Shown here one piece after another: positions 1-64,000 of a stretch of DNA of 64,000 nt. Below the pieces are notes generated by a model. It ran no database searches. It was not told the origin of the DNA and saw nothing but the letters and a program-made list of their open reading frames with translations. The first letter of the stretch is position 1. Each line of letters starts with the position of its first letter. The stretch is from contig NZ_FNVP01000001.1 in the NCBI RefSeq assembly GCF_900108015.1, positions 558,001-622,000 on the forward strand, given 5' to 3'. The position numbers and the translations under genes are program-made. This DNA is from Flavobacterium urumqiense (GTDB lineage Bacteria > Bacteroidota > Bacteroidia > Flavobacteriales > Flavobacteriaceae).

Positions 1-741
1 GCTGGCACTGATGTACAACGTGCTGCCGATTTTCAGCAACAATTGGACAATCCGAACATCAAAGCTATTTGGTGTGTTAAAGGCGGATATGGAACGGTAC
101 GAATGATCGATTTATTGGATTTCACCAAATTCAAACAGCATCCAAAATGGGTTATAGGTTTTAGCGATGTCACCGTTTTGCATAATCATTTGAACACTTT
201 AGGCTTTAAATCCATTCACGGAATCATGCCAATAAGCATTCCTCGTGCATCTAAGGAAGCAATAGAATCACTGCGCATTGCTATGTTTGGAGAAACACTA
301 ACTTATAAAGTTAGTCCATTTGCCATGAATAAATTAGGAAAAGCGTCTGGCGAATTAGTCGGCGGCAATTTATCCATTTTATACAGTTTATTCGGTTCTC
401 AATCAGCTATTGATTGCACCGATAAAATTTTATTTATCGAAGATTTAGATGAATATTTATATCATATAGATCGTATGATGATGAACTTAAAACGCAACGG
501 CTGTCTGGAAAGCATAAAAGGAATTATTGTGGGTTCGATGACAAAAATGAAAGACAATGATATTCCATGGGGGAAAAACGCTATCGAAATTATTGATGAT
601 GTTACAAAAAAATATAATATTCCGGTTTTGTATAACTTTCCCGCAGGTCATATTCAGGACAACAGAGCCTTGGTTTTAGGCAGTAAAGTAACGATTGATG
701 TTACTAATAATTTTAGTACTGTAATTTTTGCAGCTCCCTAA
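1..741 (+). CDS. LD-carboxypeptidase (peptidase S66), 5' end missing
   Basis: The reading frame is open from base 1, so the N-terminus lies outside the window; translation begins A-G-T-D-V-Q-R-A-A-D, a conserved stretch of the S66 family. These serine peptidases cut the L,D bond of muramoyl tetrapeptides during murein recycling, or act as MccF-like immunity proteins. Visible landmarks are KGGYGTVR, the nucleophile motif GFSDVT (Ser codon at 163), GELVGGNLS, FIEDLDE (family catalytic Glu region) and PAGHIQDN near the C-terminus (catalytic His). The length seen, about 246 residues, fits a family of roughly 300. The family call is firm; the exact substrate is not shown by the sequence. Confidence 0.88.
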   Translation, partial: AGTDVQRAADFQQQLDNPNIKAIWCVKGGYGTVRMIDLLDFTKFKQHPKWVIGFSDVTVLHNHLNTLGFKSIHGIMPISIPRASKEAIESLRIAMFGETLTYKVSPFAMNKLGKASGELVGGNLSILYSLFGSQSAIDCTDKILFIEDLDEYLYHIDRMMMNLKRNGCLESIKGIIVGSMTKMKDNDIPWGKNAIEIIDDVTKKYNIPVLYNFPAGHIQDNRALVLGSKVTIDVTNNFSTVIFAAP

Positions 742-826
742 TCTCCTGTTTGAATTACATACTTTTTTTGATTGCAGAAGTTCATAAACTGTATAGAAAA
801 CGTTTTTTCTAATCGCAAGTTTATTC

Positions 827-846
827 AAACTGAAAACTGAAACTGA
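827..846 (+). repeat. AAACTGA heptad tandem repeat in yraN leader
   Basis: Two exact AAACTGA units followed by AACTGA end 11 bases before the yraN start codon. Similar 7-base A-rich tandem units occur before other start codons in this window (30671, 39951, 57281). Confidence 0.6.
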
Positions 847-857
847 ATACTATCCTC

Positions 858-1217
858 ATGGCCGAACACAACGAACTTGGAAAACTTGGAGAAGAATTGG
901 CGGTTGAATACCTGAAAAAAAATGGTTATGCCATACTAGAAACCAATTGGACTTTCCAAAAAGCGGAAATCGATATTCTTGCCAAGAAAGAAAATACATT
1001 GGCTGTTATTGAAGTAAAAACTCGTTCGTCTCTCGAATTTGGTTTGCCACAAGATTTTGTAAAACCAAAAAAAATTCAACTTCTGGTAAAAGCTGTTGAC
1101 GCCTTTGTAAACGAACGAGATTTAAACATTGAAGTTCGTTTTGATATTGTCGCTATCCACAAAGAAGGCAAATCTTTTGTAATTGACCACCTTATAGATG
1201 CTTTTTATTATTTTTAA
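858..1217 (+). CDS. YraN family (UPF0102) endonuclease-like protein
   Basis: A 119-residue protein with the order seen in YraN/UPF0102: N-terminal NELGKLGEELAVEYLKKNGY, then the nuclease-like core AEIDILAKKENTLAVIEVKTR, which resembles the D-x(n)-E-x-K active site of restriction-endonuclease-fold enzymes. The family is widespread and small; its biological role is not settled. The ATG at 858 follows an A-rich leader built of AAACTGA heptads rather than a Shine-Dalgarno site, which is normal for this phylum. The gene sits 116 bp after the LD-carboxypeptidase and may be read with it. The substrate is unknown. Confidence 0.88.
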   Translation: MAEHNELGKLGEELAVEYLKKNGYAILETNWTFQKAEIDILAKKENTLAVIEVKTRSSLEFGLPQDFVKPKKIQLLVKAVDAFVNERDLNIEVRFDIVAIHKEGKSFVIDHLIDAFYYF

Positions 1218-1237
1218 TAAAATTTCTTAATGTTATA

Positions 1238-1268
1238 TTTGTAACAAATTGTTTTTTAATTATATTTG
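1238..1268 (+). promoter_or_regulatory. Bacteroidota-type promoter for the ACT-like gene
   Basis: TTTG at 1238-1241, a 19-base spacer, then TATATTTG at 1261-1268. This matches the -33 TTTG / -7 TAnnTTTG arrangement described for Bacteroides and Flavobacterium primary sigma factors. The leader to the ATG at 1336 is about 60 nt. It is the best-matched promoter in the window. Confidence 0.6.
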
Positions 1269-1335
1269 CACTGGTATTTCAAACAACTATTTACTAACTA
1301 CAACTATTTACCAAAAAAACTAAACTCTTACTGCT

Positions 1336-1992
1336 ATGAAAACTGTTTCTTCAATTGTAGAAAACTACATTAAAACTAAGCCCTTTCTCCTTAATGCTTT
1401 ATCACTTGGGATTATCAATCTGACTTCATTATCCAGAAATATAATGACCGAATTAGAAAGTGAATTTGGCAAAGAGGTTAAGCAAGGTGCTGTTGTTATG
1501 GCTCTAAAGAGACTAACTGAAGAATTGGATTTTAGACTAAACCATAAGATCAATAAAGTAATAAAAAACATTGGAGAAATTACCGTTCGCTCCTCATTAA
1601 CGGATTTTACTTTTGCAGCATCTGAAACTGTTTTAAACAAACAAGCTGATTTAATTACGGATATTAATTCTTTTCCAGATATTTTTTACACTTCATCAAG
1701 AGGTGTTAACGAAACTAATATTGTGGTTAGCAATAGTGTAACACATTTGGTTGACAAACACTTTGCAACGGAGAAGTTGATTCAAAAACTAGACAATCTT
1801 GCTTCAATCACTGTAAAATTACCAAAAGAGAATATCGTTGTTCCAGGTATTTATTACTTTATTTTCCAGCGATTGGCTTGGGAAGGAATCATCATCAATG
1901 AGGTAATTTCGACGTCAAATGAGTTTACGATTTTAGTAAGCGAAGAACAAGTCGACGTGGCTTTTAAAGTAATAAAGGATTTAAAGAATTAG
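1336..1992 (+). CDS. Conserved hypothetical protein, possible C-terminal ACT-like domain
   Basis: A 218-residue soluble protein without signal peptide or membrane segment. The N-terminal half (about 1-85) is helical and basic and could be a small DNA-binding or dimer module. Residues about 120-215 alternate predicted strands and helices (TNIVVSNS, LASITVKLP, FTILVSEEQVDVAFKVI) in a beta-alpha-beta pattern like ACT ligand-binding domains. Homologous proteins are, as I recall, sometimes labelled aspartate kinase, but no kinase motif is present. It has its own strong promoter and a strong terminator and so is a single-gene unit. Function unknown. Confidence 0.7.
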   Translation: MKTVSSIVENYIKTKPFLLNALSLGIINLTSLSRNIMTELESEFGKEVKQGAVVMALKRLTEELDFRLNHKINKVIKNIGEITVRSSLTDFTFAASETVLNKQADLITDINSFPDIFYTSSRGVNETNIVVSNSVTHLVDKHFATEKLIQKLDNLASITVKLPKENIVVPGIYYFIFQRLAWEGIIINEVISTSNEFTILVSEEQVDVAFKVIKDLKN

Positions 1993-2012
1993 AAACATAT
2001 ATTTAGATAAAT

Positions 2013-2051
2013 AAAAGAGGGATTGATTTATTGAAAATCAATCCCTCTTTT
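2013..2051. terminator. Bidirectional hairpin terminator
   Basis: A 14-bp perfect stem (2016-2029 with 2035-2048), extended by three A-T pairs, with a 5-base loop. A-run and T-run flank it on both sides, so it can end both the ACT-like gene (plus) and mfd (minus). Confidence 0.85.
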
Positions 2052-2079
2052 TGTATGGTAAAATCACTATTTTCCATTT

Positions 2080-5000
2080 CTATTTCCCCAACATTTCCAT
2101 CAATTCCAAAGCCCTTCGAGTATTTTTTACATTGTCAAAAGTCAGCAAAAGTCGTAATCCCGCCGGTGTTTGCTTCTCTTTCATTTTACAAATAGCACTG
2201 TGTTTTTGCACAAACTGTAAAACATCCTGAAAACGATTGGATTGGTAATACGCTGATTGTTGATCAGAGACAAAATAACCAATCATCTTCCCTTGTTTCA
2301 TCACTAATTTTTCGATTCCAATGCGAGTGGCAATCCATTTGATTCGAATGCTGTTCATTAATGCTTTGGCACGTGGCGGCATTGGACCAAAACGGTCTAT
2401 CAATTTATTTTGGAAAATAATGAGTTCTTCTTCATTTTTTACCGCACCTAATTCATTGTACAAACTCAATCGTTCCGAAACATTATTGATGTATTCATCC
2501 GAAAATAACAACTCAAAATCAGTGTCGATTTGCAAGTCTTTGACGTATTCTTTGGTTTCCAAATTGTTTTCCTCAGGATACAAATCTTTGAATTCATTTT
2601 CTTTCAATTCGTCAATAGCCTCATTCATAATTTTTTGATACGTATCAAAACCGATCTCGTTGATGAAACCGCTTTGTTCGCCTCCCAATAAATCTCCGGC
2701 ACCACGAATCTCTAAATCTTTCATCGCAATATTAAAACCACTTCCTAGTTCACTGAATTGTTCCAAAGCCTGAATTCGTTTTCTGGCATCATCTGTCATT
2801 GCAGAATACGGCGGACAAATAAAATAACAAAACGCTTTCTTGTTGCTACGACCTACCCGACCCCGCATTTGATGCAAATCTGACAATCCGAAATTATTCG
2901 CATTATTGATGAAGATCGTGTTGGCATTGGGAACATCTAATCCACTTTCGATAATTGTGGTGGCCACCAAAACATCAAATTCTCCATTCATGAATGCCAA
3001 CATCAACTCTTCGAGTTTTCTTCCTTCCATTTGTCCGTGACCGATTCCAACTCTGGCATTGGGTACCAAACGCTGAATCATTCCTGCAACTTCTTTAATA
3101 TTCTCGATTCGATTATTGATGAAGAAAACCTGTCCGTTACGCTGAATTTCATACGAAATCGCATCTCGAATCAACTCTTCACTGAAACCGACCACATTTG
3201 TTTCGATAGGATATCTGTTAGGTGGTGGAGTTGTAATTACCGACAAATCACGTGCAGCCATCAACGAAAATTGTAACGTTCTAGGAATTGGCGTTGCGGT
3301 CAAAGTCAGCGTGTCGACATTTGCAGCTATGGTTTTGAGTTTGTCTTTTACGTTGACACCAAATTTTTGTTCTTCATCCACAATCAACAATCCCAAATCT
3401 TTAAAAACTACATTTTTGTTAACCAATTGGTGTGTTCCAATGACAATATCGAGTTTTCCTTCGGCCAATTGTTTTAAAGTTTCCGCTTTTTGTTTGGCTG
3501 TTCTAAAACGATTTAAATAGCCAACAGAAACCGGCATATCTTTCAATCGTTCCGTAAAAGTTCGATAATGTTGGTATGCCAAAATAGTCGTAGGAACCAG
3601 AATCGCAACTTGTTTGCTGTTGTCAACCGCTTTGAAAGCGGCACGAATGGCTACTTCGGTTTTACCAAAACCTACATCCCCACAAACCAAGCGATCCATT
3701 GGACGATCACTTTCCATATCGGCTTTTACTTCCGCTGTTGATTTGGTTTGATCCGGTGTATCTTCGTACATAAACGAACTTTCCAGTTCATTTTGTAAAT
3801 AACTGTCGGGCGCAAACTGGAATCCTTTTTCCAATCTTCGCTTGGCATATAACTGAATCAAATTGAATGCAATATGTTTGACACGCGCCTTGGTTTTTTG
3901 TTTTAAAATCTTCCAAGCATTTGAACCCAATTTGTAAATTTTGGGTGGCGTTCCATCTTTTCCGTTGTATTTGGAAATTTTGTGCAGCGAATGAATACTC
4001 ACATACACAATATCATTATCGGCATAAACGAGTTTGATCGCTTCTTGCGTTTTGCCTTCAACTTGTATTTTTTGCAAACCTCCAAATCGTCCAATTCCGT
4101 GATCAATGTGTGTCACGTAATCACCAACGGATAATGTCGTCAACTCTTTTAAAGTGATATTTTGTTTTTTCGAATAGCCATTTTTGATGCTAAATTTATG
4201 ATAGCGTTCAAAAATCTGGTGGTCGGTGTAACAAGTGATTTGGTTTTCTTCGTCAATAAATCCTTGGTACAAAGGCAAAACAATCGTGTTGTATTGCTTT
4301 CGGATATTCTCAGAATTGGCCTCATCCAACGTTTCAAAAATATCATGAAATCGCTTGGCTTGAGCGTCATTGGAACAAAACAAATAATTTTTATAACCGT
4401 TGAAATGATTTTCATTCAGATTATTCAACAACAAATCAAATTGTTTGTTGAATGAGGGCTGCGGCTGAATGTGGTATTCGAATTTTTTGGTGGTTCTAAA
4501 AATAGCCTTCGAACTCAATTCAACAATCGAGAAATCCAACGCTCTTTTTATAAATTCCGCTTGATTTAAGAACAATTGTTCCGGCGCGGATCGTTTTATT
4601 TCCTGTGACAATTTCGCGAAAGCTTCTTCGGCTTTGCCAAATTGTTTGTCTAATTGTGATAAAAAATCTTCGGTATTCTGAATGAAAATTACCGTTTTCT
4701 CCGAAATATAATCCAAGAAACTTTCTCGGTTTTCCTGAAAAACCTTGTTCTCCACATTTGGGATTATCGTAATCTTTTTTTGTGTTACGATAGACAATTG
4801 CGTCGCGACGTCGAAGGTACGAATGCTCTCCACTTCGTCTCCAAAAAACTCAATTCGGTATGGATTATCATTCGAAAAAGAAAATACATCTACAATTCCT
4901 CCACGAACCGAAAATTCACCGGGTTCCGTAATAAAATCAACTCTTTTGAATTCGTATTCGAATAATACTTCGTTGATAAAATCAATAGAAATTTTGTCTC

Positions 5001-5445
5001 CAACGGATACTTTCAATGTGTTTTTATCCAATTCCTTTCGAGTCACCACTTTCTCAAATAATGCTTCGGGATAGGTGACAATAATTGCCGGTTTTTTACG
5101 GGAATTGATTCTGTTCAGGACTTCGGCGCGAAGCAAAACATTGGCATTATCTGTTTCTTCAATTTGGTACGGTCTACGGTAGGAACCGGGATAAAATAAT
5201 ACATCTTGCTCCCCAACCATCTGTTCGAGATCATTCAAATAATAAGCAGCTTCTTCTTTATTGTTTAAAACAACCAAAAAAGGAAGTTCCGATTTCTTAA
5301 AAATGGAACGTATTACAAAGGAAAGCGCCGATCCAATTAATCCGGAAAGGTGCATTTTTACTTGATTATTTTCCAATAAACGAGCAACGATTTGTTGGGT
5401 TTTTGGAGATTCATCGTAAGTGTTATATAAAGCTTTTTTACTCAA
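2080..5445 (-). CDS. mfd: Transcription-repair coupling factor Mfd
   Basis: A 1121-residue SF2 DNA translocase that removes stalled RNA polymerase and recruits UvrA. Order seen: N-terminal UvrB-like module (to about 330); RNA polymerase interaction/CarD-like region around 440-510 (TLSVGDYVTHIDHGIGRFGGLQ); Walker A CGDVGFGKTE near 585-595; DEEQKFG (motif II) near 688; TATPIPRTLQ; QMRGRVGRS (motif VI); C-terminal TRCF domain. The frame opens at a TTG (5443-5445) inside the last codons of the upstream gene, overlapping it by 8 bp; there is no ATG near the conserved start, so translational coupling is likely. All core motifs are intact. Confidence 0.97.
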   Translation of the reverse strand: MSKKALYNTYDESPKTQQIVARLLENNQVKMHLSGLIGSALSFVIRSIFKKSELPFLVVLNNKEEAAYYLNDLEQMVGEQDVLFYPGSYRRPYQIEETDNANVLLRAEVLNRINSRKKPAIIVTYPEALFEKVVTRKELDKNTLKVSVGDKISIDFINEVLFEYEFKRVDFITEPGEFSVRGGIVDVFSFSNDNPYRIEFFGDEVESIRTFDVATQLSIVTQKKITIIPNVENKVFQENRESFLDYISEKTVIFIQNTEDFLSQLDKQFGKAEEAFAKLSQEIKRSAPEQLFLNQAEFIKRALDFSIVELSSKAIFRTTKKFEYHIQPQPSFNKQFDLLLNNLNENHFNGYKNYLFCSNDAQAKRFHDIFETLDEANSENIRKQYNTIVLPLYQGFIDEENQITCYTDHQIFERYHKFSIKNGYSKKQNITLKELTTLSVGDYVTHIDHGIGRFGGLQKIQVEGKTQEAIKLVYADNDIVYVSIHSLHKISKYNGKDGTPPKIYKLGSNAWKILKQKTKARVKHIAFNLIQLYAKRRLEKGFQFAPDSYLQNELESSFMYEDTPDQTKSTAEVKADMESDRPMDRLVCGDVGFGKTEVAIRAAFKAVDNSKQVAILVPTTILAYQHYRTFTERLKDMPVSVGYLNRFRTAKQKAETLKQLAEGKLDIVIGTHQLVNKNVVFKDLGLLIVDEEQKFGVNVKDKLKTIAANVDTLTLTATPIPRTLQFSLMAARDLSVITTPPPNRYPIETNVVGFSEELIRDAISYEIQRNGQVFFINNRIENIKEVAGMIQRLVPNARVGIGHGQMEGRKLEELMLAFMNGEFDVLVATTIIESGLDVPNANTIFINNANNFGLSDLHQMRGRVGRSNKKAFCYFICPPYSAMTDDARKRIQALEQFSELGSGFNIAMKDLEIRGAGDLLGGEQSGFINEIGFDTYQKIMNEAIDELKENEFKDLYPEENNLETKEYVKDLQIDTDFELLFSDEYINNVSERLSLYNELGAVKNEEELIIFQNKLIDRFGPMPPRAKALMNSIRIKWIATRIGIEKLVMKQGKMIGYFVSDQQSAYYQSNRFQDVLQFVQKHSAICKMKEKQTPAGLRLLLTFDNVKNTRRALELMEMLGK

Positions 5446-6040
5446 CGTGCGGTAGATTTGGGTCGGTTGTTGTATTAGGAATTGCTCTGGAAGTGTCCAT
5501 CATTTTCATTAATTCCGATTCTCCTTCTTCGACAGGAATTTTACTTCTCTCCACAATTTTGTCCATTTGTCTTTGCAAAGACACTAGCTCCGCATTGATT
5601 TCTGAAACTAAGACAATTACTTTTTGATCGGGTATTTTATCCAGATTTAGGAACAAATCCAACAATCTCACCTTGGTAATTAAAGTAGAAACCCTGCTTT
5701 TTATCTGAGGTTTATTAAACTGTGATGGAATGTTTTCATTTAAAGCCATTACTTTTTCAGACAATGCTTTTGATTTTTTTTGAAACGCCCCAATTGTTTT
5801 TTTAGGCTTAACGGCTAATTCCGCAAAGAATACTCGCAGTTCGCTCCAGCTAGCTACTGTCGCTTCAGAAGTTGTGTTGATAGGAGTGTCATAAAAAACC
5901 CAGCCTTTGTTGATATTTGAAAAAATAAGTTCGCTTTTTTTATTCTGTTTTTCATTTTCCGCTAATCGTTTTTGATTATCATTTTTGCACGAAGACAAAA
6001 TGATAATCAGAAAAAACAAGAATGATAATTTATATTTCAT
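5438..6040 (-). CDS. Hypothetical lipoprotein upstream of mfd
   Basis: A protein of about 200 residues. The likely start is the second ATG (MKYKLSFLFF), which gives a type II signal peptide with lipobox ILSSC; the first ATG (6052) adds only MYSL. After the Cys comes a basic linker and then a mostly helical region (about 60-180) rich in Lys, Leu and Glu, with no recognised domain. It is the first gene of a two-gene unit with mfd and overlaps its start by 8 bp. I do not recognise a family. A membrane-anchored periplasmic helical protein is the most that can be said. Confidence 0.7.
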   Translation of the reverse strand: MKYKLSFLFFLIIILSSCKNDNQKRLAENEKQNKKSELIFSNINKGWVFYDTPINTTSEATVASWSELRVFFAELAVKPKKTIGAFQKKSKALSEKVMALNENIPSQFNKPQIKSRVSTLITKVRLLDLFLNLDKIPDQKVIVLVSEINAELVSLQRQMDKIVERSKIPVEEGESELMKMMDTSRAIPNTTTDPNLPHVE

Positions 6041-6317
6041 AAGTGAATACATTAAAGGACAAAGTTACAAAGTAAATTTACAATAACGAATTACAGTATT
6101 AGTAATAACCATAGAAACATATTGGAGGTTTTCATCTCTCAAAAAAGCTCTGAATTTAATTTAGATTGCATTTGTGATTTTCAAATAACAATCTACTATT
6201 TCAGAAGATATTTTGATGCTTTAAATTATGAATATTAATAATTTCATTACGATTATGAATATCATTTTAAGAATTTAATAATATTTTTATCCAAAATTAT
6301 GTTATTTACGAAAACGT

Positions 6318-6325
6318 TATCTTTG
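6318..6325 (+). promoter_or_regulatory. TAnnTTTG promoter element for the threonine dehydrogenase gene
   Basis: TATCTTTG ends 19 bases before the ATG at 6345. No clear TTTG lies 19 bp upstream, so this is a half-match. The 290-bp region from 6053 to 6344 is very AT-rich and holds no other feature I can support. Confidence 0.4.
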
Positions 6326-6344
6326 AATTTCTAAAACAGACAAA

Positions 6345-7283
6345 ATGAGTACTAAAATATTGATTATAGGCGCTTGCGGACAAATTGGAACGGAGCTTAC
6401 CCATAAACTTCGACAACTATACGGAACCGATAATGTAATTGCTTCCGATATTCGAAAACTAAATACTGATGTGGTTAATTCCGGTCCTTTTGAAGTAGTA
6501 AACGCATTAGATTTCAATCAGATTGAGCATCTTGTCGAAATTCATCAAATTGATGAAATTTATTTAATGGCCGCATTATTATCGGCAACAGCCGAGAAAA
6601 ACCCTGCTTTTGCTTGGGATTTGAACATGAATTCTTTATTTCACGTTTTGAATTTGGCGAAAGCCAAAAAAATAAAAAAGATATTCTGGCCTTCCAGCAT
6701 TGCTGTTTTTGGTCCAACGACTCCTAAAGAAAATACTCCACAATACACCATCATGGAACCTTCAACGGTTTACGGAATCAGTAAACAAGCCGGCGAAAGA
6801 TGGTGCGAATATTACCATAATATATTTGGCGTAGATGTTCGAAGCGTACGTTATCCGGGATTAATAAGCTGGTCATCACCTCCGGGTGGCGGAACGACTG
6901 ATTATGCGGTAGATATTTATCACAAGGCGTTAAGTGACGGAAAATACGAATGTTTTTTATCTTCTGAAACCAAAATGCCAATGATGTATATGGATGATGC
7001 CATTGCAGCAACGATACAAATTATGCAAGCGCCAGCCGAACAAATAAAAATTCGTTCTGCTTATAATCTGGCCGCTATGAGTTTTACCCCGACAGAAATT
7101 GCTGCCGAAATCAAAAAACACATTCCTGAATTCTCCGTTACTTACAAACCGGACTTTCGTCAAAAAATAGCCGACAGCTGGCCAGCGAGTATCGATGATG
7201 CCGACGCCAGAAAAGACTGGAACTGGAAACATGAATTTGATTTGGAATCAATGACAGTGGATATGTTGGAGCATTTGAAATAA
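6345..7283 (+). CDS. SDR-type L-threonine 3-dehydrogenase / NAD-dependent epimerase-dehydratase
   Basis: A 312-residue extended short-chain dehydrogenase. The NAD-binding motif GACGQIG is at residues 9-15 and the catalytic YGISK lies in the middle. The sequence following it (RYPGLISWSSPPGGGTTDYAVDIYHKAL) is characteristic of the UDP-galactose epimerase-like L-threonine dehydrogenases, which oxidise L-threonine to 2-amino-3-ketobutyrate. No signal peptide, so cytoplasmic. It stands alone with its own promoter and a shared terminator. The SDR fold is certain; the threonine specificity is inferred from family resemblance. Confidence 0.85.
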   Translation: MSTKILIIGACGQIGTELTHKLRQLYGTDNVIASDIRKLNTDVVNSGPFEVVNALDFNQIEHLVEIHQIDEIYLMAALLSATAEKNPAFAWDLNMNSLFHVLNLAKAKKIKKIFWPSSIAVFGPTTPKENTPQYTIMEPSTVYGISKQAGERWCEYYHNIFGVDVRSVRYPGLISWSSPPGGGTTDYAVDIYHKALSDGKYECFLSSETKMPMMYMDDAIAATIQIMQAPAEQIKIRSAYNLAAMSFTPTEIAAEIKKHIPEFSVTYKPDFRQKIADSWPASIDDADARKDWNWKHEFDLESMTVDMLEHLK

Positions 7284-7306
7284 TTCTCCATAAAAAAATA
7301 AGCACA

Positions 7307-7339
7307 AAAAAAAGTCTAGTTTAAAACTAGACTTTTTTT
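7307..7339. terminator. Bidirectional hairpin terminator
   Basis: A 13-bp stem (7307-7319 with 7327-7339) containing GTCTAG/CTAGAC with A and T runs on both sides. It serves the SDR gene (plus) and the M1 peptidase gene (minus), which converge here. Confidence 0.8.
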
Positions 7340-7354
7340 GATTTTGATAAAGCC

Positions 7355-9232
7355 TTACTTTATTTCATAAACATTATTGGCTTGTTTCACATCGGCCATT
7401 AATCCGCTTGGATCGATGCTGATTTTCTTGATAGTCGTTTTTGGTTTAGAAATAGCAAACTCATACGTAGGATGCGCCCAAGTCCAATTCTTTAAAACCG
7501 TTCTTTTTACAGCCGGATTAGGATTTTCTTTTTCGAAACTCATCATGTGCAACGGAACGTAAAAACTTTCTGTTGTCCCATCCGTATATTCTACTGTCAA
7601 ATCAATTGGCATTGGCATTCTGCCTATTCTTTCTAAAGTTACAACCGTTTTATCGGCATTGTCTTTTACGGCTGCGATACCGTAGTCAATCGTGTTTGTG
7701 CTTTCGGCCCAATCCACCAAATACCAATCTAAATTTGCTCCAGAAACCCTTTCAGCCGTTCTTTTGATGTCATTTGGCGTAGGATGCTTGAACTTGAAAT
7801 CGTGGTAATATCTCTTTATCGTTTTTGCCAAGTTATCTTGTCCAATTACATAACCTAATTGCGATAAGAAAATACTACCTTTCACATAAGATGAAATACT
7901 ATACGGCCTATTTTCATCGTAACGATCGCCATGCGTGGTTTGTGGTTGCTCTTTCCCTGATTCTACTAACTTATAATAGGCGGCATAATTCCCTTTGAAT
8001 GGATTTTCTTCTTTTTTAACCGCCATTTCGTTCAGCACAAAATCTTCTACATAAGTGGTGAATCCTTCATCCATCCAAGGGTGTTTCGATTCATTTGAAG
8101 CTAAAATATGTTGAAACCAAGAATGTCCCAGCTCGTGCGTTGCGGTACCTAAAATTCCTTCCAGAGTTCCGTTTCCTAACATCAACGTACACATGGCATA
8201 TTCCATTCCGCCATCGCCACCTTGTATAAAGGAGTATTGCTTGTATGGATAATCCCCAATTTTCTTATTGTAAAAATCCATTACATTAACCATTAAAGGT
8301 TCTAGCTTTTTCCAGTTTTCTGCGGTCTTAGGATTGTTTTTATACAAGAAATGCAAGTCAACATTATTAGGTCCTTTTACCACATCATGTATGTAATTTT
8401 TATCCGCAGCCCAAGTAAAATCATGTACCATTGGCGCTACAAAATGCCAAGTCAGTGTTTTCGTTTTCTTTGGATATACCACCACAACTCCGGCATCTTG
8501 ATATCCTTTCCCAATTTCATTTTGGTTCTGCAAATAACCGGAACCTCCTAAAGTATAGGCTGCATCAATAGTAATATTCACATCAAAATTACCCCATACA
8601 CCATGAAATTCTCTGGCGATATAAGGATCTGCATGCCACCCTTCAAAATCAAATTCAGCAATTTTCGGGTACCATTGTGACATTGACAATTCAACTCCTT
8701 CTATATTATTTCTGCCCGAACGACGAATTTGAACGGGAACCTGACCGTCAAAATCCAACGTAAAAGTAGTTTTTGAGTTGGGTAATATTGGCTTTGCCAA
8801 AGTAACTTCGAGAATCGTTCCTACCGTTTTTGCAACAGCACTAACTCCGTCTTGTTTGAAATTAGTGATAGTCAAAAACCCAATTTCATTTGGTTTCAAA
8901 TTTTTGATTCGGCTTTCTTTTACATCTTTGCCATCCACTTTTATTTTATTGACCATTCTGGCATCCGGATCTTTAATCGTCTGGATTCTGGCATCCATCT
9001 CGCTCCCGGGTTGGAATGCATTTGGATACAAATGGTAAAATACTTTTTTCAAAGTATCTGCAGAATTATTGGTGTAAACCAATTCCTGTTTTCCTTTGTA
9101 TTGGTAATTTTTGACGTTCATGGTCACGTCCATTTTATAATCGACGTGTTGTTGCCAATACCCAGCACTTTGGGCAAATGCCGCACAAAAGTTAAGCGTG
9201 ATAAAAGATAGTAAAAAGAGTTTTCTCATCAT
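7355..9232 (-). CDS. M1 family metallopeptidase, exported
   Basis: A 625-residue zinc aminopeptidase-like protein. An N-terminal signal peptide ends near CAAFAQ. The catalytic site is THELGHSW, with the downstream WMDEGFTTY carrying the third zinc ligand Glu. The N-terminal beta domain (about 30-290) and the exopeptidase-type GGDGGMEYAMC strand precede it as in M1 enzymes. No C-terminal type IX sorting domain is evident, so a periplasmic location is more likely than secretion. It probably trims peptides released by the neighbouring serine proteases; that link is inference from position only. Confidence 0.92.
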   Translation of the reverse strand: MMRKLFLLSFITLNFCAAFAQSAGYWQQHVDYKMDVTMNVKNYQYKGKQELVYTNNSADTLKKVFYHLYPNAFQPGSEMDARIQTIKDPDARMVNKIKVDGKDVKESRIKNLKPNEIGFLTITNFKQDGVSAVAKTVGTILEVTLAKPILPNSKTTFTLDFDGQVPVQIRRSGRNNIEGVELSMSQWYPKIAEFDFEGWHADPYIAREFHGVWGNFDVNITIDAAYTLGGSGYLQNQNEIGKGYQDAGVVVVYPKKTKTLTWHFVAPMVHDFTWAADKNYIHDVVKGPNNVDLHFLYKNNPKTAENWKKLEPLMVNVMDFYNKKIGDYPYKQYSFIQGGDGGMEYAMCTLMLGNGTLEGILGTATHELGHSWFQHILASNESKHPWMDEGFTTYVEDFVLNEMAVKKEENPFKGNYAAYYKLVESGKEQPQTTHGDRYDENRPYSISSYVKGSIFLSQLGYVIGQDNLAKTIKRYYHDFKFKHPTPNDIKRTAERVSGANLDWYLVDWAESTNTIDYGIAAVKDNADKTVVTLERIGRMPMPIDLTVEYTDGTTESFYVPLHMMSFEKENPNPAVKRTVLKNWTWAHPTYEFAISKPKTTIKKISIDPSGLMADVKQANNVYEIK

Positions 9233-9245
9233 TTTTGTAATAAAA

Positions 9246-9270
9246 AATGGAAGAAGGGCATCCTTCCATT
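9246..9270 (-). terminator. Hairpin terminator after S8 protease gene 1
   Basis: AATGGAAG at 9246-9253 pairs with CTTCCATT at 9263-9270; read on the minus strand the hairpin is followed by a T run. A near copy ends the second protease gene at 11037-11065, so the terminators look duplicated along with the genes. Confidence 0.6.
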
Positions 9271-9288
9271 GGATTAGTAAATTATTTT

Positions 9289-10902
9289 TTAAATATTTTT
9301 AGATAATGCATTCGCCAAAATCAAGGCATTATAAGCATTGATCATTTTTCCTGATTTTGAAGTATCAGCTGCCGATTTTTTCTCATTATTCTCCCCTAAT
9401 TCTACTGACGCTGGCAATGGTGTTCCAGAATCCATTAAGATTTGTTTTACTTGCTTTGCTGATAATTTAGGATAATAGGAACGAACTAATGCTGCAACTC
9501 CGGCTGCATTTGGCGAAGCCATAGATGTTCCCTGCTCGTATTTATATTTGTTATTTGGAACTGAAGCATAAATTTCCATTCCTGGAGCATATAAATCTAC
9601 ATTGATGGAACCGTAATTAGAAAATGGCGCCACCACAGTTGGGCCATAAACATTATTTAACGCTCCAACCGTAAGAACATTGCTGGCAAACTCGATTTTG
9701 TTGTCTTCAGAATCATTTGGAAAATTGATGTTTTTTTCTAAATCAATATCATTTCCATCGTTTCCAGATGCATGTACAAACAAGACATCTTTCTTTTCAG
9801 CATATTTTATAGCATCAAAAACCCATTGCTTGTGTGGAGAATAGCTTTTTCCAAAACTTCCGTTGATTACTTTCGCACCATTATCTACTGCATAACGTAT
9901 CGCTAAAGCAATGTCTTTATCGTATTCGTCACCATTAGGAACAGCTCTTACCGCCATAATTTCAACATTGTTAGCTACTCCGTCACCGCCAATACTGTTA
10001 TCTCTTACTTGCGCAATAATTCCTGCAACGTGGGTTCCGTGCAAGGCTTCTTCTTTATCCGGTCCGTAAACTACATTGTTACCGTATTTAGTGTCATTTA
10101 TGTCATCCGGATTATCACCAACTGATTTTCTACCGTTAAATTCTTTGTTTAAATTGTAATTTAATTGGTCGTAAACATATTTTCTGTATTCTTCGATATC
10201 AGCGCTAAATTTTGGACCTGACTGCGCAATAACACGAGTCATAATCATTTTGCTTTTATTCAAAGCTTCATCAGTAGTGACAATTGCGTTCAATTCTTCA
10301 AGAGTATAATTGTCTTTCTTTAAATAGGTTTGAATTGTTTTATTGGTATTCAAAAGAAAATCTACTTGTTGTTTCCCTTCCAATGCTTCTTTGTACTTCT
10401 TTTCATAATCCGCTTTAGCATTTTTATACGTCACTGAACCATCATCTGCTTTTTTCAAAATACGGGTCATCTCTAAATTTTCAAATCCCGAATCACCTAG
10501 GAAATTCCAACCGTGAATATCATCGATAAACCCATTTTTATCATCGTCAATTCCGTTACCAGCAATTTCTTTGGTATTGGTCCAAATCACTGATTTTAAG
10601 TCTTCATGATCAATATCAACTCCTGAATCCACAATTCCTACGATAACTTTTACCCCTTTTTTGTTTTTTAACAATTCGGAATATGCTTTATCAACGCTCA
10701 TTCCGGGAATCGTATCTTTCGCTAAATCTAAATGACTCCAGCGTTTTAATTTAGCATCACTTATTGGAGCAACTTTCTTAATAATTAGAGGAGAACTTAC
10801 TGTTATAGGCGCAGTAGTTTTAGAAACTTGTTTTTGAGCGCTACATGCCGTTAATGCAAAAAAAGCAATGGCAGAAAAATATATTGGTTTAATCGTATTC
10901 AT
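9289..10902 (-). CDS. Subtilisin-like S8 serine protease, lipoprotein (copy 1)
   Basis: A 537-residue protein. A lipobox (LTAC, Cys20) indicates export and lipid anchoring. The S8 triad is complete: Asp92 in VDSGVD, His288 in HGTHVAG, Ser460 in GTSMASP, with the oxyanion Asn381 in ASGND. About 195 residues separate Asp and His, against roughly 30 in subtilisin; the inserted stretch (about 135-260) is Lys/Glu-rich and helical. No C-terminal type IX sorting domain. It lies directly downstream of a close paralogue (11083-12708, same strand), a tandem duplication, with about 180 bp between them. Substrate unknown. Confidence 0.92.
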   Translation of the reverse strand: MNTIKPIYFSAIAFFALTACSAQKQVSKTTAPITVSSPLIIKKVAPISDAKLKRWSHLDLAKDTIPGMSVDKAYSELLKNKKGVKVIVGIVDSGVDIDHEDLKSVIWTNTKEIAGNGIDDDKNGFIDDIHGWNFLGDSGFENLEMTRILKKADDGSVTYKNAKADYEKKYKEALEGKQQVDFLLNTNKTIQTYLKKDNYTLEELNAIVTTDEALNKSKMIMTRVIAQSGPKFSADIEEYRKYVYDQLNYNLNKEFNGRKSVGDNPDDINDTKYGNNVVYGPDKEEALHGTHVAGIIAQVRDNSIGGDGVANNVEIMAVRAVPNGDEYDKDIALAIRYAVDNGAKVINGSFGKSYSPHKQWVFDAIKYAEKKDVLFVHASGNDGNDIDLEKNINFPNDSEDNKIEFASNVLTVGALNNVYGPTVVAPFSNYGSINVDLYAPGMEIYASVPNNKYKYEQGTSMASPNAAGVAALVRSYYPKLSAKQVKQILMDSGTPLPASVELGENNEKKSAADTSKSGKMINAYNALILANALSKNI

Positions 10903-11036
10903 TTATAAATTTTTAAAATTAAATGCGGGCCTAAATTATGTCTTTTTACAACAGAATATAGATGGATTAACACTCTGTTAAGATTTGACGAATGTAAAAA
11001 AATAAATGAAAGCGTTTTACAAATTGGTTAAAATAA

Positions 11037-11065
11037 AAATGGAAGGACAAATTGCCCTTCCATTT
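11037..11065 (-). terminator. Hairpin terminator after S8 protease gene 2
   Basis: AAATGGAAGG (11037-11046) pairs with CCTTCCATTT (11056-11065), followed on the minus strand by a T-rich stretch. Closely related to the hairpin at 9246-9270. Confidence 0.65.
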
Positions 11066-11082
11066 ATAAAAATTTGAAACTA

Positions 11083-12708
11083 TTATTTAGACATTTTTTC
11101 TGCCATCAGTAAAGCATTGTAAGCATTTACTATTTTTCCTGATTTAGAAAGCGCGGTAAAAGAGCGCGTGTCAGCAGCTTTTCCTCCAACAATAACATCT
11201 GTTGTGATCGCCACTCCTGAATCCATCAAAATGTGTTTTACTTGTTGCGCGGATAATTTTGGGTAATATGAACGAATTAATGCCGCAACTCCGGCAACAT
11301 TAGGCGAAGCCATTGAGGTCCCTTGAAGGTATTTGTAAGTGTCATTTGGTGTTGTAGCGTAAATTTTTACTCCTGGAGCAAAAACGTCTACATTAACTTT
11401 TCCAATATTAGAAAATCGTGCAACGACTTTGTTTCCGTATTCAAAGTTTAATGCTCCAATTGTGATTACATTGTCAGCAAACTCCGTTACTTTGTCTTCA
11501 GAATCGTTAGGAAAATTGTTTTCAGTATCGATATCTTTTGCATCATTCCCAGCTGCATGAACAATTAACACATCTTTTTTCTCGGCATATTTGATCGCAT
11601 CATAAACCCATTGTTTATGTGGTGAAAAGCTTTTTCCAAAACTTCCGTTAATTACTTTGGCACCGTTATCAACTGCGTAACGAATTCCAAGTGCAATATC
11701 TTTATCGTACTCATCTCCGTCTGGTACAGCACGAACAGTTAAGATTTCAACGTTGTTAGCTATTCCGTCTCCACCTAATGTGTTGTTTCTAGTTTGAGCA
11801 ACAATTCCGGCAACGTGCGTTCCATGAAGAATTTCATTCTTGTCTGGTCCCATAACATTGTTATTTCCGTATTTTGTGTCGGTTATATCTTCTGGGTTAT
11901 CACCCACAACTTTTCTATAATCGGTTTTTAGGTTGTCCCCGTTTAGAAGTGCATTAAAACCATCCAATTGTTTTTGTACCGCAACTTTCAGGTCTGCAAT
12001 TGGCAAATTATACGAAAGCATTTGTTGCATCGCAGCTTTGCTTTTTTGCATTTCTGGCTCTTGTGAAACAATTGCTTTCACCTCATCAATTGTGTAAACT
12101 GATTTTCCAAAATATTTTACCAAAGTAGCATCGCTTTCATTTAGGGTTGCAATCATTTGTTCCGTTCGGGCTTTTCCCATTGTAGCATCGGCAATCTTTT
12201 TATCATTTAACGCTTTTGCCGCTTGATATGTTACTTCATCAACTAGGTTTTTATTTTTGATGATTCGTTCGTATTCCAAATTCTCTTTGGTGATATTTCC
12301 AAGGAAATTCCAACCGTGAATATCATCGATATATCCGTTTTTGTCATCGTCAATTCCGTTTCCGGCAATTTCTTTTTTATTGGTCCAAACTACAGATTTC
12401 AAATCTTGATGTTCGATATCCACTCCTGAATCTACAATTCCAACAATAACTTTTACTCCTTTTTTATTTTTCAATAATTCGGCGTAGGCTCTGTCAACGC
12501 TCATTCCTGGAATAGTATCTTTTACGATATCTAAATGACTCCAACGTTTTAAATCGTTTTCATTTATAGGGGCCTTTTTAGTAATGTTTAAAGGTGCACT
12601 TATGGCTGTAAGTGCTGAATTAGAATTAGAAATTTGCTTTGAAGCGCCACATCCTGCTAGAATTAAAAGTGCAAATGCAGATAAATAAATTGGTTTAATA
12701 CTATTCAT
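11083..12708 (-). CDS. Subtilisin-like S8 serine protease, lipoprotein (copy 2)
   Basis: A 541-residue paralogue of the protease at 9289. The lipobox is LAGC (Cys20). The triad is Asp93 in VDSGVD, His295 in HGTHVAG and Ser465 in GTSMASP; Asn388 in AAGND. The two copies are near-identical around the triad and in the N-terminal MNxIKPIYxSA segment, but differ strongly in the Asp-His insertion (about 140-265), which suggests relaxed or diversifying change there. No frameshift is seen in either copy. Both are predicted to be anchored facing the periplasm or cell surface. Confidence 0.92.
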   Translation of the reverse strand: MNSIKPIYLSAFALLILAGCGASKQISNSNSALTAISAPLNITKKAPINENDLKRWSHLDIVKDTIPGMSVDRAYAELLKNKKGVKVIVGIVDSGVDIEHQDLKSVVWTNKKEIAGNGIDDDKNGYIDDIHGWNFLGNITKENLEYERIIKNKNLVDEVTYQAAKALNDKKIADATMGKARTEQMIATLNESDATLVKYFGKSVYTIDEVKAIVSQEPEMQKSKAAMQQMLSYNLPIADLKVAVQKQLDGFNALLNGDNLKTDYRKVVGDNPEDITDTKYGNNNVMGPDKNEILHGTHVAGIVAQTRNNTLGGDGIANNVEILTVRAVPDGDEYDKDIALGIRYAVDNGAKVINGSFGKSFSPHKQWVYDAIKYAEKKDVLIVHAAGNDAKDIDTENNFPNDSEDKVTEFADNVITIGALNFEYGNKVVARFSNIGKVNVDVFAPGVKIYATTPNDTYKYLQGTSMASPNVAGVAALIRSYYPKLSAQQVKHILMDSGVAITTDVIVGGKAADTRSFTALSKSGKIVNAYNALLMAEKMSK

Positions 12709-12784
12709 TGAAAATTATGTTAAGTTTTAATATTTGTCTAAACTATATTATTTTGTTACAAAAATTTTTAGGTTTAACCTTGTT

Positions 12785-13642
12785 TTAAAAAATATCATCA
12801 CACGTAAATCGTTCCTTCAAGCGAACTCCTTTTTCCGTTTTTTCTACGGTAATAATTTCGTTATGCGCATCGTGTTCTAAAAATAAATAGTGATTATTAT
12901 CAGCCGCTACATTTAGGAATTTTGCTTTTTCGGGCATAGTCAATAATGGTCTAGTGTCATAACCCATCACATAAGGAATAGGAACGTGTCCGGCTGTCGC
13001 CAATAAATCAGCACAAAAAACAATCGTTTTATCCTGATATTGAATTTGAGGAAGCATCTGTTTCTCGGTGTGACCATCAGCAAAGAAAATACCAAAACCC
13101 AATTCCGATTTTTCAAGAAAATCGCCTTCGGGTCTTTTGATGAAATTCAACTGGCCGCTTTCCTGCATTGGTAAAATATTCTCTGATAGAAAAGATGCTT
13201 TTTCTCTGAGATTTGGTTTTGTAGCCCACTCCCAGTGACTGTCGTTACTCCAGAATTTAGCGTTTTTAAACGCCGGTTCGTAGCCCGTTTTGTCGTTATT
13301 CCATTGTACGCTACCACCGCAATGGTCAAAATGCAAATGCGTCATAAAAACATCCGTAATATCATCGCGATGAAAGCCAAATTTAGCTAACGATTTATCC
13401 ATGGAATGCGCTCCCCAAAGCGAATAATACCCAAAAAATTTATCGGATTGTTTGTTTCCCATTCCGGTATCAATCAAAATTAATTGGTTTCCATCTTCAA
13501 TTAATAAACAGCGGGCAGCAATGTCAATTAAATTATTTTCATCTGCAGGATTTGTTTTATTCCAAATGGTTTTTGGCACAACACCAAACATAGCGCCTCC
13601 ATCAAGTTTAAAATTTCCAGTTTCAATAGGATATAGTTTCAT
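12785..13642 (-). CDS. MBL-fold metallo-hydrolase
   Basis: A 285-residue metallo-beta-lactamase superfamily protein. The zinc-binding motif THLHFDHCGG is complete, with DTGMG before it, a later DGHTEKQ His and a final LEHDAHNE. There is no signal peptide. The family resemblance is to AHL-lactonase-like or generic MBL hydrolases, but specificity cannot be read from the sequence. It is on the minus strand, 76 bp upstream of the second S8 protease gene and divergent from the SUF locus. No clear terminator separates it from the protease gene. Confidence 0.88.
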   Translation of the reverse strand: MKLYPIETGNFKLDGGAMFGVVPKTIWNKTNPADENNLIDIAARCLLIEDGNQLILIDTGMGNKQSDKFFGYYSLWGAHSMDKSLAKFGFHRDDITDVFMTHLHFDHCGGSVQWNNDKTGYEPAFKNAKFWSNDSHWEWATKPNLREKASFLSENILPMQESGQLNFIKRPEGDFLEKSELGFGIFFADGHTEKQMLPQIQYQDKTIVFCADLLATAGHVPIPYVMGYDTRPLLTMPEKAKFLNVAADNNHYLFLEHDAHNEIITVEKTEKGVRLKERFTCDDIF

Positions 13643-13761
13643 TTTTTACTTTTTTTCAATATATAACAAATTTAGGAAATACAGTGAACCAAAATAGGTT
13701 TTTTCTATTTTATGATTAGTTATATAAATGTTATCAATTATGGAAAAAGGTTTTTATATAG

Positions 13762-13769
13762 TATCTTTG
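13762..13769 (+). promoter_or_regulatory. TAnnTTTG promoter element for the SUF operon
   Basis: TATCTTTG lies 31 bases before the ATG of the IscA-like gene. The -33 TTTG is not clear. Given the position, this is the likely start of the sufA/B-to-D transcript. Confidence 0.45.
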
Positions 13770-13800
13770 TCGTTAATTTAGACAAAATCAAAATAACGAT

Positions 13801-14130
13801 ATGATAAAAGTTTCTGATACTGCAAAAAAGAAAATCATCGATCTAATGAAAGATGATGGTTTTGATGCTGCAATCGACTACGTAAGAGTTGGTGTAAAAA
13901 GCGGCGGATGTTCTGGATTATCTTATGATTTAAAATTTGATAAAACAAAAAGCGAAGATGATAAAATCTTCATTGATAACGATATAACGATTGCCGTAGA
14001 AAAAAAATCGTTCCTCTATTTAGCCGGGACAATTTTAGAATTCTCAGGAGGAATTAATGGTAAAGGGTTTGTTTTTAATAATCCAAATGCGAATAGAACT
14101 TGTGGATGCGGAGAATCATTTTCTCTGTAA
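13801..14130 (+). CDS. HesB/IscA-type iron-sulfur carrier (SufA-like)
   Basis: A 109-residue A-type carrier that accepts Fe-S clusters from the SufBCD scaffold and passes them to target proteins. The three ligand cysteines are present: Cys37 in SGGCSGLSYDL, and Cys101 and Cys103 in the C-terminal CGCGESF. Its length is normal for the family. It is the first gene of the SUF operon, 18 bp ahead of sufB. SufA and IscA cannot be told apart by motif; the context favours a SUF role. Confidence 0.93.
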   Translation: MIKVSDTAKKKIIDLMKDDGFDAAIDYVRVGVKSGGCSGLSYDLKFDKTKSEDDKIFIDNDITIAVEKKSFLYLAGTILEFSGGINGKGFVFNNPNANRTCGCGESFSL

Positions 14131-14148
14131 AACATTAAAAAAAAAAAT

Positions 14149-15597
14149 ATGTCAAAATATACCGAAGACGACTTAAAAATCGAACTCGAAACTAAAGAAT
14201 ATGAATACGGATTTTACACCGACTTAGAATCAGAAACGTTTCCTGTTGGTTTAAATGAAGATATCGTTCGCGCTATTTCACAAAAAAAAGGAGAACCTCA
14301 ATGGATGACCGATTGGCGCCTTGAGGCTTTTCGTGCTTGGGAGCAAATGACAGAGCCTGAATGGGCTAATGTGCATTACACCAAACCAGATTTTCAGGCT
14401 ATTTCTTATTATTCAGCGCCAAAAGCCGTGGATCCTAATAAAACATTGGACGATGTAGATCCTGAACTTTTAGAAATGTACAAAAAGTTAGGTATCTCTG
14501 TCGATGAGCAAAAGATGATGAATAATGTAGCGATGGATATTGTCGTTGATTCAGTTTCTGTAGCGACTACTTTCAAGAAAACATTAGGCGAAAAAGGAAT
14601 TATCTTTATGAGTATTTCTGAAGCCATAAAAGAACATCCAGAATTAGTTCGAAAATATTTAGGAACCGTTGTACCGCAAAAAGACAACTTTTATGCCGCG
14701 CTGAATTCGGCCGTTTTCTCTGACGGATCTTTCTGTTATATTCCTAAAGGCGTTCGTTGCCCAATGGAACTTTCTACTTATTTTAGAATCAATCAAGCAG
14801 GAACTGGGCAGTTTGAAAGAACATTATTAATTGCCGATGAAGGCAGTTATGTAAGTTACCTTGAAGGTTGTACCGCTCCAAGTCGTGATGAAAACCAGTT
14901 GCACGCTGCGGTAGTGGAATTAATCGCTTTAGACGATGCCGAAATCAAATATTCAACCGTACAAAACTGGTATCCTGGAAATAAAGAAGGAAAAGGTGGT
15001 GTTTTCAATTTTGTAACTAAAAGAGGAATTTGCGAGAAAAACGCGAAAATTTCTTGGACACAAGTAGAAACCGGTTCCGCTATAACTTGGAAATACCCAT
15101 CCGTTATTTTAAAAGGAGACAATTCAACAGGCGAATTTTATTCGATTGCCGTAACCAATAATTTTCAACAAGCGGATACGGGAACAAAAATGATCCATTT
15201 AGGTAAAAATACTAAATCGACCATTATTTCTAAAGGAATTTCTGCCGGAAAATCACAAAACAGCTATAGAGGTTTAGTTAAAATTGGACCAAATGCAGAT
15301 AATGCTAGAAACTTTTCGCAATGCGACTCCTTATTAATGGGAAACAATTGCGGAGCGCATACTTTCCCTTATATCGAAAGTAAAAACCCATCGGCAAAAA
15401 TCGAACATGAGGCTACTACAAGTAAAATTGGAGAAGACCAAGTTTTCTATTGCAACCAACGTGGAATTCCAACTGAAAAAGCTATTGCGTTAATCGTAAA
15501 CGGTTTCAGTAAAGATGTATTGAATAAGTTACCAATGGAATTCGCAGTAGAAGCACAAAAATTATTAGAAATTTCGTTAGAAGGTTCTGTAGGTTAA
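14149..15597 (+). CDS. sufB: Fe-S cluster scaffold protein SufB
   Basis: A 482-residue SufB. The conserved stretch [28 protein letters not shown] and the C-terminal core [21 protein letters not shown] are visible (quoted as landmarks around residues 230-258 and 420-445). SufB forms the scaffold with SufC and SufD on which [4Fe-4S] clusters are built in the cytoplasm. Length and ends are typical. It follows the carrier gene by 18 bp. The next core gene, sufC, is normally adjacent but here is 498 bp away, separated by a toxin-antitoxin pair. Confidence 0.97.
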
Positions 15598-15617
15598 TCT
15601 TTTAAATTTAAATAGTT

Positions 15618-15821
15618 ATGGACTTTATTTTAAAAAATGTAAAGAAAAAAGATTTTCCAGTCTTAAAATCATTGGCAAAATCACTTGGATTTGAAATTAT
15701 AAAACAAGAAAAATCATACAACCCTGAGTTTGTAAAAGAAATTTTAGAAGCAGAACAAAGTATTAAAGACGGGAAAGGGATAAAAATGACGATGGAAGAA
15801 ATACGTGCTTTATGCAAATAG
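15618..15821 (+). CDS. Antitoxin of a type II module (DUF2683-like)
   Basis: A 67-residue protein starting MDFILKNVKKKDFPVLKSLAK, with a C-terminal helix KMTMEEIRALCK. Size, charge pattern and the 10-bp overlap with a YoeB-type toxin identify it as the antitoxin; this N-terminal form matches the DUF2683 family as I recall it. It would neutralise the toxin and probably repress its own promoter. It lies 20 bp after sufB in the same direction, so it is likely co-transcribed with the SUF genes. No promoter of its own is evident. Confidence 0.82.
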   Translation: MDFILKNVKKKDFPVLKSLAKSLGFEIIKQEKSYNPEFVKEILEAEQSIKDGKGIKMTMEEIRALCK

Positions 15822-16084
15822 TATTTACGACTAAAGCAAAAAAAGATTTAGATTTTTGGATTAAATCTGGAAATAAAAACATCTTAAATAAAATCACAGA
15901 TTTAATAGAGGACATTCAACTACATCCTTTTGAAGGAATCGGAAAGCCGGAACAATTGAAATACCAACTTTCTGGAAAATGGTCAAGAAGAATAAATGAA
16001 GAACATCGCATTATATATAAAGTTATCGAAGAAAATACAATTGAAATATTAGACATTTTATCACTAAAAGGTCATTACGAATAA
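15812..16084 (+). CDS. YoeB/Txe-type mRNA interferase toxin
   Basis: A 90-residue RelE-superfamily toxin: QIVFTTKAKKDLDFWIKSG at the start, then HPFEGIGKPEQLK, the strongly conserved GKWSRRINEEHRIIYKV, and an end LKGHYE close to the typical HY tail. YoeB toxins bind the ribosomal A site and cut mRNA. The start overlaps the antitoxin gene by 10 bp (coupled translation). Only 11 bp separate its stop from sufC. The presumed catalytic Glu, Arg and His/Tyr residues are all present, so the toxin looks functional. Confidence 0.9.
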   Translation: MQIVFTTKAKKDLDFWIKSGNKNILNKITDLIEDIQLHPFEGIGKPEQLKYQLSGKWSRRINEEHRIIYKVIEENTIEILDILSLKGHYE

Positions 16085-16095
16085 ACAAAGACAAT

Positions 16096-16848
16096 ATGTT
16101 AAGTATAAAAAATTTACATGCCTCTATTGGGGATAAAGAAATATTAAAAGGGATTAACCTCGAAGTAAAAGCAGGAGAAATTCACGCGATAATGGGACCA
16201 AACGGTGCCGGAAAAAGTACGTTAGCGTCCATCATTGCTGGAAACGAAAACTACGAAGTAACCGCAGGTGAAATCTCTTTAGACGGAGAAGACCTTTCTG
16301 AATTGGCACCAGAGGAAAGAGCACACAAAGGAGTTTTTCTTTCGTTCCAATATCCAGTGGAGATCCCAGGAGTTTCGGTAACGAATTTCATGAGAACAGC
16401 CATCAACGAAACGCGTAAAGCAAACGGTCTGGAGGAAATGCCGGCTAAAGATATGCTGAAAGTGATTCGTGAAAAATCAGAATTATTAGAAATCGACAGA
16501 AAATTTCTTTCTCGTTCTCTAAACGAAGGTTTTTCTGGTGGAGAAAAAAAACGTAACGAGATTTTCCAAATGGCGATGTTGGAACCAAAATTGGCAATTC
16601 TTGATGAAACTGATTCTGGACTTGATATTGATGCGTTAAGGATTGTTGCAAATGGCGTTAACAAACTAAAAAGTGACAAAAATGCAATCGTAGTTATAAC
16701 GCACTACCAAAGATTATTAGACTATATCGTTCCTGATTTTGTTCACGTATTGTACAACGGAAAAATTGTAAAATCCGGCGGAAAAGAATTAGCACACGAA
16801 TTGGAAGAAAAAGGATACGATTGGATTAAACAAGAACAAGAAGCTTAA
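16096..16848 (+). CDS. sufC: Fe-S assembly ATPase SufC
   Basis: A 250-residue ABC-type ATPase without membrane domain. Walker A is GPNGAGKST, the signature is NEGFSGGEKKRNEI, and Walker B is LAILDETDSGLD, followed by the SufC-typical TDSGLDIDALRIVANGVN. SufC powers conformational change in the SufB2C2 / SufBC2D scaffold. It starts 11 bp after the toxin gene. The next gene in line, sufD, is displaced by about 500 bp of inserted sequence carrying a four-helix-bundle gene. Confidence 0.97.
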   Translation: MLSIKNLHASIGDKEILKGINLEVKAGEIHAIMGPNGAGKSTLASIIAGNENYEVTAGEISLDGEDLSELAPEERAHKGVFLSFQYPVEIPGVSVTNFMRTAINETRKANGLEEMPAKDMLKVIREKSELLEIDRKFLSRSLNEGFSGGEKKRNEIFQMAMLEPKLAILDETDSGLDIDALRIVANGVNKLKSDKNAIVVITHYQRLLDYIVPDFVHVLYNGKIVKSGGKELAHELEEKGYDWIKQEQEA

Positions 16849-16852
16849 AATT

Positions 16853-17341
16853 AAAATAGTCAAAAGTCTAAGGTCATAAAGTCAAAAGAAAAAAGTAATT
16901 GGGAAATTTAATTCTTTCGAAGAAATTAATTCTTGGCAAAAAGCAAGAGTTTTTAATAAAAGAATTTACCAAATTACTGAAAATACAAATTTCAAGAAAG
17001 ACTTTGATTTCATTAGACAAATTAGACGAGCTTCAATTTCTACATCATCAAATATCGCTGAAGGTTTTGAGAGAAATACTGACAAAGAGTTTGTTTACTT
17101 TTTATACGTTGTAAAAGCTTCCGCTGGAGAAGTTCGTTCTCAATTATATTTAGCATTTGATTTAGATTATATTACTAATGAAGAATTTGAAAAACTTTTA
17201 GAATCAGTAACAGAAATATCAAAATTGTTAAGTGGTTTTATTAAATATTTATCAAAAGGCTAAATTTTGAAAGTCTAAAATTCGAAAATTTCCACACATT
17301 CGACTTTTAGACATTCGACTTTAAGACTTTAAGACTTAAAT
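16853..17341. repeat. Imperfect inverted AAGTCTAA-type repeats flanking the four-helix-bundle gene
   Basis: The left arm (about 16853-16888) carries AGTCAAAAGTCTAAGG and AAAGTCAAAAG. The right arm (about 17268-17341) carries AAGTCTAAAA, CGACTTTTAGACATTCGACT and three GACTTTAA-like octamers. The right arm read in reverse complement resembles the left arm over about 40 bases with gaps, so the arms could pair in RNA. The arms start 5 bp after sufC and end 5 bp before sufD. Confidence 0.5.
16898..17263 (+). CDS. Four helix bundle protein (23S rRNA intervening-sequence type), no ATG start
   Basis: The frame ending at TAA 17261-17263 encodes about 121 residues: FNSFEEINSWQKAR, FDFIRQIRRASISTSSNIAEGFER, FVYFLYVVKASAGEVRSQLY. 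This is the signature of the four-helix-bundle family first seen inside intervening sequences of bacterial 23S rRNA genes. The frame is closed upstream by TAA at 16877-16879 and contains no ATG, GTG or TTG before the conserved region. The only near-start is ATT at 16898, giving I-G-K-F-N-S. Either it uses a rare start or it has lost its start codon. The rest of the frame is intact. It lies between sufC and sufD. Function unknown. Confidence 0.75.
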   Translation: MGKFNSFEEINSWQKARVFNKRIYQITENTNFKKDFDFIRQIRRASISTSSNIAEGFERNTDKEFVYFLYVVKASAGEVRSQLYLAFDLDYITNEEFEKLLESVTEISKLLSGFIKYLSKG

Positions 17342-17345
17342 TAAA

Positions 17346-18662
17346 ATGGATTTAAAAGAAAAATTACTATCGTCTTTTATGGCTTTTGAAGAGCGCATCG
17401 ATGTTCACTCCGAACTTCATGATGTAAGAACTTCAGCCATAAAAAACTTTGAAAATAAAGGTTTCCCAACTAAAAAAGACGAAGCTTGGAAGTACACTTC
17501 GCTAAACGCTATCTTAAAAAATGACTTTACCGTTTTTTCAAAGGAAGAAAATGCAATTGAATTCAACCATGTAAAAAAATACTTTTTGCACGAAGTAGAC
17601 ACTTACAAAGTAGTGTTTATTGATGGTGTTTTCAGTTCGCATTTATCGTCAACAACACACGACGGAGTTGATGTTTGTTTGATGTCATCGGCATTAAATA
17701 AACCAAAATATAAAATGATTATTGATACTTACTTTAATCAAATTGCCAGTAAGGACGAAAGTTTAACTTCTTTGAATACGGCTTTCGCCAATGAAGGAGC
17801 GTATATCCATATTCCAAAAAGTAAAGTGACCGATAAGCCTATTGAAATTATGTATTTCTCAACTGGAAACGAAGCGGCTCTTTTGGTTCAACCAAGAAAC
17901 TTGGTGATTGTTGGTGAAAATTCACATGTTCAAATTATCGAGCGTCATCAAAGTTTAAACGAGAATCCGGTCCTAACGAATTCCGTAACCGAGATTTTTG
18001 CTCAAAAACGTGCTATCGTTGATTATTACAAAATTCAAAACGATACGCTTGAAGCAAATCTAATCGATAACACCTATGTTTCTCAGAAACAAGAAAGTCA
18101 CGTTTCAGTACATACGTTCTCTTTTGGAGGGAACTTAACAAGAAACAATTTGAATTTTTATCATTTTGGGGAACGATTGACAAGTACGTTGAACGGAATA
18201 ACAATTATTGGTGAAAAACAACACGTAGACCATTATACTCTAGTGCAACATTCCACTCCAAATTGCGAAAGTTTTCAGGATTATAAAGGAATCTATTCCG
18301 ATCGTTCTACAGGTGTTTTCAACGGAAAAGTGTATGTAGAGAAAGAAGCACAAAAAACAAATGCGTTCCAAAAAAGCAATAACATTTTATTGAGCGACAA
18401 AGCGACTATAAACGCAAAACCGCAATTGGAAATTTTTGCTGATGATGTAAAATGTTCTCACGGTTGTACCGTTGGACAATTGGACGAAACGGCAATGTTC
18501 TACATGCAACAACGCGGAATTCCTAAAAAAGAAGCAAAAGCATTATTAATGTATGCATTTTCGAATGCCGTTATAGAAAGTATCAAAATACCGGAATTGA
18601 AACAACGAATCACCAAAATTATCGCTACGAAATTAGGCGTGAAAATAGGATTTGATTTGTAG
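17346..18662 (+). CDS. sufD: Fe-S cluster assembly protein SufD
   Basis: A 438-residue SufD: N-terminal helical part with FPTKKDEAWKYTSL, the beta-helix core (EIMYFSTGNEAALLVQPRNLVI, NHVDHYTL region) and the C-terminal DDVKCSHGCTVGQLDETAMFYMQQRGI, which holds the SufB/SufD-type His and Cys landmarks. It pairs with SufB and SufC to form the scaffold and assists iron delivery. It is the last gene of the first SUF transcript, ending in a strong hairpin terminator. Start ATG at 17346 is preceded by octamer repeats rather than a Shine-Dalgarno site. Confidence 0.96.
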   Translation: MDLKEKLLSSFMAFEERIDVHSELHDVRTSAIKNFENKGFPTKKDEAWKYTSLNAILKNDFTVFSKEENAIEFNHVKKYFLHEVDTYKVVFIDGVFSSHLSSTTHDGVDVCLMSSALNKPKYKMIIDTYFNQIASKDESLTSLNTAFANEGAYIHIPKSKVTDKPIEIMYFSTGNEAALLVQPRNLVIVGENSHVQIIERHQSLNENPVLTNSVTEIFAQKRAIVDYYKIQNDTLEANLIDNTYVSQKQESHVSVHTFSFGGNLTRNNLNFYHFGERLTSTLNGITIIGEKQHVDHYTLVQHSTPNCESFQDYKGIYSDRSTGVFNGKVYVEKEAQKTNAFQKSNNILLSDKATINAKPQLEIFADDVKCSHGCTVGQLDETAMFYMQQRGIPKKEAKALLMYAFSNAVIESIKIPELKQRITKIIATKLGVKIGFDL

Positions 18663-18689
18663 TTAATACTAAGTAAAAGTTGTCATAGC

Positions 18690-18727
18690 AACCCTGTCAG
18701 AGTTTAAAACTCTGACAGGGTTTTTTA
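18690..18727 (+). terminator. Long palindromic terminator after sufD
   Basis: ACCCTGTCAGAGTTT (18691-18705) pairs with AAACTCTGACAGGGT (18707-18721), followed by TTTTT. The same palindrome family occurs at 31578-31610, so this terminator is also a dispersed repeat. Confidence 0.75.
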
Positions 18728-18733
18728 ATACGA

Positions 18734-20110
18734 TTACTTCTGTAAACTCCCAATAATCCCACTTAACATTCCATTAAAATCAAATTCAGGATCTTCTTTC
18801 AAGCCCATTCTTACAATCACTAAATCAAGTGACGGAATAATCGCCACCATTTGTCCTTGAAAACCGCTGCAATAATACATATCTCTTGGAACATCGGGGT
18901 AATGTCCGCTGGCGTTAAGCCAAAAGTGCGCACCGTATCTTCCGTTAGACGTATTCGTTGGGGTTGCGGTATATTTCACCCAACTTTCGTCTAAAATTTG
19001 TTCTCCGTTCCAGTTGCCTTTGTGCAAATACAACAACCCAAATTTTGACCAGTCTCTAGTCGTTGCCCAACCATAAGAGGAACCTACGTAATTCCCCGCC
19101 ATATCCGTTTCGATTACCATAGAGTTCATTCCTATTTTATCAATTAAAGCCGAATACCAAAAATCCAAATATTCCTGATGCGTTTTGAATTGTTGTCGTA
19201 AAATCCCCGAAAGCAAATTCGTTGTTCCAGACGAATAATTCCAATGCTTATTCGGATTGAAAGCTGCTGGTTTTTCTAATTGAACGCGACACATATTTTC
19301 AGCCTGAAAAAGCATTTTGGTGGCATCACAAATTTTATCGTATTTCTCTTCCCATTCCAAACCGGAATTCATGTGAAGCAAATCATTTGTGGTGATCTTT
19401 TTACGTTCATCATTTTGCCATTCTGCAATCGGAGCGGGATGGTAGATGTCGTATTTACCTTGTTTTTGAAGAATTCCAAACATGGCGCTGGTAATACTTT
19501 TGGTCATAGACCAACCCAATATTTTACTATTTTTATCAAAACCGACATCGTACTTTTCGGCAATGATTTTGTCTTTATAAATTACCAAAAGGGAACGTGT
19601 TCTTTTTTGGATTTGCTTCGCTGGTTCGCCTTTTAGGCTCGAGTCACCGTTTTTATCAAAAGCATTGGCGACAGCCGCATTCAATTTAGTATAATCAACG
19701 TTACTAAAAATGGTGTCTTTGGGTTTCTTATTTCCATACGGAAAAGGTAAATTATTGTTCAATTTTGTTCTTTTGGGTACCTCATACGGTTTTGAAACAT
19801 CAAAATCATCGCTGATTAAAGTGGCTCCCAAACCTTCGCGGTAAATCGCTTTTCGTTCTTTCAAACCATAAACCGAAGCAGCGGCAAATTTTCCCATGTC
19901 TTCAATTTTGTTTCTGGCCAAATCAATCATATTGATATCGTTGTCCCCTTTCTCTATCATTTCTTGGGAACGATTATCAATAAAATGCCCCGAAGCCATA
20001 CTTTTGGCTGAAAAGCCAGAAATTAAATCCAGTTTTGGATAGGTGGTGAATCCAAAATAAAAGATTCCGATAAAAAAGGCAAAACCAACGAACTTAAAGA
20101 ATTTTTTCAT
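18734..20110 (-). CDS. Beta-lactamase-family serine hydrolase, membrane anchored
   Basis: A 458-residue class C beta-lactamase/D-alanyl-D-alanine carboxypeptidase-like hydrolase. The nucleophile motif is SMTK in LGWSMTKSITSAMFG, the second motif is YSS in HWNYSSGTTN, and the C-terminal part contains the HFWLNASGHYPDVP region. A hydrophobic N-terminal segment (FFKFVGFAFFIGIFYFGF) suggests a signal anchor. The substrate is not known; such proteins include esterases and cell-wall peptidases. It is inverted between sufD and sufS, breaking what is normally a continuous SUF cluster. Confidence 0.88.
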   Translation of the reverse strand: MKKFFKFVGFAFFIGIFYFGFTTYPKLDLISGFSAKSMASGHFIDNRSQEMIEKGDNDINMIDLARNKIEDMGKFAAASVYGLKERKAIYREGLGATLISDDFDVSKPYEVPKRTKLNNNLPFPYGNKKPKDTIFSNVDYTKLNAAVANAFDKNGDSSLKGEPAKQIQKRTRSLLVIYKDKIIAEKYDVGFDKNSKILGWSMTKSITSAMFGILQKQGKYDIYHPAPIAEWQNDERKKITTNDLLHMNSGLEWEEKYDKICDATKMLFQAENMCRVQLEKPAAFNPNKHWNYSSGTTNLLSGILRQQFKTHQEYLDFWYSALIDKIGMNSMVIETDMAGNYVGSSYGWATTRDWSKFGLLYLHKGNWNGEQILDESWVKYTATPTNTSNGRYGAHFWLNASGHYPDVPRDMYYCSGFQGQMVAIIPSLDLVIVRMGLKEDPEFDFNGMLSGIIGSLQK

Positions 20111-20199
20111 AGAGAATTAATTTGAAGCAATTTAATAAAAAAGAAGCACATTTTTTAAACCAATACACGATTGAGAAAATCAACTTTTATTAACAACTG

Positions 20200-20234
20200 T
20201 TTGCCAAAAATTAATTCCAATTTCACTACTTTTG
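20200..20234 (+). promoter_or_regulatory. Candidate promoter for the sufS transcript
   Basis: TACTTTTG at 20227-20234 fits TAnnTTTG; TTTG at 20200-20203 lies 23 bases upstream, longer than the usual 19. The leader to the sufS ATG would be about 105 nt and includes the hairpin at 20291-20330. Confidence 0.35.
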
Positions 20235-20290
20235 TATTTAGAAAAATTCTAAATAATGAAAGGCTAATTTCAAATTAGTATATCTAAAAA

Positions 20291-20330
20291 AATGTTTAGT
20301 ATTGGCGTTCTTTCGGACCAATAAAACATT
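20291..20330 (+). promoter_or_regulatory. Hairpin in the sufS leader
   Basis: AATGTTT (20291-20297) pairs with AAACATT (20324-20330) and TATTGG (20300-20305) with CCAATA (20318-20323), with a two-base bulge and a 12-base loop. There is no T run, so it is not a simple terminator. It ends 15 bases before the ATG, where it could affect translation. Confidence 0.45.
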
Positions 20331-20345
20331 AAAAAAAGCAGACAC

Positions 20346-21560
20346 ATGTTAGACATTAATAAAATTAGAGCCGACTTCCCAATTCTTTCACAGAAAGTAA
20401 ACGGGAAACCACTGGTTTATTTCGACAACGGAGCTACTTCGCAAAAACCCCAAGTGGTGATTGATGCAATTTCAAAATATTATCAGGAGATTAATGCCAA
20501 TATTCATCGCGGCGTTCATACTTTGAGTCAATTAGCAACTGATGCCTACGAAAATTCCCGAGGGAAAATTCAAAATCATATAAATGCCAAATTCGCTCAC
20601 GAAGTGCTTTTTACTTCGGGCACAACGCATGGAATTAATTTAGTAACTAACGGATTTGCTTCGATTTTAAAACCAGGCGATGAAGTTTTAGTTTCGGCAT
20701 TGGAACACCACAGTAATATTGTGCCTTGGCAAATGTTGTGTGAGAAAACAGGTGCGACTTTGCGCGTAATTCCAATGAATGAAGATGGCGAATTGATTAT
20801 GTCCGAATATGACAAATTACTATCGGACAAAACTAAAATTGTAACCGTAAATCATATTTCGAATGCACTTGGAACAGTCAATCCTATAAAATACATGATT
20901 GACAAAGCACATGAAGTAGGAGCAGCTATTTTGATTGATGGAGCGCAGGCCGTTCCGCATTTGAAACCAGATGTACAAGAATTAGATTGTGATTTTTATG
21001 CATTTTCAGGACATAAAATTTGTGGCCCCACAGGAACTGGCATTTTATATGGGAAAGAAGCGTGGTTGAATAAATTACCGCCGTATCAAGGTGGAGGCGA
21101 AATGATCAAGGAAGTAACTTTCGAGAAAACAACTTATGCGGAACTGCCTCATAAATTTGAAGCGGGAACACCAAATATTGCGGGAGGAATTGTTCTGGGA
21201 ACCGCCATTGATTATATGAATGAAGTTGGTTTTGACAACATTCAACAGCAAGAAAAGGAATTATTGGAATATGGAACCCAAAGATTACTGGAAATTGAAG
21301 GTTTGAAAATTTATGGCACAGCCAAAGAAAAAACTTCCGTAATTTCGTTTAATATTGAAGGAATTCATCCCTATGATATTGGTACAATAATTGACAAATT
21401 AGGAATAGCCGTAAGAACGGGTCACCATTGCGCCCAACCAATCATGAATTTCTTTCGTATTCCAGGAACAATAAGAGCATCATTTGCTTTTTACAATACC
21501 AAAGAAGAAATTGATGCGATGGTTGCAGCAGTGAAAAAAGCACAACTCATGTTATCTTAA
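20346..21560 (+). CDS. sufS: Cysteine desulfurase SufS
   Basis: A 404-residue type II cysteine desulfurase. The PLP Lys is K224 in SGHKICGPTG, with IDGAQAVPH before it (PLP-binding Asp and Gln), and the persulfide-forming Cys is C362 in RTGHHCAQP. It mobilises sulfur from L-cysteine as a persulfide, passed to SufE, whose gene is two genes downstream. Length is typical. It opens a second SUF transcript after the inverted hydrolase gene. Confidence 0.96.
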   Translation: MLDINKIRADFPILSQKVNGKPLVYFDNGATSQKPQVVIDAISKYYQEINANIHRGVHTLSQLATDAYENSRGKIQNHINAKFAHEVLFTSGTTHGINLVTNGFASILKPGDEVLVSALEHHSNIVPWQMLCEKTGATLRVIPMNEDGELIMSEYDKLLSDKTKIVTVNHISNALGTVNPIKYMIDKAHEVGAAILIDGAQAVPHLKPDVQELDCDFYAFSGHKICGPTGTGILYGKEAWLNKLPPYQGGGEMIKEVTFEKTTYAELPHKFEAGTPNIAGGIVLGTAIDYMNEVGFDNIQQQEKELLEYGTQRLLEIEGLKIYGTAKEKTSVISFNIEGIHPYDIGTIIDKLGIAVRTGHHCAQPIMNFFRIPGTIRASFAFYNTKEEIDAMVAAVKKAQLMLS

Positions 21561-21572
21561 AAAAATAAAATT

Positions 21573-22007
21573 ATGAAAATACTTTCTTTATTATTCTTAA
21601 CCATCTTTCTTGGAAAAGGATGCGATAGCGCCAAAGCTCAAGATATTCAATCTGCTGTTATTGAATATACCGCCAATACGAGAGGCTTTTATCAAAAAAT
21701 AACCGTCAAAAATCAAATGGTGACTGTTTCAAAAGACAGAAATGGAACTGACAAACCGGTCGCTACAAAAATATCAAATGCCGATTGGAAAGAATTAGTA
21801 AGTTGTCTTAAAACAGTGGAATTAGATAGTTTGGCAAAATTAAAAGCACCGACTCAAAAACGTTTTTATGATGGTGCCGCCATTGCCAACGTGAAAATCA
21901 CTTTTAAAGATAAAACATATGAATCTGCTAGTTTTGATAATGGCTTCCCACCAAAAGAAATTAAGAAATTTGTAAACAAAATAACAGCATTAGTAAAAAA
22001 AGAATAA
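21573..22007 (+). CDS. Small exported hypothetical protein between sufS and sufE
   Basis: A 144-residue protein with an N-terminal signal sequence (MKILSLLFLTIFLGKGCDSAKAQ). Cys17 follows LGKG, a poor lipobox, so cleavage after AKA by signal peptidase I is equally possible. The mature part has alternating beta strands (SAVIEYTANTRGFYQKITVKN, NVKITFKDKTYESASF) and a C-terminal helix. I recognise no domain. It starts 12 bp after sufS and ends 23 bp before sufE, so is co-transcribed. An exported protein in an Fe-S operon is unexpected, and a functional link is not shown. Confidence 0.75.
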   Translation: MKILSLLFLTIFLGKGCDSAKAQDIQSAVIEYTANTRGFYQKITVKNQMVTVSKDRNGTDKPVATKISNADWKELVSCLKTVELDSLAKLKAPTQKRFYDGAAIANVKITFKDKTYESASFDNGFPPKEIKKFVNKITALVKKE

Positions 22008-22030
22008 TACTGAACTAAATTCAGCACGCT

Positions 22031-22450
22031 ATGAAAATTAAAGACATACAAGAAGAAATAGTTGATGAATTTTCGATGTTTGATGACTGGATGGAACGCT
22101 ATGAATACATCATCGAACTAGGAAAAAAACTCCCTTTAATCAAAGAAGAATTTAAAACCGAAAACAACATTATCAAAGGTTGCCAATCGAAAGTTTGGCT
22201 GCAAGGGGAGAAAAAAGACGATACAATTGTTTTCACCGCCGATAGCGATGCCATTTTGACCAAAGGAATTATTGCGATATTAATTCGTACTTTTTCCAAT
22301 CAAAAAGCGTCTGATATTCTGGAAGCCGATCTGAATTTTATTGACGAAATAGGTTTAAAAGAACACTTATCTCCAACACGCGCAAACGGATTGGTATCGA
22401 TGATAAAAAATATAAAAATGTATGCTTTGGCATTCAGCACGCAGAATTAA
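22031..22450 (+). CDS. sufE: Sulfur acceptor protein SufE
   Basis: A 139-residue SufE. The acceptor cysteine is C51 in IIKGCQSKVWL, preceded by WMERYEYIIELGKKLP as in the family, and followed by DAILTKGIIAILI and LSPTRANGL. SufE takes the persulfide from SufS Cys362 and hands it to the SufB scaffold. The gene ends at 22450, one base before the left inverted repeat of the GxxExxY element. Confidence 0.95.
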   Translation: MKIKDIQEEIVDEFSMFDDWMERYEYIIELGKKLPLIKEEFKTENNIIKGCQSKVWLQGEKKDDTIVFTADSDAILTKGIIAILIRTFSNQKASDILEADLNFIDEIGLKEHLSPTRANGLVSMIKNIKMYALAFSTQN

Positions 22451-22474
22451 TTTTAAACATATAAGTCATATTAG
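22451..22474 (+). repeat. Left inverted repeat of the GxxExxY element
   Basis: Starts TTTTAAACATATAAGTCATA, directly after the sufE stop codon. Pairs with 23114-23137 with one mismatch. Confidence 0.85.
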
Positions 22475-22531
22475 TTTTTTTTAATTCAAATAAACATATA
22501 CTTATTTTATCAATATTAAAAGCTGATTGCT

Positions 22532-22945
22532 ATGAACATAACAAGGAGTTATCTCAAAGATTTAGTTTATCAGGTTAATGGCGCAGCAATTGAAGTTCAT
22601 AAAAGTATAGGTCCGGGTCTATTGGAAAGTGTTTATCATCAATGCCTAAAAAAAGAATTAGAGTTACGAAAAATAAATTATTCTTGTGAATTATTGGTCC
22701 CTTTAAAATATAAGGGACATGAGTTAGAATCTAAATTAAGATGTGATTTATTTATAGAAAATGTTCTTGTTGTTGAATTAAAATCGGTAAATGAAATAAA
22801 CCCAATTTATGAAGCACAATTGCTTACTTATATGAATTTATTAAATGCGCCAATTGGTTTGTTGATTAACTTCAATGTGAAAAATATTTTCTACGAAGGT
22901 CAAAAAACAATGGTAAATGAATTATATAGTCGACTTGAAGACTAA
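22532..22945 (+). CDS. GxxExxY family protein (PD-(D/E)XK nuclease-like)
   Basis: A 137-residue protein. The namesake motif is GLLESVY inside HKSIGPGLLESVYHQCL. Downstream, RCDLFIENVLVVELKSV gives the D...E-x-K core of the PD-(D/E)XK nuclease fold, the superfamily to which I recall this family being assigned. The family is multi-copy in Bacteroidota and has no established role. The gene lies between sufE and the DUF59 gene, inside an inverted-repeat-bounded unit, and is in the same direction as its hosts. The predicted active-site residues look intact. Confidence 0.88.
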   Translation: MNITRSYLKDLVYQVNGAAIEVHKSIGPGLLESVYHQCLKKELELRKINYSCELLVPLKYKGHELESKLRCDLFIENVLVVELKSVNEINPIYEAQLLTYMNLLNAPIGLLINFNVKNIFYEGQKTMVNELYSRLED

Positions 22946-23113
22946 AAAAACAAATTGTTTTAAACAAATTAGCATACTAGATTAAAAAACATGAATAAAT
23001 ATTAAAAAGTCAACATATAAGTGATACCAGCAAATTAGATGAAGACACATATATTAAAAATTAAAACAGAATAAAAACTTACATATACTTACATTTTACT
23101 TTAAATAAAGAAA

Positions 23114-23137
23114 CTTATATGACTTATATGTTTAAAA
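23114..23137 (-). repeat. Right inverted repeat of the GxxExxY element
   Basis: Reverse-complement partner of 22451-22474; ends 13 bases before the ATG of the DUF59 gene. A partial third copy of the core AACATATAAGT occurs at 23012-23022, and a direct ACATATACTTA repeat occurs at 22494 and 23081. Confidence 0.85.
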
Positions 23138-23150
23138 AACAGAAAAAATT

Positions 23151-23474
23151 ATGACACAAGAAATAGACACAACTGAATTAGGAGAATCAATCGTAAAAAT
23201 ATTAAAAACTATTTACGATCCGGAGATTCCTGTCGATATTTACGAATTAGGATTGATTTATGACGTGATGGTTAATACGGATTTTGAAGTAAAAATCCTG
23301 ATGACTCTTACATCGCCAAACTGCCCGGTTGCAGAAAGTTTACCACGAGAAGTGGAAGAAAAAGTAAAATCATTAGAGAATGTAAAAGACGCTGAAGTAG
23401 AAATTACTTTTGATCCGCCTTGGAGCAAAGATTTAATGAGTGAAGAAGCAAAATTAGAATTGGGAATGCTTTAA
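23151..23474 (+). CDS. DUF59/MIP18-family Fe-S assembly protein (SufT/PaaD-like)
   Basis: A 107-residue protein with the DUF59 fold: LKTIYDPEIPVDIYELGLIYDV, then the Cys-bearing MTLTSPNCPVAESLP and ITFDPPWSKDLMSEEAKLELGML. Members act in late Fe-S cluster insertion (SufT) or in phenylacetyl-CoA oxygenase maturation (PaaD). Placement after sufS and sufE supports the SUF role. Its stop is immediately followed by the ABC transporter ATG (1 bp apart), so the two are translated from one mRNA. Confidence 0.92.
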   Translation: MTQEIDTTELGESIVKILKTIYDPEIPVDIYELGLIYDVMVNTDFEVKILMTLTSPNCPVAESLPREVEEKVKSLENVKDAEVEITFDPPWSKDLMSEEAKLELGML

Positions 23475-23475
23475 A

Positions 23476-25308
23476 ATGGCGCGGACTCAACCCAAATCTT
23501 TAAACGATCAAAAAATTGGATTAAAATCTTCTTTGGATTCGCTTTTTTTTATACCCCGCTTTTTCAAAGAAATTTGGCGTACTAACAAAACGTTATTCTT
23601 GACATCAGCTTTTTGCAGAATCGTTGCGGCTTTGTTGCCCGTTGCAATTTTATGGGTTGGAAAACTCATTTTTGATGCCATCATCCAAATTACAACACAT
23701 GGCCAAAAGGATTATTCTACGCTTTGGCATTATGTGGCAATAGAATTTATGCTTGTAGTTTCATCTGATTTGGTAGGTCGTGCAATCTCACTTACCGATG
23801 GAATTCTTGGAGATCAGTACAATATCAATAGTTCGATTAAAATCATCAAAAAGACTAATGAAATCGATATTAGTCTGCTTGAAAATTCTGAATTTTACGA
23901 CAAGCTTGACCGAGCAAGAACGCAAACGGCAGGTCGTGTTGATTTAATGTCGAATGTTTTAGGTCAGGCGCAAACTACTATTTCTATCTTTTCGCTTGTG
24001 ATAGGGTTGATTTATTTTGAACCTTATTTAATTGTCCTATTAATTTTAAGCATTTTTCCGTCTTTTATCAATGAAGTCCGTTTCAGCCAACAACAATATT
24101 CGTTGGCTAGAAGCTGGACTTCCGAAAGAAGGGAATTGGATTACCTTAGATTTATTGGCGCCAATGATAAAACGGCAAAGGAAATTAAGCTTTTTGGATT
24201 AACTAGCTTTCTGGTCGAAAGATTTGAAACCCTTGCAACGCGCTATTTTAAATTAAATAAATCGCTCGTTGTAAAACGTTCCAGTTATGGGTTTTTATTC
24301 AATGTTTTAGGATCAATAAGCTATTATGCAGCGTATGTCTTTATAATTTACAGAGTGCTTTCGGGCGGAATTACACTTGGTGAATTAACTTTTTTATCCG
24401 GGAGTTTCAATCGTTTAATGAGTAGTCTGCGAGATTTTTTTTCGAAATTTACTCGGATATCCGAAAGCTCTTTATATCTGAAAGATTATTTTGATTTTCT
24501 TGACATTCCATCCGAAAATAAAAATATAAAGGAGGTTCCGTTGCCAGAAAAAATCAAAATCGGATTTGAATTCAAAAACGTCTATTTTGCTTATCCGGAA
24601 TCTGATAATCAAATATTAAAAGACATTAGTTTTGATATAAAAGCAGGAGAAAAAATAGCATTTGTTGGGCAGAATGGTGCCGGAAAAACAACACTTACTA
24701 AATTACTGCTTCGGTTTTATGAGCCAACATCGGGTGAAATTTTACTTGACGGCATCAATATAAACCGATATAATAAGGCCGATTATCAGGAATATTTCGG
24801 AGTCCTTTTTCAGGATTTTTTCAAGTATGAATTTTCAGTGAAAGAAAATATTGCCATCGGAAAAATTGATGAAATTAATGATTACGAACGAATACAAAAA
24901 GCGGCTGAATTGAGTTTGGCTAACGAAGTTGTTTCTGAATTAAAGTATGGCTACGATCAACAACTGGGAAAACGATTTGCCAAGGGTCAGGAACTATCTG
25001 GTGGACAATGGCAAAAAATCGCATTGGCACGGGCTTACATGAAAAACGCTGAGGTTATGATTTTAGACGAGCCCACATCGGCACTAGATGCCAAAGCCGA
25101 AAGCGAAGTTTTTGAACGGTTTATAGGATTAATAAAAGATAAAACCAGTGTAATAATTTCTCATAGATTTAGCACTGTGAGACAGGCAGACCGCATTTTA
25201 GTCTTACAAGAAGGTAAGATCTTAGAATCAGGAACGCATAATGAGTTAATGGAAAACAATAAATTATACGCCCAACTGTTCACACTGCAGGCTGAAGGCT
25301 ATCAATAA
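23476..25308 (+). CDS. ABC exporter, fused permease and ATPase (MsbA-like)
   Basis: A 610-residue half transporter. The membrane domain (about 30-330) has several hydrophobic segments. The ATPase domain carries Walker A GQNGAGKTT, the Q-loop LFQDFFKYEFSV, signature LSGGQWQKIALARAY and Walker B VMILDEPTSALD, then the SHRFSTVRQADRI switch His. It probably works as a homodimer exporting a lipid, peptide or drug; the substrate is unknown. It is wedged between the DUF59 gene and the DUF2480 gene. The NBD signature with LSGGQWQK is typical of peptide/bacteriocin-type exporters. Confidence 0.9.
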   Translation: MARTQPKSLNDQKIGLKSSLDSLFFIPRFFKEIWRTNKTLFLTSAFCRIVAALLPVAILWVGKLIFDAIIQITTHGQKDYSTLWHYVAIEFMLVVSSDLVGRAISLTDGILGDQYNINSSIKIIKKTNEIDISLLENSEFYDKLDRARTQTAGRVDLMSNVLGQAQTTISIFSLVIGLIYFEPYLIVLLILSIFPSFINEVRFSQQQYSLARSWTSERRELDYLRFIGANDKTAKEIKLFGLTSFLVERFETLATRYFKLNKSLVVKRSSYGFLFNVLGSISYYAAYVFIIYRVLSGGITLGELTFLSGSFNRLMSSLRDFFSKFTRISESSLYLKDYFDFLDIPSENKNIKEVPLPEKIKIGFEFKNVYFAYPESDNQILKDISFDIKAGEKIAFVGQNGAGKTTLTKLLLRFYEPTSGEILLDGININRYNKADYQEYFGVLFQDFFKYEFSVKENIAIGKIDEINDYERIQKAAELSLANEVVSELKYGYDQQLGKRFAKGQELSGGQWQKIALARAYMKNAEVMILDEPTSALDAKAESEVFERFIGLIKDKTSVIISHRFSTVRQADRILVLQEGKILESGTHNELMENNKLYAQLFTLQAEGYQ

Positions 25309-25317
25309 AAAAATGGT

Positions 25318-25833
25318 ATGGAAGATGAAATTATAAATAAAGTTGCCAATAGTATTTTGGTAGTTTTTGATCTTGAAGATTATTATCCACAAGGCATTCG
25401 TACGCAAATCGACATTTCACAATGGCTTTTAGAAGGATTTTTATTAAAAGAAAAAGACTTTAGAGCGGAATTAAAAAATCACGATTGGTCACAATACCAA
25501 GATCAATATGTGGCAATAAATTGCAGTACTGATGCTATTGTTCCGGCTTGGGCTTCTATTTTGGTTGCAATTCAATTAGCACCATTTGCCAAGAAAATCA
25601 TCAATGGAACTTTAGAAGATCTGGACGCTACTCTTTATGAGGAATTGTTGCCGAAAATAGATTATTCCATTTACGAAAATAAGCCTGTTATTATAAAAGG
25701 ATGTTCAAAAAAACCTGTTCCTATGCGGGCTTACTTAGTAGCTGCGCATTACTTACAGCCTTTTGCCAAAAGCATCATGTACGGAGAGGCTTGTTCTGCG
25801 GTTCCTTTGTACAAAGCGCCTAAAAAACATTAA
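25318..25833 (+). CDS. DUF2480 family protein
   Basis: A 171-residue cytoplasmic protein: VVFDLEDYYPQG, LKEKDFRAELKNHDWSQYQDQYVAINCSTDAIVPAWA, and KGCSKKPVPMRAYLVAAHYLQPFAKSIMYGEACSAVPL. The family is confined largely to Bacteroidota and, as I recall, is usually near SUF genes. The conserved cysteines (NCSTD, GCSKK, EACSA) could bind a metal or cluster; that is inference. It lies 9 bp after the ABC transporter gene, closing the SUF locus. Confidence 0.88.
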   Translation: MEDEIINKVANSILVVFDLEDYYPQGIRTQIDISQWLLEGFLLKEKDFRAELKNHDWSQYQDQYVAINCSTDAIVPAWASILVAIQLAPFAKKIINGTLEDLDATLYEELLPKIDYSIYENKPVIIKGCSKKPVPMRAYLVAAHYLQPFAKSIMYGEACSAVPLYKAPKKH

Positions 25834-25855
25834 TTTACCTTTTTATTTATTACCT

Positions 25856-26155
25856 TTAATTAAGACTCTTGGAAAAAATGCCTATTGTTTTTTTTAATAT
25901 ATCACGCTCTGGTTCAGTATCTTTGAGTTTTTCTTCTAACTCACTTATCGTTTTTTGATCTGGGGTTTGCTTTAAAATTCCTTTGCCAGGAAAACTTCCA
26001 GCACCCTATTTTTCATAATCTTTGCGCCATTTGTAAAGCATTGTAACTCGAATACCTAACTCTCTTGCTAGTTCTGTAATGTTAGATCTTTTATCACTAA
26101 GTTCAACGGCTTTTTCTTTAAAAGCCGTATCGTAAATTTTACGGAGTGTTTTCAT
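25856..26155 (-). pseudogene. IS3-family transposase OrfA remnant with internal stop
   Basis: Read from ATG 26155, the frame gives MKTLRKIYDTAFKEKAVELS, then TELARELGIRVTMLYKWRKDYEK, then a TAG stop at 26006-26008, and continues in the same frame as GAGSFPGKGILKQTPDQKTI and PERDILKKTIGIFSKSLN to a TAA at 25856-25858. This is a full-length IS3-type OrfA (helix-turn-helix plus leucine-zipper-like tail) with one nonsense change. No OrfB follows: the next gene is 22 bp away on the other strand. So it is a dead remnant of an insertion sequence. Confidence 0.85.
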
Positions 26156-26447
26156 ATGTTAAAATTAAGCTTTTCTCTTAACTTTATCTCCCAGCTAAAT
26201 TAGTATATCCATTTTAAAATAGATACGAAAGGCGGTTATGCCATTATGGGATTTATACCAGTATTTGCTATATCATTTATCTTTATTGCCAATAAAAATA
26301 GAGATAAAGTTTTTAAGGAGCGAAATAAAGGAGAATAGAATTAATCAATAGTTGAAATTCTAAATGACGATTATTCTTCTAAAGTTAGATTTTTAAACAA
26401 TGAAGAACCTATTATTACGTACTTACAGGTGGAATAGAAAGAGTTTT
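26156..26447. other. Gene-poor stretch next to the IS3 remnant
   Basis: No intact gene is visible. On the plus strand a frame from about 26190 to the TAG at 26336-26338 reads GGYAIMGFIPVFAISFIFIANK followed by a charged tail, which looks like the end of a one-pass membrane protein; with its only ATG at 26246 it would be 30 residues. It is most likely a decayed gene fragment. I see no clean terminal inverted repeats for the neighbouring IS. Confidence 0.4.
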
Positions 26448-27587
26448 TCACTGCACATCATATTTCATTTTTCTCAAAATCCTTAATGCTTCTTTAAAGG
26501 ACAAATAGACTTGGTTGAACGGCTTCAAAAGTGGTTTGGCATCAATTAGTTTTTGCCTGGCATCTTCAAAACCGTTGAGGTAACAAATCATAAATGTTGA
26601 AGGTAAGTTTTCTAAATCTTTTTGTTCCCGCTCAGATAATGAAAATCCTTTTTGAAGTTTTTTTAGCAAAGAAATATTAGAATTGTAAATATGGAATAAC
26701 ATTTTTTTGTTGAATTCTGGAGGCTGAAAAAGCATCTCTCGCTCAATTTTGTAATAACCATTATCTTGAAAATGAATGGTTTGTTTCTCTAAAGGGTAAT
26801 AACTTGTTTTATCATTTAAACCTAAAGGGACATATTCTATAATCGTGAAAGTATCTTCGTCATAAATAATTTCGACCACGTCCTGAGCCGAATAAAACAG
26901 CTTGATTTGTTCGTTTATCAGTTCGATATCAACGCGGGATAAATACGTTTTGTCACGGGATTTTTTGGCAATTCCCGCCCAACAAATCACAAATAATTCC
27001 TTGAACACCTTGTATTTTGGCGACATGTCTTTATGCCGAAAATTCATAAAATCGATTACTCCATCGAGCGTATATTCGATGCTGTTCCTGGAATTATTTT
27101 CGATGCCGATAACGGTTTCCGTGTTTTGGTAATTCTTTTCAATCTCTCCTTCCACCGGCATTGTGTTACTGCCTCGTCGTATAAAAACGGAATGGGCAGG
27201 AATAGTATGAATTCCTTTTTTGAAGTAAGAGGTTTTACTTTTTGGTTTTATAGTTACTAGCCCTATGACTTTATCTTTCGACAAGTTTGGGAAAGGCACA
27301 TTTTCGTATTGAATTGTGGGAGGATTTTCCAGAAATGCATTCACTAGATTCTGAATCCGACTATCGTCAAAAAAATCGTCGCCTACAATGGCATTGTCAT
27401 GATCTTCTACCCCGACAACAATGTAGGAATTATTCGCTGGATTCGAATTTGACAAGGCACAAATATGTTTCAAAAACTTGGCTTTTCCTTCTCGAGTATG
27501 CAAATTCAACTGACGCTTTTTATCATAAAAACTGCTCTCATCATTGTGAGCGAGAAGATTTTTGATAAGAATACGTTTGTTGATCAT
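26448..27587 (-). CDS. AlbA_2/Schlafen-like putative nucleic-acid-binding protein
   Basis: A 379-residue cytoplasmic protein. Residues about 10-135 match the AlbA_2 (Schlafen core) pattern: DESSFYDKKRQLNLHTREGKAKFLKHICALSNSNP followed by YIVVGVEDHD and the VFIRRGSNTMP end strand (landmarks near 17-50, 57-66, 134-144). The remainder (150-379) is of unknown fold. Related bacterial proteins are often found in accessory regions. The gene adjoins an IS3 remnant and a strong inverted repeat. Its function, possibly in RNA or defence biology, is not known. Confidence 0.75.
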   Translation of the reverse strand: MINKRILIKNLLAHNDESSFYDKKRQLNLHTREGKAKFLKHICALSNSNPANNSYIVVGVEDHDNAIVGDDFFDDSRIQNLVNAFLENPPTIQYENVPFPNLSKDKVIGLVTIKPKSKTSYFKKGIHTIPAHSVFIRRGSNTMPVEGEIEKNYQNTETVIGIENNSRNSIEYTLDGVIDFMNFRHKDMSPKYKVFKELFVICWAGIAKKSRDKTYLSRVDIELINEQIKLFYSAQDVVEIIYDEDTFTIIEYVPLGLNDKTSYYPLEKQTIHFQDNGYYKIEREMLFQPPEFNKKMLFHIYNSNISLLKKLQKGFSLSEREQKDLENLPSTFMICYLNGFEDARQKLIDAKPLLKPFNQVYLSFKEALRILRKMKYDVQ

Positions 27588-27609
27588 TGCTATTAGATTT
27601 TTAGACTTC

Positions 27610-27663
27610 TTAGATTATTGGATTTTTAGATTATTTTGACAATCTAAAAATCCAATAATCTAA
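27610..27663. repeat. 23-bp perfect inverted repeat between minus-strand genes
   Basis: 27610-27632 pairs without mismatch with 27641-27663, with an 8-base loop ATTTTGAC. The stem core is TTAGATTATTGGATTTTTAG. It lies downstream of the SDR gene and 23 bp upstream of the AlbA_2 start, both on the minus strand. It could be a terminator or a repeat-family member; an adjacent partial direct copy (27595-27608) suggests the latter. Confidence 0.75.
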
Positions 27664-27672
27664 AAATCAATT

Positions 27673-28428
27673 TTAAATATCTCTTTTTAAAATAGTCGCC
27701 GATGCCTGTGCTGTGGGATATACAATCAAATCAGCAATATTTACATGATACGGTCGCGACACTACAAAGTGAATGATATCAGCGATATCTTCTGGTTGTA
27801 AAGCCTCGATCCCGTTGTAAACATTAGCAGCTCTCTCAATATCACCTTTAAAACGCACTTCGCTAAACTCCGTTTCAACCATTCCTGGATGAATAGCACC
27901 AACCCTGATTCCATACTGATTCAAGTCCATTCGCATGGCTTGGTTTAGGGCATCAACTGCATGTTTTGAAGCACAATATACGTTTCCGTTTGGATAGACT
28001 TCTTTTCCGGCAATGGAACCAATGTTAACAATATGACCGGATTTTTGTTCAATCATTTTTGGAATTATTGCTTTCGAAACATATAAAAGTCCTTTTACAT
28101 TGATATCAATCATCGCATCCCAATCGTCTAAATCTCCATTTTGTATCGAGTCTAAACCATGAGCATTTCCGGCATTATTAATCAAAACATCAATTTTAGA
28201 AAATGCTTCAGGCAAAGAACTGATACTTTCAAAAACGGCCTTTTTATCCCGAACATCAAAGGACAAAGTACAAACTTCCGTAAATTCAGATAGTTCTTTT
28301 TTTAGTTCTGCCAATCGGTCTTCCCGACGCCCGCAAAGAATAATTTGATAATTATTTTTGGCTAATATTCTTGCTGTTGCTTGACCAATTCCGCTGGTTG
28401 CACCAGTTATTAAGGCTGTTTTATTCAT
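27673..28428 (-). CDS. SDR-family NAD(P)-dependent oxidoreductase (YdfG-like)
   Basis: A classical short-chain dehydrogenase of 251 residues: NAD(P) motif TGATSGIG, LINNAG, catalytic YCASK with NIGSIAG before it, and IHPGMVETEFSEVRFKGD after it. This pattern resembles YdfG-type 3-hydroxy acid/serine dehydrogenases. I take the ATG at 28428 (MNKTALITG) as the start; the in-frame upstream extension to 28488 begins with a basic stretch lacking family similarity. Cytoplasmic. Substrate not determined. Confidence 0.9.
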   Translation of the reverse strand: MNKTALITGATSGIGQATARILAKNNYQIILCGRREDRLAELKKELSEFTEVCTLSFDVRDKKAVFESISSLPEAFSKIDVLINNAGNAHGLDSIQNGDLDDWDAMIDINVKGLLYVSKAIIPKMIEQKSGHIVNIGSIAGKEVYPNGNVYCASKHAVDALNQAMRMDLNQYGIRVGAIHPGMVETEFSEVRFKGDIERAANVYNGIEALQPEDIADIIHFVVSRPYHVNIADLIVYPTAQASATILKRDI

Positions 28429-28541
28429 GGGTATAATTTCTATTTTGAAATCGTAAAATTTTCGTTTTTTTTTGGGAATATGTTTCAATAAACCCTTTTC
28501 TCTATTGTTGAATTTACAATCGCTGAACTGAATACTAATTT

Positions 28542-29414
28542 TTAAGGCACATTTTTACCCATACTTTCGGTCCAAATGGCAAACCAGTCTTCTTTTTCCA
28601 GTTCTAATTCGACTGCTTTCATCAACGACTGTATTCTTGCGACATTTACGGTTCCAGCGATAGGGATAACTTTTGCAGGATGCATTAAAACCCAAGAAAG
28701 TAAAATCGTATCAGAACCTAAATGGTATTTTGAGACCAATGTCGCCAATAATTTTTTTAATCGGTGAGTTTGCGGAATATCTTCTCTAAAAACGCATCCT
28801 AACGGATTCCAACTCATCGGACGAATATTATGTAATTGCATATAATCAAAACTTCCGTTAAGCATAGGTTCAAAATTGGTCGCCGAAAACTGCACCTGAT
28901 TGTAGCTTATTTCTGTTTTTTGGCGAATTAATTCTGTTTGGGAAGTAGTGAAATTAGAAAGGCCAAAATCAATAATTTTGCCGTCCGATTTTAGTTTTAA
29001 TACGGCTTCAGCAATTTCGTCTGCTTGCATTAAAGGACTTGGTCTGTGCAATAAAAACACATCCAAATAATCAGTCTGTAAATTCTTTAGGGAGTTTTCA
29101 ACGGACCAGATAATGTAATCTTTGGAATACTCGTAATGTTTTATGGTGTTTTTACGGTTTCCCTTCACCATTTGAATCCCGCATTTAGAAATTAGCTGCA
29201 TTTTTTCTCTGGCTATTTTGCTGGAAGCAAACGCTTTTCCAAAATCAGATTCGGTGGTATAATCACCATATATGTCGGCATGATCGAAAGTAGTGATTTT
29301 GTTTTCTAAACAGACATTAATCATATTTTCCATTTCTTTGGTCTGGAGATTTTTATCCCAAATTCCCCAATTCATAACGCCGGCCATAATAGGTGATAAT
29401 TTTGTTTTGCTCAT
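28542..29414 (-). CDS. Aldo/keto reductase
   Basis: A 290-residue NADPH-dependent aldo/keto reductase barrel. Conserved features include FDHADIYGDYTTESDFGKAF (catalytic Asp and Tyr), LISKCG (Lys), DYLDVFLLHRPSPL (His), IIDFGLSNF, and IPIAGTVNVARIQSLMKAVE near the end (cofactor binding). It resembles the YdhF-type oxidoreductases. Its start lies 54 bp of A/T-rich sequence away from the next minus-strand gene, and it may be co-transcribed with the SDR gene downstream. Substrate unknown. Confidence 0.92.
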   Translation of the reverse strand: MSKTKLSPIMAGVMNWGIWDKNLQTKEMENMINVCLENKITTFDHADIYGDYTTESDFGKAFASSKIAREKMQLISKCGIQMVKGNRKNTIKHYEYSKDYIIWSVENSLKNLQTDYLDVFLLHRPSPLMQADEIAEAVLKLKSDGKIIDFGLSNFTTSQTELIRQKTEISYNQVQFSATNFEPMLNGSFDYMQLHNIRPMSWNPLGCVFREDIPQTHRLKKLLATLVSKYHLGSDTILLSWVLMHPAKVIPIAGTVNVARIQSLMKAVELELEKEDWFAIWTESMGKNVP

Positions 29415-29626
29415 TGTTTTTATTTTTTATTGAAATTCTTAAATCTTCGATTTCAAAGTATATTTTTCAAAGTTCTTAAAAATAGGTAAATTCTATCACA
29501 ATTCATCCTTAAAATTAGGGTATTGATCGAAGTTTTAACCATTTTTTAACATCTTACTTCTAAAAAAAAATTCAATTTGCACCATCAAAATGGAGGCATT
29601 AAATTCAAGGTTTTAAAAACAATAAA

Positions 29627-30631
29627 ATGGAAGAAAATACAGCGACTTTAGACATTAGAGCAATCAATGAAAAAATTGAAAGAGAAAGTGCTTTTATAGA
29701 CCTTCTCACCATGGAAATGAATAAAGTTATTGTGGGTCAAAAGCACATGGTAGAACGTTTATTAATCGGACTTTTGGGTCAAGGACATATTTTGTTAGAA
29801 GGAGTTCCCGGATTAGCAAAAACATTGGCGATAAATACGCTTTCGCAAGCTGTTCATGGATCTTTCAGTAGAATACAGTTTACGCCTGATTTATTGCCTG
29901 CCGATGTTGTGGGAACCATGATTTACAACATTAAACAAAATGAATTTTCGATTAAAAAAGGACCTATTTTTGCCAATTTCGTTTTGGCGGATGAGATTAA
30001 TCGTGCGCCAGCCAAGGTGCAATCAGCACTTTTAGAAGCGATGCAGGAAAAGCAAGTTACTATTGGTGACACAACTTTCAAACTAGACCGACCATTTTTA
30101 GTTTTGGCAACCCAAAATCCAATTGAGCAAGAAGGAACCTACCAATTGCCTGAAGCACAAGTCGATCGTTTTATGTTGAAAACGGTTATTGACTATCCAA
30201 AAATGGAAGATGAACGTCTGGTAATTCGTCAAAATCTAAAAGGAAGCTATGAAAAAGTAAATCCAGTAGTTTCAGTTGAACAGATTTTGCGAGCGCAAGA
30301 AGCAGTTCGTGAAGTTTACATGGATGAAAAAATAGAGAAATATATTCTGGATATTATTTTTGCGACACGTTACCCGGAGAAATATAAATTAGCCGACTTG
30401 AAACCGTTAATCAGTTTTGGAGCTTCACCACGTGGAAGTATCAATTTAGCGAATGCCGCAAAATGTTACGCCTTTATCAAACGTCGTGGTTATGTAATTC
30501 CGGAAGATGTTCGTGCCGTGGTTCATGATGTATTGCGTCACAGAATTGGAATTACGTATGAAGCGGAAGCAGAAAACATTACTTCAGTTGATATTATAAA
30601 CAAAATCGTAAACGAGATCGAAGTACCTTAA
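29627..30631 (+). CDS. MoxR-family AAA+ ATPase
   Basis: A 334-residue AAA ATPase: Walker A EGVPGLAKT, Walker B VLADEINRAPAKVQSALLEAMQE, sensor LATQNPIEQEGTYQLPEAQVDRF and the SFGASPRGSINLANAAK arginine-finger region. MoxR proteins are chaperones that act with von Willebrand A proteins. Here it opens the MoxR-DUF58-Bat operon. Its promoter is not clear; a TTCAATTTGC stretch at 29570-29580 is the nearest match. Confidence 0.95.
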   Translation: MEENTATLDIRAINEKIERESAFIDLLTMEMNKVIVGQKHMVERLLIGLLGQGHILLEGVPGLAKTLAINTLSQAVHGSFSRIQFTPDLLPADVVGTMIYNIKQNEFSIKKGPIFANFVLADEINRAPAKVQSALLEAMQEKQVTIGDTTFKLDRPFLVLATQNPIEQEGTYQLPEAQVDRFMLKTVIDYPKMEDERLVIRQNLKGSYEKVNPVVSVEQILRAQEAVREVYMDEKIEKYILDIIFATRYPEKYKLADLKPLISFGASPRGSINLANAAKCYAFIKRRGYVIPEDVRAVVHDVLRHRIGITYEAEAENITSVDIINKIVNEIEVP

Positions 30632-30633
30632 AA

Positions 30634-30698
30634 CAGTTTGCAGTAATCAGAATTCAGTTTGCAGTAACTGAACACTGAACACTAAACACTGAACACTG
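30634..30698 (+). repeat. Tandem repeats in the moxR-DUF58 gap
   Basis: CAGTTTGCAGTAA occurs twice (30634-30646 and 30655-30667), then AACACTG-type heptads run four times (30671-30698), ending 5 bases before the DUF58 start codon. Nearly the whole 72-bp gap is repeat. Confidence 0.75.
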
Positions 30699-30703
30699 AA
30701 CTT

Positions 30704-31567
30704 ATGGATACAAAAGAGCTTTTAAAAAAAGTACGAAAAATAGAAATTAAAACCCGAAGATTGAGCGATCATATCTTTTCAGGGGAATATCATACCTCTT
30801 TCAAAGGACGCGGAATGACATTTAGCGAAGTGCGTCAATATCAGTACGGTGATGATATTCGTGCTATTGACTGGAATGTGACCGCAAGATATAATGAAGC
30901 CCATGTAAAAGTTTTTGAAGAAGAGCGTGAATTGACCATGATGTTGATGGTGGATATTTCAGGATCTGAAAGTTTTGGTTCTAAAAACCAATTCAAGAAA
31001 AACATAGTTACGGAGATCGCAGCCACAATGGCATTTTCAGCCACGCAAAATAACGATAAAATAGGGTTGATTTTATTTTCGGATGAAATCGAATTGTATA
31101 TTCCACCTAAAAAAGGAAGATCACATGTATTACGTATCATTCGGGAATTAATTGAATTTCAGCCAAAAAGCCAAAAAACAGATGTTGCTCAAGCCTTAAA
31201 GTTTTTATCGGGAACCCAAAAAAAGAAAGCTATCGTATTTATTATTTCTGATTTCATGTCAGAAGAGTACGAACAAACTTTAAAAATTGCTTCTAAGAAA
31301 CACGATATAACGGGTATTCGCGTATATGACATTCGAGAAGAAAAAATGCCAAATTTAGGGATGGTTTCGATGCTCGATGCCGAAACCGGTGAGATACAAG
31401 TGGTGAACACAGGTTCTAAATCAGTGCGAATGAATTATGAAAAATTGTATCAGGAAAAAGTGAACTATTTTAAGGAAACATTCAGTAAATCAGGTTCGGG
31501 TGTTGTAAATACTAGAGTTGATGAAAGTTATGTCACTAAATTATTAAGCTATTTTAAATCGAGATAA
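30704..31567 (+). CDS. DUF58 domain-containing protein
   Basis: A 287-residue protein of the DUF58 family: GRGMTFSEVRQYQYGDDIRAIDWNVTARY, then a vWA-like part MLMVDISGSESFGS (metal-site DxSxS) and EELTMMLMV. The family is always near MoxR in Bacteroidota. It probably bridges the ATPase and the membrane-bound Bat proteins; the role is inferred from co-occurrence. No signal peptide or membrane segment. It precedes the palindrome at 31578-31610. Confidence 0.92.
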   Translation: MDTKELLKKVRKIEIKTRRLSDHIFSGEYHTSFKGRGMTFSEVRQYQYGDDIRAIDWNVTARYNEAHVKVFEEERELTMMLMVDISGSESFGSKNQFKKNIVTEIAATMAFSATQNNDKIGLILFSDEIELYIPPKKGRSHVLRIIRELIEFQPKSQKTDVAQALKFLSGTQKKKAIVFIISDFMSEEYEQTLKIASKKHDITGIRVYDIREEKMPNLGMVSMLDAETGEIQVVNTGSKSVRMNYEKLYQEKVNYFKETFSKSGSGVVNTRVDESYVTKLLSYFKSR

Positions 31568-31577
31568 TATCATTTAC

Positions 31578-31610
31578 AACCTTTTCAGAGTTCAAAACTC
31601 TGAAAGGGTT
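31578..31610. repeat. Dispersed palindrome inside the Bat operon
   Basis: AACCTTTTCAGAGTT (31578-31592) pairs with AACTCTGAAAGGGTT (31596-31610), with one G-U-type mismatch and a 3-base loop. It shares the TCAGAGTT/AACTCTGA core with the sufD terminator at 18691-18721. There is no T run, so it may not terminate. Confidence 0.75.
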
Positions 31611-31622
31611 CAATAATAAAAG

Positions 31623-33254
31623 ATGAAAAAACAATTATACCTATTTTTTTTACTGGTTACAACGTTTGTTTTTGCACAGCAAAAACAAGTGGTTACAAGT
31701 ATTGACACGATTAAAAATAAAATTGGTGCCGAATTTAAGCTATCCATAAAAACGACTGTTGACAGTTCGTCTAAAGTGATTTTTCCAAAATTAAAAAACT
31801 TTGGAGCCCTGGAAGTAATTCAGTCGTATCCTATTGATACTGTCAAAACGGACGGCCGTTATGAATTAATAAAAAAATATGGTTTAACCCAATTTGATTC
31901 CGGTAGGTATGTTATTCCGAGCATAAAGATTTTTATCGACAGTAAACCGTTTATGACGGATTCACTTTTGGTTGAAGTTGCGAATGTTAAAGTCGATACT
32001 TTAAAACAAAAAATGTTCGATATCAAGGACATTGCTCCTGCGGACAATTCAATAGGAAATTGGTGGAAATACCTGCTGATTTTAGCATTAATTATTGGTA
32101 TTGGAGCATTGATTTATTGGTATATAAAAAAACACCAAAAGAAAAAAATAGAGGAAGAAATTTTCAAAACACCAATTGAGAAAGCGACCAGTTTGCTGAA
32201 TAATCTGGAAAAGAAAGAACTTTGGCAAAAAGGAGAAGTCAAAGCCTATTACAGCGAATTGACGGATATTGCCAGAAATTATATCGAGGAAGCAATTGAA
32301 ATTCCCGCAATGGAAAGTACGACTTCTGAATTGATTCAGGGACTTAAAGCGGCTTCTGTCAAAAAGAAAATGACGGTTTCGCAGGAAACAATCGAAAATC
32401 TGGAACGGGTGTTGAAACAGGCCGATTTAGTAAAATTTGCTAAATCAAAACCGTTGGATTTTGAAATCACCGAAGATCGAAATAAGATTCAAAAAGCAAT
32501 TTTAACGTTAGACAGTTCTATTCCAGTTGAAGTTCCGGTAGAAGAAGATACATTGTTAAATGAAGCACAAAGGCAAAAGCAGATACAAATTCAATTGCGA
32601 AAAAAGAAAAAGAAACGTATCGTCCTTACGGTTTCATCGGTTGCTTTTATAGTAGTAGCGACAACCACTTTTTTTATCGTTCTCAAGGGGTTTGATTATG
32701 TAAAAGACAATATCATTGGAAATCCTACAAAAGAATTACTGGAAGGGGAGTGGATAAAAAGTGAGTACGGAAATCCGGGAATTATTATAGAAACGCCTAA
32801 AGTGCTTAAGAGAGTAGATTTGATCAAGACATTGCCTAAAGACGGAATGGCTTTGATTAAAGAAATGCAATCTTTTGCTTATGGAGATATTCATGACAAT
32901 TTCTACATTATGATTTCTACCTTAAAATACAAAAAAGAAGGTGAAATTGATTTGGCAAAATCGATGGATGGTGCTTTGCAATCGTTAGAATCTCAAGGAG
33001 CTCAAAACATGATTGTCAAGCAAGAAGATTTTGAAACAAAAGAAGGAATTAAAGGACTCAAAGCGTACGGAACATTTTCGAAAATAAACAGTGTTACTCA
33101 AAGCAGTGCAAAGTTATATTATGAAGCGTTGTTGTTTAGCCAAGACGGAGGATTACAGCAAATTATATTTTTCCATGAAGAAGGCGATGATTATGCGAAT
33201 CAAATATCAGAACGAGTTTTGAGCTCAGTTGAATTAAAACAATTAAGTAAATAA
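31623..33254 (+). CDS. Bat-operon membrane protein, BatD/DUF4381-like with extra C-terminal domain
   Basis: A 543-residue protein. A signal peptide ends near FVFAQ; residues 20-140 form a beta-rich domain; membrane helix 1 is about 150-168 (YLLILALIIGIGALIYWYI); 170-300 is a helical cytoplasmic part resembling the DUF4381 region. A second membrane helix lies at about 333-354, followed by about 190 residues with no recognised family. It starts 55 bp after DUF58 and its last base overlaps the first base of batA (ATAATG junction). The position is normal for a DUF4381-type gene in this operon. The C-terminal extension is not explained by that family. Confidence 0.75.
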   Translation: MKKQLYLFFLLVTTFVFAQQKQVVTSIDTIKNKIGAEFKLSIKTTVDSSSKVIFPKLKNFGALEVIQSYPIDTVKTDGRYELIKKYGLTQFDSGRYVIPSIKIFIDSKPFMTDSLLVEVANVKVDTLKQKMFDIKDIAPADNSIGNWWKYLLILALIIGIGALIYWYIKKHQKKKIEEEIFKTPIEKATSLLNNLEKKELWQKGEVKAYYSELTDIARNYIEEAIEIPAMESTTSELIQGLKAASVKKKMTVSQETIENLERVLKQADLVKFAKSKPLDFEITEDRNKIQKAILTLDSSIPVEVPVEEDTLLNEAQRQKQIQIQLRKKKKKRIVLTVSSVAFIVVATTTFFIVLKGFDYVKDNIIGNPTKELLEGEWIKSEYGNPGIIIETPKVLKRVDLIKTLPKDGMALIKEMQSFAYGDIHDNFYIMISTLKYKKEGEIDLAKSMDGALQSLESQGAQNMIVKQEDFETKEGIKGLKAYGTFSKINSVTQSSAKLYYEALLFSQDGGLQQIIFFHEEGDDYANQISERVLSSVELKQLSK

Positions 33255-34255
33255 TGGATAAGATAACTTTTTTAAACCCAGAATTTTTTTGGTTGTTTCT
33301 TCTGATTCCAGTTGCTGTTGTTTGGTTATTTTGGAAAAAAAACCAAACAACAGCAACTTTAAAGATTAGTTCTATTCAAGGATTTAAGAATTCCAAATCT
33401 TTATTAGTAAAGTTGAAACCAATTTTGAATGTGTTTCGAGTATTGGCTTTATCTTCCTTAATTGTAGCCATGGCAAGGCCAAGAACGGTTGATGTGAGCA
33501 ATAGAACAAAAACCACGAAAGGAATTGACATTGTTATGGCAGTCGATGTTTCCGGAAGTATGCTTGCCAAAGATTTGAAACCAAATAGAATGGAAGCACT
33601 AAAGAGAGTAGCGGCTGATTTTGTTGAAGAAAGACCAAACGATAGGATTGGACTTGTGGTTTATGCTTCCGAAGCCTATACAAAAACTCCGGTAACGAGT
33701 GATAAGGCGGTTATTTTAGATGCAATTAATGGGATTAAATATGATAATGTTCTGCAAGACGGAACGGGAATTGGAATGGGATTGGCTACTGCTGTAAACC
33801 GACTAAAAGACAGTAAAGCTAAAAGTAAAATAGTTATCCTTTTGACAGATGGTGTAAATAACGCAGGTTTTATTGAACCAGAAACAGCATCAGGTATTGC
33901 GAAACAATACGGGATTAAAGTTTACACCATAGGAATTGGTTCAAACGGAATGGCCATGTTTCCTTATGCGGTTGCACCAAATGGGCAGTTTTTATTCCAA
34001 ATGATGAAAGTGGAAATTGATGAACAATTATTGAAAAGTATCGCCAGAAAAACAGATGGTAAATATTTTAGAGCAACCAGTAATAGTAAATTGGCCGAGA
34101 TTTATGCTTCAATCAATAAACTGGAAACTACAGAAATTGAAGAATTAAAATTCTATGATTATGATGAAAAATTCAGGCCGTTTGTGTGGTTTGCGGGTTT
34201 TTTATTGTTGCTTGAAATAGGATTGCGAAAAACAGTTTTTAAGAGCTTTATATAA
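33254..34255 (+). CDS. batA: BatA, von Willebrand factor A membrane protein
   Basis: A 333-residue protein: N-terminal membrane helix (FFWLFLLIPVAVVWLFW), second helix (FRVLALSSLIVAMARPR), then a vWA domain with the metal-site motif VDVSGSM, TxD ILLTDGVNN, and a C-terminal membrane helix (VWFAGFLLLLEIGL). The pattern is that of BatA/BatB (aerotolerance) proteins. It overlaps the previous gene by one base. The Bat proteins are thought to form a large membrane complex with MoxR. Confidence 0.93.
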   Translation: MDKITFLNPEFFWLFLLIPVAVVWLFWKKNQTTATLKISSIQGFKNSKSLLVKLKPILNVFRVLALSSLIVAMARPRTVDVSNRTKTTKGIDIVMAVDVSGSMLAKDLKPNRMEALKRVAADFVEERPNDRIGLVVYASEAYTKTPVTSDKAVILDAINGIKYDNVLQDGTGIGMGLATAVNRLKDSKAKSKIVILLTDGVNNAGFIEPETASGIAKQYGIKVYTIGIGSNGMAMFPYAVAPNGQFLFQMMKVEIDEQLLKSIARKTDGKYFRATSNSKLAEIYASINKLETTEIEELKFYDYDEKFRPFVWFAGFLLLLEIGLRKTVFKSFI

Positions 34256-34295
34256 TGAAAGTTGCAAACTAAAAACTGTGACTAAAAGATAAAAA

Positions 34296-35330
34296 ATGGA
34301 ATTAGACGAAAAAAAATATTTATACTTACTTTTTATACTACCCATTGTGGTGTTGGTTTTTCTAATTAATTTATATTGGAAAAGAAGAAAACAACGCGAA
34401 TTTGGAGATTTGGAATTGGTTAAAAAATTAAGCCCTGAAAGTTCTGTTTTTAAACCTGTTTTGAAGTTGGTATTGCTGCTTCTGGCGTTAGTTGGAATTA
34501 TTTTTGGATTAGTGAATCCAAAAATAGGAACTAAAATGGAAACCGTAAAACGAGAAGGAATTGATATCGTTTTTGCTATGGATGTCTCCAAAAGTATGTT
34601 GGCCGAGGACGTTGCGCCTAACAGATTGGAAAAAAGCAAGCAGATCGTTTCCCAGATAATTAACCAATTAGGAAGTGATAGAATAGGAATTGTGGCTTAT
34701 GCCGGAAGTGCTTTTCCCGTATTGCCCATCACAACAGATTACAGTGTTGCCAAAATGTTTTTGCAAAGTATGAATACCGAAATGGTTTCTTCGCAAGGAA
34801 CATCGCTCGATGAGGCTATAAAATTATCTTCGACTTATTTTGACGATAAAAGCAAAACGAGCAAGTTGCTGATTTTAATTTCGGACGGGGAAGATCATTC
34901 CGAGGGAGCTGAATCAGCAGCGGAAGAGGCAAATAAGTTGGGAATGAAAATCATTACAATAGGTATTGGAACTGAAAAAGGAGGTACAATTCCATTGAAA
35001 AGAAATGGGATTGTAGAAAGTTTTCAAAGGGACAACAATAATCAAGTTGTGATAACTAAATTGAATCAGGCTGGTTTGATCGCCATCGCAAAAGCAACAA
35101 AAGGAGGGTACATAAATGGTAATAGTACCAAGGAAGTACTGGAATATATCAAGAATACTTTGGATAAAATTCAAAAAACAGAATTTGAAGCCACAGAAAT
35201 GGCTGATTTTCAATCACAATTTCAATGGTTTTTGGGGTTTGCTTTTATTTTGTTATTCGTGGATATTTTCCTTTTGGAAAGAAAAACAAGTTGGGTGAAC
35301 AAATTGAATTTATTTAACGAGAATAAATAA
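34296..35330 (+). CDS. batB: BatB, von Willebrand factor A membrane protein
   Basis: A 344-residue paralogue of BatA. Membrane helices at about 8-25 and 55-75, a vWA domain with MIDAS motif AMDVSKSMLAEDV and LLILISDGEDHSEG, and a terminal helix (WFLGFAFILLFVDIFLLE). BatA has G in DVSGSM; BatB has K (DVSKSM), a typical difference between the pair. Separated by 40 bp from batA. Probable partner of BatA and BatC. Confidence 0.93.
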   Translation: MELDEKKYLYLLFILPIVVLVFLINLYWKRRKQREFGDLELVKKLSPESSVFKPVLKLVLLLLALVGIIFGLVNPKIGTKMETVKREGIDIVFAMDVSKSMLAEDVAPNRLEKSKQIVSQIINQLGSDRIGIVAYAGSAFPVLPITTDYSVAKMFLQSMNTEMVSSQGTSLDEAIKLSSTYFDDKSKTSKLLILISDGEDHSEGAESAAEEANKLGMKIITIGIGTEKGGTIPLKRNGIVESFQRDNNNQVVITKLNQAGLIAIAKATKGGYINGNSTKEVLEYIKNTLDKIQKTEFEATEMADFQSQFQWFLGFAFILLFVDIFLLERKTSWVNKLNLFNENK

Positions 35331-35407
35331 AATATAAAGAGTAAAGTATTGGAACACCTTCCATTATTAGAATGAAAAATACTTGACTCTTACATTTAAA
35401 AAATAAA

Positions 35408-36151
35408 ATGAAGAACTTAATCTTACATCTTTTATTGCTTCTTACTTTTGTTGCAAACGCACAACAAAAGGATAAAATATTGCCCAAAGCAAACGAGGAA
35501 TATGCCGAAAATAATTTTGTTGATGCAGAAGCGGATTATAGAATTTCTAATTCGAAATTCCCGAATAGAACTGTTGCAACCTATAATTTAGGAAATGCTA
35601 TTTATAAGCAAAACCAGGTATCAGAAGCAAAATTTGCTTACGCCAAAGCATTGAAAAGTGCCAAATCAAGACCAGAAAAACACCAAGTATTCCATAATTT
35701 AGGAAATGTTTTCATGAAAGAAAAGGATTATACCCAAGCAGTGGAAGCCTATAAAAATGCATTGCGAAACAATCCTTCGGATGAAGAAACACGTTACAAT
35801 TATGCGTTAGCCAAAAAAATGCTAAAAGAAAATCCTCCAAAGGATGATAAGAAAGACGACAAGAAAGATAAGAAAGACGATAAAAAGGACGACAAGAAAG
35901 ATAAAGACAAGAAGGACGATAAAAAAGATAAGGATAAAGAGAAGAAAGACGATAAAGGAGACAAGGATAAAGACAAAAAAGATCCAAAACCGAATGAAAA
36001 AGGAGAGCCAAAACCCATGCCTGGAGGAATGTCTAAAGAACGTTTAGAAAATCTTTTGGACGCAGTAAATAAGGAAGAGAGGAAAGTCCAGGATAAAGTA
36101 AACGCTAACAAAGTAAAAGGAAAACCAGTAAAAACCGAGAAGGATTGGTAA
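35408..36151 (+). CDS. batC: BatC, TPR protein with Lys/Asp low-complexity tract
   Basis: A 247-residue exported protein. The signal peptide ends near TFVANAQ. TPR-like helix pairs occupy about 35-135 (ATYNLGNAIYKQNQVSEAKFAY, AVEAYKNALRNNPSDEETRYN as landmarks). Residues 145-192 are almost only K and D, forming a highly charged, probably disordered tract. The C-terminal part (MPGGMSKERLENLLDAVNKEERKVQDKV) is a short helical tail. It is between batB and batD as in other Bat operons. The tract is encoded by GAT/GAC-AAA/AAG repeats that may vary in length. Confidence 0.9.
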   Translation: MKNLILHLLLLLTFVANAQQKDKILPKANEEYAENNFVDAEADYRISNSKFPNRTVATYNLGNAIYKQNQVSEAKFAYAKALKSAKSRPEKHQVFHNLGNVFMKEKDYTQAVEAYKNALRNNPSDEETRYNYALAKKMLKENPPKDDKKDDKKDKKDDKKDDKKDKDKKDDKKDKDKEKKDDKGDKDKDKKDPKPNEKGEPKPMPGGMSKERLENLLDAVNKEERKVQDKVNANKVKGKPVKTEKDW

Positions 36152-36172
36152 TTCAATTAAGATAATTTGACA

Positions 36173-37918
36173 ATGAAAAGATTTTTAGCAGCGATTGTTT
36201 TTATGGTATGCAGCTCACTTAGCGCTCAAGTTCAATTTGAAACGAGGGTAAGTAAAACCACGCTAGGTCTAAACGAAAGACTTCGGATCGATTTTATGAT
36301 GAATGTGGATGGGGATAATTTTAGCCAACCTTCTTTTGATGGTTTTAGAATTATTGCCGGACCAAGCCAGCAAGTGAGTCAATCATGGGTAAACGGAAGG
36401 AGTTCCTTTGAGAAAGTGTATTCTTATTTTCTTCTGCCAAATAGAAAAGGAGCTTTAACGATCAAGCAGGCAGCCATTGAATACAATGGGCAAATTTATA
36501 AAACTTCGCCTGTTAAAATAAACGTTACTGCGGCAACAGAGCAACCAAGAGATCCGAACGATACTCAGATTTCTGCGGATGATAACCTCTATCTCGTAGC
36601 CGATGTTTCTAAAACAAATCCGTACATTAACGAACCCATTACGGTAGTTTATAAATTGTATTTTAGTTATAACATTGGGATTACCAATTGGAGAGAATTA
36701 AACAAACCTAAATACAATGATTTCTGGAGTCAAAATATTGATATAAAACAATTGGTTGCGCAGGAAGGCATGTTCAAGGGAGAAAAATACCGTTTTGTGG
36801 TATTGAGAAAAACGGTATTGTATCCTCAAAAATCGGGGAAGTTAGCAATTGAACCTTTGTCGTTAGACATTGATGTGCAGTTGCCTACTAATCAAAGAAA
36901 TATGTATGGTCAGGTTGTAGTAAAAGAAGGCAGTAAAAGAGTTTCCGCAGGATCAAAAATAATTACTGTCAAAGCACTTCCCGAATTGGGAAAACCAGAA
37001 GATTTCTCTGGCGCTGTTGGAAATTTTGATTTTAAAGTAACGCCCACAAAAACGGATTTAAAAAATGGCGAAAGCCTTAATTTGGTCGTCAGCGTGACTG
37101 GAAAAGGTAACATGAAATTATTCAGTTTACCAAAACCAATTGTGCCCAATGCACTGGAATTGTATGATGCCGTTCACAACGAAAAAGTAGACACCCCACT
37201 ATCAGGAATGGTTGGAAAGGTGTCAGACAGTTATACTATTATTCCCCAGTATAAAGGAAATTATCCTATAAAGCCACTGCGTTTTTCTTATTTTGATTTG
37301 GGTTCAGGAAAATATAAAACGCTAAGTTCCCCTGAAATAATGATTAATGTTCTAGACGGTCCTACGGTTGCCGTAGCATCTAATTCTTCCGATAAAAATA
37401 GAATATCGAACGTAGAGCAATTCAAATACATTAAATTCAAAACAAAGCTTTTGACCATAGACAAGGAAGATTTCTTTGGGTCTAATTTATATTTAGGGTT
37501 GATGCTTTTGCCGTTTTTAATACTTCCAGTGATTGTACTGGTTAAAAAGAAGAAAGAAGCAATTGATGGAGATGTTACCGGAAACCGAATAAGAATGAAT
37601 AATAAGTTGGCCAAAAAATATTTATCTGAAGCCAAAAAACAAATCAATAATAAAGAATTGTTTTACATCGCGCTTGAAAAAGCGATGCATAATTTCCTGA
37701 AAGCCAAATTACATATCGAAACTTCTGAAATGAGTAAAGATAATATTCAGGAACTTTTGTTGTCTAAAAATGCCAATCCGGAAGCAGTGAATGATTTTAT
37801 TGCGCTAACTGAAAACTGTGAAGTGGCAAGATATGCGCCATCGTCAAGTGTTGCTATACAACAGGATTTTGATAAAGCCGTTTTGATTATTTCAGACTTA
37901 GAAAAACAGATCGTTTAA
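36173..37918 (+). CDS. batD: BatD, large exported membrane-anchored protein
   Basis: A protein of about 580 residues. I use the ATG at 36173 (MKRFLAAIVFMVCSSLSAQ), which gives a clean signal peptide; a TTG at 36167 adds only two residues. The long beta-rich region (about 20-435) matches the BatD/oxygen-tolerance family (RTKTTLGLNERLRIDFMMN style repeats, Ig-like). A membrane helix lies near 440-460 (LYLGLMLLPFLILPVIVLV), followed by a helical cytoplasmic tail. It lies 21 bp after batC. Confidence 0.92.
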   Translation: MKRFLAAIVFMVCSSLSAQVQFETRVSKTTLGLNERLRIDFMMNVDGDNFSQPSFDGFRIIAGPSQQVSQSWVNGRSSFEKVYSYFLLPNRKGALTIKQAAIEYNGQIYKTSPVKINVTAATEQPRDPNDTQISADDNLYLVADVSKTNPYINEPITVVYKLYFSYNIGITNWRELNKPKYNDFWSQNIDIKQLVAQEGMFKGEKYRFVVLRKTVLYPQKSGKLAIEPLSLDIDVQLPTNQRNMYGQVVVKEGSKRVSAGSKIITVKALPELGKPEDFSGAVGNFDFKVTPTKTDLKNGESLNLVVSVTGKGNMKLFSLPKPIVPNALELYDAVHNEKVDTPLSGMVGKVSDSYTIIPQYKGNYPIKPLRFSYFDLGSGKYKTLSSPEIMINVLDGPTVAVASNSSDKNRISNVEQFKYIKFKTKLLTIDKEDFFGSNLYLGLMLLPFLILPVIVLVKKKKEAIDGDVTGNRIRMNNKLAKKYLSEAKKQINNKELFYIALEKAMHNFLKAKLHIETSEMSKDNIQELLLSKNANPEAVNDFIALTENCEVARYAPSSSVAIQQDFDKAVLIISDLEKQIV

Positions 37919-37926
37919 CTACCGAT

Positions 37927-37952
37927 GTCATTGTGAGGAACGAAGCGATCTC
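37927..37952 (+). repeat. Solo copy of a dispersed GTCATTG...AATCTC-type repeat
   Basis: The 26-base stretch begins GTCATTGTGAGGAACGAAGC and lies between batD and batE. It matches the outer end of the 41039-41269 element at 21 of 26 positions. Similar motifs recur in many bacterial genomes as I recall. Confidence 0.7.
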
Positions 37953-37997
37953 ACGTAGATTTGCGAGAATGGCTAATCGACAACTTATAAAATTAAA

Positions 37998-38741
37998 ATG
38001 AAAAATATACTGTATATATTATTGTTGACAACCCAAGTTTTCTTTGCCCAAAGTGGTTTTGAAAAGGGGAATGAATTGTATAAAAATGGGAAATACGAAC
38101 AGGCGGCGGAAGCGTATGAAAATATATTGAAAGATAATAAGCAATCAGCAGAATTGTATTTTAATCTGGGAAATAGCTATTATAAATTGAATAAAGTTGC
38201 GCCATCGATTTATAACTATGAAAAAGCGTTAGTGCTTAATCCAAACGATAGCGAAAGCGCAAACAACTTAAAATTTGCTCAAAAAAGAACTATCGATGAA
38301 ATCAAAGTAGTACCAAAAGTAGGTTTTGGAAAGTTACTCCGCGATTTCACAGGAATCTACCATTATAACACTTGGGGATGGATTTCAGTACTATTGGCTA
38401 CTTCTTTTCTATTGTTTTTTATAGGCTATTATTTTTCAGAAAGTACGGTGTCAAAAAGAATTTTCTTTTTAGGAATGTTTGTTCTTGTTTTTCTAATTCT
38501 TATTAGTGTTTCATCAGGTATTTTTGAAAAGAGCCATTTTGATAATGAAAAGCCAGCCATTGTTTTTGCTGAAATGACCGACGTAAGAGCCGAGCCACAA
38601 AGGGCGAGTGCTGCGGTTATTGTGCTGCATGAAGGGACAAAAGTCTATGTGCAGGAAAAAGTAGACAATTGGAAAAAAGTACAATTAACAGACGGTACTG
38701 AAGGCTGGATTGAAAGTAGCGCTATTCATGAAGTGAAGTAG
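37998..38741 (+). CDS. batE: BatE, TPR and SH3-like protein
   Basis: A 247-residue protein: signal peptide (ending near TQVFFAQ), a TPR pair at about 20-90 (GNELYKNGKYEQAAEAYENIL, YYKLNKVAPSIYNYEKAL), two membrane helices at about 125-185 (WGWISVLLATSFLLFFIGYYF and FFLGMFVLVFLILISVSS), and a C-terminal SH3-type domain (VRAEPQRASAAVIVLHEGTKVYV, WIESSAIHEV). It closes the Bat operon. Confidence 0.9.
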   Translation: MKNILYILLLTTQVFFAQSGFEKGNELYKNGKYEQAAEAYENILKDNKQSAELYFNLGNSYYKLNKVAPSIYNYEKALVLNPNDSESANNLKFAQKRTIDEIKVVPKVGFGKLLRDFTGIYHYNTWGWISVLLATSFLLFFIGYYFSESTVSKRIFFLGMFVLVFLILISVSSGIFEKSHFDNEKPAIVFAEMTDVRAEPQRASAAVIVLHEGTKVYVQEKVDNWKKVQLTDGTEGWIESSAIHEVK

Positions 38742-38781
38742 TTCAGGTATCTGAAAACTGCCTACTGTGATTAAATAATGC

Positions 38782-39285
38782 TTAATTCTTCTTCCATTCG
38801 TGATACCAATTCTTAATTGACGGAAAAATGTAACCGGCTGTTTTTTGAATCGGATTATAAAACAAGGAATTATCTAAGGTTTCTTTCTTGGCTAAAAAAT
38901 TATGGTAGTTTATTTTTTCGAAAACAGTAAAAACGATACTCACTATCAAAACTGTTTTCAGTACTCGAAACAATCCACCTCCCAATTTGTTGAGCCATCC
39001 TAGGAAAGCCAAATCATTTACTTGTGTAAGGATTTTTGCAAATATCGATATTCCAATCACGACTAACATAAAAGTAAGGACAAAAGCAACAACCTGAATC
39101 GTATTGGGATTCCAATGAACAAATCCGGAGAGCACGCCCTTCATAAATGAAGAGAATTTTATTGCAACGTAAATGCCAACGATTAGTGAAATCAATGATG
39201 CTAATTCGATGAAAAGTCCGTTTTTAATTCCTTTATAGAAAGCAAATGCCAATATAACACCCAAAATAATATCCAAAAGTCCCAT
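38782..39285 (-). CDS. CvpA family membrane protein
   Basis: A 167-residue inner-membrane protein with about four transmembrane helices (IILGVILAFAFYKGI, ISLIVGIYVAIKF, VVAFVLTFMLVVIGISIFAKIL, VLKTVLIVSIVFTVFEKI). This matches the CvpA (colicin V production) family, including the GxxxGxxxxAxS-style first helix. Its role is linked to envelope stress in other bacteria but is not resolved. It faces batE and shares a short 40-bp gap with it. Confidence 0.85.
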   Translation of the reverse strand: MGLLDIILGVILAFAFYKGIKNGLFIELASLISLIVGIYVAIKFSSFMKGVLSGFVHWNPNTIQVVAFVLTFMLVVIGISIFAKILTQVNDLAFLGWLNKLGGGLFRVLKTVLIVSIVFTVFEKINYHNFLAKKETLDNSLFYNPIQKTAGYIFPSIKNWYHEWKKN

Positions 39286-39436
39286 AATAATTCAATATTA
39301 ATAAAAAGAACAAATATAAAAGAATTGTTGATTAGCAATTGCCAATTTTCAAGTTCTTATCTTTACAAAAAAATAATTCGATTACAATTTTCGAAAATCT
39401 ACAATTAAAATCCTTAATCTACTATTAGCAATCAAT

Positions 39437-39793
39437 ATGTCAAGAGACACACAACTTAAAGAACGCTGGGAACAGCTTGTAACCATACTTTCCGATCAAT
39501 TTTCTCAAGGAGAAGATTTAGATTTAGACGCCATTATTTACTTAATCGGCGTGCAAGAACTCGGGAAAGTGCACAAAGAATTTAAAAAAGACGAGAAACT
39601 TAACCTGATGCACATCGCAATTTGCAGATTATTGGAGCCTTATGGATTCTATGAATTCGAATTTTTTGACGAGGAAGGTTGGCCACACTATAAAGTGAAA
39701 GAAGAATTGCCGCCACTAAAAGCTGGTGAGCAATCAGTTTTAATGAAAGAAGCAATTGTTAATTATTTCCTTGAAAGAGAAGTAATAGATTAA
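39437..39793 (+). CDS. Conserved hypothetical protein
   Basis: A 118-residue soluble, acidic protein (MSRDTQLKERWEQLVTILSD at the start; ELGKVHKEFKKDEKLNLMHIAICRLLEPYG; YFLEREVID at the end). It is helical by composition, without signal peptide or known motif. I recall homologues across Flavobacteria but no assigned function. It stands alone, divergent from cvpA, 220 bp before the pheS gene. Confidence 0.72.
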   Translation: MSRDTQLKERWEQLVTILSDQFSQGEDLDLDAIIYLIGVQELGKVHKEFKKDEKLNLMHIAICRLLEPYGFYEFEFFDEEGWPHYKVKEELPPLKAGEQSVLMKEAIVNYFLEREVID

Positions 39794-39950
39794 ACAAGAT
39801 GAGAAATATAAGAAAACTGAAATTCTTATAATAGAACGGTTAATTATATAAGTTCGCTGAAATGCAGTTATATTTCTTATCTGATTAAAAAAAAGGATAT
39901 TTTAGTTTTAGTTGTTCTTTTAAGGAAGAAATCTAACAATTTAAAATGGA

Positions 39951-39969
39951 AACTTTAAACTTTAAACCC
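39951..39969 (+). repeat. AACTTTA heptad tandem in the pheS upstream region
   Basis: AACTTTA repeats twice (39951-39957 and 39958-39964) and continues as AACCCA. It fits the group of 7-base A-rich units found before several start codons in this window. Confidence 0.5.
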
Positions 39970-39989
39970 AAAACCTGAAACAAATTTTG

Positions 39990-39997
39990 TAATTTTG
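39990..39997 (+). promoter_or_regulatory. TAnnTTTG promoter element for pheS
   Basis: TAATTTTG lies 23 bases before the ATG at 40020. No clear -33 TTTG was found upstream. The leader would be short, about 10-20 nt. Confidence 0.45.
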
Positions 39998-40019
39998 CAC
40001 TCTTAATTATGGAATGAAA

Positions 40020-41039
40020 ATGATAGATAAGATAAAAGAATATATCGGCGAAGCACAGGCTTTTTCAACGCAAAACAAAGCAGAATTAGAGGTATTTAGA
40101 ATTAAATTCTTAGGAAGTAAAGGACTTCTGAAAGAGCTTTTTGCGGAGTTCAAAAATGTTCCCAACGACCAGAAAAAAGAATTTGGACAGGTAATTAATC
40201 TGCTGAAAACTTCCGCCGAAGAAAAAGTGAAAACCATACAGGAATCTTTAGAAAGTAAAGAAGAAAGTAAAGGGTTTTACGGCGATTTAACGCGTTCTTC
40301 TCAACCGATTACTATTGGTTCCCGTCATCCTATTTCATTGGTAAAAAACCAAATTATAGATATCTTTTCAAACATTGGTTTTAATGTTTCTGAAGGACCG
40401 GAAATCGAAGATGACTGGCATAATTTTACTGCGTTGAACCTTCCGGAATATCACCCGGCACGTGATATGCAAGACACGTTTTTTATACAAACCAATCCTG
40501 ATATTTTGTTGCGTACACACACGTCATCGGTGCAGGTGCGTTACATGGAAAACAATAAACCGCCAATTAGAACAATTTCTCCGGGAAGAGTATTCCGTAA
40601 TGAGGCTGTTTCGTCCCGTTCTCACTGTATTTTCCACCAAGTGGAAGGATTATACATCGATAAAGACGTTTCTTTTGCTGATTTAAAGCAAACGCTTTTA
40701 TATTTCACCAAAGAAATGTTCGGAAAATCAAAAATCCGTTTGCGTCCGTCCTATTTCCCGTTTACCGAGCCAAGTGCTGAGGTCGATATTTATTGGGGTC
40801 TGAAAACAGAAACCGATTACAGAATTACCAAAGGAACCGGTTGGTTAGAAATCATGGGTTGCGGAATGGTGGATCCAAATGTTTTGAAAAACTGCGGTAT
40901 CAATCCGGATGAATACAACGGTTTTGCATTCGGGATGGGAATCGAAAGAATAGCGATGTTGCTATATCAAATTGGTGATATCCGTATGTTCTACGAAAAT
41001 GACGTTCGTTTTCTAGAGCAATTCAAAACAAGCATATAG
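40020..41039 (+). CDS. pheS: Phenylalanine-tRNA ligase alpha subunit
   Basis: A 339-residue class II synthetase subunit (341 if translation starts at 40014). The N-terminal coiled coil is followed by the catalytic core: RHPISLVKNQIIDIFSNIGF, LLRTHTSSVQVRYM (motif 2 loop), EPSAEVDIYWG, MGCGMVDPNVL, and GFAFGMGIERIAMLLYQIGDIRMFYENDVRFLEQF (motif 3, landmarks only). The starting ATG at 40020 (MIDKIKEYIG) is chosen because the alignment of family members begins there. The beta subunit gene is not in the window. Its TAG stop abuts a repeat element starting at 41039. Confidence 0.95.
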   Translation: MIDKIKEYIGEAQAFSTQNKAELEVFRIKFLGSKGLLKELFAEFKNVPNDQKKEFGQVINLLKTSAEEKVKTIQESLESKEESKGFYGDLTRSSQPITIGSRHPISLVKNQIIDIFSNIGFNVSEGPEIEDDWHNFTALNLPEYHPARDMQDTFFIQTNPDILLRTHTSSVQVRYMENNKPPIRTISPGRVFRNEAVSSRSHCIFHQVEGLYIDKDVSFADLKQTLLYFTKEMFGKSKIRLRPSYFPFTEPSAEVDIYWGLKTETDYRITKGTGWLEIMGCGMVDPNVLKNCGINPDEYNGFAFGMGIERIAMLLYQIGDIRMFYENDVRFLEQFKTSI

Positions 41040-41269
41040 TCATCGCAAGGAACGAAGGAATCTCAAAACGGTATTTTGTATTGAAAGATTTTTGCATTTT
41101 TAGGAGCTAATTCCAGCTGTACCCTATATCTTTTCCTGGCTAAAGAAGCCAGAAAAAGGATGCCGTTTCCATCCGGGCTAGTACGTCCGTTTTTTAAGAA
41201 AATTAAGTTGGGAATACTAATATAATAATTAATAGTGAATGAAGAGATTGCTTCATTCTTCGCAATGCC
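41039..41269. repeat. 231-bp structured intergenic element with inverted ends
   Basis: The left end (41039-41064) and the reverse complement of the right end (41244-41269) match at 20 of 26 positions. Between them lies an internal hairpin CTGGCT/AGCCAG (41136-41141 with 41147-41152, flanked by CTTTT/AAAAG), a candidate pairing AAAACGG (41065-41071) with CCGTTTT (41187-41193), and the block AGGAGCTAATTCCAGCTG. It has no ORF. It starts on the last base of the pheS stop codon and ends at the base before the ATG of the next gene. MITE-like or structured-RNA element; identity uncertain. Confidence 0.7.
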
Positions 41270-41677
41270 ATGAAAAAAGATATCATCATCCCCAAAGTAG
41301 AAAACGTTTTCCTCGCCGCAATTCAAGAATGGAGCGATGATTTTATGGAAAAAGTGTGGTATGCCTATTTGGTAAATGACAGTGATTTTCTAATAGAAAG
41401 TGTTATGGTAGTTTCCAAAGCTTTTGGTACTATCGATGGTGAAATGAAAAAAACGTCACTTTTACGTCACGCTTTTGTATCAGTACCTCCCGTTTCCGTA
41501 ATGAAAATCGAAATGATAGAAAAAAGCGTCTTGGCACTAAACAATGAATTCATGTTAACTTTTTTCATTGACGACAAATTATACGATAAAAAATTCATCT
41601 TTAAATCACATTCCATCAGCGAGGACTTCGTAGAAGAAGTGCCTATTTTATTTGTTGACGGCGTTATCGTGAGGTAA
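41270..41677 (+). CDS. Conserved hypothetical protein
   Basis: A 135-residue soluble protein: MKKDIIIPKVENVFLAAIQEWSDDFMEKVWYAYLVNDSDFL leads into alternating strands and helices. No signal peptide, membrane helix or known motif. Homologues occur in Bacteroidota as I recall, with no function assigned. The ATG directly follows the element at 41039-41269. It ends before a bidirectional terminator shared with gpsA. Confidence 0.7.
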   Translation: MKKDIIIPKVENVFLAAIQEWSDDFMEKVWYAYLVNDSDFLIESVMVVSKAFGTIDGEMKKTSLLRHAFVSVPPVSVMKIEMIEKSVLALNNEFMLTFFIDDKLYDKKFIFKSHSISEDFVEEVPILFVDGVIVR

Positions 41678-41721
41678 ATTAATTTTGGTTTCAAACCAAA
41701 ATTATTAGAAATAATTATATT

Positions 41722-41758
41722 AAAAAGGCACTATCTTTATATTGATTAGTGCCTTTTT
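41722..41758. terminator. Bidirectional hairpin terminator
   Basis: AAAAAGGCACTA (41722-41733) pairs with TAGTGCCTTTTT (41747-41758), loop of 13 bases, with A and T runs outside. It ends the 41270 gene (plus) and gpsA (minus). Confidence 0.75.
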
Positions 41759-41789
41759 TTATTGTGGGATTTTAAATGATTTACTTATG

Positions 41790-42785
41790 CTAGTCCAATT
41801 TGTCCGTTAGTTTTTTGAACACCGCTTTAGCATCCTGTCCGTCGTAAAGAATGTTGTAAACGGCGTCTATAATGGGCGTTTTGGCACCATAACCCTGATT
41901 TAGTTTATAAGCACTTTTTACGGCGTAATATCCTTCGGCAACCATACTCATTTCCATCATCGCTGCTTTCACAGTATATCCTTTGCCAATCATATTTCCA
42001 AACATTCTATTTCTCGAAAATACAGAGTAACCAGTTACTAATAAATCGCCTAAATAAGCAGAATCATTAATGTTACGTTTCATTTTATGGACTTTCTTGA
42101 TAAATTTTTTCATCTCCCGAATCCCATTACTCATCAAAACCGACTGAAAGTTATCACCGTAACCCAATCCATGCGCCATTCCTGCTGCAATAGCATAAAT
42201 GTTTTTTAGCATGGCGGCATATTCAGTTCCTATAATGTCATCGGTGATCTTAGTTTTGATGTATTTCCCAGATAGATTTTTTGCTACAACTTTTGCTTTT
42301 TCTTCATCACCACAAGCAATAGTAAGATAAGACAGCCGTTCCATTGCTACTTCTTCTGCGTGGCAAGGTCCCGTAATCACACCAATATTATAATAAGGAA
42401 TATCGTATTTTACATGAAAATGTTCGCCCACGATCAAACTCGTTTCAGGAACAATTCCTTTAATTGCTGAAAAAATGATTTTGTCCTGCAGGGAAACAGT
42501 CAGTTTTTCTAATTCAGCATCTAGGAACGCAGATGGAATTGCAAAAATAATATAATCAGCGTACGCTACAGCCTCATTTATATCATTGGTAAGTTTAAGT
42601 TTTTTAGTGTCAAATTCAACCGAACTTAAGTAATTCGGATTGTGTTTGTAGGTTTTAATGTGCTCAATAGCAGCGTCATTACGCATGTACCAAGAAATCT
42701 CAGAAAGATTTACACATAACATTTTTGCAATAGCTGTCGCCCAACTTCCACCACCAATCACTGCGAATTTTATACTTTCGGCCAT
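41790..42785 (-). CDS. gpsA: NAD(P)-dependent glycerol-3-phosphate dehydrogenase GpsA
   Basis: A 331-residue enzyme that reduces dihydroxyacetone phosphate to sn-glycerol 3-phosphate for phospholipid synthesis. N-terminal NAD(P) motif GGGSWATAIA, then FAIPSAFL, GVITGPCHAEEVA (catalytic Lys follows in the usual position LKNIYAIAAGMAHGLGYGDN) and the C-terminal helical domain with YLGDLLVTGYS. Cytoplasmic. Length normal. Stands alone with a terminator at its 3' end. Confidence 0.94.
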   Translation of the reverse strand: MAESIKFAVIGGGSWATAIAKMLCVNLSEISWYMRNDAAIEHIKTYKHNPNYLSSVEFDTKKLKLTNDINEAVAYADYIIFAIPSAFLDAELEKLTVSLQDKIIFSAIKGIVPETSLIVGEHFHVKYDIPYYNIGVITGPCHAEEVAMERLSYLTIACGDEEKAKVVAKNLSGKYIKTKITDDIIGTEYAAMLKNIYAIAAGMAHGLGYGDNFQSVLMSNGIREMKKFIKKVHKMKRNINDSAYLGDLLVTGYSVFSRNRMFGNMIGKGYTVKAAMMEMSMVAEGYYAVKSAYKLNQGYGAKTPIIDAVYNILYDGQDAKAVFKKLTDKLD

Positions 42786-43111
42786 TTTTTTTATTTAATT
42801 TAATCAAAAGTACTTAAAAAACCACTAATTAAACAAATAAAATCGAACCAAGAAACTGCTATTTTCGGCAGTTTTAATAAAAGAAAATTATTTAATTTTA
42901 TAATTCATCTATTTATTTCTATTTTTTAACACAATATGTATGTTTTATTTGCGTTATAAGTGATTATAAATCGATTATTTAACGAATATAATGAGAATTG
43001 AATTAGTTAGTTTTGTTTTAGTATTCTAAAAGGCGCTCCCATAACATGTATGAGAACGCCTTTTTATTTTTTGGATTCGGGCTACTAAATCAGCCTTTTT
43101 ATTCAAGTGAT
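42786..43111. other. AT-rich intergenic region between gpsA and the alcohol dehydrogenase gene
   Basis: 326 bp with no gene I can support. It holds the terminator for the alcohol dehydrogenase (43028-43064). TTTATTTG near 42947 is a weak promoter-like match on the plus strand with nothing obvious downstream except the hairpin at 43028, so a small RNA is conceivable but not supported. Confidence 0.4.
43028..43064 (-). terminator. Hairpin terminator
   Basis: AAAAGGCG (43028-43035) pairs with CGCCTTTT (43057-43064), with a bulged inner stem and an outer A/T run. It follows the alcohol dehydrogenase gene on the minus strand. Confidence 0.5.
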
Positions 43112-44275
43112 TTAGTAACTCATTTCTACAATTTCTTTTACTTTTTCTAAAGTAATATTCTGTTTTTCACCTAGCGCTTTCCAGTTTCTTTCTTCAAAAC
43201 GTTTTACAATAAAATCAGCCGTTTTTTCAAAATCTTTAGTGTAATCTGATAATTTAGTGTCCATTCCCATGGTGTGGAAGAATTCAACTGTCTTGTTGAT
43301 GGCCTCATTTGCAATTTCGTCATCGGTTCCAGTCAAATTAAAAATACGTTTTCCGTATTGTAATAATTTTCCTTTTTTGGTTTCAAACAGCACTTTGTAC
43401 AAATTTGGACCAACAACTGCCAAAGTTCTGGCGTGATCAATTCCGTATAATGCAGTCAATTCATGACCAATCATGTGTGTTGCCCAATCAGAAGGAACCC
43501 CTTTTTGGATTAATCCGTTTAAAGCCATGGTACAACTCCACATAAAATTAGAAGCCAAGGCATAATTTTGTGGATTTTCTACTACTTGAGGACCTACTTG
43601 TATTAAAGTTTGCAAGATACTTTCTGCAATTCGATCTTGAAGGTATCCGTCATGCGGATAGGTTAAATACTGTTCTAAAACGTGAACGTAAGCATCAACA
43701 ACACCATTTTGTAATTGTCTAGTTGGTAAGGATGCAATTACCGTTGGATCGCAAATAGAGAATTTTGGAAACATCGCGGACCCGCCAAAGTCTAATTTTT
43801 CCTGAGTCGCTTCAATTGTAATTACAGCACCAGAATTCATTTCGGTTCCAGTTGCAGGTAAAGTTAAAACGGTACCAAAAGGAACTACTTTCGAAAGTTC
43901 TGTAAACATGATTCTCTTTTTAAGTATGTCAACTGGATTTCCTTCAAAATTAGATGCTGCCGAAATAAATTTTACACCATCTATTACAGATCCACCACCA
44001 ACAGCAAGAATAAAATCAATGTTTTGTTCTTTTACAATCGCAACAGCTTTCATTAATGTTTCAAAACGAGGATTAGCCTCGATTCCGCTGAATTCCACGA
44101 TTTCAAAACCTTTTAAATTATTGATTACTTGTTCGTAAATCCCATTTTTAAAAATACTTCCGCCACCATATGCCAAAAGTATTTTTGCTCCTTGTGGCAC
44201 TAATGTTGATAATTTTTCAATCTGCCCTTCCCCAAAAATTAGATTGGTAGGATTGTATAATTCGAAATTTAACAT
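43112..44275 (-). CDS. Iron-containing alcohol dehydrogenase (YqhD/butanol dehydrogenase type)
   Basis: A 387-residue group III alcohol dehydrogenase. The NAD(P) pocket AVGGGSVIDGVKFI is followed by the metal ligands in DAYVHVLEQYL (Asp, His), MIGHELTALYGIDHARTL (two His). The sequence is closest to the YqhD/BDH branch, which reduces aldehydes with NADPH and detoxifies reactive carbonyls. It lies 4 bp downstream of the PfpI-like gene on the same strand, so the two are co-transcribed, and both face a LysR regulator. Confidence 0.93.
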   Translation of the reverse strand: MLNFELYNPTNLIFGEGQIEKLSTLVPQGAKILLAYGGGSIFKNGIYEQVINNLKGFEIVEFSGIEANPRFETLMKAVAIVKEQNIDFILAVGGGSVIDGVKFISAASNFEGNPVDILKKRIMFTELSKVVPFGTVLTLPATGTEMNSGAVITIEATQEKLDFGGSAMFPKFSICDPTVIASLPTRQLQNGVVDAYVHVLEQYLTYPHDGYLQDRIAESILQTLIQVGPQVVENPQNYALASNFMWSCTMALNGLIQKGVPSDWATHMIGHELTALYGIDHARTLAVVGPNLYKVLFETKKGKLLQYGKRIFNLTGTDDEIANEAINKTVEFFHTMGMDTKLSDYTKDFEKTADFIVKRFEERNWKALGEKQNITLEKVKEIVEMSY

Positions 44276-44279
44276 GTTT

Positions 44280-45050
44280 TTATTTTTTTGAATTCAATTG
44301 ATTTAATAATTTTTCAGCAACTAGTTTAGAGGAAGCGGGGTTTTGACCTGTAATTAACAAACCATCTTCAACCGCATAAGGCTGCCAGTCGCCTACTTTT
44401 GAATAAGTTGCTCCATTTATTTGTAATGCATCTTCCAATAAAAATGGAACTACTTTAGTTAAACCTACAGCTTCCTCTTCTGTATTGGAGAATCCGGTTA
44501 CTTTTTTGCCTTTCACTAAGTATTCACCATTTACTTTTACGTTTTTCAAAGCACCTGGGGAATGACATACAAAAGCAACTGGTTTTTTATTGGAATAAAA
44601 AGCTTCAATCAACGCGATTGAGTTTTTATCTTCGGCTAGATCCCAAAGCGGTCCGTGACCTCCTGGATAAAAAACTGCATCATAATCAGCTTGATTAACG
44701 TCAGCTAATTTTTTTGTGTTTCTTAGTTTTTCCAAAAGAACGTCATCTTTATCAAATCTTTTAGTATCGTCGGTCGCTGCCGATGGATCTTCACTTTTTG
44801 GATCAATAGGCGGTTGACCTCCTAGTGGAGTTGCTACATCAATTTGAACACCTTTATCGGATAATTCATAATAAGGCGCAGCAAATTCTTCTGTCCAAAA
44901 TCCTGTTTTTTCTCCTGTGTTACCTAGTTTATCATGACTTGTAACAACAAATAATACTTTTTTCATACCTTTTTTATTTTGTTTCTGTGCAGTTGCTGTT
45001 ATGCAACTTACGGTTAATGCTATAATGGTAAATAGTGCGATTTTCTTCAT
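44280..45050 (-). CDS. Exported DJ-1/PfpI (class I glutamine amidotransferase-like) protein
   Basis: A 256-residue protein. Residues 1-22 form a signal peptide (MKKIALFTIIALTVSCITATAQ). The DJ-1/PfpI fold is clear: VLFVVTSHDKLGNTGEKTGFWTEEFAAPYYEL, FYPGGHGPLWDLAED, and the nucleophile elbow FVCHSPGAL with Cys. The Hsp31-like subgroup includes glyoxalase III activity; whether this protein has it is inference. Exported forms are less common. It shares a transcript with the alcohol dehydrogenase, so the pair may handle reactive aldehydes. Confidence 0.88.
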   Translation of the reverse strand: MKKIALFTIIALTVSCITATAQKQNKKGMKKVLFVVTSHDKLGNTGEKTGFWTEEFAAPYYELSDKGVQIDVATPLGGQPPIDPKSEDPSAATDDTKRFDKDDVLLEKLRNTKKLADVNQADYDAVFYPGGHGPLWDLAEDKNSIALIEAFYSNKKPVAFVCHSPGALKNVKVNGEYLVKGKKVTGFSNTEEEAVGLTKVVPFLLEDALQINGATYSKVGDWQPYAVEDGLLITGQNPASSKLVAEKLLNQLNSKK

Positions 45051-45067
45051 TTCTAATTTCCTTTGTA

Positions 45068-45117
45068 CAAATTTACGGCTTATATGCTATTACTAAAAAT
45101 AATTTAAATTATGTTTG
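45068..45117. promoter_or_regulatory. Divergent promoter region of the LysR and PfpI-like genes
   Basis: On the minus strand 45068-45075 reads TAAATTTG, a -7 match for the PfpI/alcohol dehydrogenase transcript. On the plus strand 45110-45117 reads TATGTTTG for the LysR gene. Two 10-bp palindromes, TTTGTACAAA (45062-45071) and AATTTAAATT (45101-45110), lie where a LysR protein could bind. -33 elements are unclear. Confidence 0.4.
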
Positions 45118-45136
45118 CGATAAATATATTTATATC

Positions 45137-46033
45137 ATGGTCAATCTGGAATGGTATCGGACGTTTAAAAGTGTTTATAAAAATGGAAATTTTTCTTTGG
45201 CTGCCAAAGAACTATTTATCAGTCAACCAGCTGTAAGCCAGCAGATATCAATGTTGGAGGCGCATGTAGGATATAAACTTTTTAATCGAAAGTCTAAAGG
45301 CGTTGAGCCAACGGAATATGCTAAGTTACTCAATAATTTAATCATTGAAGCTTTAGATCGATTAGAAAATGTGGAAAATGGTTTTCGTGCCAAAGCGTTC
45401 AATGCCAATCGATTAATTCCGATAGGAATTTCCAAACATTTAATGAGCAGTTTGGGAGGTGCGCTACTTTCAAAATTCGAATTTATCGATTTTAGCTTTC
45501 ATGAAAATGATGCGCTTTTTGAATTGGTCGATTCTAAAAAATTGGATTTTGCCATAGTTACCAAACAATACGACACGTTTGACACGATTCAGAAAAAGCT
45601 TGGCGAAATAAAACAAATTATCGTAGGCTCCACAAACATTGACACTTCCGAATTAAAATTAAAAATCAAAAGTAAAGATTTCGACGCAATTGAACATTGG
45701 TTAAACGAACAAAAATGGTTCAGCCATGATAGTGGGATTCCGCACATCAAGTTATTTTGGCTGTATGTTTTCAATAAAAAAAGACCTTCGATGATTCCCA
45801 ATTATATTATTCCATCCGAATATGAAATGCTGGAAATAATTTCGAAAAATAATGGAATCGCGGTTGTTTGGAATTGCAATGCGAAAAGGTTAATGGAAGA
45901 AAATAAAATCCAATTGTTGTGGAACAGCAATCAAATGCCGAGCACAGAAGTATTTTTATTATCAGGTAAAAATGAAAATTTAAACGTAATTTTTAATAAT
46001 ATTGAACTTGAATTGAAGAGAGTTTTGGCATAA
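45137..46033 (+). CDS. LysR family transcriptional regulator
   Basis: A 298-residue regulator. The winged HTH lies at about 1-62 (MVNLEWYRTFKSVYKNGNFS, AAKELFISQPAVSQQISMLE, LFNRKSKGVEPTEY), followed by a substrate-binding-like domain. I use the ATG at 45137; an upstream in-frame ATG at 45035 would run into the divergent gene. It is divergent from the PfpI/alcohol dehydrogenase pair and probably controls it, and its own promoter. The inducer is not visible. Confidence 0.9.
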   Translation: MVNLEWYRTFKSVYKNGNFSLAAKELFISQPAVSQQISMLEAHVGYKLFNRKSKGVEPTEYAKLLNNLIIEALDRLENVENGFRAKAFNANRLIPIGISKHLMSSLGGALLSKFEFIDFSFHENDALFELVDSKKLDFAIVTKQYDTFDTIQKKLGEIKQIIVGSTNIDTSELKLKIKSKDFDAIEHWLNEQKWFSHDSGIPHIKLFWLYVFNKKRPSMIPNYIIPSEYEMLEIISKNNGIAVVWNCNAKRLMEENKIQLLWNSNQMPSTEVFLLSGKNENLNVIFNNIELELKRVLA

Positions 46034-46615
46034 CTACTTCTTGTAAAAGTTATTATGGTCAATATATTCCCAAACTTTTGCAGGTAACAAAGGCTGCACA
46101 TTTTTTCCTTTCTTAATGTTTTCCCGAATAAATGTCGATGATATTTCTACAACAGGAGCATCAATTGTATGAATTTTTGGATGGTTCTTGAAAGTTGCAT
46201 TTTCTGCTTCCGAAGAAATTCGCGGGTAAACGTAAATTTCATGATTTTCAAGAATCGCTTCGTAGTTTTTCCATTTGTGTAAAGACTTGAGATTGTCTTC
46301 GCCCATAATCAAGGAAAATTCGTAATTTGGATATTTTTCTTGTAGATGAACCAAAGTGTTCACCGTATAATTGGGCTGGGACAACTTAAATTCAATATCT
46401 GAAGGTTTGATTTTTGGAAAATCTTCAGTGGCAAGATGCACCATTTGTAATCGATGGTAATCATCAAGCAAAGTGTTTTTTTTCTTCAAAGGATTGTGAG
46501 GTGTAACCACCATCCATACTTGGTCTAAATCCGCATGCTCCGCCATGTGATTCGCGATGATGAGATGCCCAACATGCATGGGATTAAACGTTCCGAAATA
46601 CAGACCTATTTTCAT
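46034..46615 (-). CDS. nadD: Nicotinate-nucleotide adenylyltransferase NadD
   Basis: A 193-residue nucleotidyltransferase that makes nicotinate adenine dinucleotide in NAD synthesis. The signature is YFGTFNPMHVGHLIIANHM (HxGH), with VTPHNPLKK and the C-terminal ISSTFIRENI. Its stop is directly against the stop of the LysR gene (tail-to-tail, no gap). It is the last gene of the run gmk-nadD on the minus strand, 85 bp after gmk. Confidence 0.94.
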   Translation of the reverse strand: MKIGLYFGTFNPMHVGHLIIANHMAEHADLDQVWMVVTPHNPLKKKNTLLDDYHRLQMVHLATEDFPKIKPSDIEFKLSQPNYTVNTLVHLQEKYPNYEFSLIMGEDNLKSLHKWKNYEAILENHEIYVYPRISSEAENATFKNHPKIHTIDAPVVEISSTFIRENIKKGKNVQPLLPAKVWEYIDHNNFYKK

Positions 46616-46700
46616 TAATTTAATTTAAAGATTTAAAAATTAAATGATTTAAAGGTTGGAAATTACTTTGAATTTTTCAATTCTTTAATTTTTCAATCTT

Positions 46701-47276
46701 TTAATCCTTAATAAAATTCTTTACCAATTGATGGGCTTCTTCCAAAGCAATATCTAAATCATAATTTTTTATAACAACATCAAATTGTGGAGCAGTAGCG
46801 AGTTCTACAGAAGCTTTTGCAATACGCATATTGATTTTGTCGTCACTTTCGGTAGAGCGTTTTTTCAAACGAATTTTCAATTCATCAATACTTGGTGGTT
46901 TAACAAAAACTGCTAACGTCTCTTCAGGGAATTTATGTTTAATTCGCAATCCGCCAGCGACATCAATATCAAAAATTACATTTTTTCCTTTGGCCCAGAT
47001 GCGTTCTACTTCACTTTTTAAGGTTCCGTAAAAATTATCACGATACACTTCTTCCCATTCCAGAAAGTCTTCGTTCTTGATGTGTTTTTTAAATTCTTCG
47101 GTAGACATGAAATAATAATCTTTTCCGTTTACTTCTTCGCCTCTTGGCTCACGAGAAGCTGCCGAAATCGAAAATTCCAGATTCAGATCTTCTTTTCCTA
47201 ATAAATGTCTAACGATGGTCGTCTTTCCAGATCCCGAAGGTGCCGAAAACACTATTAATTTTCCTCCTGTGCTCAT
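46701..47276 (-). CDS. gmk: Guanylate kinase
   Basis: A 191-residue guanylate kinase, phosphorylating GMP to GDP. P-loop SAPSGSGKTTI, GMP-binding SREPRGEEVNGKDYYFMS, and NVIFDIDVAGGL with the lid region LKKRSTESDDKINMRI. Length is normal. It lies 82 bp downstream of yicC, an order common in Bacteroidota, with a short palindrome (47325-47344) in the gap. Confidence 0.96.
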   Translation of the reverse strand: MSTGGKLIVFSAPSGSGKTTIVRHLLGKEDLNLEFSISAASREPRGEEVNGKDYYFMSTEEFKKHIKNEDFLEWEEVYRDNFYGTLKSEVERIWAKGKNVIFDIDVAGGLRIKHKFPEETLAVFVKPPSIDELKIRLKKRSTESDDKINMRIAKASVELATAPQFDVVIKNYDLDIALEEAHQLVKNFIKD

Positions 47277-47324
47277 TGTTGTTATTTTTATAGAGGTGCA
47301 ATCACTTCTAATTTTTATGCAAAA

Positions 47325-47344
47325 AGACGCGATGAATCGCGTCT
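47325..47344. repeat. Short palindrome AGACGCGAT/ATCGCGTCT
   Basis: AGACGCGAT (47325-47333) and ATCGCGTCT (47336-47344) are perfect partners with a 2-base centre. It lies between yicC and gmk. Similar palindromes are common intergenic repeats in Flavobacteria as I recall; in this window it is seen once. Confidence 0.5.
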
Positions 47345-47358
47345 CTACTTACTATTTT

Positions 47359-48219
47359 TTACAATACGTTTAAAACCTGTTCTTTGATTTTTTCCAATTC
47401 GTCTTTCATTTGCACGACTAATTTCTGCATTTGTGCATGATTGGATTTAGAACCCATCGTGTTTATTTCACGTCCCATTTCCTGGGTAATGAAGCCTAAT
47501 TTTCTACCGTTGGCTTCGGTTCCGTTGATGGTTTCCAAGAAATAATCCAAGTGATTTGTCAGCCGTACTTTTTCTTCGGTAATGTCTAATTTCTCTAAAT
47601 AATAAATCAGTTCCTGTTCAAAACGATTTTCATCAACATTTACTTTTAGTTCAGCAATTGCAGTTTGCAAACGGTCTTTTATTGCCTGAACGCGTTCTGG
47701 ATCAAGTGCCAAAGCTTCGGTCATGTATTGACGAATATTGCCAATTCGCAATTGAAATTCTTTTTCCAGAGACATTCCTTCGTCTCTTCTAAAGGTCAAG
47801 ATGTTTTGTAACGCTTCTTCGATAACAGTCTGGATTTGAATCCAATCATTTTCATCAATCTCATCACGTTCTATTTTCATGGTATCTGGCATACGAATTG
47901 CCATTTTCATCAATTCGGTTTCATCAGCATCAGCATAGACTTCTCTCAACTGATTAATGTAACCTTTTACAATTGGCACATTCACTTTTGTAGAAGTTTG
48001 TTCCGCAGTACTTTCGATAAAAATAGAAAAATCTATTTTTCCTCTTTCCAGTTTAAGTGCAATTTGGTTGCGTAAACCCAATTCCATTTCGCGGTACAGA
48101 GAAGGCATTCTCACATTCAAATCCAAACCTTTACTGTTTAGGGATTTTACTTCTACCGTGATTTTTTTGGTTGGTAATTGCAAAGTGGCTTTACCAAAAC
48201 CCGTCATTGATTGTATCAT
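47359..48219 (-). CDS. YicC family protein (putative endoribonuclease)
   Basis: A 286-residue protein with the YicC landmarks: MIQSMTGFGKATLQ at the start, VEVKSLNSKGLDLNVRMPSLYREMELGLRN, DETELMKMAIRMPD, and the conserved end RKLGFITQEMGREINTMGSKSNHAQMQKLVVQMKDELEKIKEQ. YicC has been reported to cleave RNA. It is the first gene of yicC-gmk-nadD. Confidence 0.93.
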   Translation of the reverse strand: MIQSMTGFGKATLQLPTKKITVEVKSLNSKGLDLNVRMPSLYREMELGLRNQIALKLERGKIDFSIFIESTAEQTSTKVNVPIVKGYINQLREVYADADETELMKMAIRMPDTMKIERDEIDENDWIQIQTVIEEALQNILTFRRDEGMSLEKEFQLRIGNIRQYMTEALALDPERVQAIKDRLQTAIAELKVNVDENRFEQELIYYLEKLDITEEKVRLTNHLDYFLETINGTEANGRKLGFITQEMGREINTMGSKSNHAQMQKLVVQMKDELEKIKEQVLNVL

Positions 48220-48280
48220 ATAGTTGTATAAAAGAGGTCAAAGATAAGAAAAAGCTCTCTAACGCCCAAAGGGGGAATTA

Positions 48281-49177
48281 TTAAAGGCGTTTATTCTGAG
48301 GGGCTTTCTGCGTCACCAAATAAACGCCCACAAATATCAAAATGGCCGAAACTATTTTAACCAGAGTTAATTCGTCTTTTCCTAAACCAATTGCAAAAAT
48401 GGTAGCGAATAAGGGTTGCAAATAAATAAAAACGGCAACAGTTGTTGGTTTTAATTCTTTCATCGAAAGTAAATTCAACAAATAGGTCAAGAATGTAGAA
48501 ATAACGACTACGAATGCTATTTTCCAGCCAATATCTGTTGGAACTAATGCCCAATCGACGGCATCAAATTGGCTCCAGCCAAAAGGTAAAACCATAATAA
48601 ATCCGAATAAATAAATCCATTTTACAAACGTAAACGCATTGTATTTGTCCATTAACTTCTTGACGATAATCAGATAAAATCCGTAGGAAATCGCGTTGAC
48701 CAAAACCAGGAAATTTCCCAAACCGGCATTCGTGGCACTGCCAATAGATTTTCCGTAAAGAATAAGAAAAGCAGTTCCTATTAAGCCAAGAACAATTCCC
48801 AAAATCATACGATTTTTCATGCGCTCTTTCATGATGATGGCCGAAAGTGCCAAAACAATCATGGGTGTTGAAACCATAATTACCGCTGCGCTAATAGGAG
48901 AAGTCAAACTTAGTCCCTTGAAAAAAGTAAGCATATTGAAAGCCACACCAAAGAATGCGGCAGCAATAATTCTAGGGAAATCATTGAGCGCGATTTTTTC
49001 TTTTGGCATAAAAAGCCAAGCCAGCCAAAACAAAATCATTGATCCGCCGGCGCGCAACAAGATAAAGCCATACGCATCAATATATAATGGCATGACATCT
49101 TTGGCAATAGTAAAAGTAATGCCGTAAATTAAGGAAACTACTGTGGCACCAAAAAGCGCGAGATTTCTTTTAGACAT
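48281..49177 (-). CDS. DMT superfamily transporter (EamA type)
   Basis: A 298-residue inner-membrane protein with about ten transmembrane helices in two EamA halves (for example FGATVVSLIYGITFTIA; AALSAIIMKERMKNR after helix 4; KPTTVAVFIYLQPLFATIFAIGL in the second half). It is probably a drug/metabolite exporter; the substrate is unknown. I use the ATG at 49177, which overlaps the stop of the ArsC-like gene (ATGTCTAA), so the pair is translationally coupled. Confidence 0.88.
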   Translation of the reverse strand: MSKRNLALFGATVVSLIYGITFTIAKDVMPLYIDAYGFILLRAGGSMILFWLAWLFMPKEKIALNDFPRIIAAAFFGVAFNMLTFFKGLSLTSPISAAVIMVSTPMIVLALSAIIMKERMKNRMILGIVLGLIGTAFLILYGKSIGSATNAGLGNFLVLVNAISYGFYLIIVKKLMDKYNAFTFVKWIYLFGFIMVLPFGWSQFDAVDWALVPTDIGWKIAFVVVISTFLTYLLNLLSMKELKPTTVAVFIYLQPLFATIFAIGLGKDELTLVKIVSAILIFVGVYLVTQKAPQNKRL

Positions 49178-49526
49178 TTGCGAAAGCAAGCATCACCTGA
49201 TGCATATTTTGTTGTGTGTTGCCAATGTAGATTTTATCATTGATAATAAAAACGGGACGACTCAAGAACGTATAATGTTCCAGAATATATTTCTTGTAAT
49301 CATCTTCGGTCAAAGATTTATTTTTTAAATCCATCGATTTATAGAGCACTGCTTTTTTGCTGAACAAAGCCTCATAACTTCCCGAAAGTTCTCGCATTTG
49401 CTCCAGTTCTTCCACAGTAATTGGATCTTGTTTGATGTCGTGAAACTCTAAATTATGATCTTTCGGCAATGATTTTATAATTTTTCGACAGGTGTCGCAG
49501 GAAGCGAGATAATATATTTTATTCAT
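49170..49526 (-). CDS. ArsC/Spx-family thioredoxin-fold protein
   Basis: A 118-residue protein starting MNKIYYLASCDTCRKI, with a CxxC motif (Cys10, Cys13), then HDIKQDPITVEELEQM and FLSRPVFIINDKIYIGN, as in the ArsC/Spx/MgsR family. Members act as arsenate reductases or thiol-redox regulators; which applies here is not shown. The start at 49526 is preferred over the ATG at 49562 because the family begins at the NKIYYL strand. It overlaps the EamA transporter start by 8 bp. Confidence 0.88.
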   Translation of the reverse strand: MNKIYYLASCDTCRKIIKSLPKDHNLEFHDIKQDPITVEELEQMRELSGSYEALFSKKAVLYKSMDLKNKSLTEDDYKKYILEHYTFLSRPVFIINDKIYIGNTQQNMHQVMLAFANV

Positions 49527-49603
49527 AATAAGTTGTAATTTCTTTGTGCAAAGAAAATTCATTTAAGACGGAAAATGATTATTTTTATCAAAAAAATAAA
49601 AAC

Positions 49604-50062
49604 ATGAATCAATTATTCGACGTCAGCACTACAAGCAGAAATATGGTTTCAAAATTTCTATCGGGACACACTCTTGAACAACTCAACACGATTCCGGAAG
49701 GATTCAGTAATAATTTGATTTGGAACATCGGTCATATTATCGTGGCACAACAAATGTTAGTGTATAAGCTTTCTGGTTTGCCTATGATGATTTCTGATGA
49801 TTTAGTCGAGAAATACAAAAAGGGAACCAAGCCGGAACTTATCGCTACACAAGCCGAAGTGGATGAAATTAAATCGTTATTGTTTGAAACCATCAATCAA
49901 ACCAAAGTTGATTATGACAGTAAAGTTTTCAAAAATTATATGGAATATACTACTTCAACCGGCGATCATGTTTTAAGAAATGCCGAGGATGCAATGGCTT
50001 TCAGTAATTTCCACGAAGGGCTTCACATTGGTATTATGATGAATATTAGAAAATTTATTTAG
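49604..50062 (+). CDS. DinB-like protein
   Basis: A 152-residue protein of the DinB/YfiT four-helix metal-binding type: NQLFDVSTTSRNMVSKFLSGHTLEQLN, NLIWNIGHIIVAQQMLVYKLSG (first His), and SNFHEGLHIGIMMNIRKF (His near the end). Such proteins bind divalent metals and may act as thiol-dependent transferases. I use ATG 49604; the longer frame from 49544 overlaps the divergent gene. Divergent from the ArsC-like gene. Function unknown. Confidence 0.85.
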   Translation: MNQLFDVSTTSRNMVSKFLSGHTLEQLNTIPEGFSNNLIWNIGHIIVAQQMLVYKLSGLPMMISDDLVEKYKKGTKPELIATQAEVDEIKSLLFETINQTKVDYDSKVFKNYMEYTTSTGDHVLRNAEDAMAFSNFHEGLHIGIMMNIRKFI

Positions 50063-50183
50063 GATTTATGCTGATGAACATTGGTAACTAATTACTTTGT
50101 CAGTTCGCTTTGCTTTTGTCTTTATCTTATAAAAAAAGAAATGGGCTTCTACTGGTGCTAGACAATGCCTAAAAATACAATAG

Positions 50184-50222
50184 ATGGTCTTTAAAAAAAG
50201 GTTTGATTTTTTTAAAGACCAT
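50184..50222. terminator. Bidirectional hairpin terminator
   Basis: A 16-bp perfect stem (50184-50199 with 50207-50222, core ATGGTCTTTAAAA) and a 7-base loop, followed by T-rich sequence. It serves the DinB-like gene (plus) and the lipoprotein gene (minus). Confidence 0.78.
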
Positions 50223-50226
50223 TTTT

Positions 50227-50970
50227 CTATTTAATGGCCAAATATTCGTTCACTTCTTTATATGACAACAATAATTCCTTAGGTCCATCAGAATAAGAAG
50301 CGGATTCATAAGGATTGTAATGTAAAAGCAGGCCTTTGTCCGTGTAAAAAATATTTTGGGGAAGTTCGAATTTTTCGTTTTCAAATTGATATCCTGTTAC
50401 GTTTATGGGCTGGTTTTCAGGGATTTTATATTTGACTCTGAATTTTTTTTCGGCAAAAGCCTTGAAAGCATTTCTGTCTTTAAATAATTTATTGTTTGTA
50501 ATTGATTTTCCGGTTTCCGGATCAAAAATTACGGAACGTAAACCTTGATATCCGTGAGCGCCTCCAGTATAAGTATAATGCTTGATTTCTATATTCAATA
50601 TACTATCCGATTGATATTTTACGCTGCCTTCAATTTCAGCTTCCCAGCCAAAAACGTCTTTTGGATATTCTTTCTGCAGTTTTTCGTAAGAACCAATAAA
50701 TGAGGATAATAAACCATTGTAATTGGTGGATGTATATGGTTTTTCGCCAAAATAAATAATCTCTTTCAAAACAGAAAACACTTTTTTATTGATGCTGTCA
50801 GCTACAACCGGGACGTCTTTCGCAATAGGAATTCGTAAACTGATATGAGGACAATCTTTTTTGCATGGCAATGTCGTTTTTTTCTGAAAGGATTGGTCTT
50901 CAAAAACTAATTCTTTAGAGCAACGGTTCATTGAAAAAAGCAATACGGCAAAAATTATAATGTGTTTCAT
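50227..50970 (-). CDS. DUF3298/DUF4163-like exported lipoprotein
   Basis: A protein of about 247 residues from ATG 50970 (MKHIIIFAVLLFSMNRCSKEL); the signal peptide ends at an atypical lipobox (MNRC). The body has HISLRIPIAKDVPVVADSINKKVFSVLKEIIYFGEK, YTYTGGAHGYQGLRSVIFDPETGKSIT, and the C-terminal DUF3298-type GYQFENEKFELPQNIFYTDKGLLLHYNPYE. These match the DUF4163/DUF3298 (RsiV-like) pattern. Periplasmic side of the membrane expected. The in-frame extension upstream to 51057 has no signal-like sequence. Confidence 0.75.
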   Translation of the reverse strand: MKHIIIFAVLLFSMNRCSKELVFEDQSFQKKTTLPCKKDCPHISLRIPIAKDVPVVADSINKKVFSVLKEIIYFGEKPYTSTNYNGLLSSFIGSYEKLQKEYPKDVFGWEAEIEGSVKYQSDSILNIEIKHYTYTGGAHGYQGLRSVIFDPETGKSITNNKLFKDRNAFKAFAEKKFRVKYKIPENQPINVTGYQFENEKFELPQNIFYTDKGLLLHYNPYESASYSDGPKELLLSYKEVNEYLAIK

Positions 50971-51011
50971 CTCAAAATTGTTAATTAAATACAAAGGTAT
51001 CAACTTGTGGC

Positions 51012-51041
51012 TTGGATAGAATAAATTAAAGGGTAAATTTG
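51012..51041 (+). promoter_or_regulatory. Promoter of the cystathionine gamma-synthase/lyase gene
   Basis: TTG at 51012-51014, a 19-base spacer, and TAAATTTG at 51034-51041. This fits the Bacteroidota consensus. The leader to the ATG at 51075 is about 28 nt. Confidence 0.55.
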
Positions 51042-51074
51042 TGAAACAATTTCGCACTTTAAAATTAAAAACAT

Positions 51075-52220
51075 ATGAAATTCAATACAAAAGCCATTCA
51101 CGGCGGTCAACACCATGATCCTAGTACTGGAGCCGTTATGCCTCCAGTGTATCAGACTTCAACATTTGTACAAACAAGTCCCGGTAAACCAGTAAATCCA
51201 GATTATGAATATAGCAGGGCTGCAAACCCTACTAGAACGGCACTTGAAAACGCATTAGCAAGTATTGAAAACGGAACGCGAGCTTTAGCTTTTTCGTCTG
51301 GATTAGCGGCCACGGATTGTGTTTTGCGTTCTTTTAAATCCGGTGATGAAATCATTGCTATGGATGATTTATATGGTGGTACTTACAGAATGTTTACCCG
51401 TATTTATAAAGATTCGGGAATCAAATTTCATTTTGTTGATATGAATGATTTGGAAAAATTCCAGTCATTAATTAATGAAAACACAAAATTAGTTTGGGTT
51501 GAAACACCTACAAACCCGTTAATGAAATTAGCAGATATTCAAGAAATTGCTAAAATAACTAAAGTAAAGAAAATCCTTTTTGCTGTAGATAATACTTTTG
51601 CGACTCCCTATTTGCAAAAACCATTAGACTTAGGAGCTGATATTGTGATGCATTCTGCGACTAAATATCTTGGAGGACATTCTGATGTTATTGCAGGGGC
51701 TTTGATTGTAAAAGACGAAGCGCTTGGAGAGCAATTGCATTTTCAACAATTTGCGACAGGTGCCACTCTAGGGCCTATGGATAGTTTCTTAGTGCTGCGA
51801 GGAATAAAAACATTGCATTTGCGCGTGCAAAGACATTGCGAAAATGGGGAAAAAGTGGTTGAGTTTTTAGACAATCATCCAAAAATAAAAAGGGTATATT
51901 ATCCAGGATTGCCAAGTCATCCCTATCATGAAATTGCAAAAAAGCAAATGAGTGGTTTTGGAGGAATGGTTTCCTTTACTTTTGTTTCAGGCAAAAAAGA
52001 GGACGCCATTAAATTTTTAGAGAATCTTAAAGTATTCACTTTGGCAGAATCTCTTGGCGGAGTGGAATCTTTAGCAAATCATCCTGCTTTGATGACACAT
52101 GCATCGATTCCGGAAGACAAAAGGAAAAAAATTGGAATTACAGATGACCTCGTTCGATTGAGCGTAGGTATAGAAGATGCGGAAGATTTAATTGAAGATT
52201 TAAAACAAGCTTTGGCGTAA
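51075..52220 (+). CDS. Cystathionine gamma-synthase/lyase family PLP enzyme
   Basis: A 381-residue trans-sulfuration enzyme. The PLP Lys is in MHSATKYLGGHSDVIAG; other landmarks are YEYSRAANPTRTALE, FSSGLAATDCVLR, DDLYGGTYRMF and the C-terminal LGGVESLANHPALMTHASIPEDKR, which fits the gamma-synthase/gamma-lyase subgroup. It converts between cysteine and homocysteine intermediates; direction and name (metB or cystathionine gamma-lyase) cannot be decided from the sequence. It has a consensus promoter and a strong terminator, so it is a single transcription unit. Confidence 0.93.
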   Translation: MKFNTKAIHGGQHHDPSTGAVMPPVYQTSTFVQTSPGKPVNPDYEYSRAANPTRTALENALASIENGTRALAFSSGLAATDCVLRSFKSGDEIIAMDDLYGGTYRMFTRIYKDSGIKFHFVDMNDLEKFQSLINENTKLVWVETPTNPLMKLADIQEIAKITKVKKILFAVDNTFATPYLQKPLDLGADIVMHSATKYLGGHSDVIAGALIVKDEALGEQLHFQQFATGATLGPMDSFLVLRGIKTLHLRVQRHCENGEKVVEFLDNHPKIKRVYYPGLPSHPYHEIAKKQMSGFGGMVSFTFVSGKKEDAIKFLENLKVFTLAESLGGVESLANHPALMTHASIPEDKRKKIGITDDLVRLSVGIEDAEDLIEDLKQALA

Positions 52221-52265
52221 ATTGTAATGTATTTTTCTCTCCGTTAGAAATATTTTGTAAAGAAT

Positions 52266-52312
52266 AAAAAACAAAACCCAATTCTAAAGTTTAGAATTGG
52301 GTTTTGTTTTTT
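52266..52312. terminator. Bidirectional hairpin terminator
   Basis: A long stem spanning 52266-52288 and 52290-52312, containing CCCAATTCTAAA/TTTAGAATTGGG with A and T runs outside. Serves the PLP enzyme gene (plus) and the barrel protein gene (minus). Confidence 0.8.
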
Positions 52313-52330
52313 ATGATAATTGTATTTCTA

Positions 52331-53131
52331 CTATTGTAAATAATAAATATATCCCACATTAAACCAAACTAACCAGTCATTTGCTTTGTTCTCTTTGTAA
52401 ATAGCTGGATTAGGATTTAGACCATCAACCCAATTTGAGAAAAAATATTGAAATCTTAGATCGACCATTAAATCTCTTAAAGGGCTTAATTTATAACGGG
52501 TTCCTACACTTGAAACCACTGACCAAACAGCACCTCCTTCGGTAGAAAAACCATAAGGGCGACCGTCAGTCGGGGTTAAATATTTAGGAAAAGTAGTCAA
52601 TGGCGTTCCTAAAGGACCAATGGTTGAGGATGCTTTGGAATTATAATAACTGAATTGCCCGCCAAGACTTATAAATGGGCCGAAACTTCCACTTGTTGCC
52701 GTAAAACGACGAATGCTTAATGGGAAATATTCTAATTGCATTCCTATATTGCTAATAGCAGTGCTTCCTCTCATTGCTTTCAATTGCTCTTTTCCTAGCG
52801 AAGGTTTTCCTTCAACATATTTTCCAAAATGCTGTAATTCGGTTTTGTTATAGGATAGTTCCGTTCTTAATTTGAAATGATCATTGAAATAAGTTTCAGG
52901 AGTATAACAATTACAATCTGCTCTGTAAGAAAAATTTAAATAATGGATAATACCAATTCCCATTCCGGTATTTCCTGAATTGGTTTTTAAGTCATGACGT
53001 TCCCCATAGTCAGATTGAAAGGCTATAGGCCCAGCGATAACACCTATTTCATGGGAAAATCCAAATTGTGCATTTGAATTATAAGAAAAACCCAATAGAA
53101 TAAATAAGAGTAGTGTTAAGTGTCTGATCAT
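52331..53131 (-). CDS. Outer-membrane beta-barrel protein (THC0290_0291-like)
   Basis: A 266-residue protein with a signal peptide (ending near SYNSNAQ) and a mature part rich in alternating hydrophobic/polar strands and aromatic residues (FGFSHEIGVIAGPIAFQSDYG, LGGQFSYYNSK, LRFQYFF, VGYIYYLQ as the C-terminal aromatic end). This is typical of small outer-membrane barrels. As I recall, homologues in Flavobacteria lie next to gdhA and are sometimes misnamed glutamate dehydrogenase; no dehydrogenase motif is present. Function unknown. It is divergent from gdhA. Confidence 0.72.
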   Translation of the reverse strand: MIRHLTLLLFILLGFSYNSNAQFGFSHEIGVIAGPIAFQSDYGERHDLKTNSGNTGMGIGIIHYLNFSYRADCNCYTPETYFNDHFKLRTELSYNKTELQHFGKYVEGKPSLGKEQLKAMRGSTAISNIGMQLEYFPLSIRRFTATSGSFGPFISLGGQFSYYNSKASSTIGPLGTPLTTFPKYLTPTDGRPYGFSTEGGAVWSVVSSVGTRYKLSPLRDLMVDLRFQYFFSNWVDGLNPNPAIYKENKANDWLVWFNVGYIYYLQ

Positions 53132-53354
53132 TACTATTTAAATTTTCAAATCTTCACAAATATATAAAAACATCACTCATTAATTAAAAAAATATAAATT
53201 TAAAAATAAGTAAATAAATTCTTATTTAATTACGAAAAACATAACGATTTCGACGTAAATAATACTTTCGAAGCGGATTTCTTGGTGTTTGCTTAATAAA
53301 AAGATAATTCTATTGATAAAACGAAAAAAAAGAGGGCGATATTCCTAGAAGATG

Positions 53355-53362
53355 TATATTTG
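53355..53362 (+). promoter_or_regulatory. TAnnTTTG promoter element for gdhA
   Basis: TATATTTG ends 47 bases before the gdhA ATG at 53410; a clear -33 TTTG is missing. Downstream in the leader lies the GAAAACGTTTTC palindrome. Confidence 0.45.
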
Positions 53363-53373
53363 TACTTACTAAC

Positions 53374-53385
53374 GAAAACGTTTTC
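53374..53385 (+). promoter_or_regulatory. Palindromic site GAAAACGTTTTC in the gdhA leader
   Basis: A perfect 12-bp palindrome 12 bases after the -7 element, placed where a repressor could block transcription. Its form resembles LacI-family operators, but no such regulator is in the window. A near match (GAAAACGTTATC) precedes the threonine dehydrogenase gene at 6310-6321. Confidence 0.4.
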
Positions 53386-53409
53386 TTAAACGTTAATAAT
53401 CTATTAATC

Positions 53410-54753
53410 ATGTCACAAAGTATTACTACTTTTATCGAATCGGTTGCTAAAAAGAATCCGAACGAGCCGGAATTTATGCAGGCAGTTTTAGAAGTTGCTG
53501 AAACAGTAATTCCTTTTATAGAAGAAAATAAAAAATACCAAAACAAAATGCTTTTGGAAAGAATGGTCGAGTCAGATCGCATCATTATGTTCCGTGTAAC
53601 TTGGATTGATGATAAAGGTGAAACTCAAGTAAACAGAGGATATCGTATTCAGATGAATTCAGCTATTGGACCATATAAAGGAGGGCTTCGTTTTCACCCT
53701 TCTGTAAATTTAAGTATTTTGAAGTTTTTAGCTTTTGAACAGACGTTTAAAAATAGCTTAACTACATTGCCAATGGGTGGTGGAAAAGGTGGAGCTGATT
53801 TTGATCCAAAAGGGAAATCGGATAATGAAGTGATGCGTTTTTGTCAAAGTTTCATGACAGAATTGTGTAAACATATCGGTGCTGATACGGATGTTCCTGC
53901 TGGAGATATTGGTGTTGGAGGAAGAGAAGTAGGTTACATGTTTGGTCAATACAAAAGAATCAGAAATGAATTTACTGGTGTTTTAACAGGTAAAGGAATT
54001 TCTTTCGGGGGTTCATTAATCAGACCAGAAGCTACAGGTTACGGAACAGTGTATTTTGCTCAAAGCATGTTGGCTACAAAAGGAGATAGTTTTACAGGAA
54101 AAACAGTTGCAGTTTCCGGTTCAGGAAATGTGGCGCAATATGCTACTGAAAAAGCAACTCAATTAGGTGGAAAAGTAGTTACCATGTCAGATTCTGCAGG
54201 ATATATTTATGATGCAGATGGAATTGATGCGGAAAAACTAGCTCATGTAATGGTAATCAAAAATGAGTTAAGAGGTAGAATAAGTGATTATGTAACTAAA
54301 TATCCAAACGCAAAATACGTTGCAGGAAAACGTCCTTGGGATGTGAAATGTGATATTGCATTACCATGTGCTACTCAGAACGAATTGAATGAAGATGAGG
54401 CAAAAGCTTTAGTAGCTCATGGATGTATCTGTGTTGCTGAAGGAGCAAACATGCCAACTGTGCCTGATGCAGTGATTGTTTTTCAAAAAGCAAAATTATT
54501 ATTCGCTCCAGGAAAAGCATCAAATGCTGGTGGAGTTGCAACTTCAGGTTTAGAAATGTCTCAAAATTCCTTAAGATTGAGTTGGAGTTCTGAAGAAGTA
54601 GACGAAAGATTGAAAGGAATTATGTTGAATATTCACGCTTCTTGCGTGAAATATGGTTCTGATGCAACTGGCTATGTTGATTATGTAAAAGGAGCAAATA
54701 TTGCAGGATTTGTAAAAGTAGCTGATGCTATGCTAGCTCAAGGAGTAGTGTAA
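53410..54753 (+). CDS. gdhA: NADP-specific glutamate dehydrogenase
   Basis: A 447-residue hexameric-type glutamate dehydrogenase that links 2-oxoglutarate and ammonia to glutamate. Substrate-binding and catalytic sites are intact: MGGGKGGADFDPKGKSDNEVMRF (active-site Lys), PAGDIGVGGREVGYMFGQYKR, dinucleotide-binding VAVSGSGNVAQYA, and the C-terminal ATSGLEMSQNSLRLSWSSEEVD. Length is typical of the NADP small enzymes. Preceded by a TAnnTTTG site and a palindrome in its leader; followed by a strong terminator. Confidence 0.97.
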   Translation: MSQSITTFIESVAKKNPNEPEFMQAVLEVAETVIPFIEENKKYQNKMLLERMVESDRIIMFRVTWIDDKGETQVNRGYRIQMNSAIGPYKGGLRFHPSVNLSILKFLAFEQTFKNSLTTLPMGGGKGGADFDPKGKSDNEVMRFCQSFMTELCKHIGADTDVPAGDIGVGGREVGYMFGQYKRIRNEFTGVLTGKGISFGGSLIRPEATGYGTVYFAQSMLATKGDSFTGKTVAVSGSGNVAQYATEKATQLGGKVVTMSDSAGYIYDADGIDAEKLAHVMVIKNELRGRISDYVTKYPNAKYVAGKRPWDVKCDIALPCATQNELNEDEAKALVAHGCICVAEGANMPTVPDAVIVFQKAKLLFAPGKASNAGGVATSGLEMSQNSLRLSWSSEEVDERLKGIMLNIHASCVKYGSDATGYVDYVKGANIAGFVKVADAMLAQGVV

Positions 54754-54804
54754 TTTTAAATTGTTGATTAACGATTTATGATTTCTAAAATCTAAAATCA
54801 TTTC

Positions 54805-54838
54805 AAAACCTTCTTCCGTTTATTTGGGAGAAGGTTTT
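54805..54838 (+). terminator. Hairpin terminator after gdhA
   Basis: AAAACCTTCTTCC (54805-54817) pairs with GGGAGAAGGTTTT (54826-54838) with one G-U pair, followed by a T run. TCTAAAA tandem heptads lie just upstream at 54784-54797. Confidence 0.7.
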
Positions 54839-54916
54839 TTAGGTTTAATTAAATTTTCTTGTAAAATGAAATCTGTAGTCTAAAATCATTAATCTGCAAT
54901 CTAAAATCCTTTGTGT

Positions 54917-54924
54917 TATATTTG
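54917..54924 (+). promoter_or_regulatory. TAnnTTTG promoter element for porZ
   Basis: TATATTTG is 22 bases before the ATG at 54947. The element overlaps the upstream in-frame start at 54911, which therefore cannot be used. The -33 region has only a weak match. Confidence 0.55.
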
Positions 54925-54946
54925 CATACCACTATTGATTCGAATA

Positions 54947-57235
54947 ATGAAAAATAGGCTTTTACATTTTATAGTATTAATTACAGTACAGTTGGGTTTT
55001 GCCCAAAACAATTTCTTGTGGCAAGGCTATTTTTCTTATAATGAAATCATGGATCTTTCTGAATCATCCACCACAATTTATGCGGCTTCTGAAAATGCAT
55101 TATTTTTTAAAAATATTATAACAAGCCAAATTAAAACCACCAATACTGTTGACGGGCTTTCCGGGCAAACAATTTCATCATTACATTATAGTGCGGTATT
55201 CAATAAAACATTGGTTGGTTATGAAAATGGGTTGATGATAGTCATAAATGAAATCGATGGAAGTATGCTGAATGTAGTTGATATCATTAACAAACAACTT
55301 CCTCCAAACACAAAAAAAATCAATCATTTCATGGAATTTGAAGGCATTGTTTACGTCTCTTGTGATTTTGGAATTGTTCAGTTCAACTTGGCCACTTTGC
55401 AGTTTGGTGACACTTATTTTATTGGTGATAATGGTGCAGAAATAAGCATATCACAAACCACAATATACAATGGATCTATTTATGCCGCTTCAAATACCGG
55501 CATACGTAAAGCAGCTATTTCTAATAAGAACTTGGTAGATTATAAGCAATGGGAGGTGATTGCCGCAGGAAGATGGTCGGGGATAGCAACTTTTGGCACC
55601 GATTTATTTGCTGTTAATGCTGCGGGATACCTTTACAAATACGATTCTAACGCCAATGCCTTTTTACAATATGCAACTCTTGCGCAACCGTCATTAGATA
55701 TGAGAGCCACAGCCAATTATTTGGTGGTAACCACTTCGAATACCATTTATGTTTATGACAAACAAATGGCGCTCGTTCGCCAGATAAACACAAACCAAAT
55801 TACCGAAAGTAATCCGAGTTTCACTTGCGCAACAATTATAGGGGAAACCATTTTCATTGGAACAAAAGAAGACGGGATGATATCAACTACAATTTCTGTT
55901 GCATCGGTTTTTGAAAACACAATGCCTTCAGGACCCACCCGAAATAATATCTTTGCACTCCAAGCTACATCAAATTCACTTTGGGCTGTTTATGGAGATT
56001 ATTCAGAAATTTATAATCCATATCCATTAGATAGTTATGGAATAAGTAAGTTTAGTGCGAAAGGATGGTTGAATATTCCTTATGAGAAAGTACTTGGAGC
56101 AAAATCATTAGTAAGAATTATCGTGAATCCTACTAATGAGAATGAAGTTTATATTGGTTCCTCTTATTCTGGTTTGTTAAAAATAGAAAATGATATGCCA
56201 TCCGTTTTATTTAACCAAAAAAATAGTGGACTAGAGCAGATTTCATTTATACCAAATTATTTTAATGATGTGAGAATAAATGGAGCTGTATTTGACAAAT
56301 CGGGAAATTTATGGGTCAATAATAGTTTGGTTAATAACGGTATAAAAGTTTTAAAGGTAGATGGAGTTTGGCAAAGTTTCTCGACAAAACCAATATTAAT
56401 TGATCCTGAAAAATGCAGTTATGGGAGAATGACAGTCGATAAAAATGGGACTAAATGGCTAACCACAAATAGAGATGGTGTTATAGGATTTAACGAAAAT
56501 AACAATAAATTCAAAAAAATCACATCAGGTCCCGATGCCGGTAATCTGCCTATTGCTGATGCAAGAGTAGTTGCTGTAGATGCCAAAAACCAACTTTGGA
56601 TAGGAACCACAAAAGGATTGCGGGTTTTATCTAATGTAGGGAATTTTTTGTCTGATGATCAATTAACTGCCAATCCTATAATTATTTTAGAAGATAACTT
56701 GGCACAAGAGTTACTTTACGAGCAATTTATCACTGATATTGTTGTTGATGGAGCCAATAATAAATGGATTGGTACCGCGGATTCGGGTGTGTTTTTAGTC
56801 TCTCCAAACGGTCAGGAAACCAAATATCATTTTACGACCAGCAATTCGCCTTTGCCTAGTAATGTTATAAATGACATTGATATAAATAGTGTAACAGGCG
56901 AAGTTTTTATTGCAACGGCAAAAGGTTTAGTTTCTTTCAAAGGAGTTTCGACAGCTGCAAATGATGATTTAAGCAATGCGTATGTATATCCAAATCCTGT
57001 GCGGCCGGAGTATCAAGGAACCGTTAAAATTTCGGGATTACTAGATAAAGCCAATATTAAAATCACTGATATTGAAGGAAATCTTGTTTACGAAACAATT
57101 TCTGAAGGAGGAACAATAGAATGGGATACCACTGCTTTTGGAAAATACAAAGTCGCTTCTGGAGTGTATATGATTTTTATTTCGGCGCAAGACGGGGTGG
57201 AAACCAAAGTTAAAAAAGTAATGATAATCAGATAG
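54947..57235 (+). CDS. porZ: PorZ-like type IX secretion protein with beta-propeller and sorting domain
   Basis: A protein of about 762 residues. The signal peptide (MKNRLLHFIVLITVQLGFAQ) is followed by repeated beta-propeller blades resembling two-component-regulator propeller repeats (SAVFNKTLVGYENGL, SIYAASNTG, NQLWIGTTKGLRVL) and a C-terminal type A sorting-type domain (YVYPNPVRPEYQGTVKISGL, ending in KVKKVMIIR). PorZ in Porphyromonas gingivalis is a surface part of the type IX attachment machinery. Placement immediately before recO matches my recollection of Flavobacterial porZ. The symbol is moderately secure. Confidence 0.75.
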   Translation: MKNRLLHFIVLITVQLGFAQNNFLWQGYFSYNEIMDLSESSTTIYAASENALFFKNIITSQIKTTNTVDGLSGQTISSLHYSAVFNKTLVGYENGLMIVINEIDGSMLNVVDIINKQLPPNTKKINHFMEFEGIVYVSCDFGIVQFNLATLQFGDTYFIGDNGAEISISQTTIYNGSIYAASNTGIRKAAISNKNLVDYKQWEVIAAGRWSGIATFGTDLFAVNAAGYLYKYDSNANAFLQYATLAQPSLDMRATANYLVVTTSNTIYVYDKQMALVRQINTNQITESNPSFTCATIIGETIFIGTKEDGMISTTISVASVFENTMPSGPTRNNIFALQATSNSLWAVYGDYSEIYNPYPLDSYGISKFSAKGWLNIPYEKVLGAKSLVRIIVNPTNENEVYIGSSYSGLLKIENDMPSVLFNQKNSGLEQISFIPNYFNDVRINGAVFDKSGNLWVNNSLVNNGIKVLKVDGVWQSFSTKPILIDPEKCSYGRMTVDKNGTKWLTTNRDGVIGFNENNNKFKKITSGPDAGNLPIADARVVAVDAKNQLWIGTTKGLRVLSNVGNFLSDDQLTANPIIILEDNLAQELLYEQFITDIVVDGANNKWIGTADSGVFLVSPNGQETKYHFTTSNSPLPSNVINDIDINSVTGEVFIATAKGLVSFKGVSTAANDDLSNAYVYPNPVRPEYQGTVKISGLLDKANIKITDIEGNLVYETISEGGTIEWDTTAFGKYKVASGVYMIFISAQDGVETKVKKVMIIR

Positions 57236-57280
57236 GTCTCAGGTGCAGGGAATTGGGCTTTAGAAAATTCAAAACCAACA

Positions 57281-57307
57281 CCTAAAACCTAAAACCTAGT
57301 ATCTAAA
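57281..57307 (+). repeat. CCTAAAA heptad repeats abutting the recO start
   Basis: CCTAAAA at 57281 and 57288, CCTAGTA at 57295 and TCTAAAA at 57302; the last unit overlaps the A of the recO ATG at 57308. Seven-base periodicity is exact. Confidence 0.7.
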
Positions 57308-58021
57308 ATGTTAGTAAAAACCAAAGCAATCGTCCTTTCGTCTTTAAAATTTCAGGAAAAAAGCCTTATTGTCAAATGCTTTACGCTGTCGCATGGTTTG
57401 AAATCGTATTTCGTTCGGGATGCTTTTTCGAGCCGGAAAGCGAACCAGAAAATCGCTTATTTTCAGCCCTTGACTATTCTTGAAATTGAAGCGGTTCATA
57501 AAAACAAAGGCACTTTAGAAAATTTCAAAGAGATTAAAATAGCTTCGCCTTTTCATTCCATTCATTCGGATATTTACAAAAGCACGATCGTGATGTTCAT
57601 TTCTGAAATTTTGCACCATTCAATTCACGAAGAAGAAAAAAACGAACACTTATTTATCTTTCTGGAAACGGCTTTGCATTGGTTGGATAATCATGACGAA
57701 ATCACAAATTTTCATTTGATTTTAATGTTGGAAACTACAAAGTATTTAGGTTTTTATCCTGATATTTCTGATATCGACATGCCTTTTTTCGAAATGACCG
57801 AAGGTATTTTTACGCCTTTTCACGCCATCAGTTCGCTTACGGAGCATGAAACTAATTTGTTTAAAAAACTGATTGATTTAAAATTTGATAACAATCAAAA
57901 AACATTTCACATCATTGAAAGACAAATCGTTTTGAGAATATTGATTGATTACTACAGTTTTCATTTGGACGGATTTAAAAAACCAAAATCTTTAGATGTT
58001 TTAAGAGAAGTTTTTTCTTGA
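57308..58021 (+). CDS. recO: DNA repair protein RecO
   Basis: A 237-residue RecO. The OB-fold start is LVKTKAIVLSSLKFQEKSLIVKCFTLSHGLKSYFVRDA; the helical C-terminal domain has the LYKSTIVMFISEIL-type region (residues around 95-110) and HLILMLETTKYLGFYPD. RecO anneals ssDNA and helps load RecA. The zinc Cys set of some RecO proteins is not evident. It follows porZ by 72 bp. Confidence 0.9.
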   Translation: MLVKTKAIVLSSLKFQEKSLIVKCFTLSHGLKSYFVRDAFSSRKANQKIAYFQPLTILEIEAVHKNKGTLENFKEIKIASPFHSIHSDIYKSTIVMFISEILHHSIHEEEKNEHLFIFLETALHWLDNHDEITNFHLILMLETTKYLGFYPDISDIDMPFFEMTEGIFTPFHAISSLTEHETNLFKKLIDLKFDNNQKTFHIIERQIVLRILIDYYSFHLDGFKKPKSLDVLREVFS

Positions 58022-58355
58022 TTTATCTCGGTTAGGTCTTTTAATAATTAATAATTTATCCAATATTTTGATTTAAGTTCCAATCAAAAACATTGTTAAA
58101 AAGAACCAATAAATTTTAAAATTCTCAAATAATTATTTAGTATATTTGATATAATTATTTATTTTTATGTTTCAACCTACTGATAATCATAAATTTGACT
58201 ATTGTGTGACTTATTTTGACTAACCTTTAGTGAAGTAGTAGCCAAAATTTAAAACATCAAATTTCACAGTATAATTTAGTACAACAAAAGCCCTGATTTT
58301 TTATAGAATTTATTTTCGGAATACAGTTTTCTTATTAAATTTAAAAACTCATAAA
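58022..58355. other. AT-rich intergenic region between recO and the hydrolase gene
   Basis: 334 bp. TATATTTG at 58141-58148 is a promoter-like -7 match, and an 18-codon frame (58167-58223, MFQPTDNHKFDYCVTYFD) follows it. Whether it is translated is unknown. No other gene or hairpin is evident. Confidence 0.35.
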
Positions 58356-59393
58356 ATGAAATCAAAACTAAAAAAAGTTGGAACATTGTTGTTAGCGATT
58401 GCTTTTTCTGGAGAAGTAGCTGCACAAACAAAAGACGCCTCAAAAGATCCCAACATTGATAGCAATGTCAGAGAATTTTTGAAAGTCCTTAATTCTGCAC
58501 CAGGCAAGCCAGCAGAACAATTGCCGCCAAAAGAAGGCCGTGCAGCGCTGAACGCCTTGCAGTCGTCAGTAAAAGTTGACATCTCTGGAATAGTTGTTAC
58601 AGACAAAACGATTGTTGTGGATGGACAAAACATTACGCTTAACATCGTTAAACCCGCAAATGCAAAAGGAACATTACCTGTTTTTATGTTCTTTCACGGA
58701 GGAGGATGGGTGCTTGGAGATTTTCCCACTCACCAACGTATGATTAGAGATTTAGTGGTAGAATCTGGCGCGGCAGCGGTTTTTGTTAATTATACGCCAT
58801 CTCCAGAAGCTCATTATCCAATTGCAATCAATCAGGCTTATAATGCTACGAAATGGGTGGCTGAAAATGGAAAAGAAATTGGAGTGGATGGTAAAAGACT
58901 TGCAGTTTCGGGAAACAGCGCTGGCGGAAACATGGCGGCGGTTGTTGCGTTAATGGCTAAAGATAAAAAAGGACCGACTATTAAATTACAGGTTTTATTT
59001 TGGCCAATTACGGATGCTAATTTTGAAACAGAATCCTATAACTTATTTGCGAAAGATCGATTCCTGACTAAAAATGCAATGATATGGATGTGGGATAATT
59101 ATACAACTGATCCAAAACAACGCAAGGAAATTTATGCCTCACCTTTGCAAGCAATAACTAGTCAACTGAAAGGATTGCCGCCAGCATTGGTGCAAACCGC
59201 ACAAAATGATATTTTAAGAGATGAAGGAGAAGCGTATGCGCGCAAGTTAGACGAAGCAGGAGTAAAAGTAACTGCAACACGTTATAATGGCATGATTCAC
59301 GACTGGGGATTGTTAAATCCAATAAGCACCGTTCCCGGAACTAAATCAGCTTTATTGCAAGCAGCTTCAGAAATAAAAAAAGCATTGAAATAA
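58356..59393 (+). CDS. Exported alpha/beta hydrolase (HSL-like esterase)
   Basis: A 345-residue protein with a signal peptide (VGTLLLAIAFSGEVAAQ). The oxyanion motif is FHGGGWVLGD, the nucleophile elbow is VSGNSAGGNMAA, and the acid and His are in the expected C-terminal positions (IHDWGLLNP). This is the hormone-sensitive-lipase/acetyl-hydrolase group, acting on short-chain esters. It has its own terminator and a promoter-like TATATTTG about 200 bp upstream. Substrate unknown. Confidence 0.9.
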   Translation: MKSKLKKVGTLLLAIAFSGEVAAQTKDASKDPNIDSNVREFLKVLNSAPGKPAEQLPPKEGRAALNALQSSVKVDISGIVVTDKTIVVDGQNITLNIVKPANAKGTLPVFMFFHGGGWVLGDFPTHQRMIRDLVVESGAAAVFVNYTPSPEAHYPIAINQAYNATKWVAENGKEIGVDGKRLAVSGNSAGGNMAAVVALMAKDKKGPTIKLQVLFWPITDANFETESYNLFAKDRFLTKNAMIWMWDNYTTDPKQRKEIYASPLQAITSQLKGLPPALVQTAQNDILRDEGEAYARKLDEAGVKVTATRYNGMIHDWGLLNPISTVPGTKSALLQAASEIKKALK

Positions 59394-59430
59394 AGCTTGA
59401 TTTTGTATGTATTAGTCAATATAATTTTAA

Positions 59431-59469
59431 AAAAAAGCATCCGTGATCTATCAATCTGGATGCTTTTTT
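59431..59469 (+). terminator. Hairpin terminator after the hydrolase gene
   Basis: AAAAAAGCATCC (59431-59442) pairs perfectly with GGATGCTTTTTT (59458-59469). Confidence 0.75.
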
Positions 59470-59629
59470 ATTTTTTTCTAAGAACTAGACAAAACTGACA
59501 TATAAATTTTATACCGTTTGTACTGCATAAAAGCATCCCAACGTCCTCGATAATGCAAAAACTCTTCACTCTTTACTTATAACTCATAACTATTTATTAC
59601 TTTCGCACTTTGATATAGAAAAGGATAAA

Positions 59630-62600
59630 ATGACCACAAAATTTACTGAATACAAAGGACTTGACTTACCGACTGTAGCGTCAGAAGTTCTGGATTTTTG
59701 GAAGAAAGAAAACATATTCGAGAAAAGTGTAACCACTCGTGAAGGAAACCCGCCATTTGTGTTTTTTGAAGGTCCGCCTTCGGCAAATGGATTGCCTGGA
59801 ATTCACCACGTAATGGCGCGTGCTATTAAAGATATTTTTTGCAGATATAAAACTCAAAAAGGGTTTCAAGTAAAGCGCAAAGCCGGCTGGGATACCCATG
59901 GTTTGCCCGTGGAACTGGGTACTGAAAAAGAATTAGGAATCACTAAAGAAGATATTGGGAAAACCATTTCCATCGAAGAATACAACGAAGCGTGTAAAAA
60001 AACCGTAATGCGTTACACGGATGTATGGAATGATTTGACCGAAAAAATGGGCTATTGGGTAGATATGGAAGACCCATATGTTACCTACAAATCCAAATAT
60101 ATGGAAACGGTTTGGTGGATTTTGAAACAAATCTACAACAAGGATTTGATGTACAAAGGCTACACCATTCAGCCGTATTCTCCAAAAGCAGGAACAGGAT
60201 TGTCATCGCATGAAGTGAACCAACCGGGAAGTTACCGTGATGTTACGGATACGACAGTTGTGGCACAATTCAAAGTAATTGACGCGCACAAAGAATTGTT
60301 ATTCTCTAAGTTTTACGATTATATCAGTTCTAATAATTTGCTGCATTATAAGTTAGAAGTTTTGGATTTAGACGAAATCTTTATTCTAGCTTGGACGACA
60401 ACTCCTTGGACATTGCCAAGTAATACCGCTTTGACTGTAGGTCCAAAAATCGAATATGCTTTAGTAAAAACATTCAATCAATATACGTTTCGTCCGGCTA
60501 CATTGATTTTGGCCAAGAATTTAGTGGCAAAACAATTCGGAAAAGGCTTCTTTGAAAGTGCTGATCTTGCTGATTTTGAAAACTTCAAGGAAGGCGACAA
60601 GAAAATTCCGTATCAAGTTCTGGCTGAATGTAAAGGAGCTGATTTAGTTGACATTCGGTATGAACAATTAATGCCATTAGTGCTTCCGTATCAAAATGCT
60701 GAAAATGCATTTAGAGTAATTTCAGGGGATTTTGTAACTACCGAAGATGGGACGGGAATAGTGCATACCTCTCCAACTTTTGGTGCTGATGATGCCAAAG
60801 TAGCTAAAGAAGCTACGCCAGAAATCCCGCCAATGTTAGTTCTGGACGAAAATGGAACTCCGGTTCCGTTAGTAGATTTACAAGGAAAATTTACTTCACA
60901 TGTGGGTGAATATGCCGGTAAATATGTGAAAAACGAATACTATAACGAAGGTGAAGCGCCAGAGCGTTCCGTAGATGTTGAAATCGCCATTCGATTGAAA
61001 GAAGAAAACAGAGCGTTTAAAGTAGAAAAATATGTTCACAGTTACCCGCATTGTTGGAGAACAGACAAGCCTATTTTGTATTATCCTTTGGATTCTTGGT
61101 TTATAAAAATATCTGAAGTTAAAGACAGAATGTTTGACTTGAACGAAACCATTAACTGGAAGCCAAAAGCTACCGGAGAAGGACGTTTTGGAAATTGGTT
61201 GAAAAATGCCAATGATTGGAATCTGTCACGCTCCAGATTCTGGGGAATTCCATTGCCAATTTGGAGAACTGAAGACAAACAAGAGGAAATCTTAATTGGT
61301 TCTGTTGAAGAATTATACAACGAAATTGAAAAATCTATCGCTGCAGGTTTCCAAAAAGAAAATCCTTTCAAAGGTTTTGAAATTGGAAATATGGAGGAAT
61401 CCAATTATGATTTAGTTGATTTGCATAAAAATGTAGTAGATGAAATCACCTTGATTTCTGCTTCTGGGAAACCAATGACGCGTGAAGCGGACTTGATTGA
61501 TGTTTGGTTTGATTCGGGTTCTATGCCTTATGCGCAATGGCATTATCCTTTTGAAAACAAAGATAAAATTGACGAAAATAAAGATTTTCCTGCTGATTTC
61601 ATTGCAGAAGGAGTTGATCAAACCCGTGGTTGGTTTTATACTTTACATGCGATTGGAACATTAGTTTTTGACAAAATAGCGTACAAAAATGTAGTTTCAA
61701 ACGGATTGGTTTTGGACAAAAACGGGCAAAAAATGTCCAAGCGTTTAGGGAATGCCGCAGATCCTTTCGAAACATTAAAAGAATATGGTCCAGATGCGAC
61801 GCGTTGGTATATGATTTCGAATGCGAATCCTTGGGACAACCTGAAATTCGATTTAGAAGGAATCGCTGAGGTTCGCCGTAAATTCTTTGGAACTTTATAC
61901 AACACGTATTCGTTCTTTAGTTTGTATGCCAATATTGATGGTTTCAAATTTGAAGAAGCGGAAATTCCGGTAAACGAAAGACCGGAAATTGACCAGTGGA
62001 TCATTTCGGAATTGAACACTTTGGTCAAAGAAGTAGACGGTTTTTATGCAGATTATGAACCAACGAAAGCAGCTCGTGCAATCTCAGAATTTGTGCAGGA
62101 AAACTTGAGTAATTGGTACGTTCGTTTGTGCAGAAGACGCTTCTGGAAAGGAGAGTATGCACAAGACAAAATCGCTGCTTATCAAACCTTATATACCTGT
62201 TTGTTAACCATAAGTAAACTGGGTGCGCCAATTGCTCCATTCTTTATGGACAAACTTTATAGAGACTTAACGTTAGCAACACAGTCGGAAAAATATGACA
62301 GCGTACATTTGGCGGAGTTCCCAATTTCGGTTGACAACTATGTTAATAAAATGTTAGAGAGCAAAATGCAGAAAGCACAAACCATTTCATCATTGGTTTT
62401 ATCACTCCGAAAAAAGGAAATGATAAAGGTTCGCCAACCGTTGCAAAAGGTAATGATTCCAGTACTTGACGAAAATCAAAGGGCTGAAATAGAGGCCGTT
62501 TCTGACCTAATAAAAGCAGAGGTAAACGTGAAAGAAATCGTACTTTTGGATGATGCTTCTGGTGTTTTGGTTAAACAAATTAAGGCTAATTTTAAGGCGC

Positions 62601-63088
62601 TCGGACCACGTTTTGGAAAAGATATGGGCTTGATTTCTAAGGAAATACAAGGGTTTTCAAAAGAGCAAATCAGCCAATTGGATAAGGAAGGAAGTTTGAA
62701 TATTGTTATTGCAGGAAATAACGTAATTTTAACTTTAGAAGATGTAGAAATAACATCACAAGATATTGAAGGTTGGCTGGTTGCCAATGCTAACGGAATA
62801 ACGGTTGCGCTTGATATTACAATTTCTGAGGAGTTGAAACAAGAAGGAATTGCTAGAGAATTAGTAAACAGAATTCAGAATATTCGTAAAGATTCTGGAT
62901 TTGAAGTTACTGATAAAATTAAAGTTCAACTAAAAAGAAATGGACTTTTGGAACAAGCAATTCTTAAAAATGTAGACTATATTAAATCGGAAACATTAAC
63001 TAATGATTTGGTTTTTGTAGATGAAATTGAAAACGGTACAGAAATTGAATTTGACGAAATAAAAACAATGATATTAATTTCAAAATAA
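59630..63088 (+). CDS. ileS: Isoleucine-tRNA ligase
   Basis: A 1152-residue class Ia synthetase. The HIGH-type site is GIHH at residues 57-60 in PPSANGLPGIHHVMARAIKD; the catalytic KMSKR lies near 701-705; the editing domain contains TTEDGTGIVHTSPTFGADD, and the C-terminal tRNA-binding part is about 850-1150. The size (about 1150) and the missing C-terminal zinc Cys set fit the long, eukaryote-like IleS form used by some Bacteroidota. A weak TACTTTCG promoter match lies at about 59589. It leads the ileS-dksA-lspA cluster. Confidence 0.96.
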   Translation: MTTKFTEYKGLDLPTVASEVLDFWKKENIFEKSVTTREGNPPFVFFEGPPSANGLPGIHHVMARAIKDIFCRYKTQKGFQVKRKAGWDTHGLPVELGTEKELGITKEDIGKTISIEEYNEACKKTVMRYTDVWNDLTEKMGYWVDMEDPYVTYKSKYMETVWWILKQIYNKDLMYKGYTIQPYSPKAGTGLSSHEVNQPGSYRDVTDTTVVAQFKVIDAHKELLFSKFYDYISSNNLLHYKLEVLDLDEIFILAWTTTPWTLPSNTALTVGPKIEYALVKTFNQYTFRPATLILAKNLVAKQFGKGFFESADLADFENFKEGDKKIPYQVLAECKGADLVDIRYEQLMPLVLPYQNAENAFRVISGDFVTTEDGTGIVHTSPTFGADDAKVAKEATPEIPPMLVLDENGTPVPLVDLQGKFTSHVGEYAGKYVKNEYYNEGEAPERSVDVEIAIRLKEENRAFKVEKYVHSYPHCWRTDKPILYYPLDSWFIKISEVKDRMFDLNETINWKPKATGEGRFGNWLKNANDWNLSRSRFWGIPLPIWRTEDKQEEILIGSVEELYNEIEKSIAAGFQKENPFKGFEIGNMEESNYDLVDLHKNVVDEITLISASGKPMTREADLIDVWFDSGSMPYAQWHYPFENKDKIDENKDFPADFIAEGVDQTRGWFYTLHAIGTLVFDKIAYKNVVSNGLVLDKNGQKMSKRLGNAADPFETLKEYGPDATRWYMISNANPWDNLKFDLEGIAEVRRKFFGTLYNTYSFFSLYANIDGFKFEEAEIPVNERPEIDQWIISELNTLVKEVDGFYADYEPTKAARAISEFVQENLSNWYVRLCRRRFWKGEYAQDKIAAYQTLYTCLLTISKLGAPIAPFFMDKLYRDLTLATQSEKYDSVHLAEFPISVDNYVNKMLESKMQKAQTISSLVLSLRKKEMIKVRQPLQKVMIPVLDENQRAEIEAVSDLIKAEVNVKEIVLLDDASGVLVKQIKANFKALGPRFGKDMGLISKEIQGFSKEQISQLDKEGSLNIVIAGNNVILTLEDVEITSQDIEGWLVANANGITVALDITISEELKQEGIARELVNRIQNIRKDSGFEVTDKIKVQLKRNGLLEQAILKNVDYIKSETLTNDLVFVDEIENGTEIEFDEIKTMILISK

Positions 63089-63094
63089 TACAAA

Positions 63095-63475
63095 ATGGTA
63101 GATGAAGCTACAAGATACTCTGACGCGGATTTAGCAGAGTTTAAAGAGATAATACTTAACAAAATACAAAAAGCACAAGCAGATTTAGATTTGATAAAAA
63201 GTGCTTACATGAATGATTTGAATAATGGTACTGACGATACGTCTCCAACATTCAAAGCATTTGAGGAAGGAAGTGAAAGTATGTCTAAGGAAGCAAACTC
63301 ACAGCTGGCGATTCGTCAGGAAAAGTTTATTCGTGATTTGAAGAACGCGCTGTTCCGCGTAGAAAATAAAACATACGGTGTATGCAAAGTCACAGGCAAA
63401 TTAATTGGGAAAGAAAGATTGAAAATCGTTCCTCACGCAACGATGAGTATCGAGGCAAAAAATTCGCAACGATAA
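63095..63475 (+). CDS. DksA/TraR-like transcription factor with reduced zinc site
   Basis: A 126-residue protein: a long coiled coil (about 10-90, AEFKEIILNKIQKAQADLDLIK, REKFIRDLKNALFRVE) and a C-terminal segment KTYGVCKVTGKLIGKERLKIVPHATMSIEAK. DksA family members bind RNA polymerase through the coiled coil and, with ppGpp, regulate transcription. Only one of the usual four zinc cysteines (Cys97) is present, and the second CxxC is absent. It lies 6 bp after ileS. Zinc binding is doubtful; the coiled-coil role may remain. Confidence 0.87.
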   Translation: MVDEATRYSDADLAEFKEIILNKIQKAQADLDLIKSAYMNDLNNGTDDTSPTFKAFEEGSESMSKEANSQLAIRQEKFIRDLKNALFRVENKTYGVCKVTGKLIGKERLKIVPHATMSIEAKNSQR

Positions 63476-63496
63476 ATCATTTGTTGTATAATATTT

Positions 63497-63522
63497 AACG
63501 CTCCTGAAGGAGCGTTTTTTTT
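63497..63522 (+). terminator. Hairpin terminator between dksA-like and lspA
   Basis: AACGCTCC (63497-63504) pairs with GGAGCGTT (63509-63516) around a TGAA loop, followed by a T run. It may attenuate rather than end transcription, since lspA follows. Confidence 0.6.
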
Positions 63523-63560
63523 GATTAAATTATTACTTTTACGCCATTAAAATTTATAAA

Positions 63561-64000
63561 ATGTCATTACGAAAAGCGTATCTACTTATTTTTATTATCT
63601 TACTTGTTGATCAGGTTTCAAAAATATATATTAAAACTAATTTTATTCTAGGCGAAGAAGACGAAGTATTTAAATGGTTTAAAATTCTTTTCATCGAAAA
63701 TGAAGGAATGGCTTGGGGTACCGTAATTCCAGGAGCCTACGGAAAATTAATTTTGACTCTTTTTAGATTAGTAGCCGTTGGAGGAATTGGGTATTGGTTG
63801 TGGGATTCTGTGGAAAGAAAACACAGTTCTAATTACTTAGTTGTAGCGATTGCATTAATTCTTGCAGGGGCTTTTGGAAATATAATTGATTCTGTTTTTT
63901 ACGGGGTTATATTTAATGACAGTCACCAGCAATTGGCCACATTGTTTGCAGACAGACCTTACGGAACATGGTTTCACGGCAAGGTAGTTGATATGTTTTA
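63561..64000 (+). CDS. lspA: Lipoprotein signal peptidase LspA, 3' end missing
   Basis: The frame from ATG 63561 stays open to the window end: LIFIILLVDQVSKIYIKTNF, FIENEGMAWG, AGAFGNIIDSVFYGVIF and WFHGKVVDMF. These are the LspA family blocks, including the two catalytic Asp (in GNIID and VVD). It is an inner-membrane aspartyl protease that cleaves the lipoprotein signal peptides, relevant to the many lipoproteins in this window. The loop between the two Asp blocks is longer than in E. coli. The 3' end lies outside the window. Confidence 0.9.
   Translation, partial: MSLRKAYLLIFIILLVDQVSKIYIKTNFILGEEDEVFKWFKILFIENEGMAWGTVIPGAYGKLILTLFRLVAVGGIGYWLWDSVERKHSSNYLVVAIALILAGAFGNIIDSVFYGVIFNDSHQQLATLFADRPYGTWFHGKVVDMF

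Follow-up and report, generated by a model that had tools for sequence, protein, structure and literature searches.

A GxxExxY gene between inverted iteron arrays in a Flavobacterium SUF operon: a probable gene-carrying unit within a widespread family of repeats

Why does a single small gene stand between two inverted repeats in the gap that separates sufE from the next gene of a SUF operon, and what kind of unit do the repeats and the gene form together? The question is raised by a stretch of 64,000 nt from Flavobacterium urumqiense (the window), in which sufE (PF02657; 22031..22450, + strand) is followed by a DUF59 gene (SUF_assoc; PF01883, TIGR02945; 23151..23474, + strand, with its ATG at 23151). 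The first-pass annotation had reported inverted ends at 22451-22474 and 23114-23137, agreeing at 23 of 24 positions, starting one base past the sufE stop, finishing 13 bases short of the following ATG, and enclosing only a GxxExxY gene. This description held in all its parts: the ends are complementary at 23/24 positions, and a repeat search extends them to 31 nt at 94% (22451-22481 and 23107-23137). The left arm, an iteron array (AAACATATAAG TCATATTAG; 22451..22481, + strand) with copies elsewhere in the genome, has its first base directly after the sufE stop; the right arm, an inverted iteron array (23107..23137, − strand) matching the arm core exactly, leaves 13 bases before the DUF59 start. 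Only one open reading frame of at least 60 aa lies between the arms, namely the GxxExxY gene (22532..22945, + strand, 137 aa), and the repeat search also detected a partial internal arm copy (AACATATAAGTGATA; 23012..23026, + strand). Each arm is an array of approximately 9-nt iterons repeated directly within it; across the iteron classes, the period is about 8-11 nt, and the clearest period, of 9 nt, is that of the CATATAAG class. In the predicted transcript, the arms pair as the closing stem of the whole unit (z −2.82; 0/20 shuffles as stable), which is the fold that the first-pass annotation expected.

The same operon carries a second unit of like layout. At 16858..17338 (+ strand), a gene of the PF05635 four-helix family (the 23S IVP family; profile match at 16919-17236) is located between a sufC-like ABC gene and sufD, the second SufBD gene, and is flanked by inverted, iteron-like arms of its own, identified by eye at about 16858-16888 and 17301-17338; the SUF operon thus contains two repeat-bounded small genes. 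A YoeB-like toxin reading frame (PF06769, E 2.3e-26) at 15812-16084, between the sufB-like and sufC-like genes, brings the number of small inserts in the operon to three.

The 137-aa protein matches TIGR04256 (E 2.8e-38, 130.8 bits against a curated cut-off of 35) and PF13366 (E 7.6e-37, 126.7 bits, cut-off 22), and the G-x-x-E-x-x-Y motif is present as GLLESVY. E32 and Y35 of this motif are invariant in an alignment of 18 sequences (A1), as are D72, E82, and K84. Nucleases of the Cas4/RecB family are marked by a PD-(D/E)XK core with E-D-ExK and QxxxY. The AF2 model confidently predicts a PD-(D/E)XK nuclease-like fold near Cas4 and other PD-(D/E)XK enzymes, in agreement with the core proposed for GxxExxY proteins in the first-pass annotation; a search by sequence found no PDB relative up to E 1. 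Profile searching of the window protein found only PF13366, and neither a Y1 HUH transposase nor any known transposase domain. The gene is under purifying selection, with a dN/dS of 0.047 between the window gene and its orthologue in genome G015 and of 0.04-0.14 in ten pairs. No role has been assigned to GxxExxY, a large family of at least 7998 proteins at E 0.001 or better, and the presence of the family in the genus is patchy (49/61 genomes). Repeats linked to these proteins are not treated in the passages found that name GxxExxY, and among the papers listed by literature searches, judged by titles and the beginnings of abstracts, none is on them; the name "PDDEXK_3" and six repeat strings searched as text were likewise absent from the literature searched.

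Comparison of 60 sufE-DUF59 junctions of the genus, the window's included and with classes assigned by eye (a 61st genome had no DUF59 match), shows that the junction does not normally include the unit. The gap is only 0-11 bp in 18/60, which provides the empty junction that the first-pass annotation had proposed to look for, and a GxxExxY gene is present in 11/60, frameshifted in one case, with a decayed remnant at one more junction. Other junctions contain gene-less hairpins of the CATATAAG type (5, and 2 partial), the CCATTAAG type (4), or the CACGAATT type (3), and at 16/60 the gap consists of 17-751 bp of other sequence. On a quick tree of sufE and DUF59, the different states are intermingled among close relatives, so the content of the junction turns over. 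Hairpins of three iteron families swap at one gap among close relatives (loci L103, L104, L106, L108, L109, L111, L114, L115, L117, L124, L125, and L126), and no mechanism was found for the exchange of unrelated iteron families at one junction position.

The arms are also copied far from the SUF operon. With up to 3 mismatches, the arm core AACATATAAGTCATATAAGTTT has 18 matches at 12 sites in the window's genome, and its reversed control has 0. Both arms are found at 6/12 sites at this threshold, while an inverted partner is found at all 12 when up to 5 mismatches are allowed, in the window unit's order at 9 and in the opposite order at 3. The 11 other sites enclose no gene, their partners lying within about 130 nt, so the repeat ends that the first-pass annotation had proposed to look for elsewhere do recur, and only the window pair encloses a gene. 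Five family matches are present in this genome in all; besides the window gene, three GxxExxY genes were examined, and by eye these are embedded in repeats of other families, of the CCATTAAG, CGCAAAGACGCTAAG, and CACGGATTAAACGGATT types. Across the genus, the core of the window's own class (class A) occurs with up to 2 mismatches in 27/61 genomes; two further classes reach up to 184 copies (class B) and 114 copies (class C, with 749 matches over all 61 genomes) in one genome. Reversed-pattern controls for A, B, and C gave 1, 4, and 57 hits over the 61 genomes.

Class B allows the gene-less elements to be compared with each other. They are mostly about 125-145 bp long, alike from AAACACATAG to CTATGTGTTT, and have internal motifs in common in both orientations (20 aligned). 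A 597-bp gene-bearing copy, whose frame has a stop, has by eye the same left subterminal stretch as the gene-less copies. One gene-less copy is missing from the same gap in 9/9 relatives; comparison of the filled site, which also contains a second inverted repeat, with the empty ones gave an overlap of 9-12 bp at 6/9 empty sites and none at 3, with no clean target duplication. No movement of elements was seen. Three further observations concern the surroundings of such repeats: some class-B elements are enclosed, as if nested, by a second inverted repeat of the CCCGTTGGGTGTAATTA type (L387 at 5009-5221, and the flanks of L394); five same-strand AAACACATAGCTACATAG copies are spaced 147-295 nt apart (L399, G044:C65:25.8-26.7 kb); and several tandem copies of a stretch resembling a tRNA 3' end (gaggcatcgtccggattcgaac) lie beside a repeat copy (L017, about 1630-1920; G000:C26:424.7 kb).

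Inverted flanks are a general property of GxxExxY genes. We scored the local alignment between the upstream and downstream flanks of each gene, with other reading frames as controls. A score of at least 34 was reached by 43/60 GxxExxY genes of the genus and by 5/324 control ORFs (p = 1.3e-27); at a threshold of 28, the counts were 85/103 distinct loci and 17/324 controls, and at 24, 91 of the 103 loci. Among the highest-scoring controls that were examined are PF05635 genes with their own iteron-like arms, RuvC genes next to repeats of this kind, and a Y1 transposase. At L150 (2679-3074), a gene for an IS200-like Y1 transposase, a possible RAYT in the genus, has inverted flanks (AGCTCCATAGGAGC). 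In a wider set from many phyla, 92/133 loci scored at least 28 and 41/133 fell below it, compared with 13/331 controls; when five named Flavobacterium loci are left out, the proportion is 87/128, and for loci of title-only records it is 61/82. Genus and wider sets combined give 177/236 loci against 30/655 control ORFs at this threshold. CACAGAG-type arms were found at one archaeal locus, from Thermoplasmatales (L347), and were absent at another, from Methanothrix (L322).

The sequence of the arms follows the protein. An iteron class could be assigned by motif count at 87/103 genus loci, the other 16 being without classifiable arms, and on a quick tree of the 103 proteins, built from few columns and with many forks open, iteron class changes 27 times against a shuffled mean of 66.9 (0/200 shuffles as low). 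The CATTAAG class forms one supported branch with 4 sites, and the iteron of the clade's nearest relatives in the case of the window genes, CACATAG, is similar to the window's own. By common neighbours, the 87 classed loci represent only 29 sites, so the match between protein and iteron partly reflects shared descent; yet classes recur at several sites. Since, in addition, 9/9 labelled window-class genes are at one site, the genes are mostly inherited in place. Two sites carry related proteins and differ between genomes in the class of the arms on both sides (L053/L061/L156 versus L173, and L177/L183 versus L185/L248); two more mixed-class sites depend on a fuzzy divide between CAAAG and CAGAG, and at one (L056/L068) the proteins are less related to each other. 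Within a unit, the left and right arms are more alike than the arms of other units of the same class in 78/87 cases; for the junction units alone, own arms are more alike in 8/11, the own partner being the best match in only 2/11.

Copy number follows the gene in two of the three classes, with gene class per genome assigned by hand and with p-values that ignore kinship. The median number of copies per genome is 26 with a B gene and 1 without (p = 1.6e-6), 31 with a C gene and 4 without (p = 1.4e-4), and 5 with an A gene and 0 without (p = 0.019). With the gene's own arms removed, and kinship again ignored, the excess is still significant for B (p = 3.3e-5) and C (p = 5.8e-4) and not for A (p = 0.1), so that the window's own class is the weakest for this cognate association. 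None of the six non-cognate pairings of gene and repeat was significant. Repeats are also found apart from their genes: 9-33 class A copies occur without a close A gene in G004, G006, G010, G027, G028, and G031, and class B copies are common without a B gene in G055 (61), G007 (54), and G003 (43). The 12 genomes without any GxxExxY gene have few repeats, the exceptions being G010 (A, 9), G009 (B, 5, and C, 10), and G038 (C, 12).

Gene-bearing and gene-less units differ in how they are placed. At 81/87 loci, the gene-bearing unit is flanked by co-directional genes and is in sense with them, compared with 236/375 control genes (p = 2.1e-9), or at 26/29 when counted by site (p = 0.0019), with medians of 4 nt from the upstream stop and 7 nt to the next start. 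A pattern search of the locus set gave 43 gene-less copies, 35 in co-directional gaps, 5 in convergent and none in divergent ones, and 3 at edges; the orientable gene-less copies of class B are antisense in 12/16 cases. As gene-less copies are not bound to an orientation while the gene is in sense, insertion itself may not be strand-bound, with the gene surviving where it is transcribed, and its sense placement is probably kept by selection for expression. PF05635 genes, present in 60/61 genus genomes, are placed in the same way: the best-scoring ones, one per genome (L417-L446), are in sense between co-directional genes at 30/30 loci, and 22/30 have inverted flanks scoring at least 28, of the AGTTTCTAAG, TTAGACTTCTTAGA, and GTATACTGTA types.

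The closest known parallel in layout is the RAYT-REP system. According to passages of one report (PMC2817692), RAYT genes are always flanked by two inverted REPs, with gene and repeat trees agreeing in Stenotrophomonas, and the abstract of another (PMC3116915) describes REPINs as inverted REP doublets with predicted hairpins. GxxExxY units similarly consist of a single gene between two inverted repeats, are accompanied by many gene-less copies that often form inverted hairpin-forming pairs, and show agreement of gene and repeat phylogenies, cognate copies abounding for classes B and C and only weakly for the window's class A. The components, in contrast, are different: RAYTs are Y1 HUH transposases (IS200/IS605-like), whereas the GxxExxY protein belongs to PF13366/TIGR04256 and its predicted fold is PD-(D/E)XK-like; a REP is a palindrome with a GTAG/GTGG head, whereas these arms are direct iterons of 8-11 nt, and by eye that head is absent from the AT-rich arms of the window and from those of the other loci. 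Sense placement of gene-bearing units in operon gaps also sets them apart. The layout and co-evolution are therefore RAYT-like, but the transposase and the REP head are missing, which rules out membership of RAYT-REP.

The 23S rRNA intervening sequences are a second relative in form, since in both cases a terminal stem of approximately 30 bp (here a predicted fold) closes a unit that contains a small ORF. According to passages of PMC4990558, the 23S intervening sequence of Coxiella is closed by a terminal stem of 28 bp, and RNase III excises it in vitro. Membership of this group is ruled out by location and protein: the window unit lies between the protein genes sufE and DUF59 rather than inside a 23S gene, its protein is the unrelated PF13366 and not PF05635 (S23p), and its repeat has many gene-less copies. 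Sense placement in operons is common to GxxExxY units and to PF05635 genes, the family of these intervening sequences. The short gene-less elements with terminal inverted repeats resemble MITEs, and those of class B contain subterminal sequence of a gene-bearing unit; unlike the MITEs of DNA transposons, there is no clear target duplication, and the one gene of the window unit is not a known transposase. The protein also differs from the Cas4/RecB-family and Holliday-junction nucleases, having only 137 aa and lacking a PDB relative detectable by sequence.

A gene between mirrored arrays, gene-less copies elsewhere, and like arrays in many phyla together suggest that the protein recognizes and spreads the repeats. 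We therefore consider it likely, with some reserve, that the unit is a gene-bearing member of a widespread iteron family, whose protein recognizes its own iterons and moves or copies the elements in a RAYT-REP-like manner. According to this model, the GxxExxY protein would bind its own iterons, as a hairpin or single strand, and its E-D-ExK centre would cut at the element ends, such cutting driving the copying of elements into new gaps. The gene, having presumably no promoter of its own, would be kept only where read-through from the host operon transcribes it in sense, and the arms, paired in the transcript, may spare the host messages.

This last step is what the first-pass annotation had taken as the whole explanation: an mRNA-level intervening sequence whose arms pair and could be cut by RNase III, sparing the host messages. 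Read in this way, the unit would be a cargo of operon transcripts and the repeat families would be by-products. Parts of that proposal stand, namely the absence of the unit from the normal junction, the predicted closing stem, and the sense placement of GxxExxY genes at 81 of the 87 loci, and it draws further weight from the PF05635 genes, with their uniform sense placement and frequent inverted flanks, and from the excised Coxiella sequence. The arms, on the other hand, are interspersed, and their sequence tracks the protein tree; gene-less copies ignore orientation, being mostly antisense in class B and lying in convergent gaps in 5 of the 40 cases within gaps. Pairing alone requires neither direct iterons within the arms nor their change with the protein clade. 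Interspersed gene-less copies, convergent gaps, antisense class B, and the match of arms to tree point to a DNA-level repeat family, and we regard the mRNA-level explanation as unlikely.

Still less probable is a domesticated host system, in which the nuclease serves the cell by cutting hairpins or invading DNA, in repair, or in regulating genes at operon gaps, and the dispersed copies are sites for it to bind and not the progeny of a mobile element. Purifying selection, the mostly fixed sites (29 for 87 loci), a predicted fold close to Cas4 and other PD-(D/E)XK enzymes, and the lack of gene-less copies in divergent gaps (0/40) would suit such a role, whereas the patchy presence of the gene, both among genomes and at the junction, and the alike ends and common internal motifs of the gene-less class-B copies speak against it. 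It is also conceivable that gene and repeat have no functional link, the AT-rich stem-loops having been spread by another enzyme with the small gene inside by chance; the Y1 transposase gene at L150 could move hairpins, and some genomes with class A repeats lack a close A gene. The class-by-class match of protein and iteron and the wider flank survey, with high scores at three quarters of GxxExxY loci and few control ORFs, already make this unlikely, and we give it very little credence.

The preferred reading, of a protein that recognizes and copies its own iterons, can be extended from this locus to the family. Somewhat more tentatively, and by a narrow balance in favor, we propose that GxxExxY proteins power a second REP-like system, one that spans phyla and is based on a PD-(D/E)XK nuclease of the Cas4/RecB type, in which every lineage of the protein co-evolves with an iteron palindrome of its own and drives the CACAGAG, CGCAAAG, CGGATT, CATTAAG, and CATATAAG repeats of many bacterial and some archaeal genomes. 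If true, this would be an independent, non-HUH counterpart to RAYT-REP systems, and the correspondence of iteron type and protein clade would offer a readable protein-to-DNA code. It would also give a possible reason for small genes sitting in sense between the genes of operons, and the production of interspersed repeats by GxxExxY proteins would account for the family as well as for the repeats themselves in many phyla.
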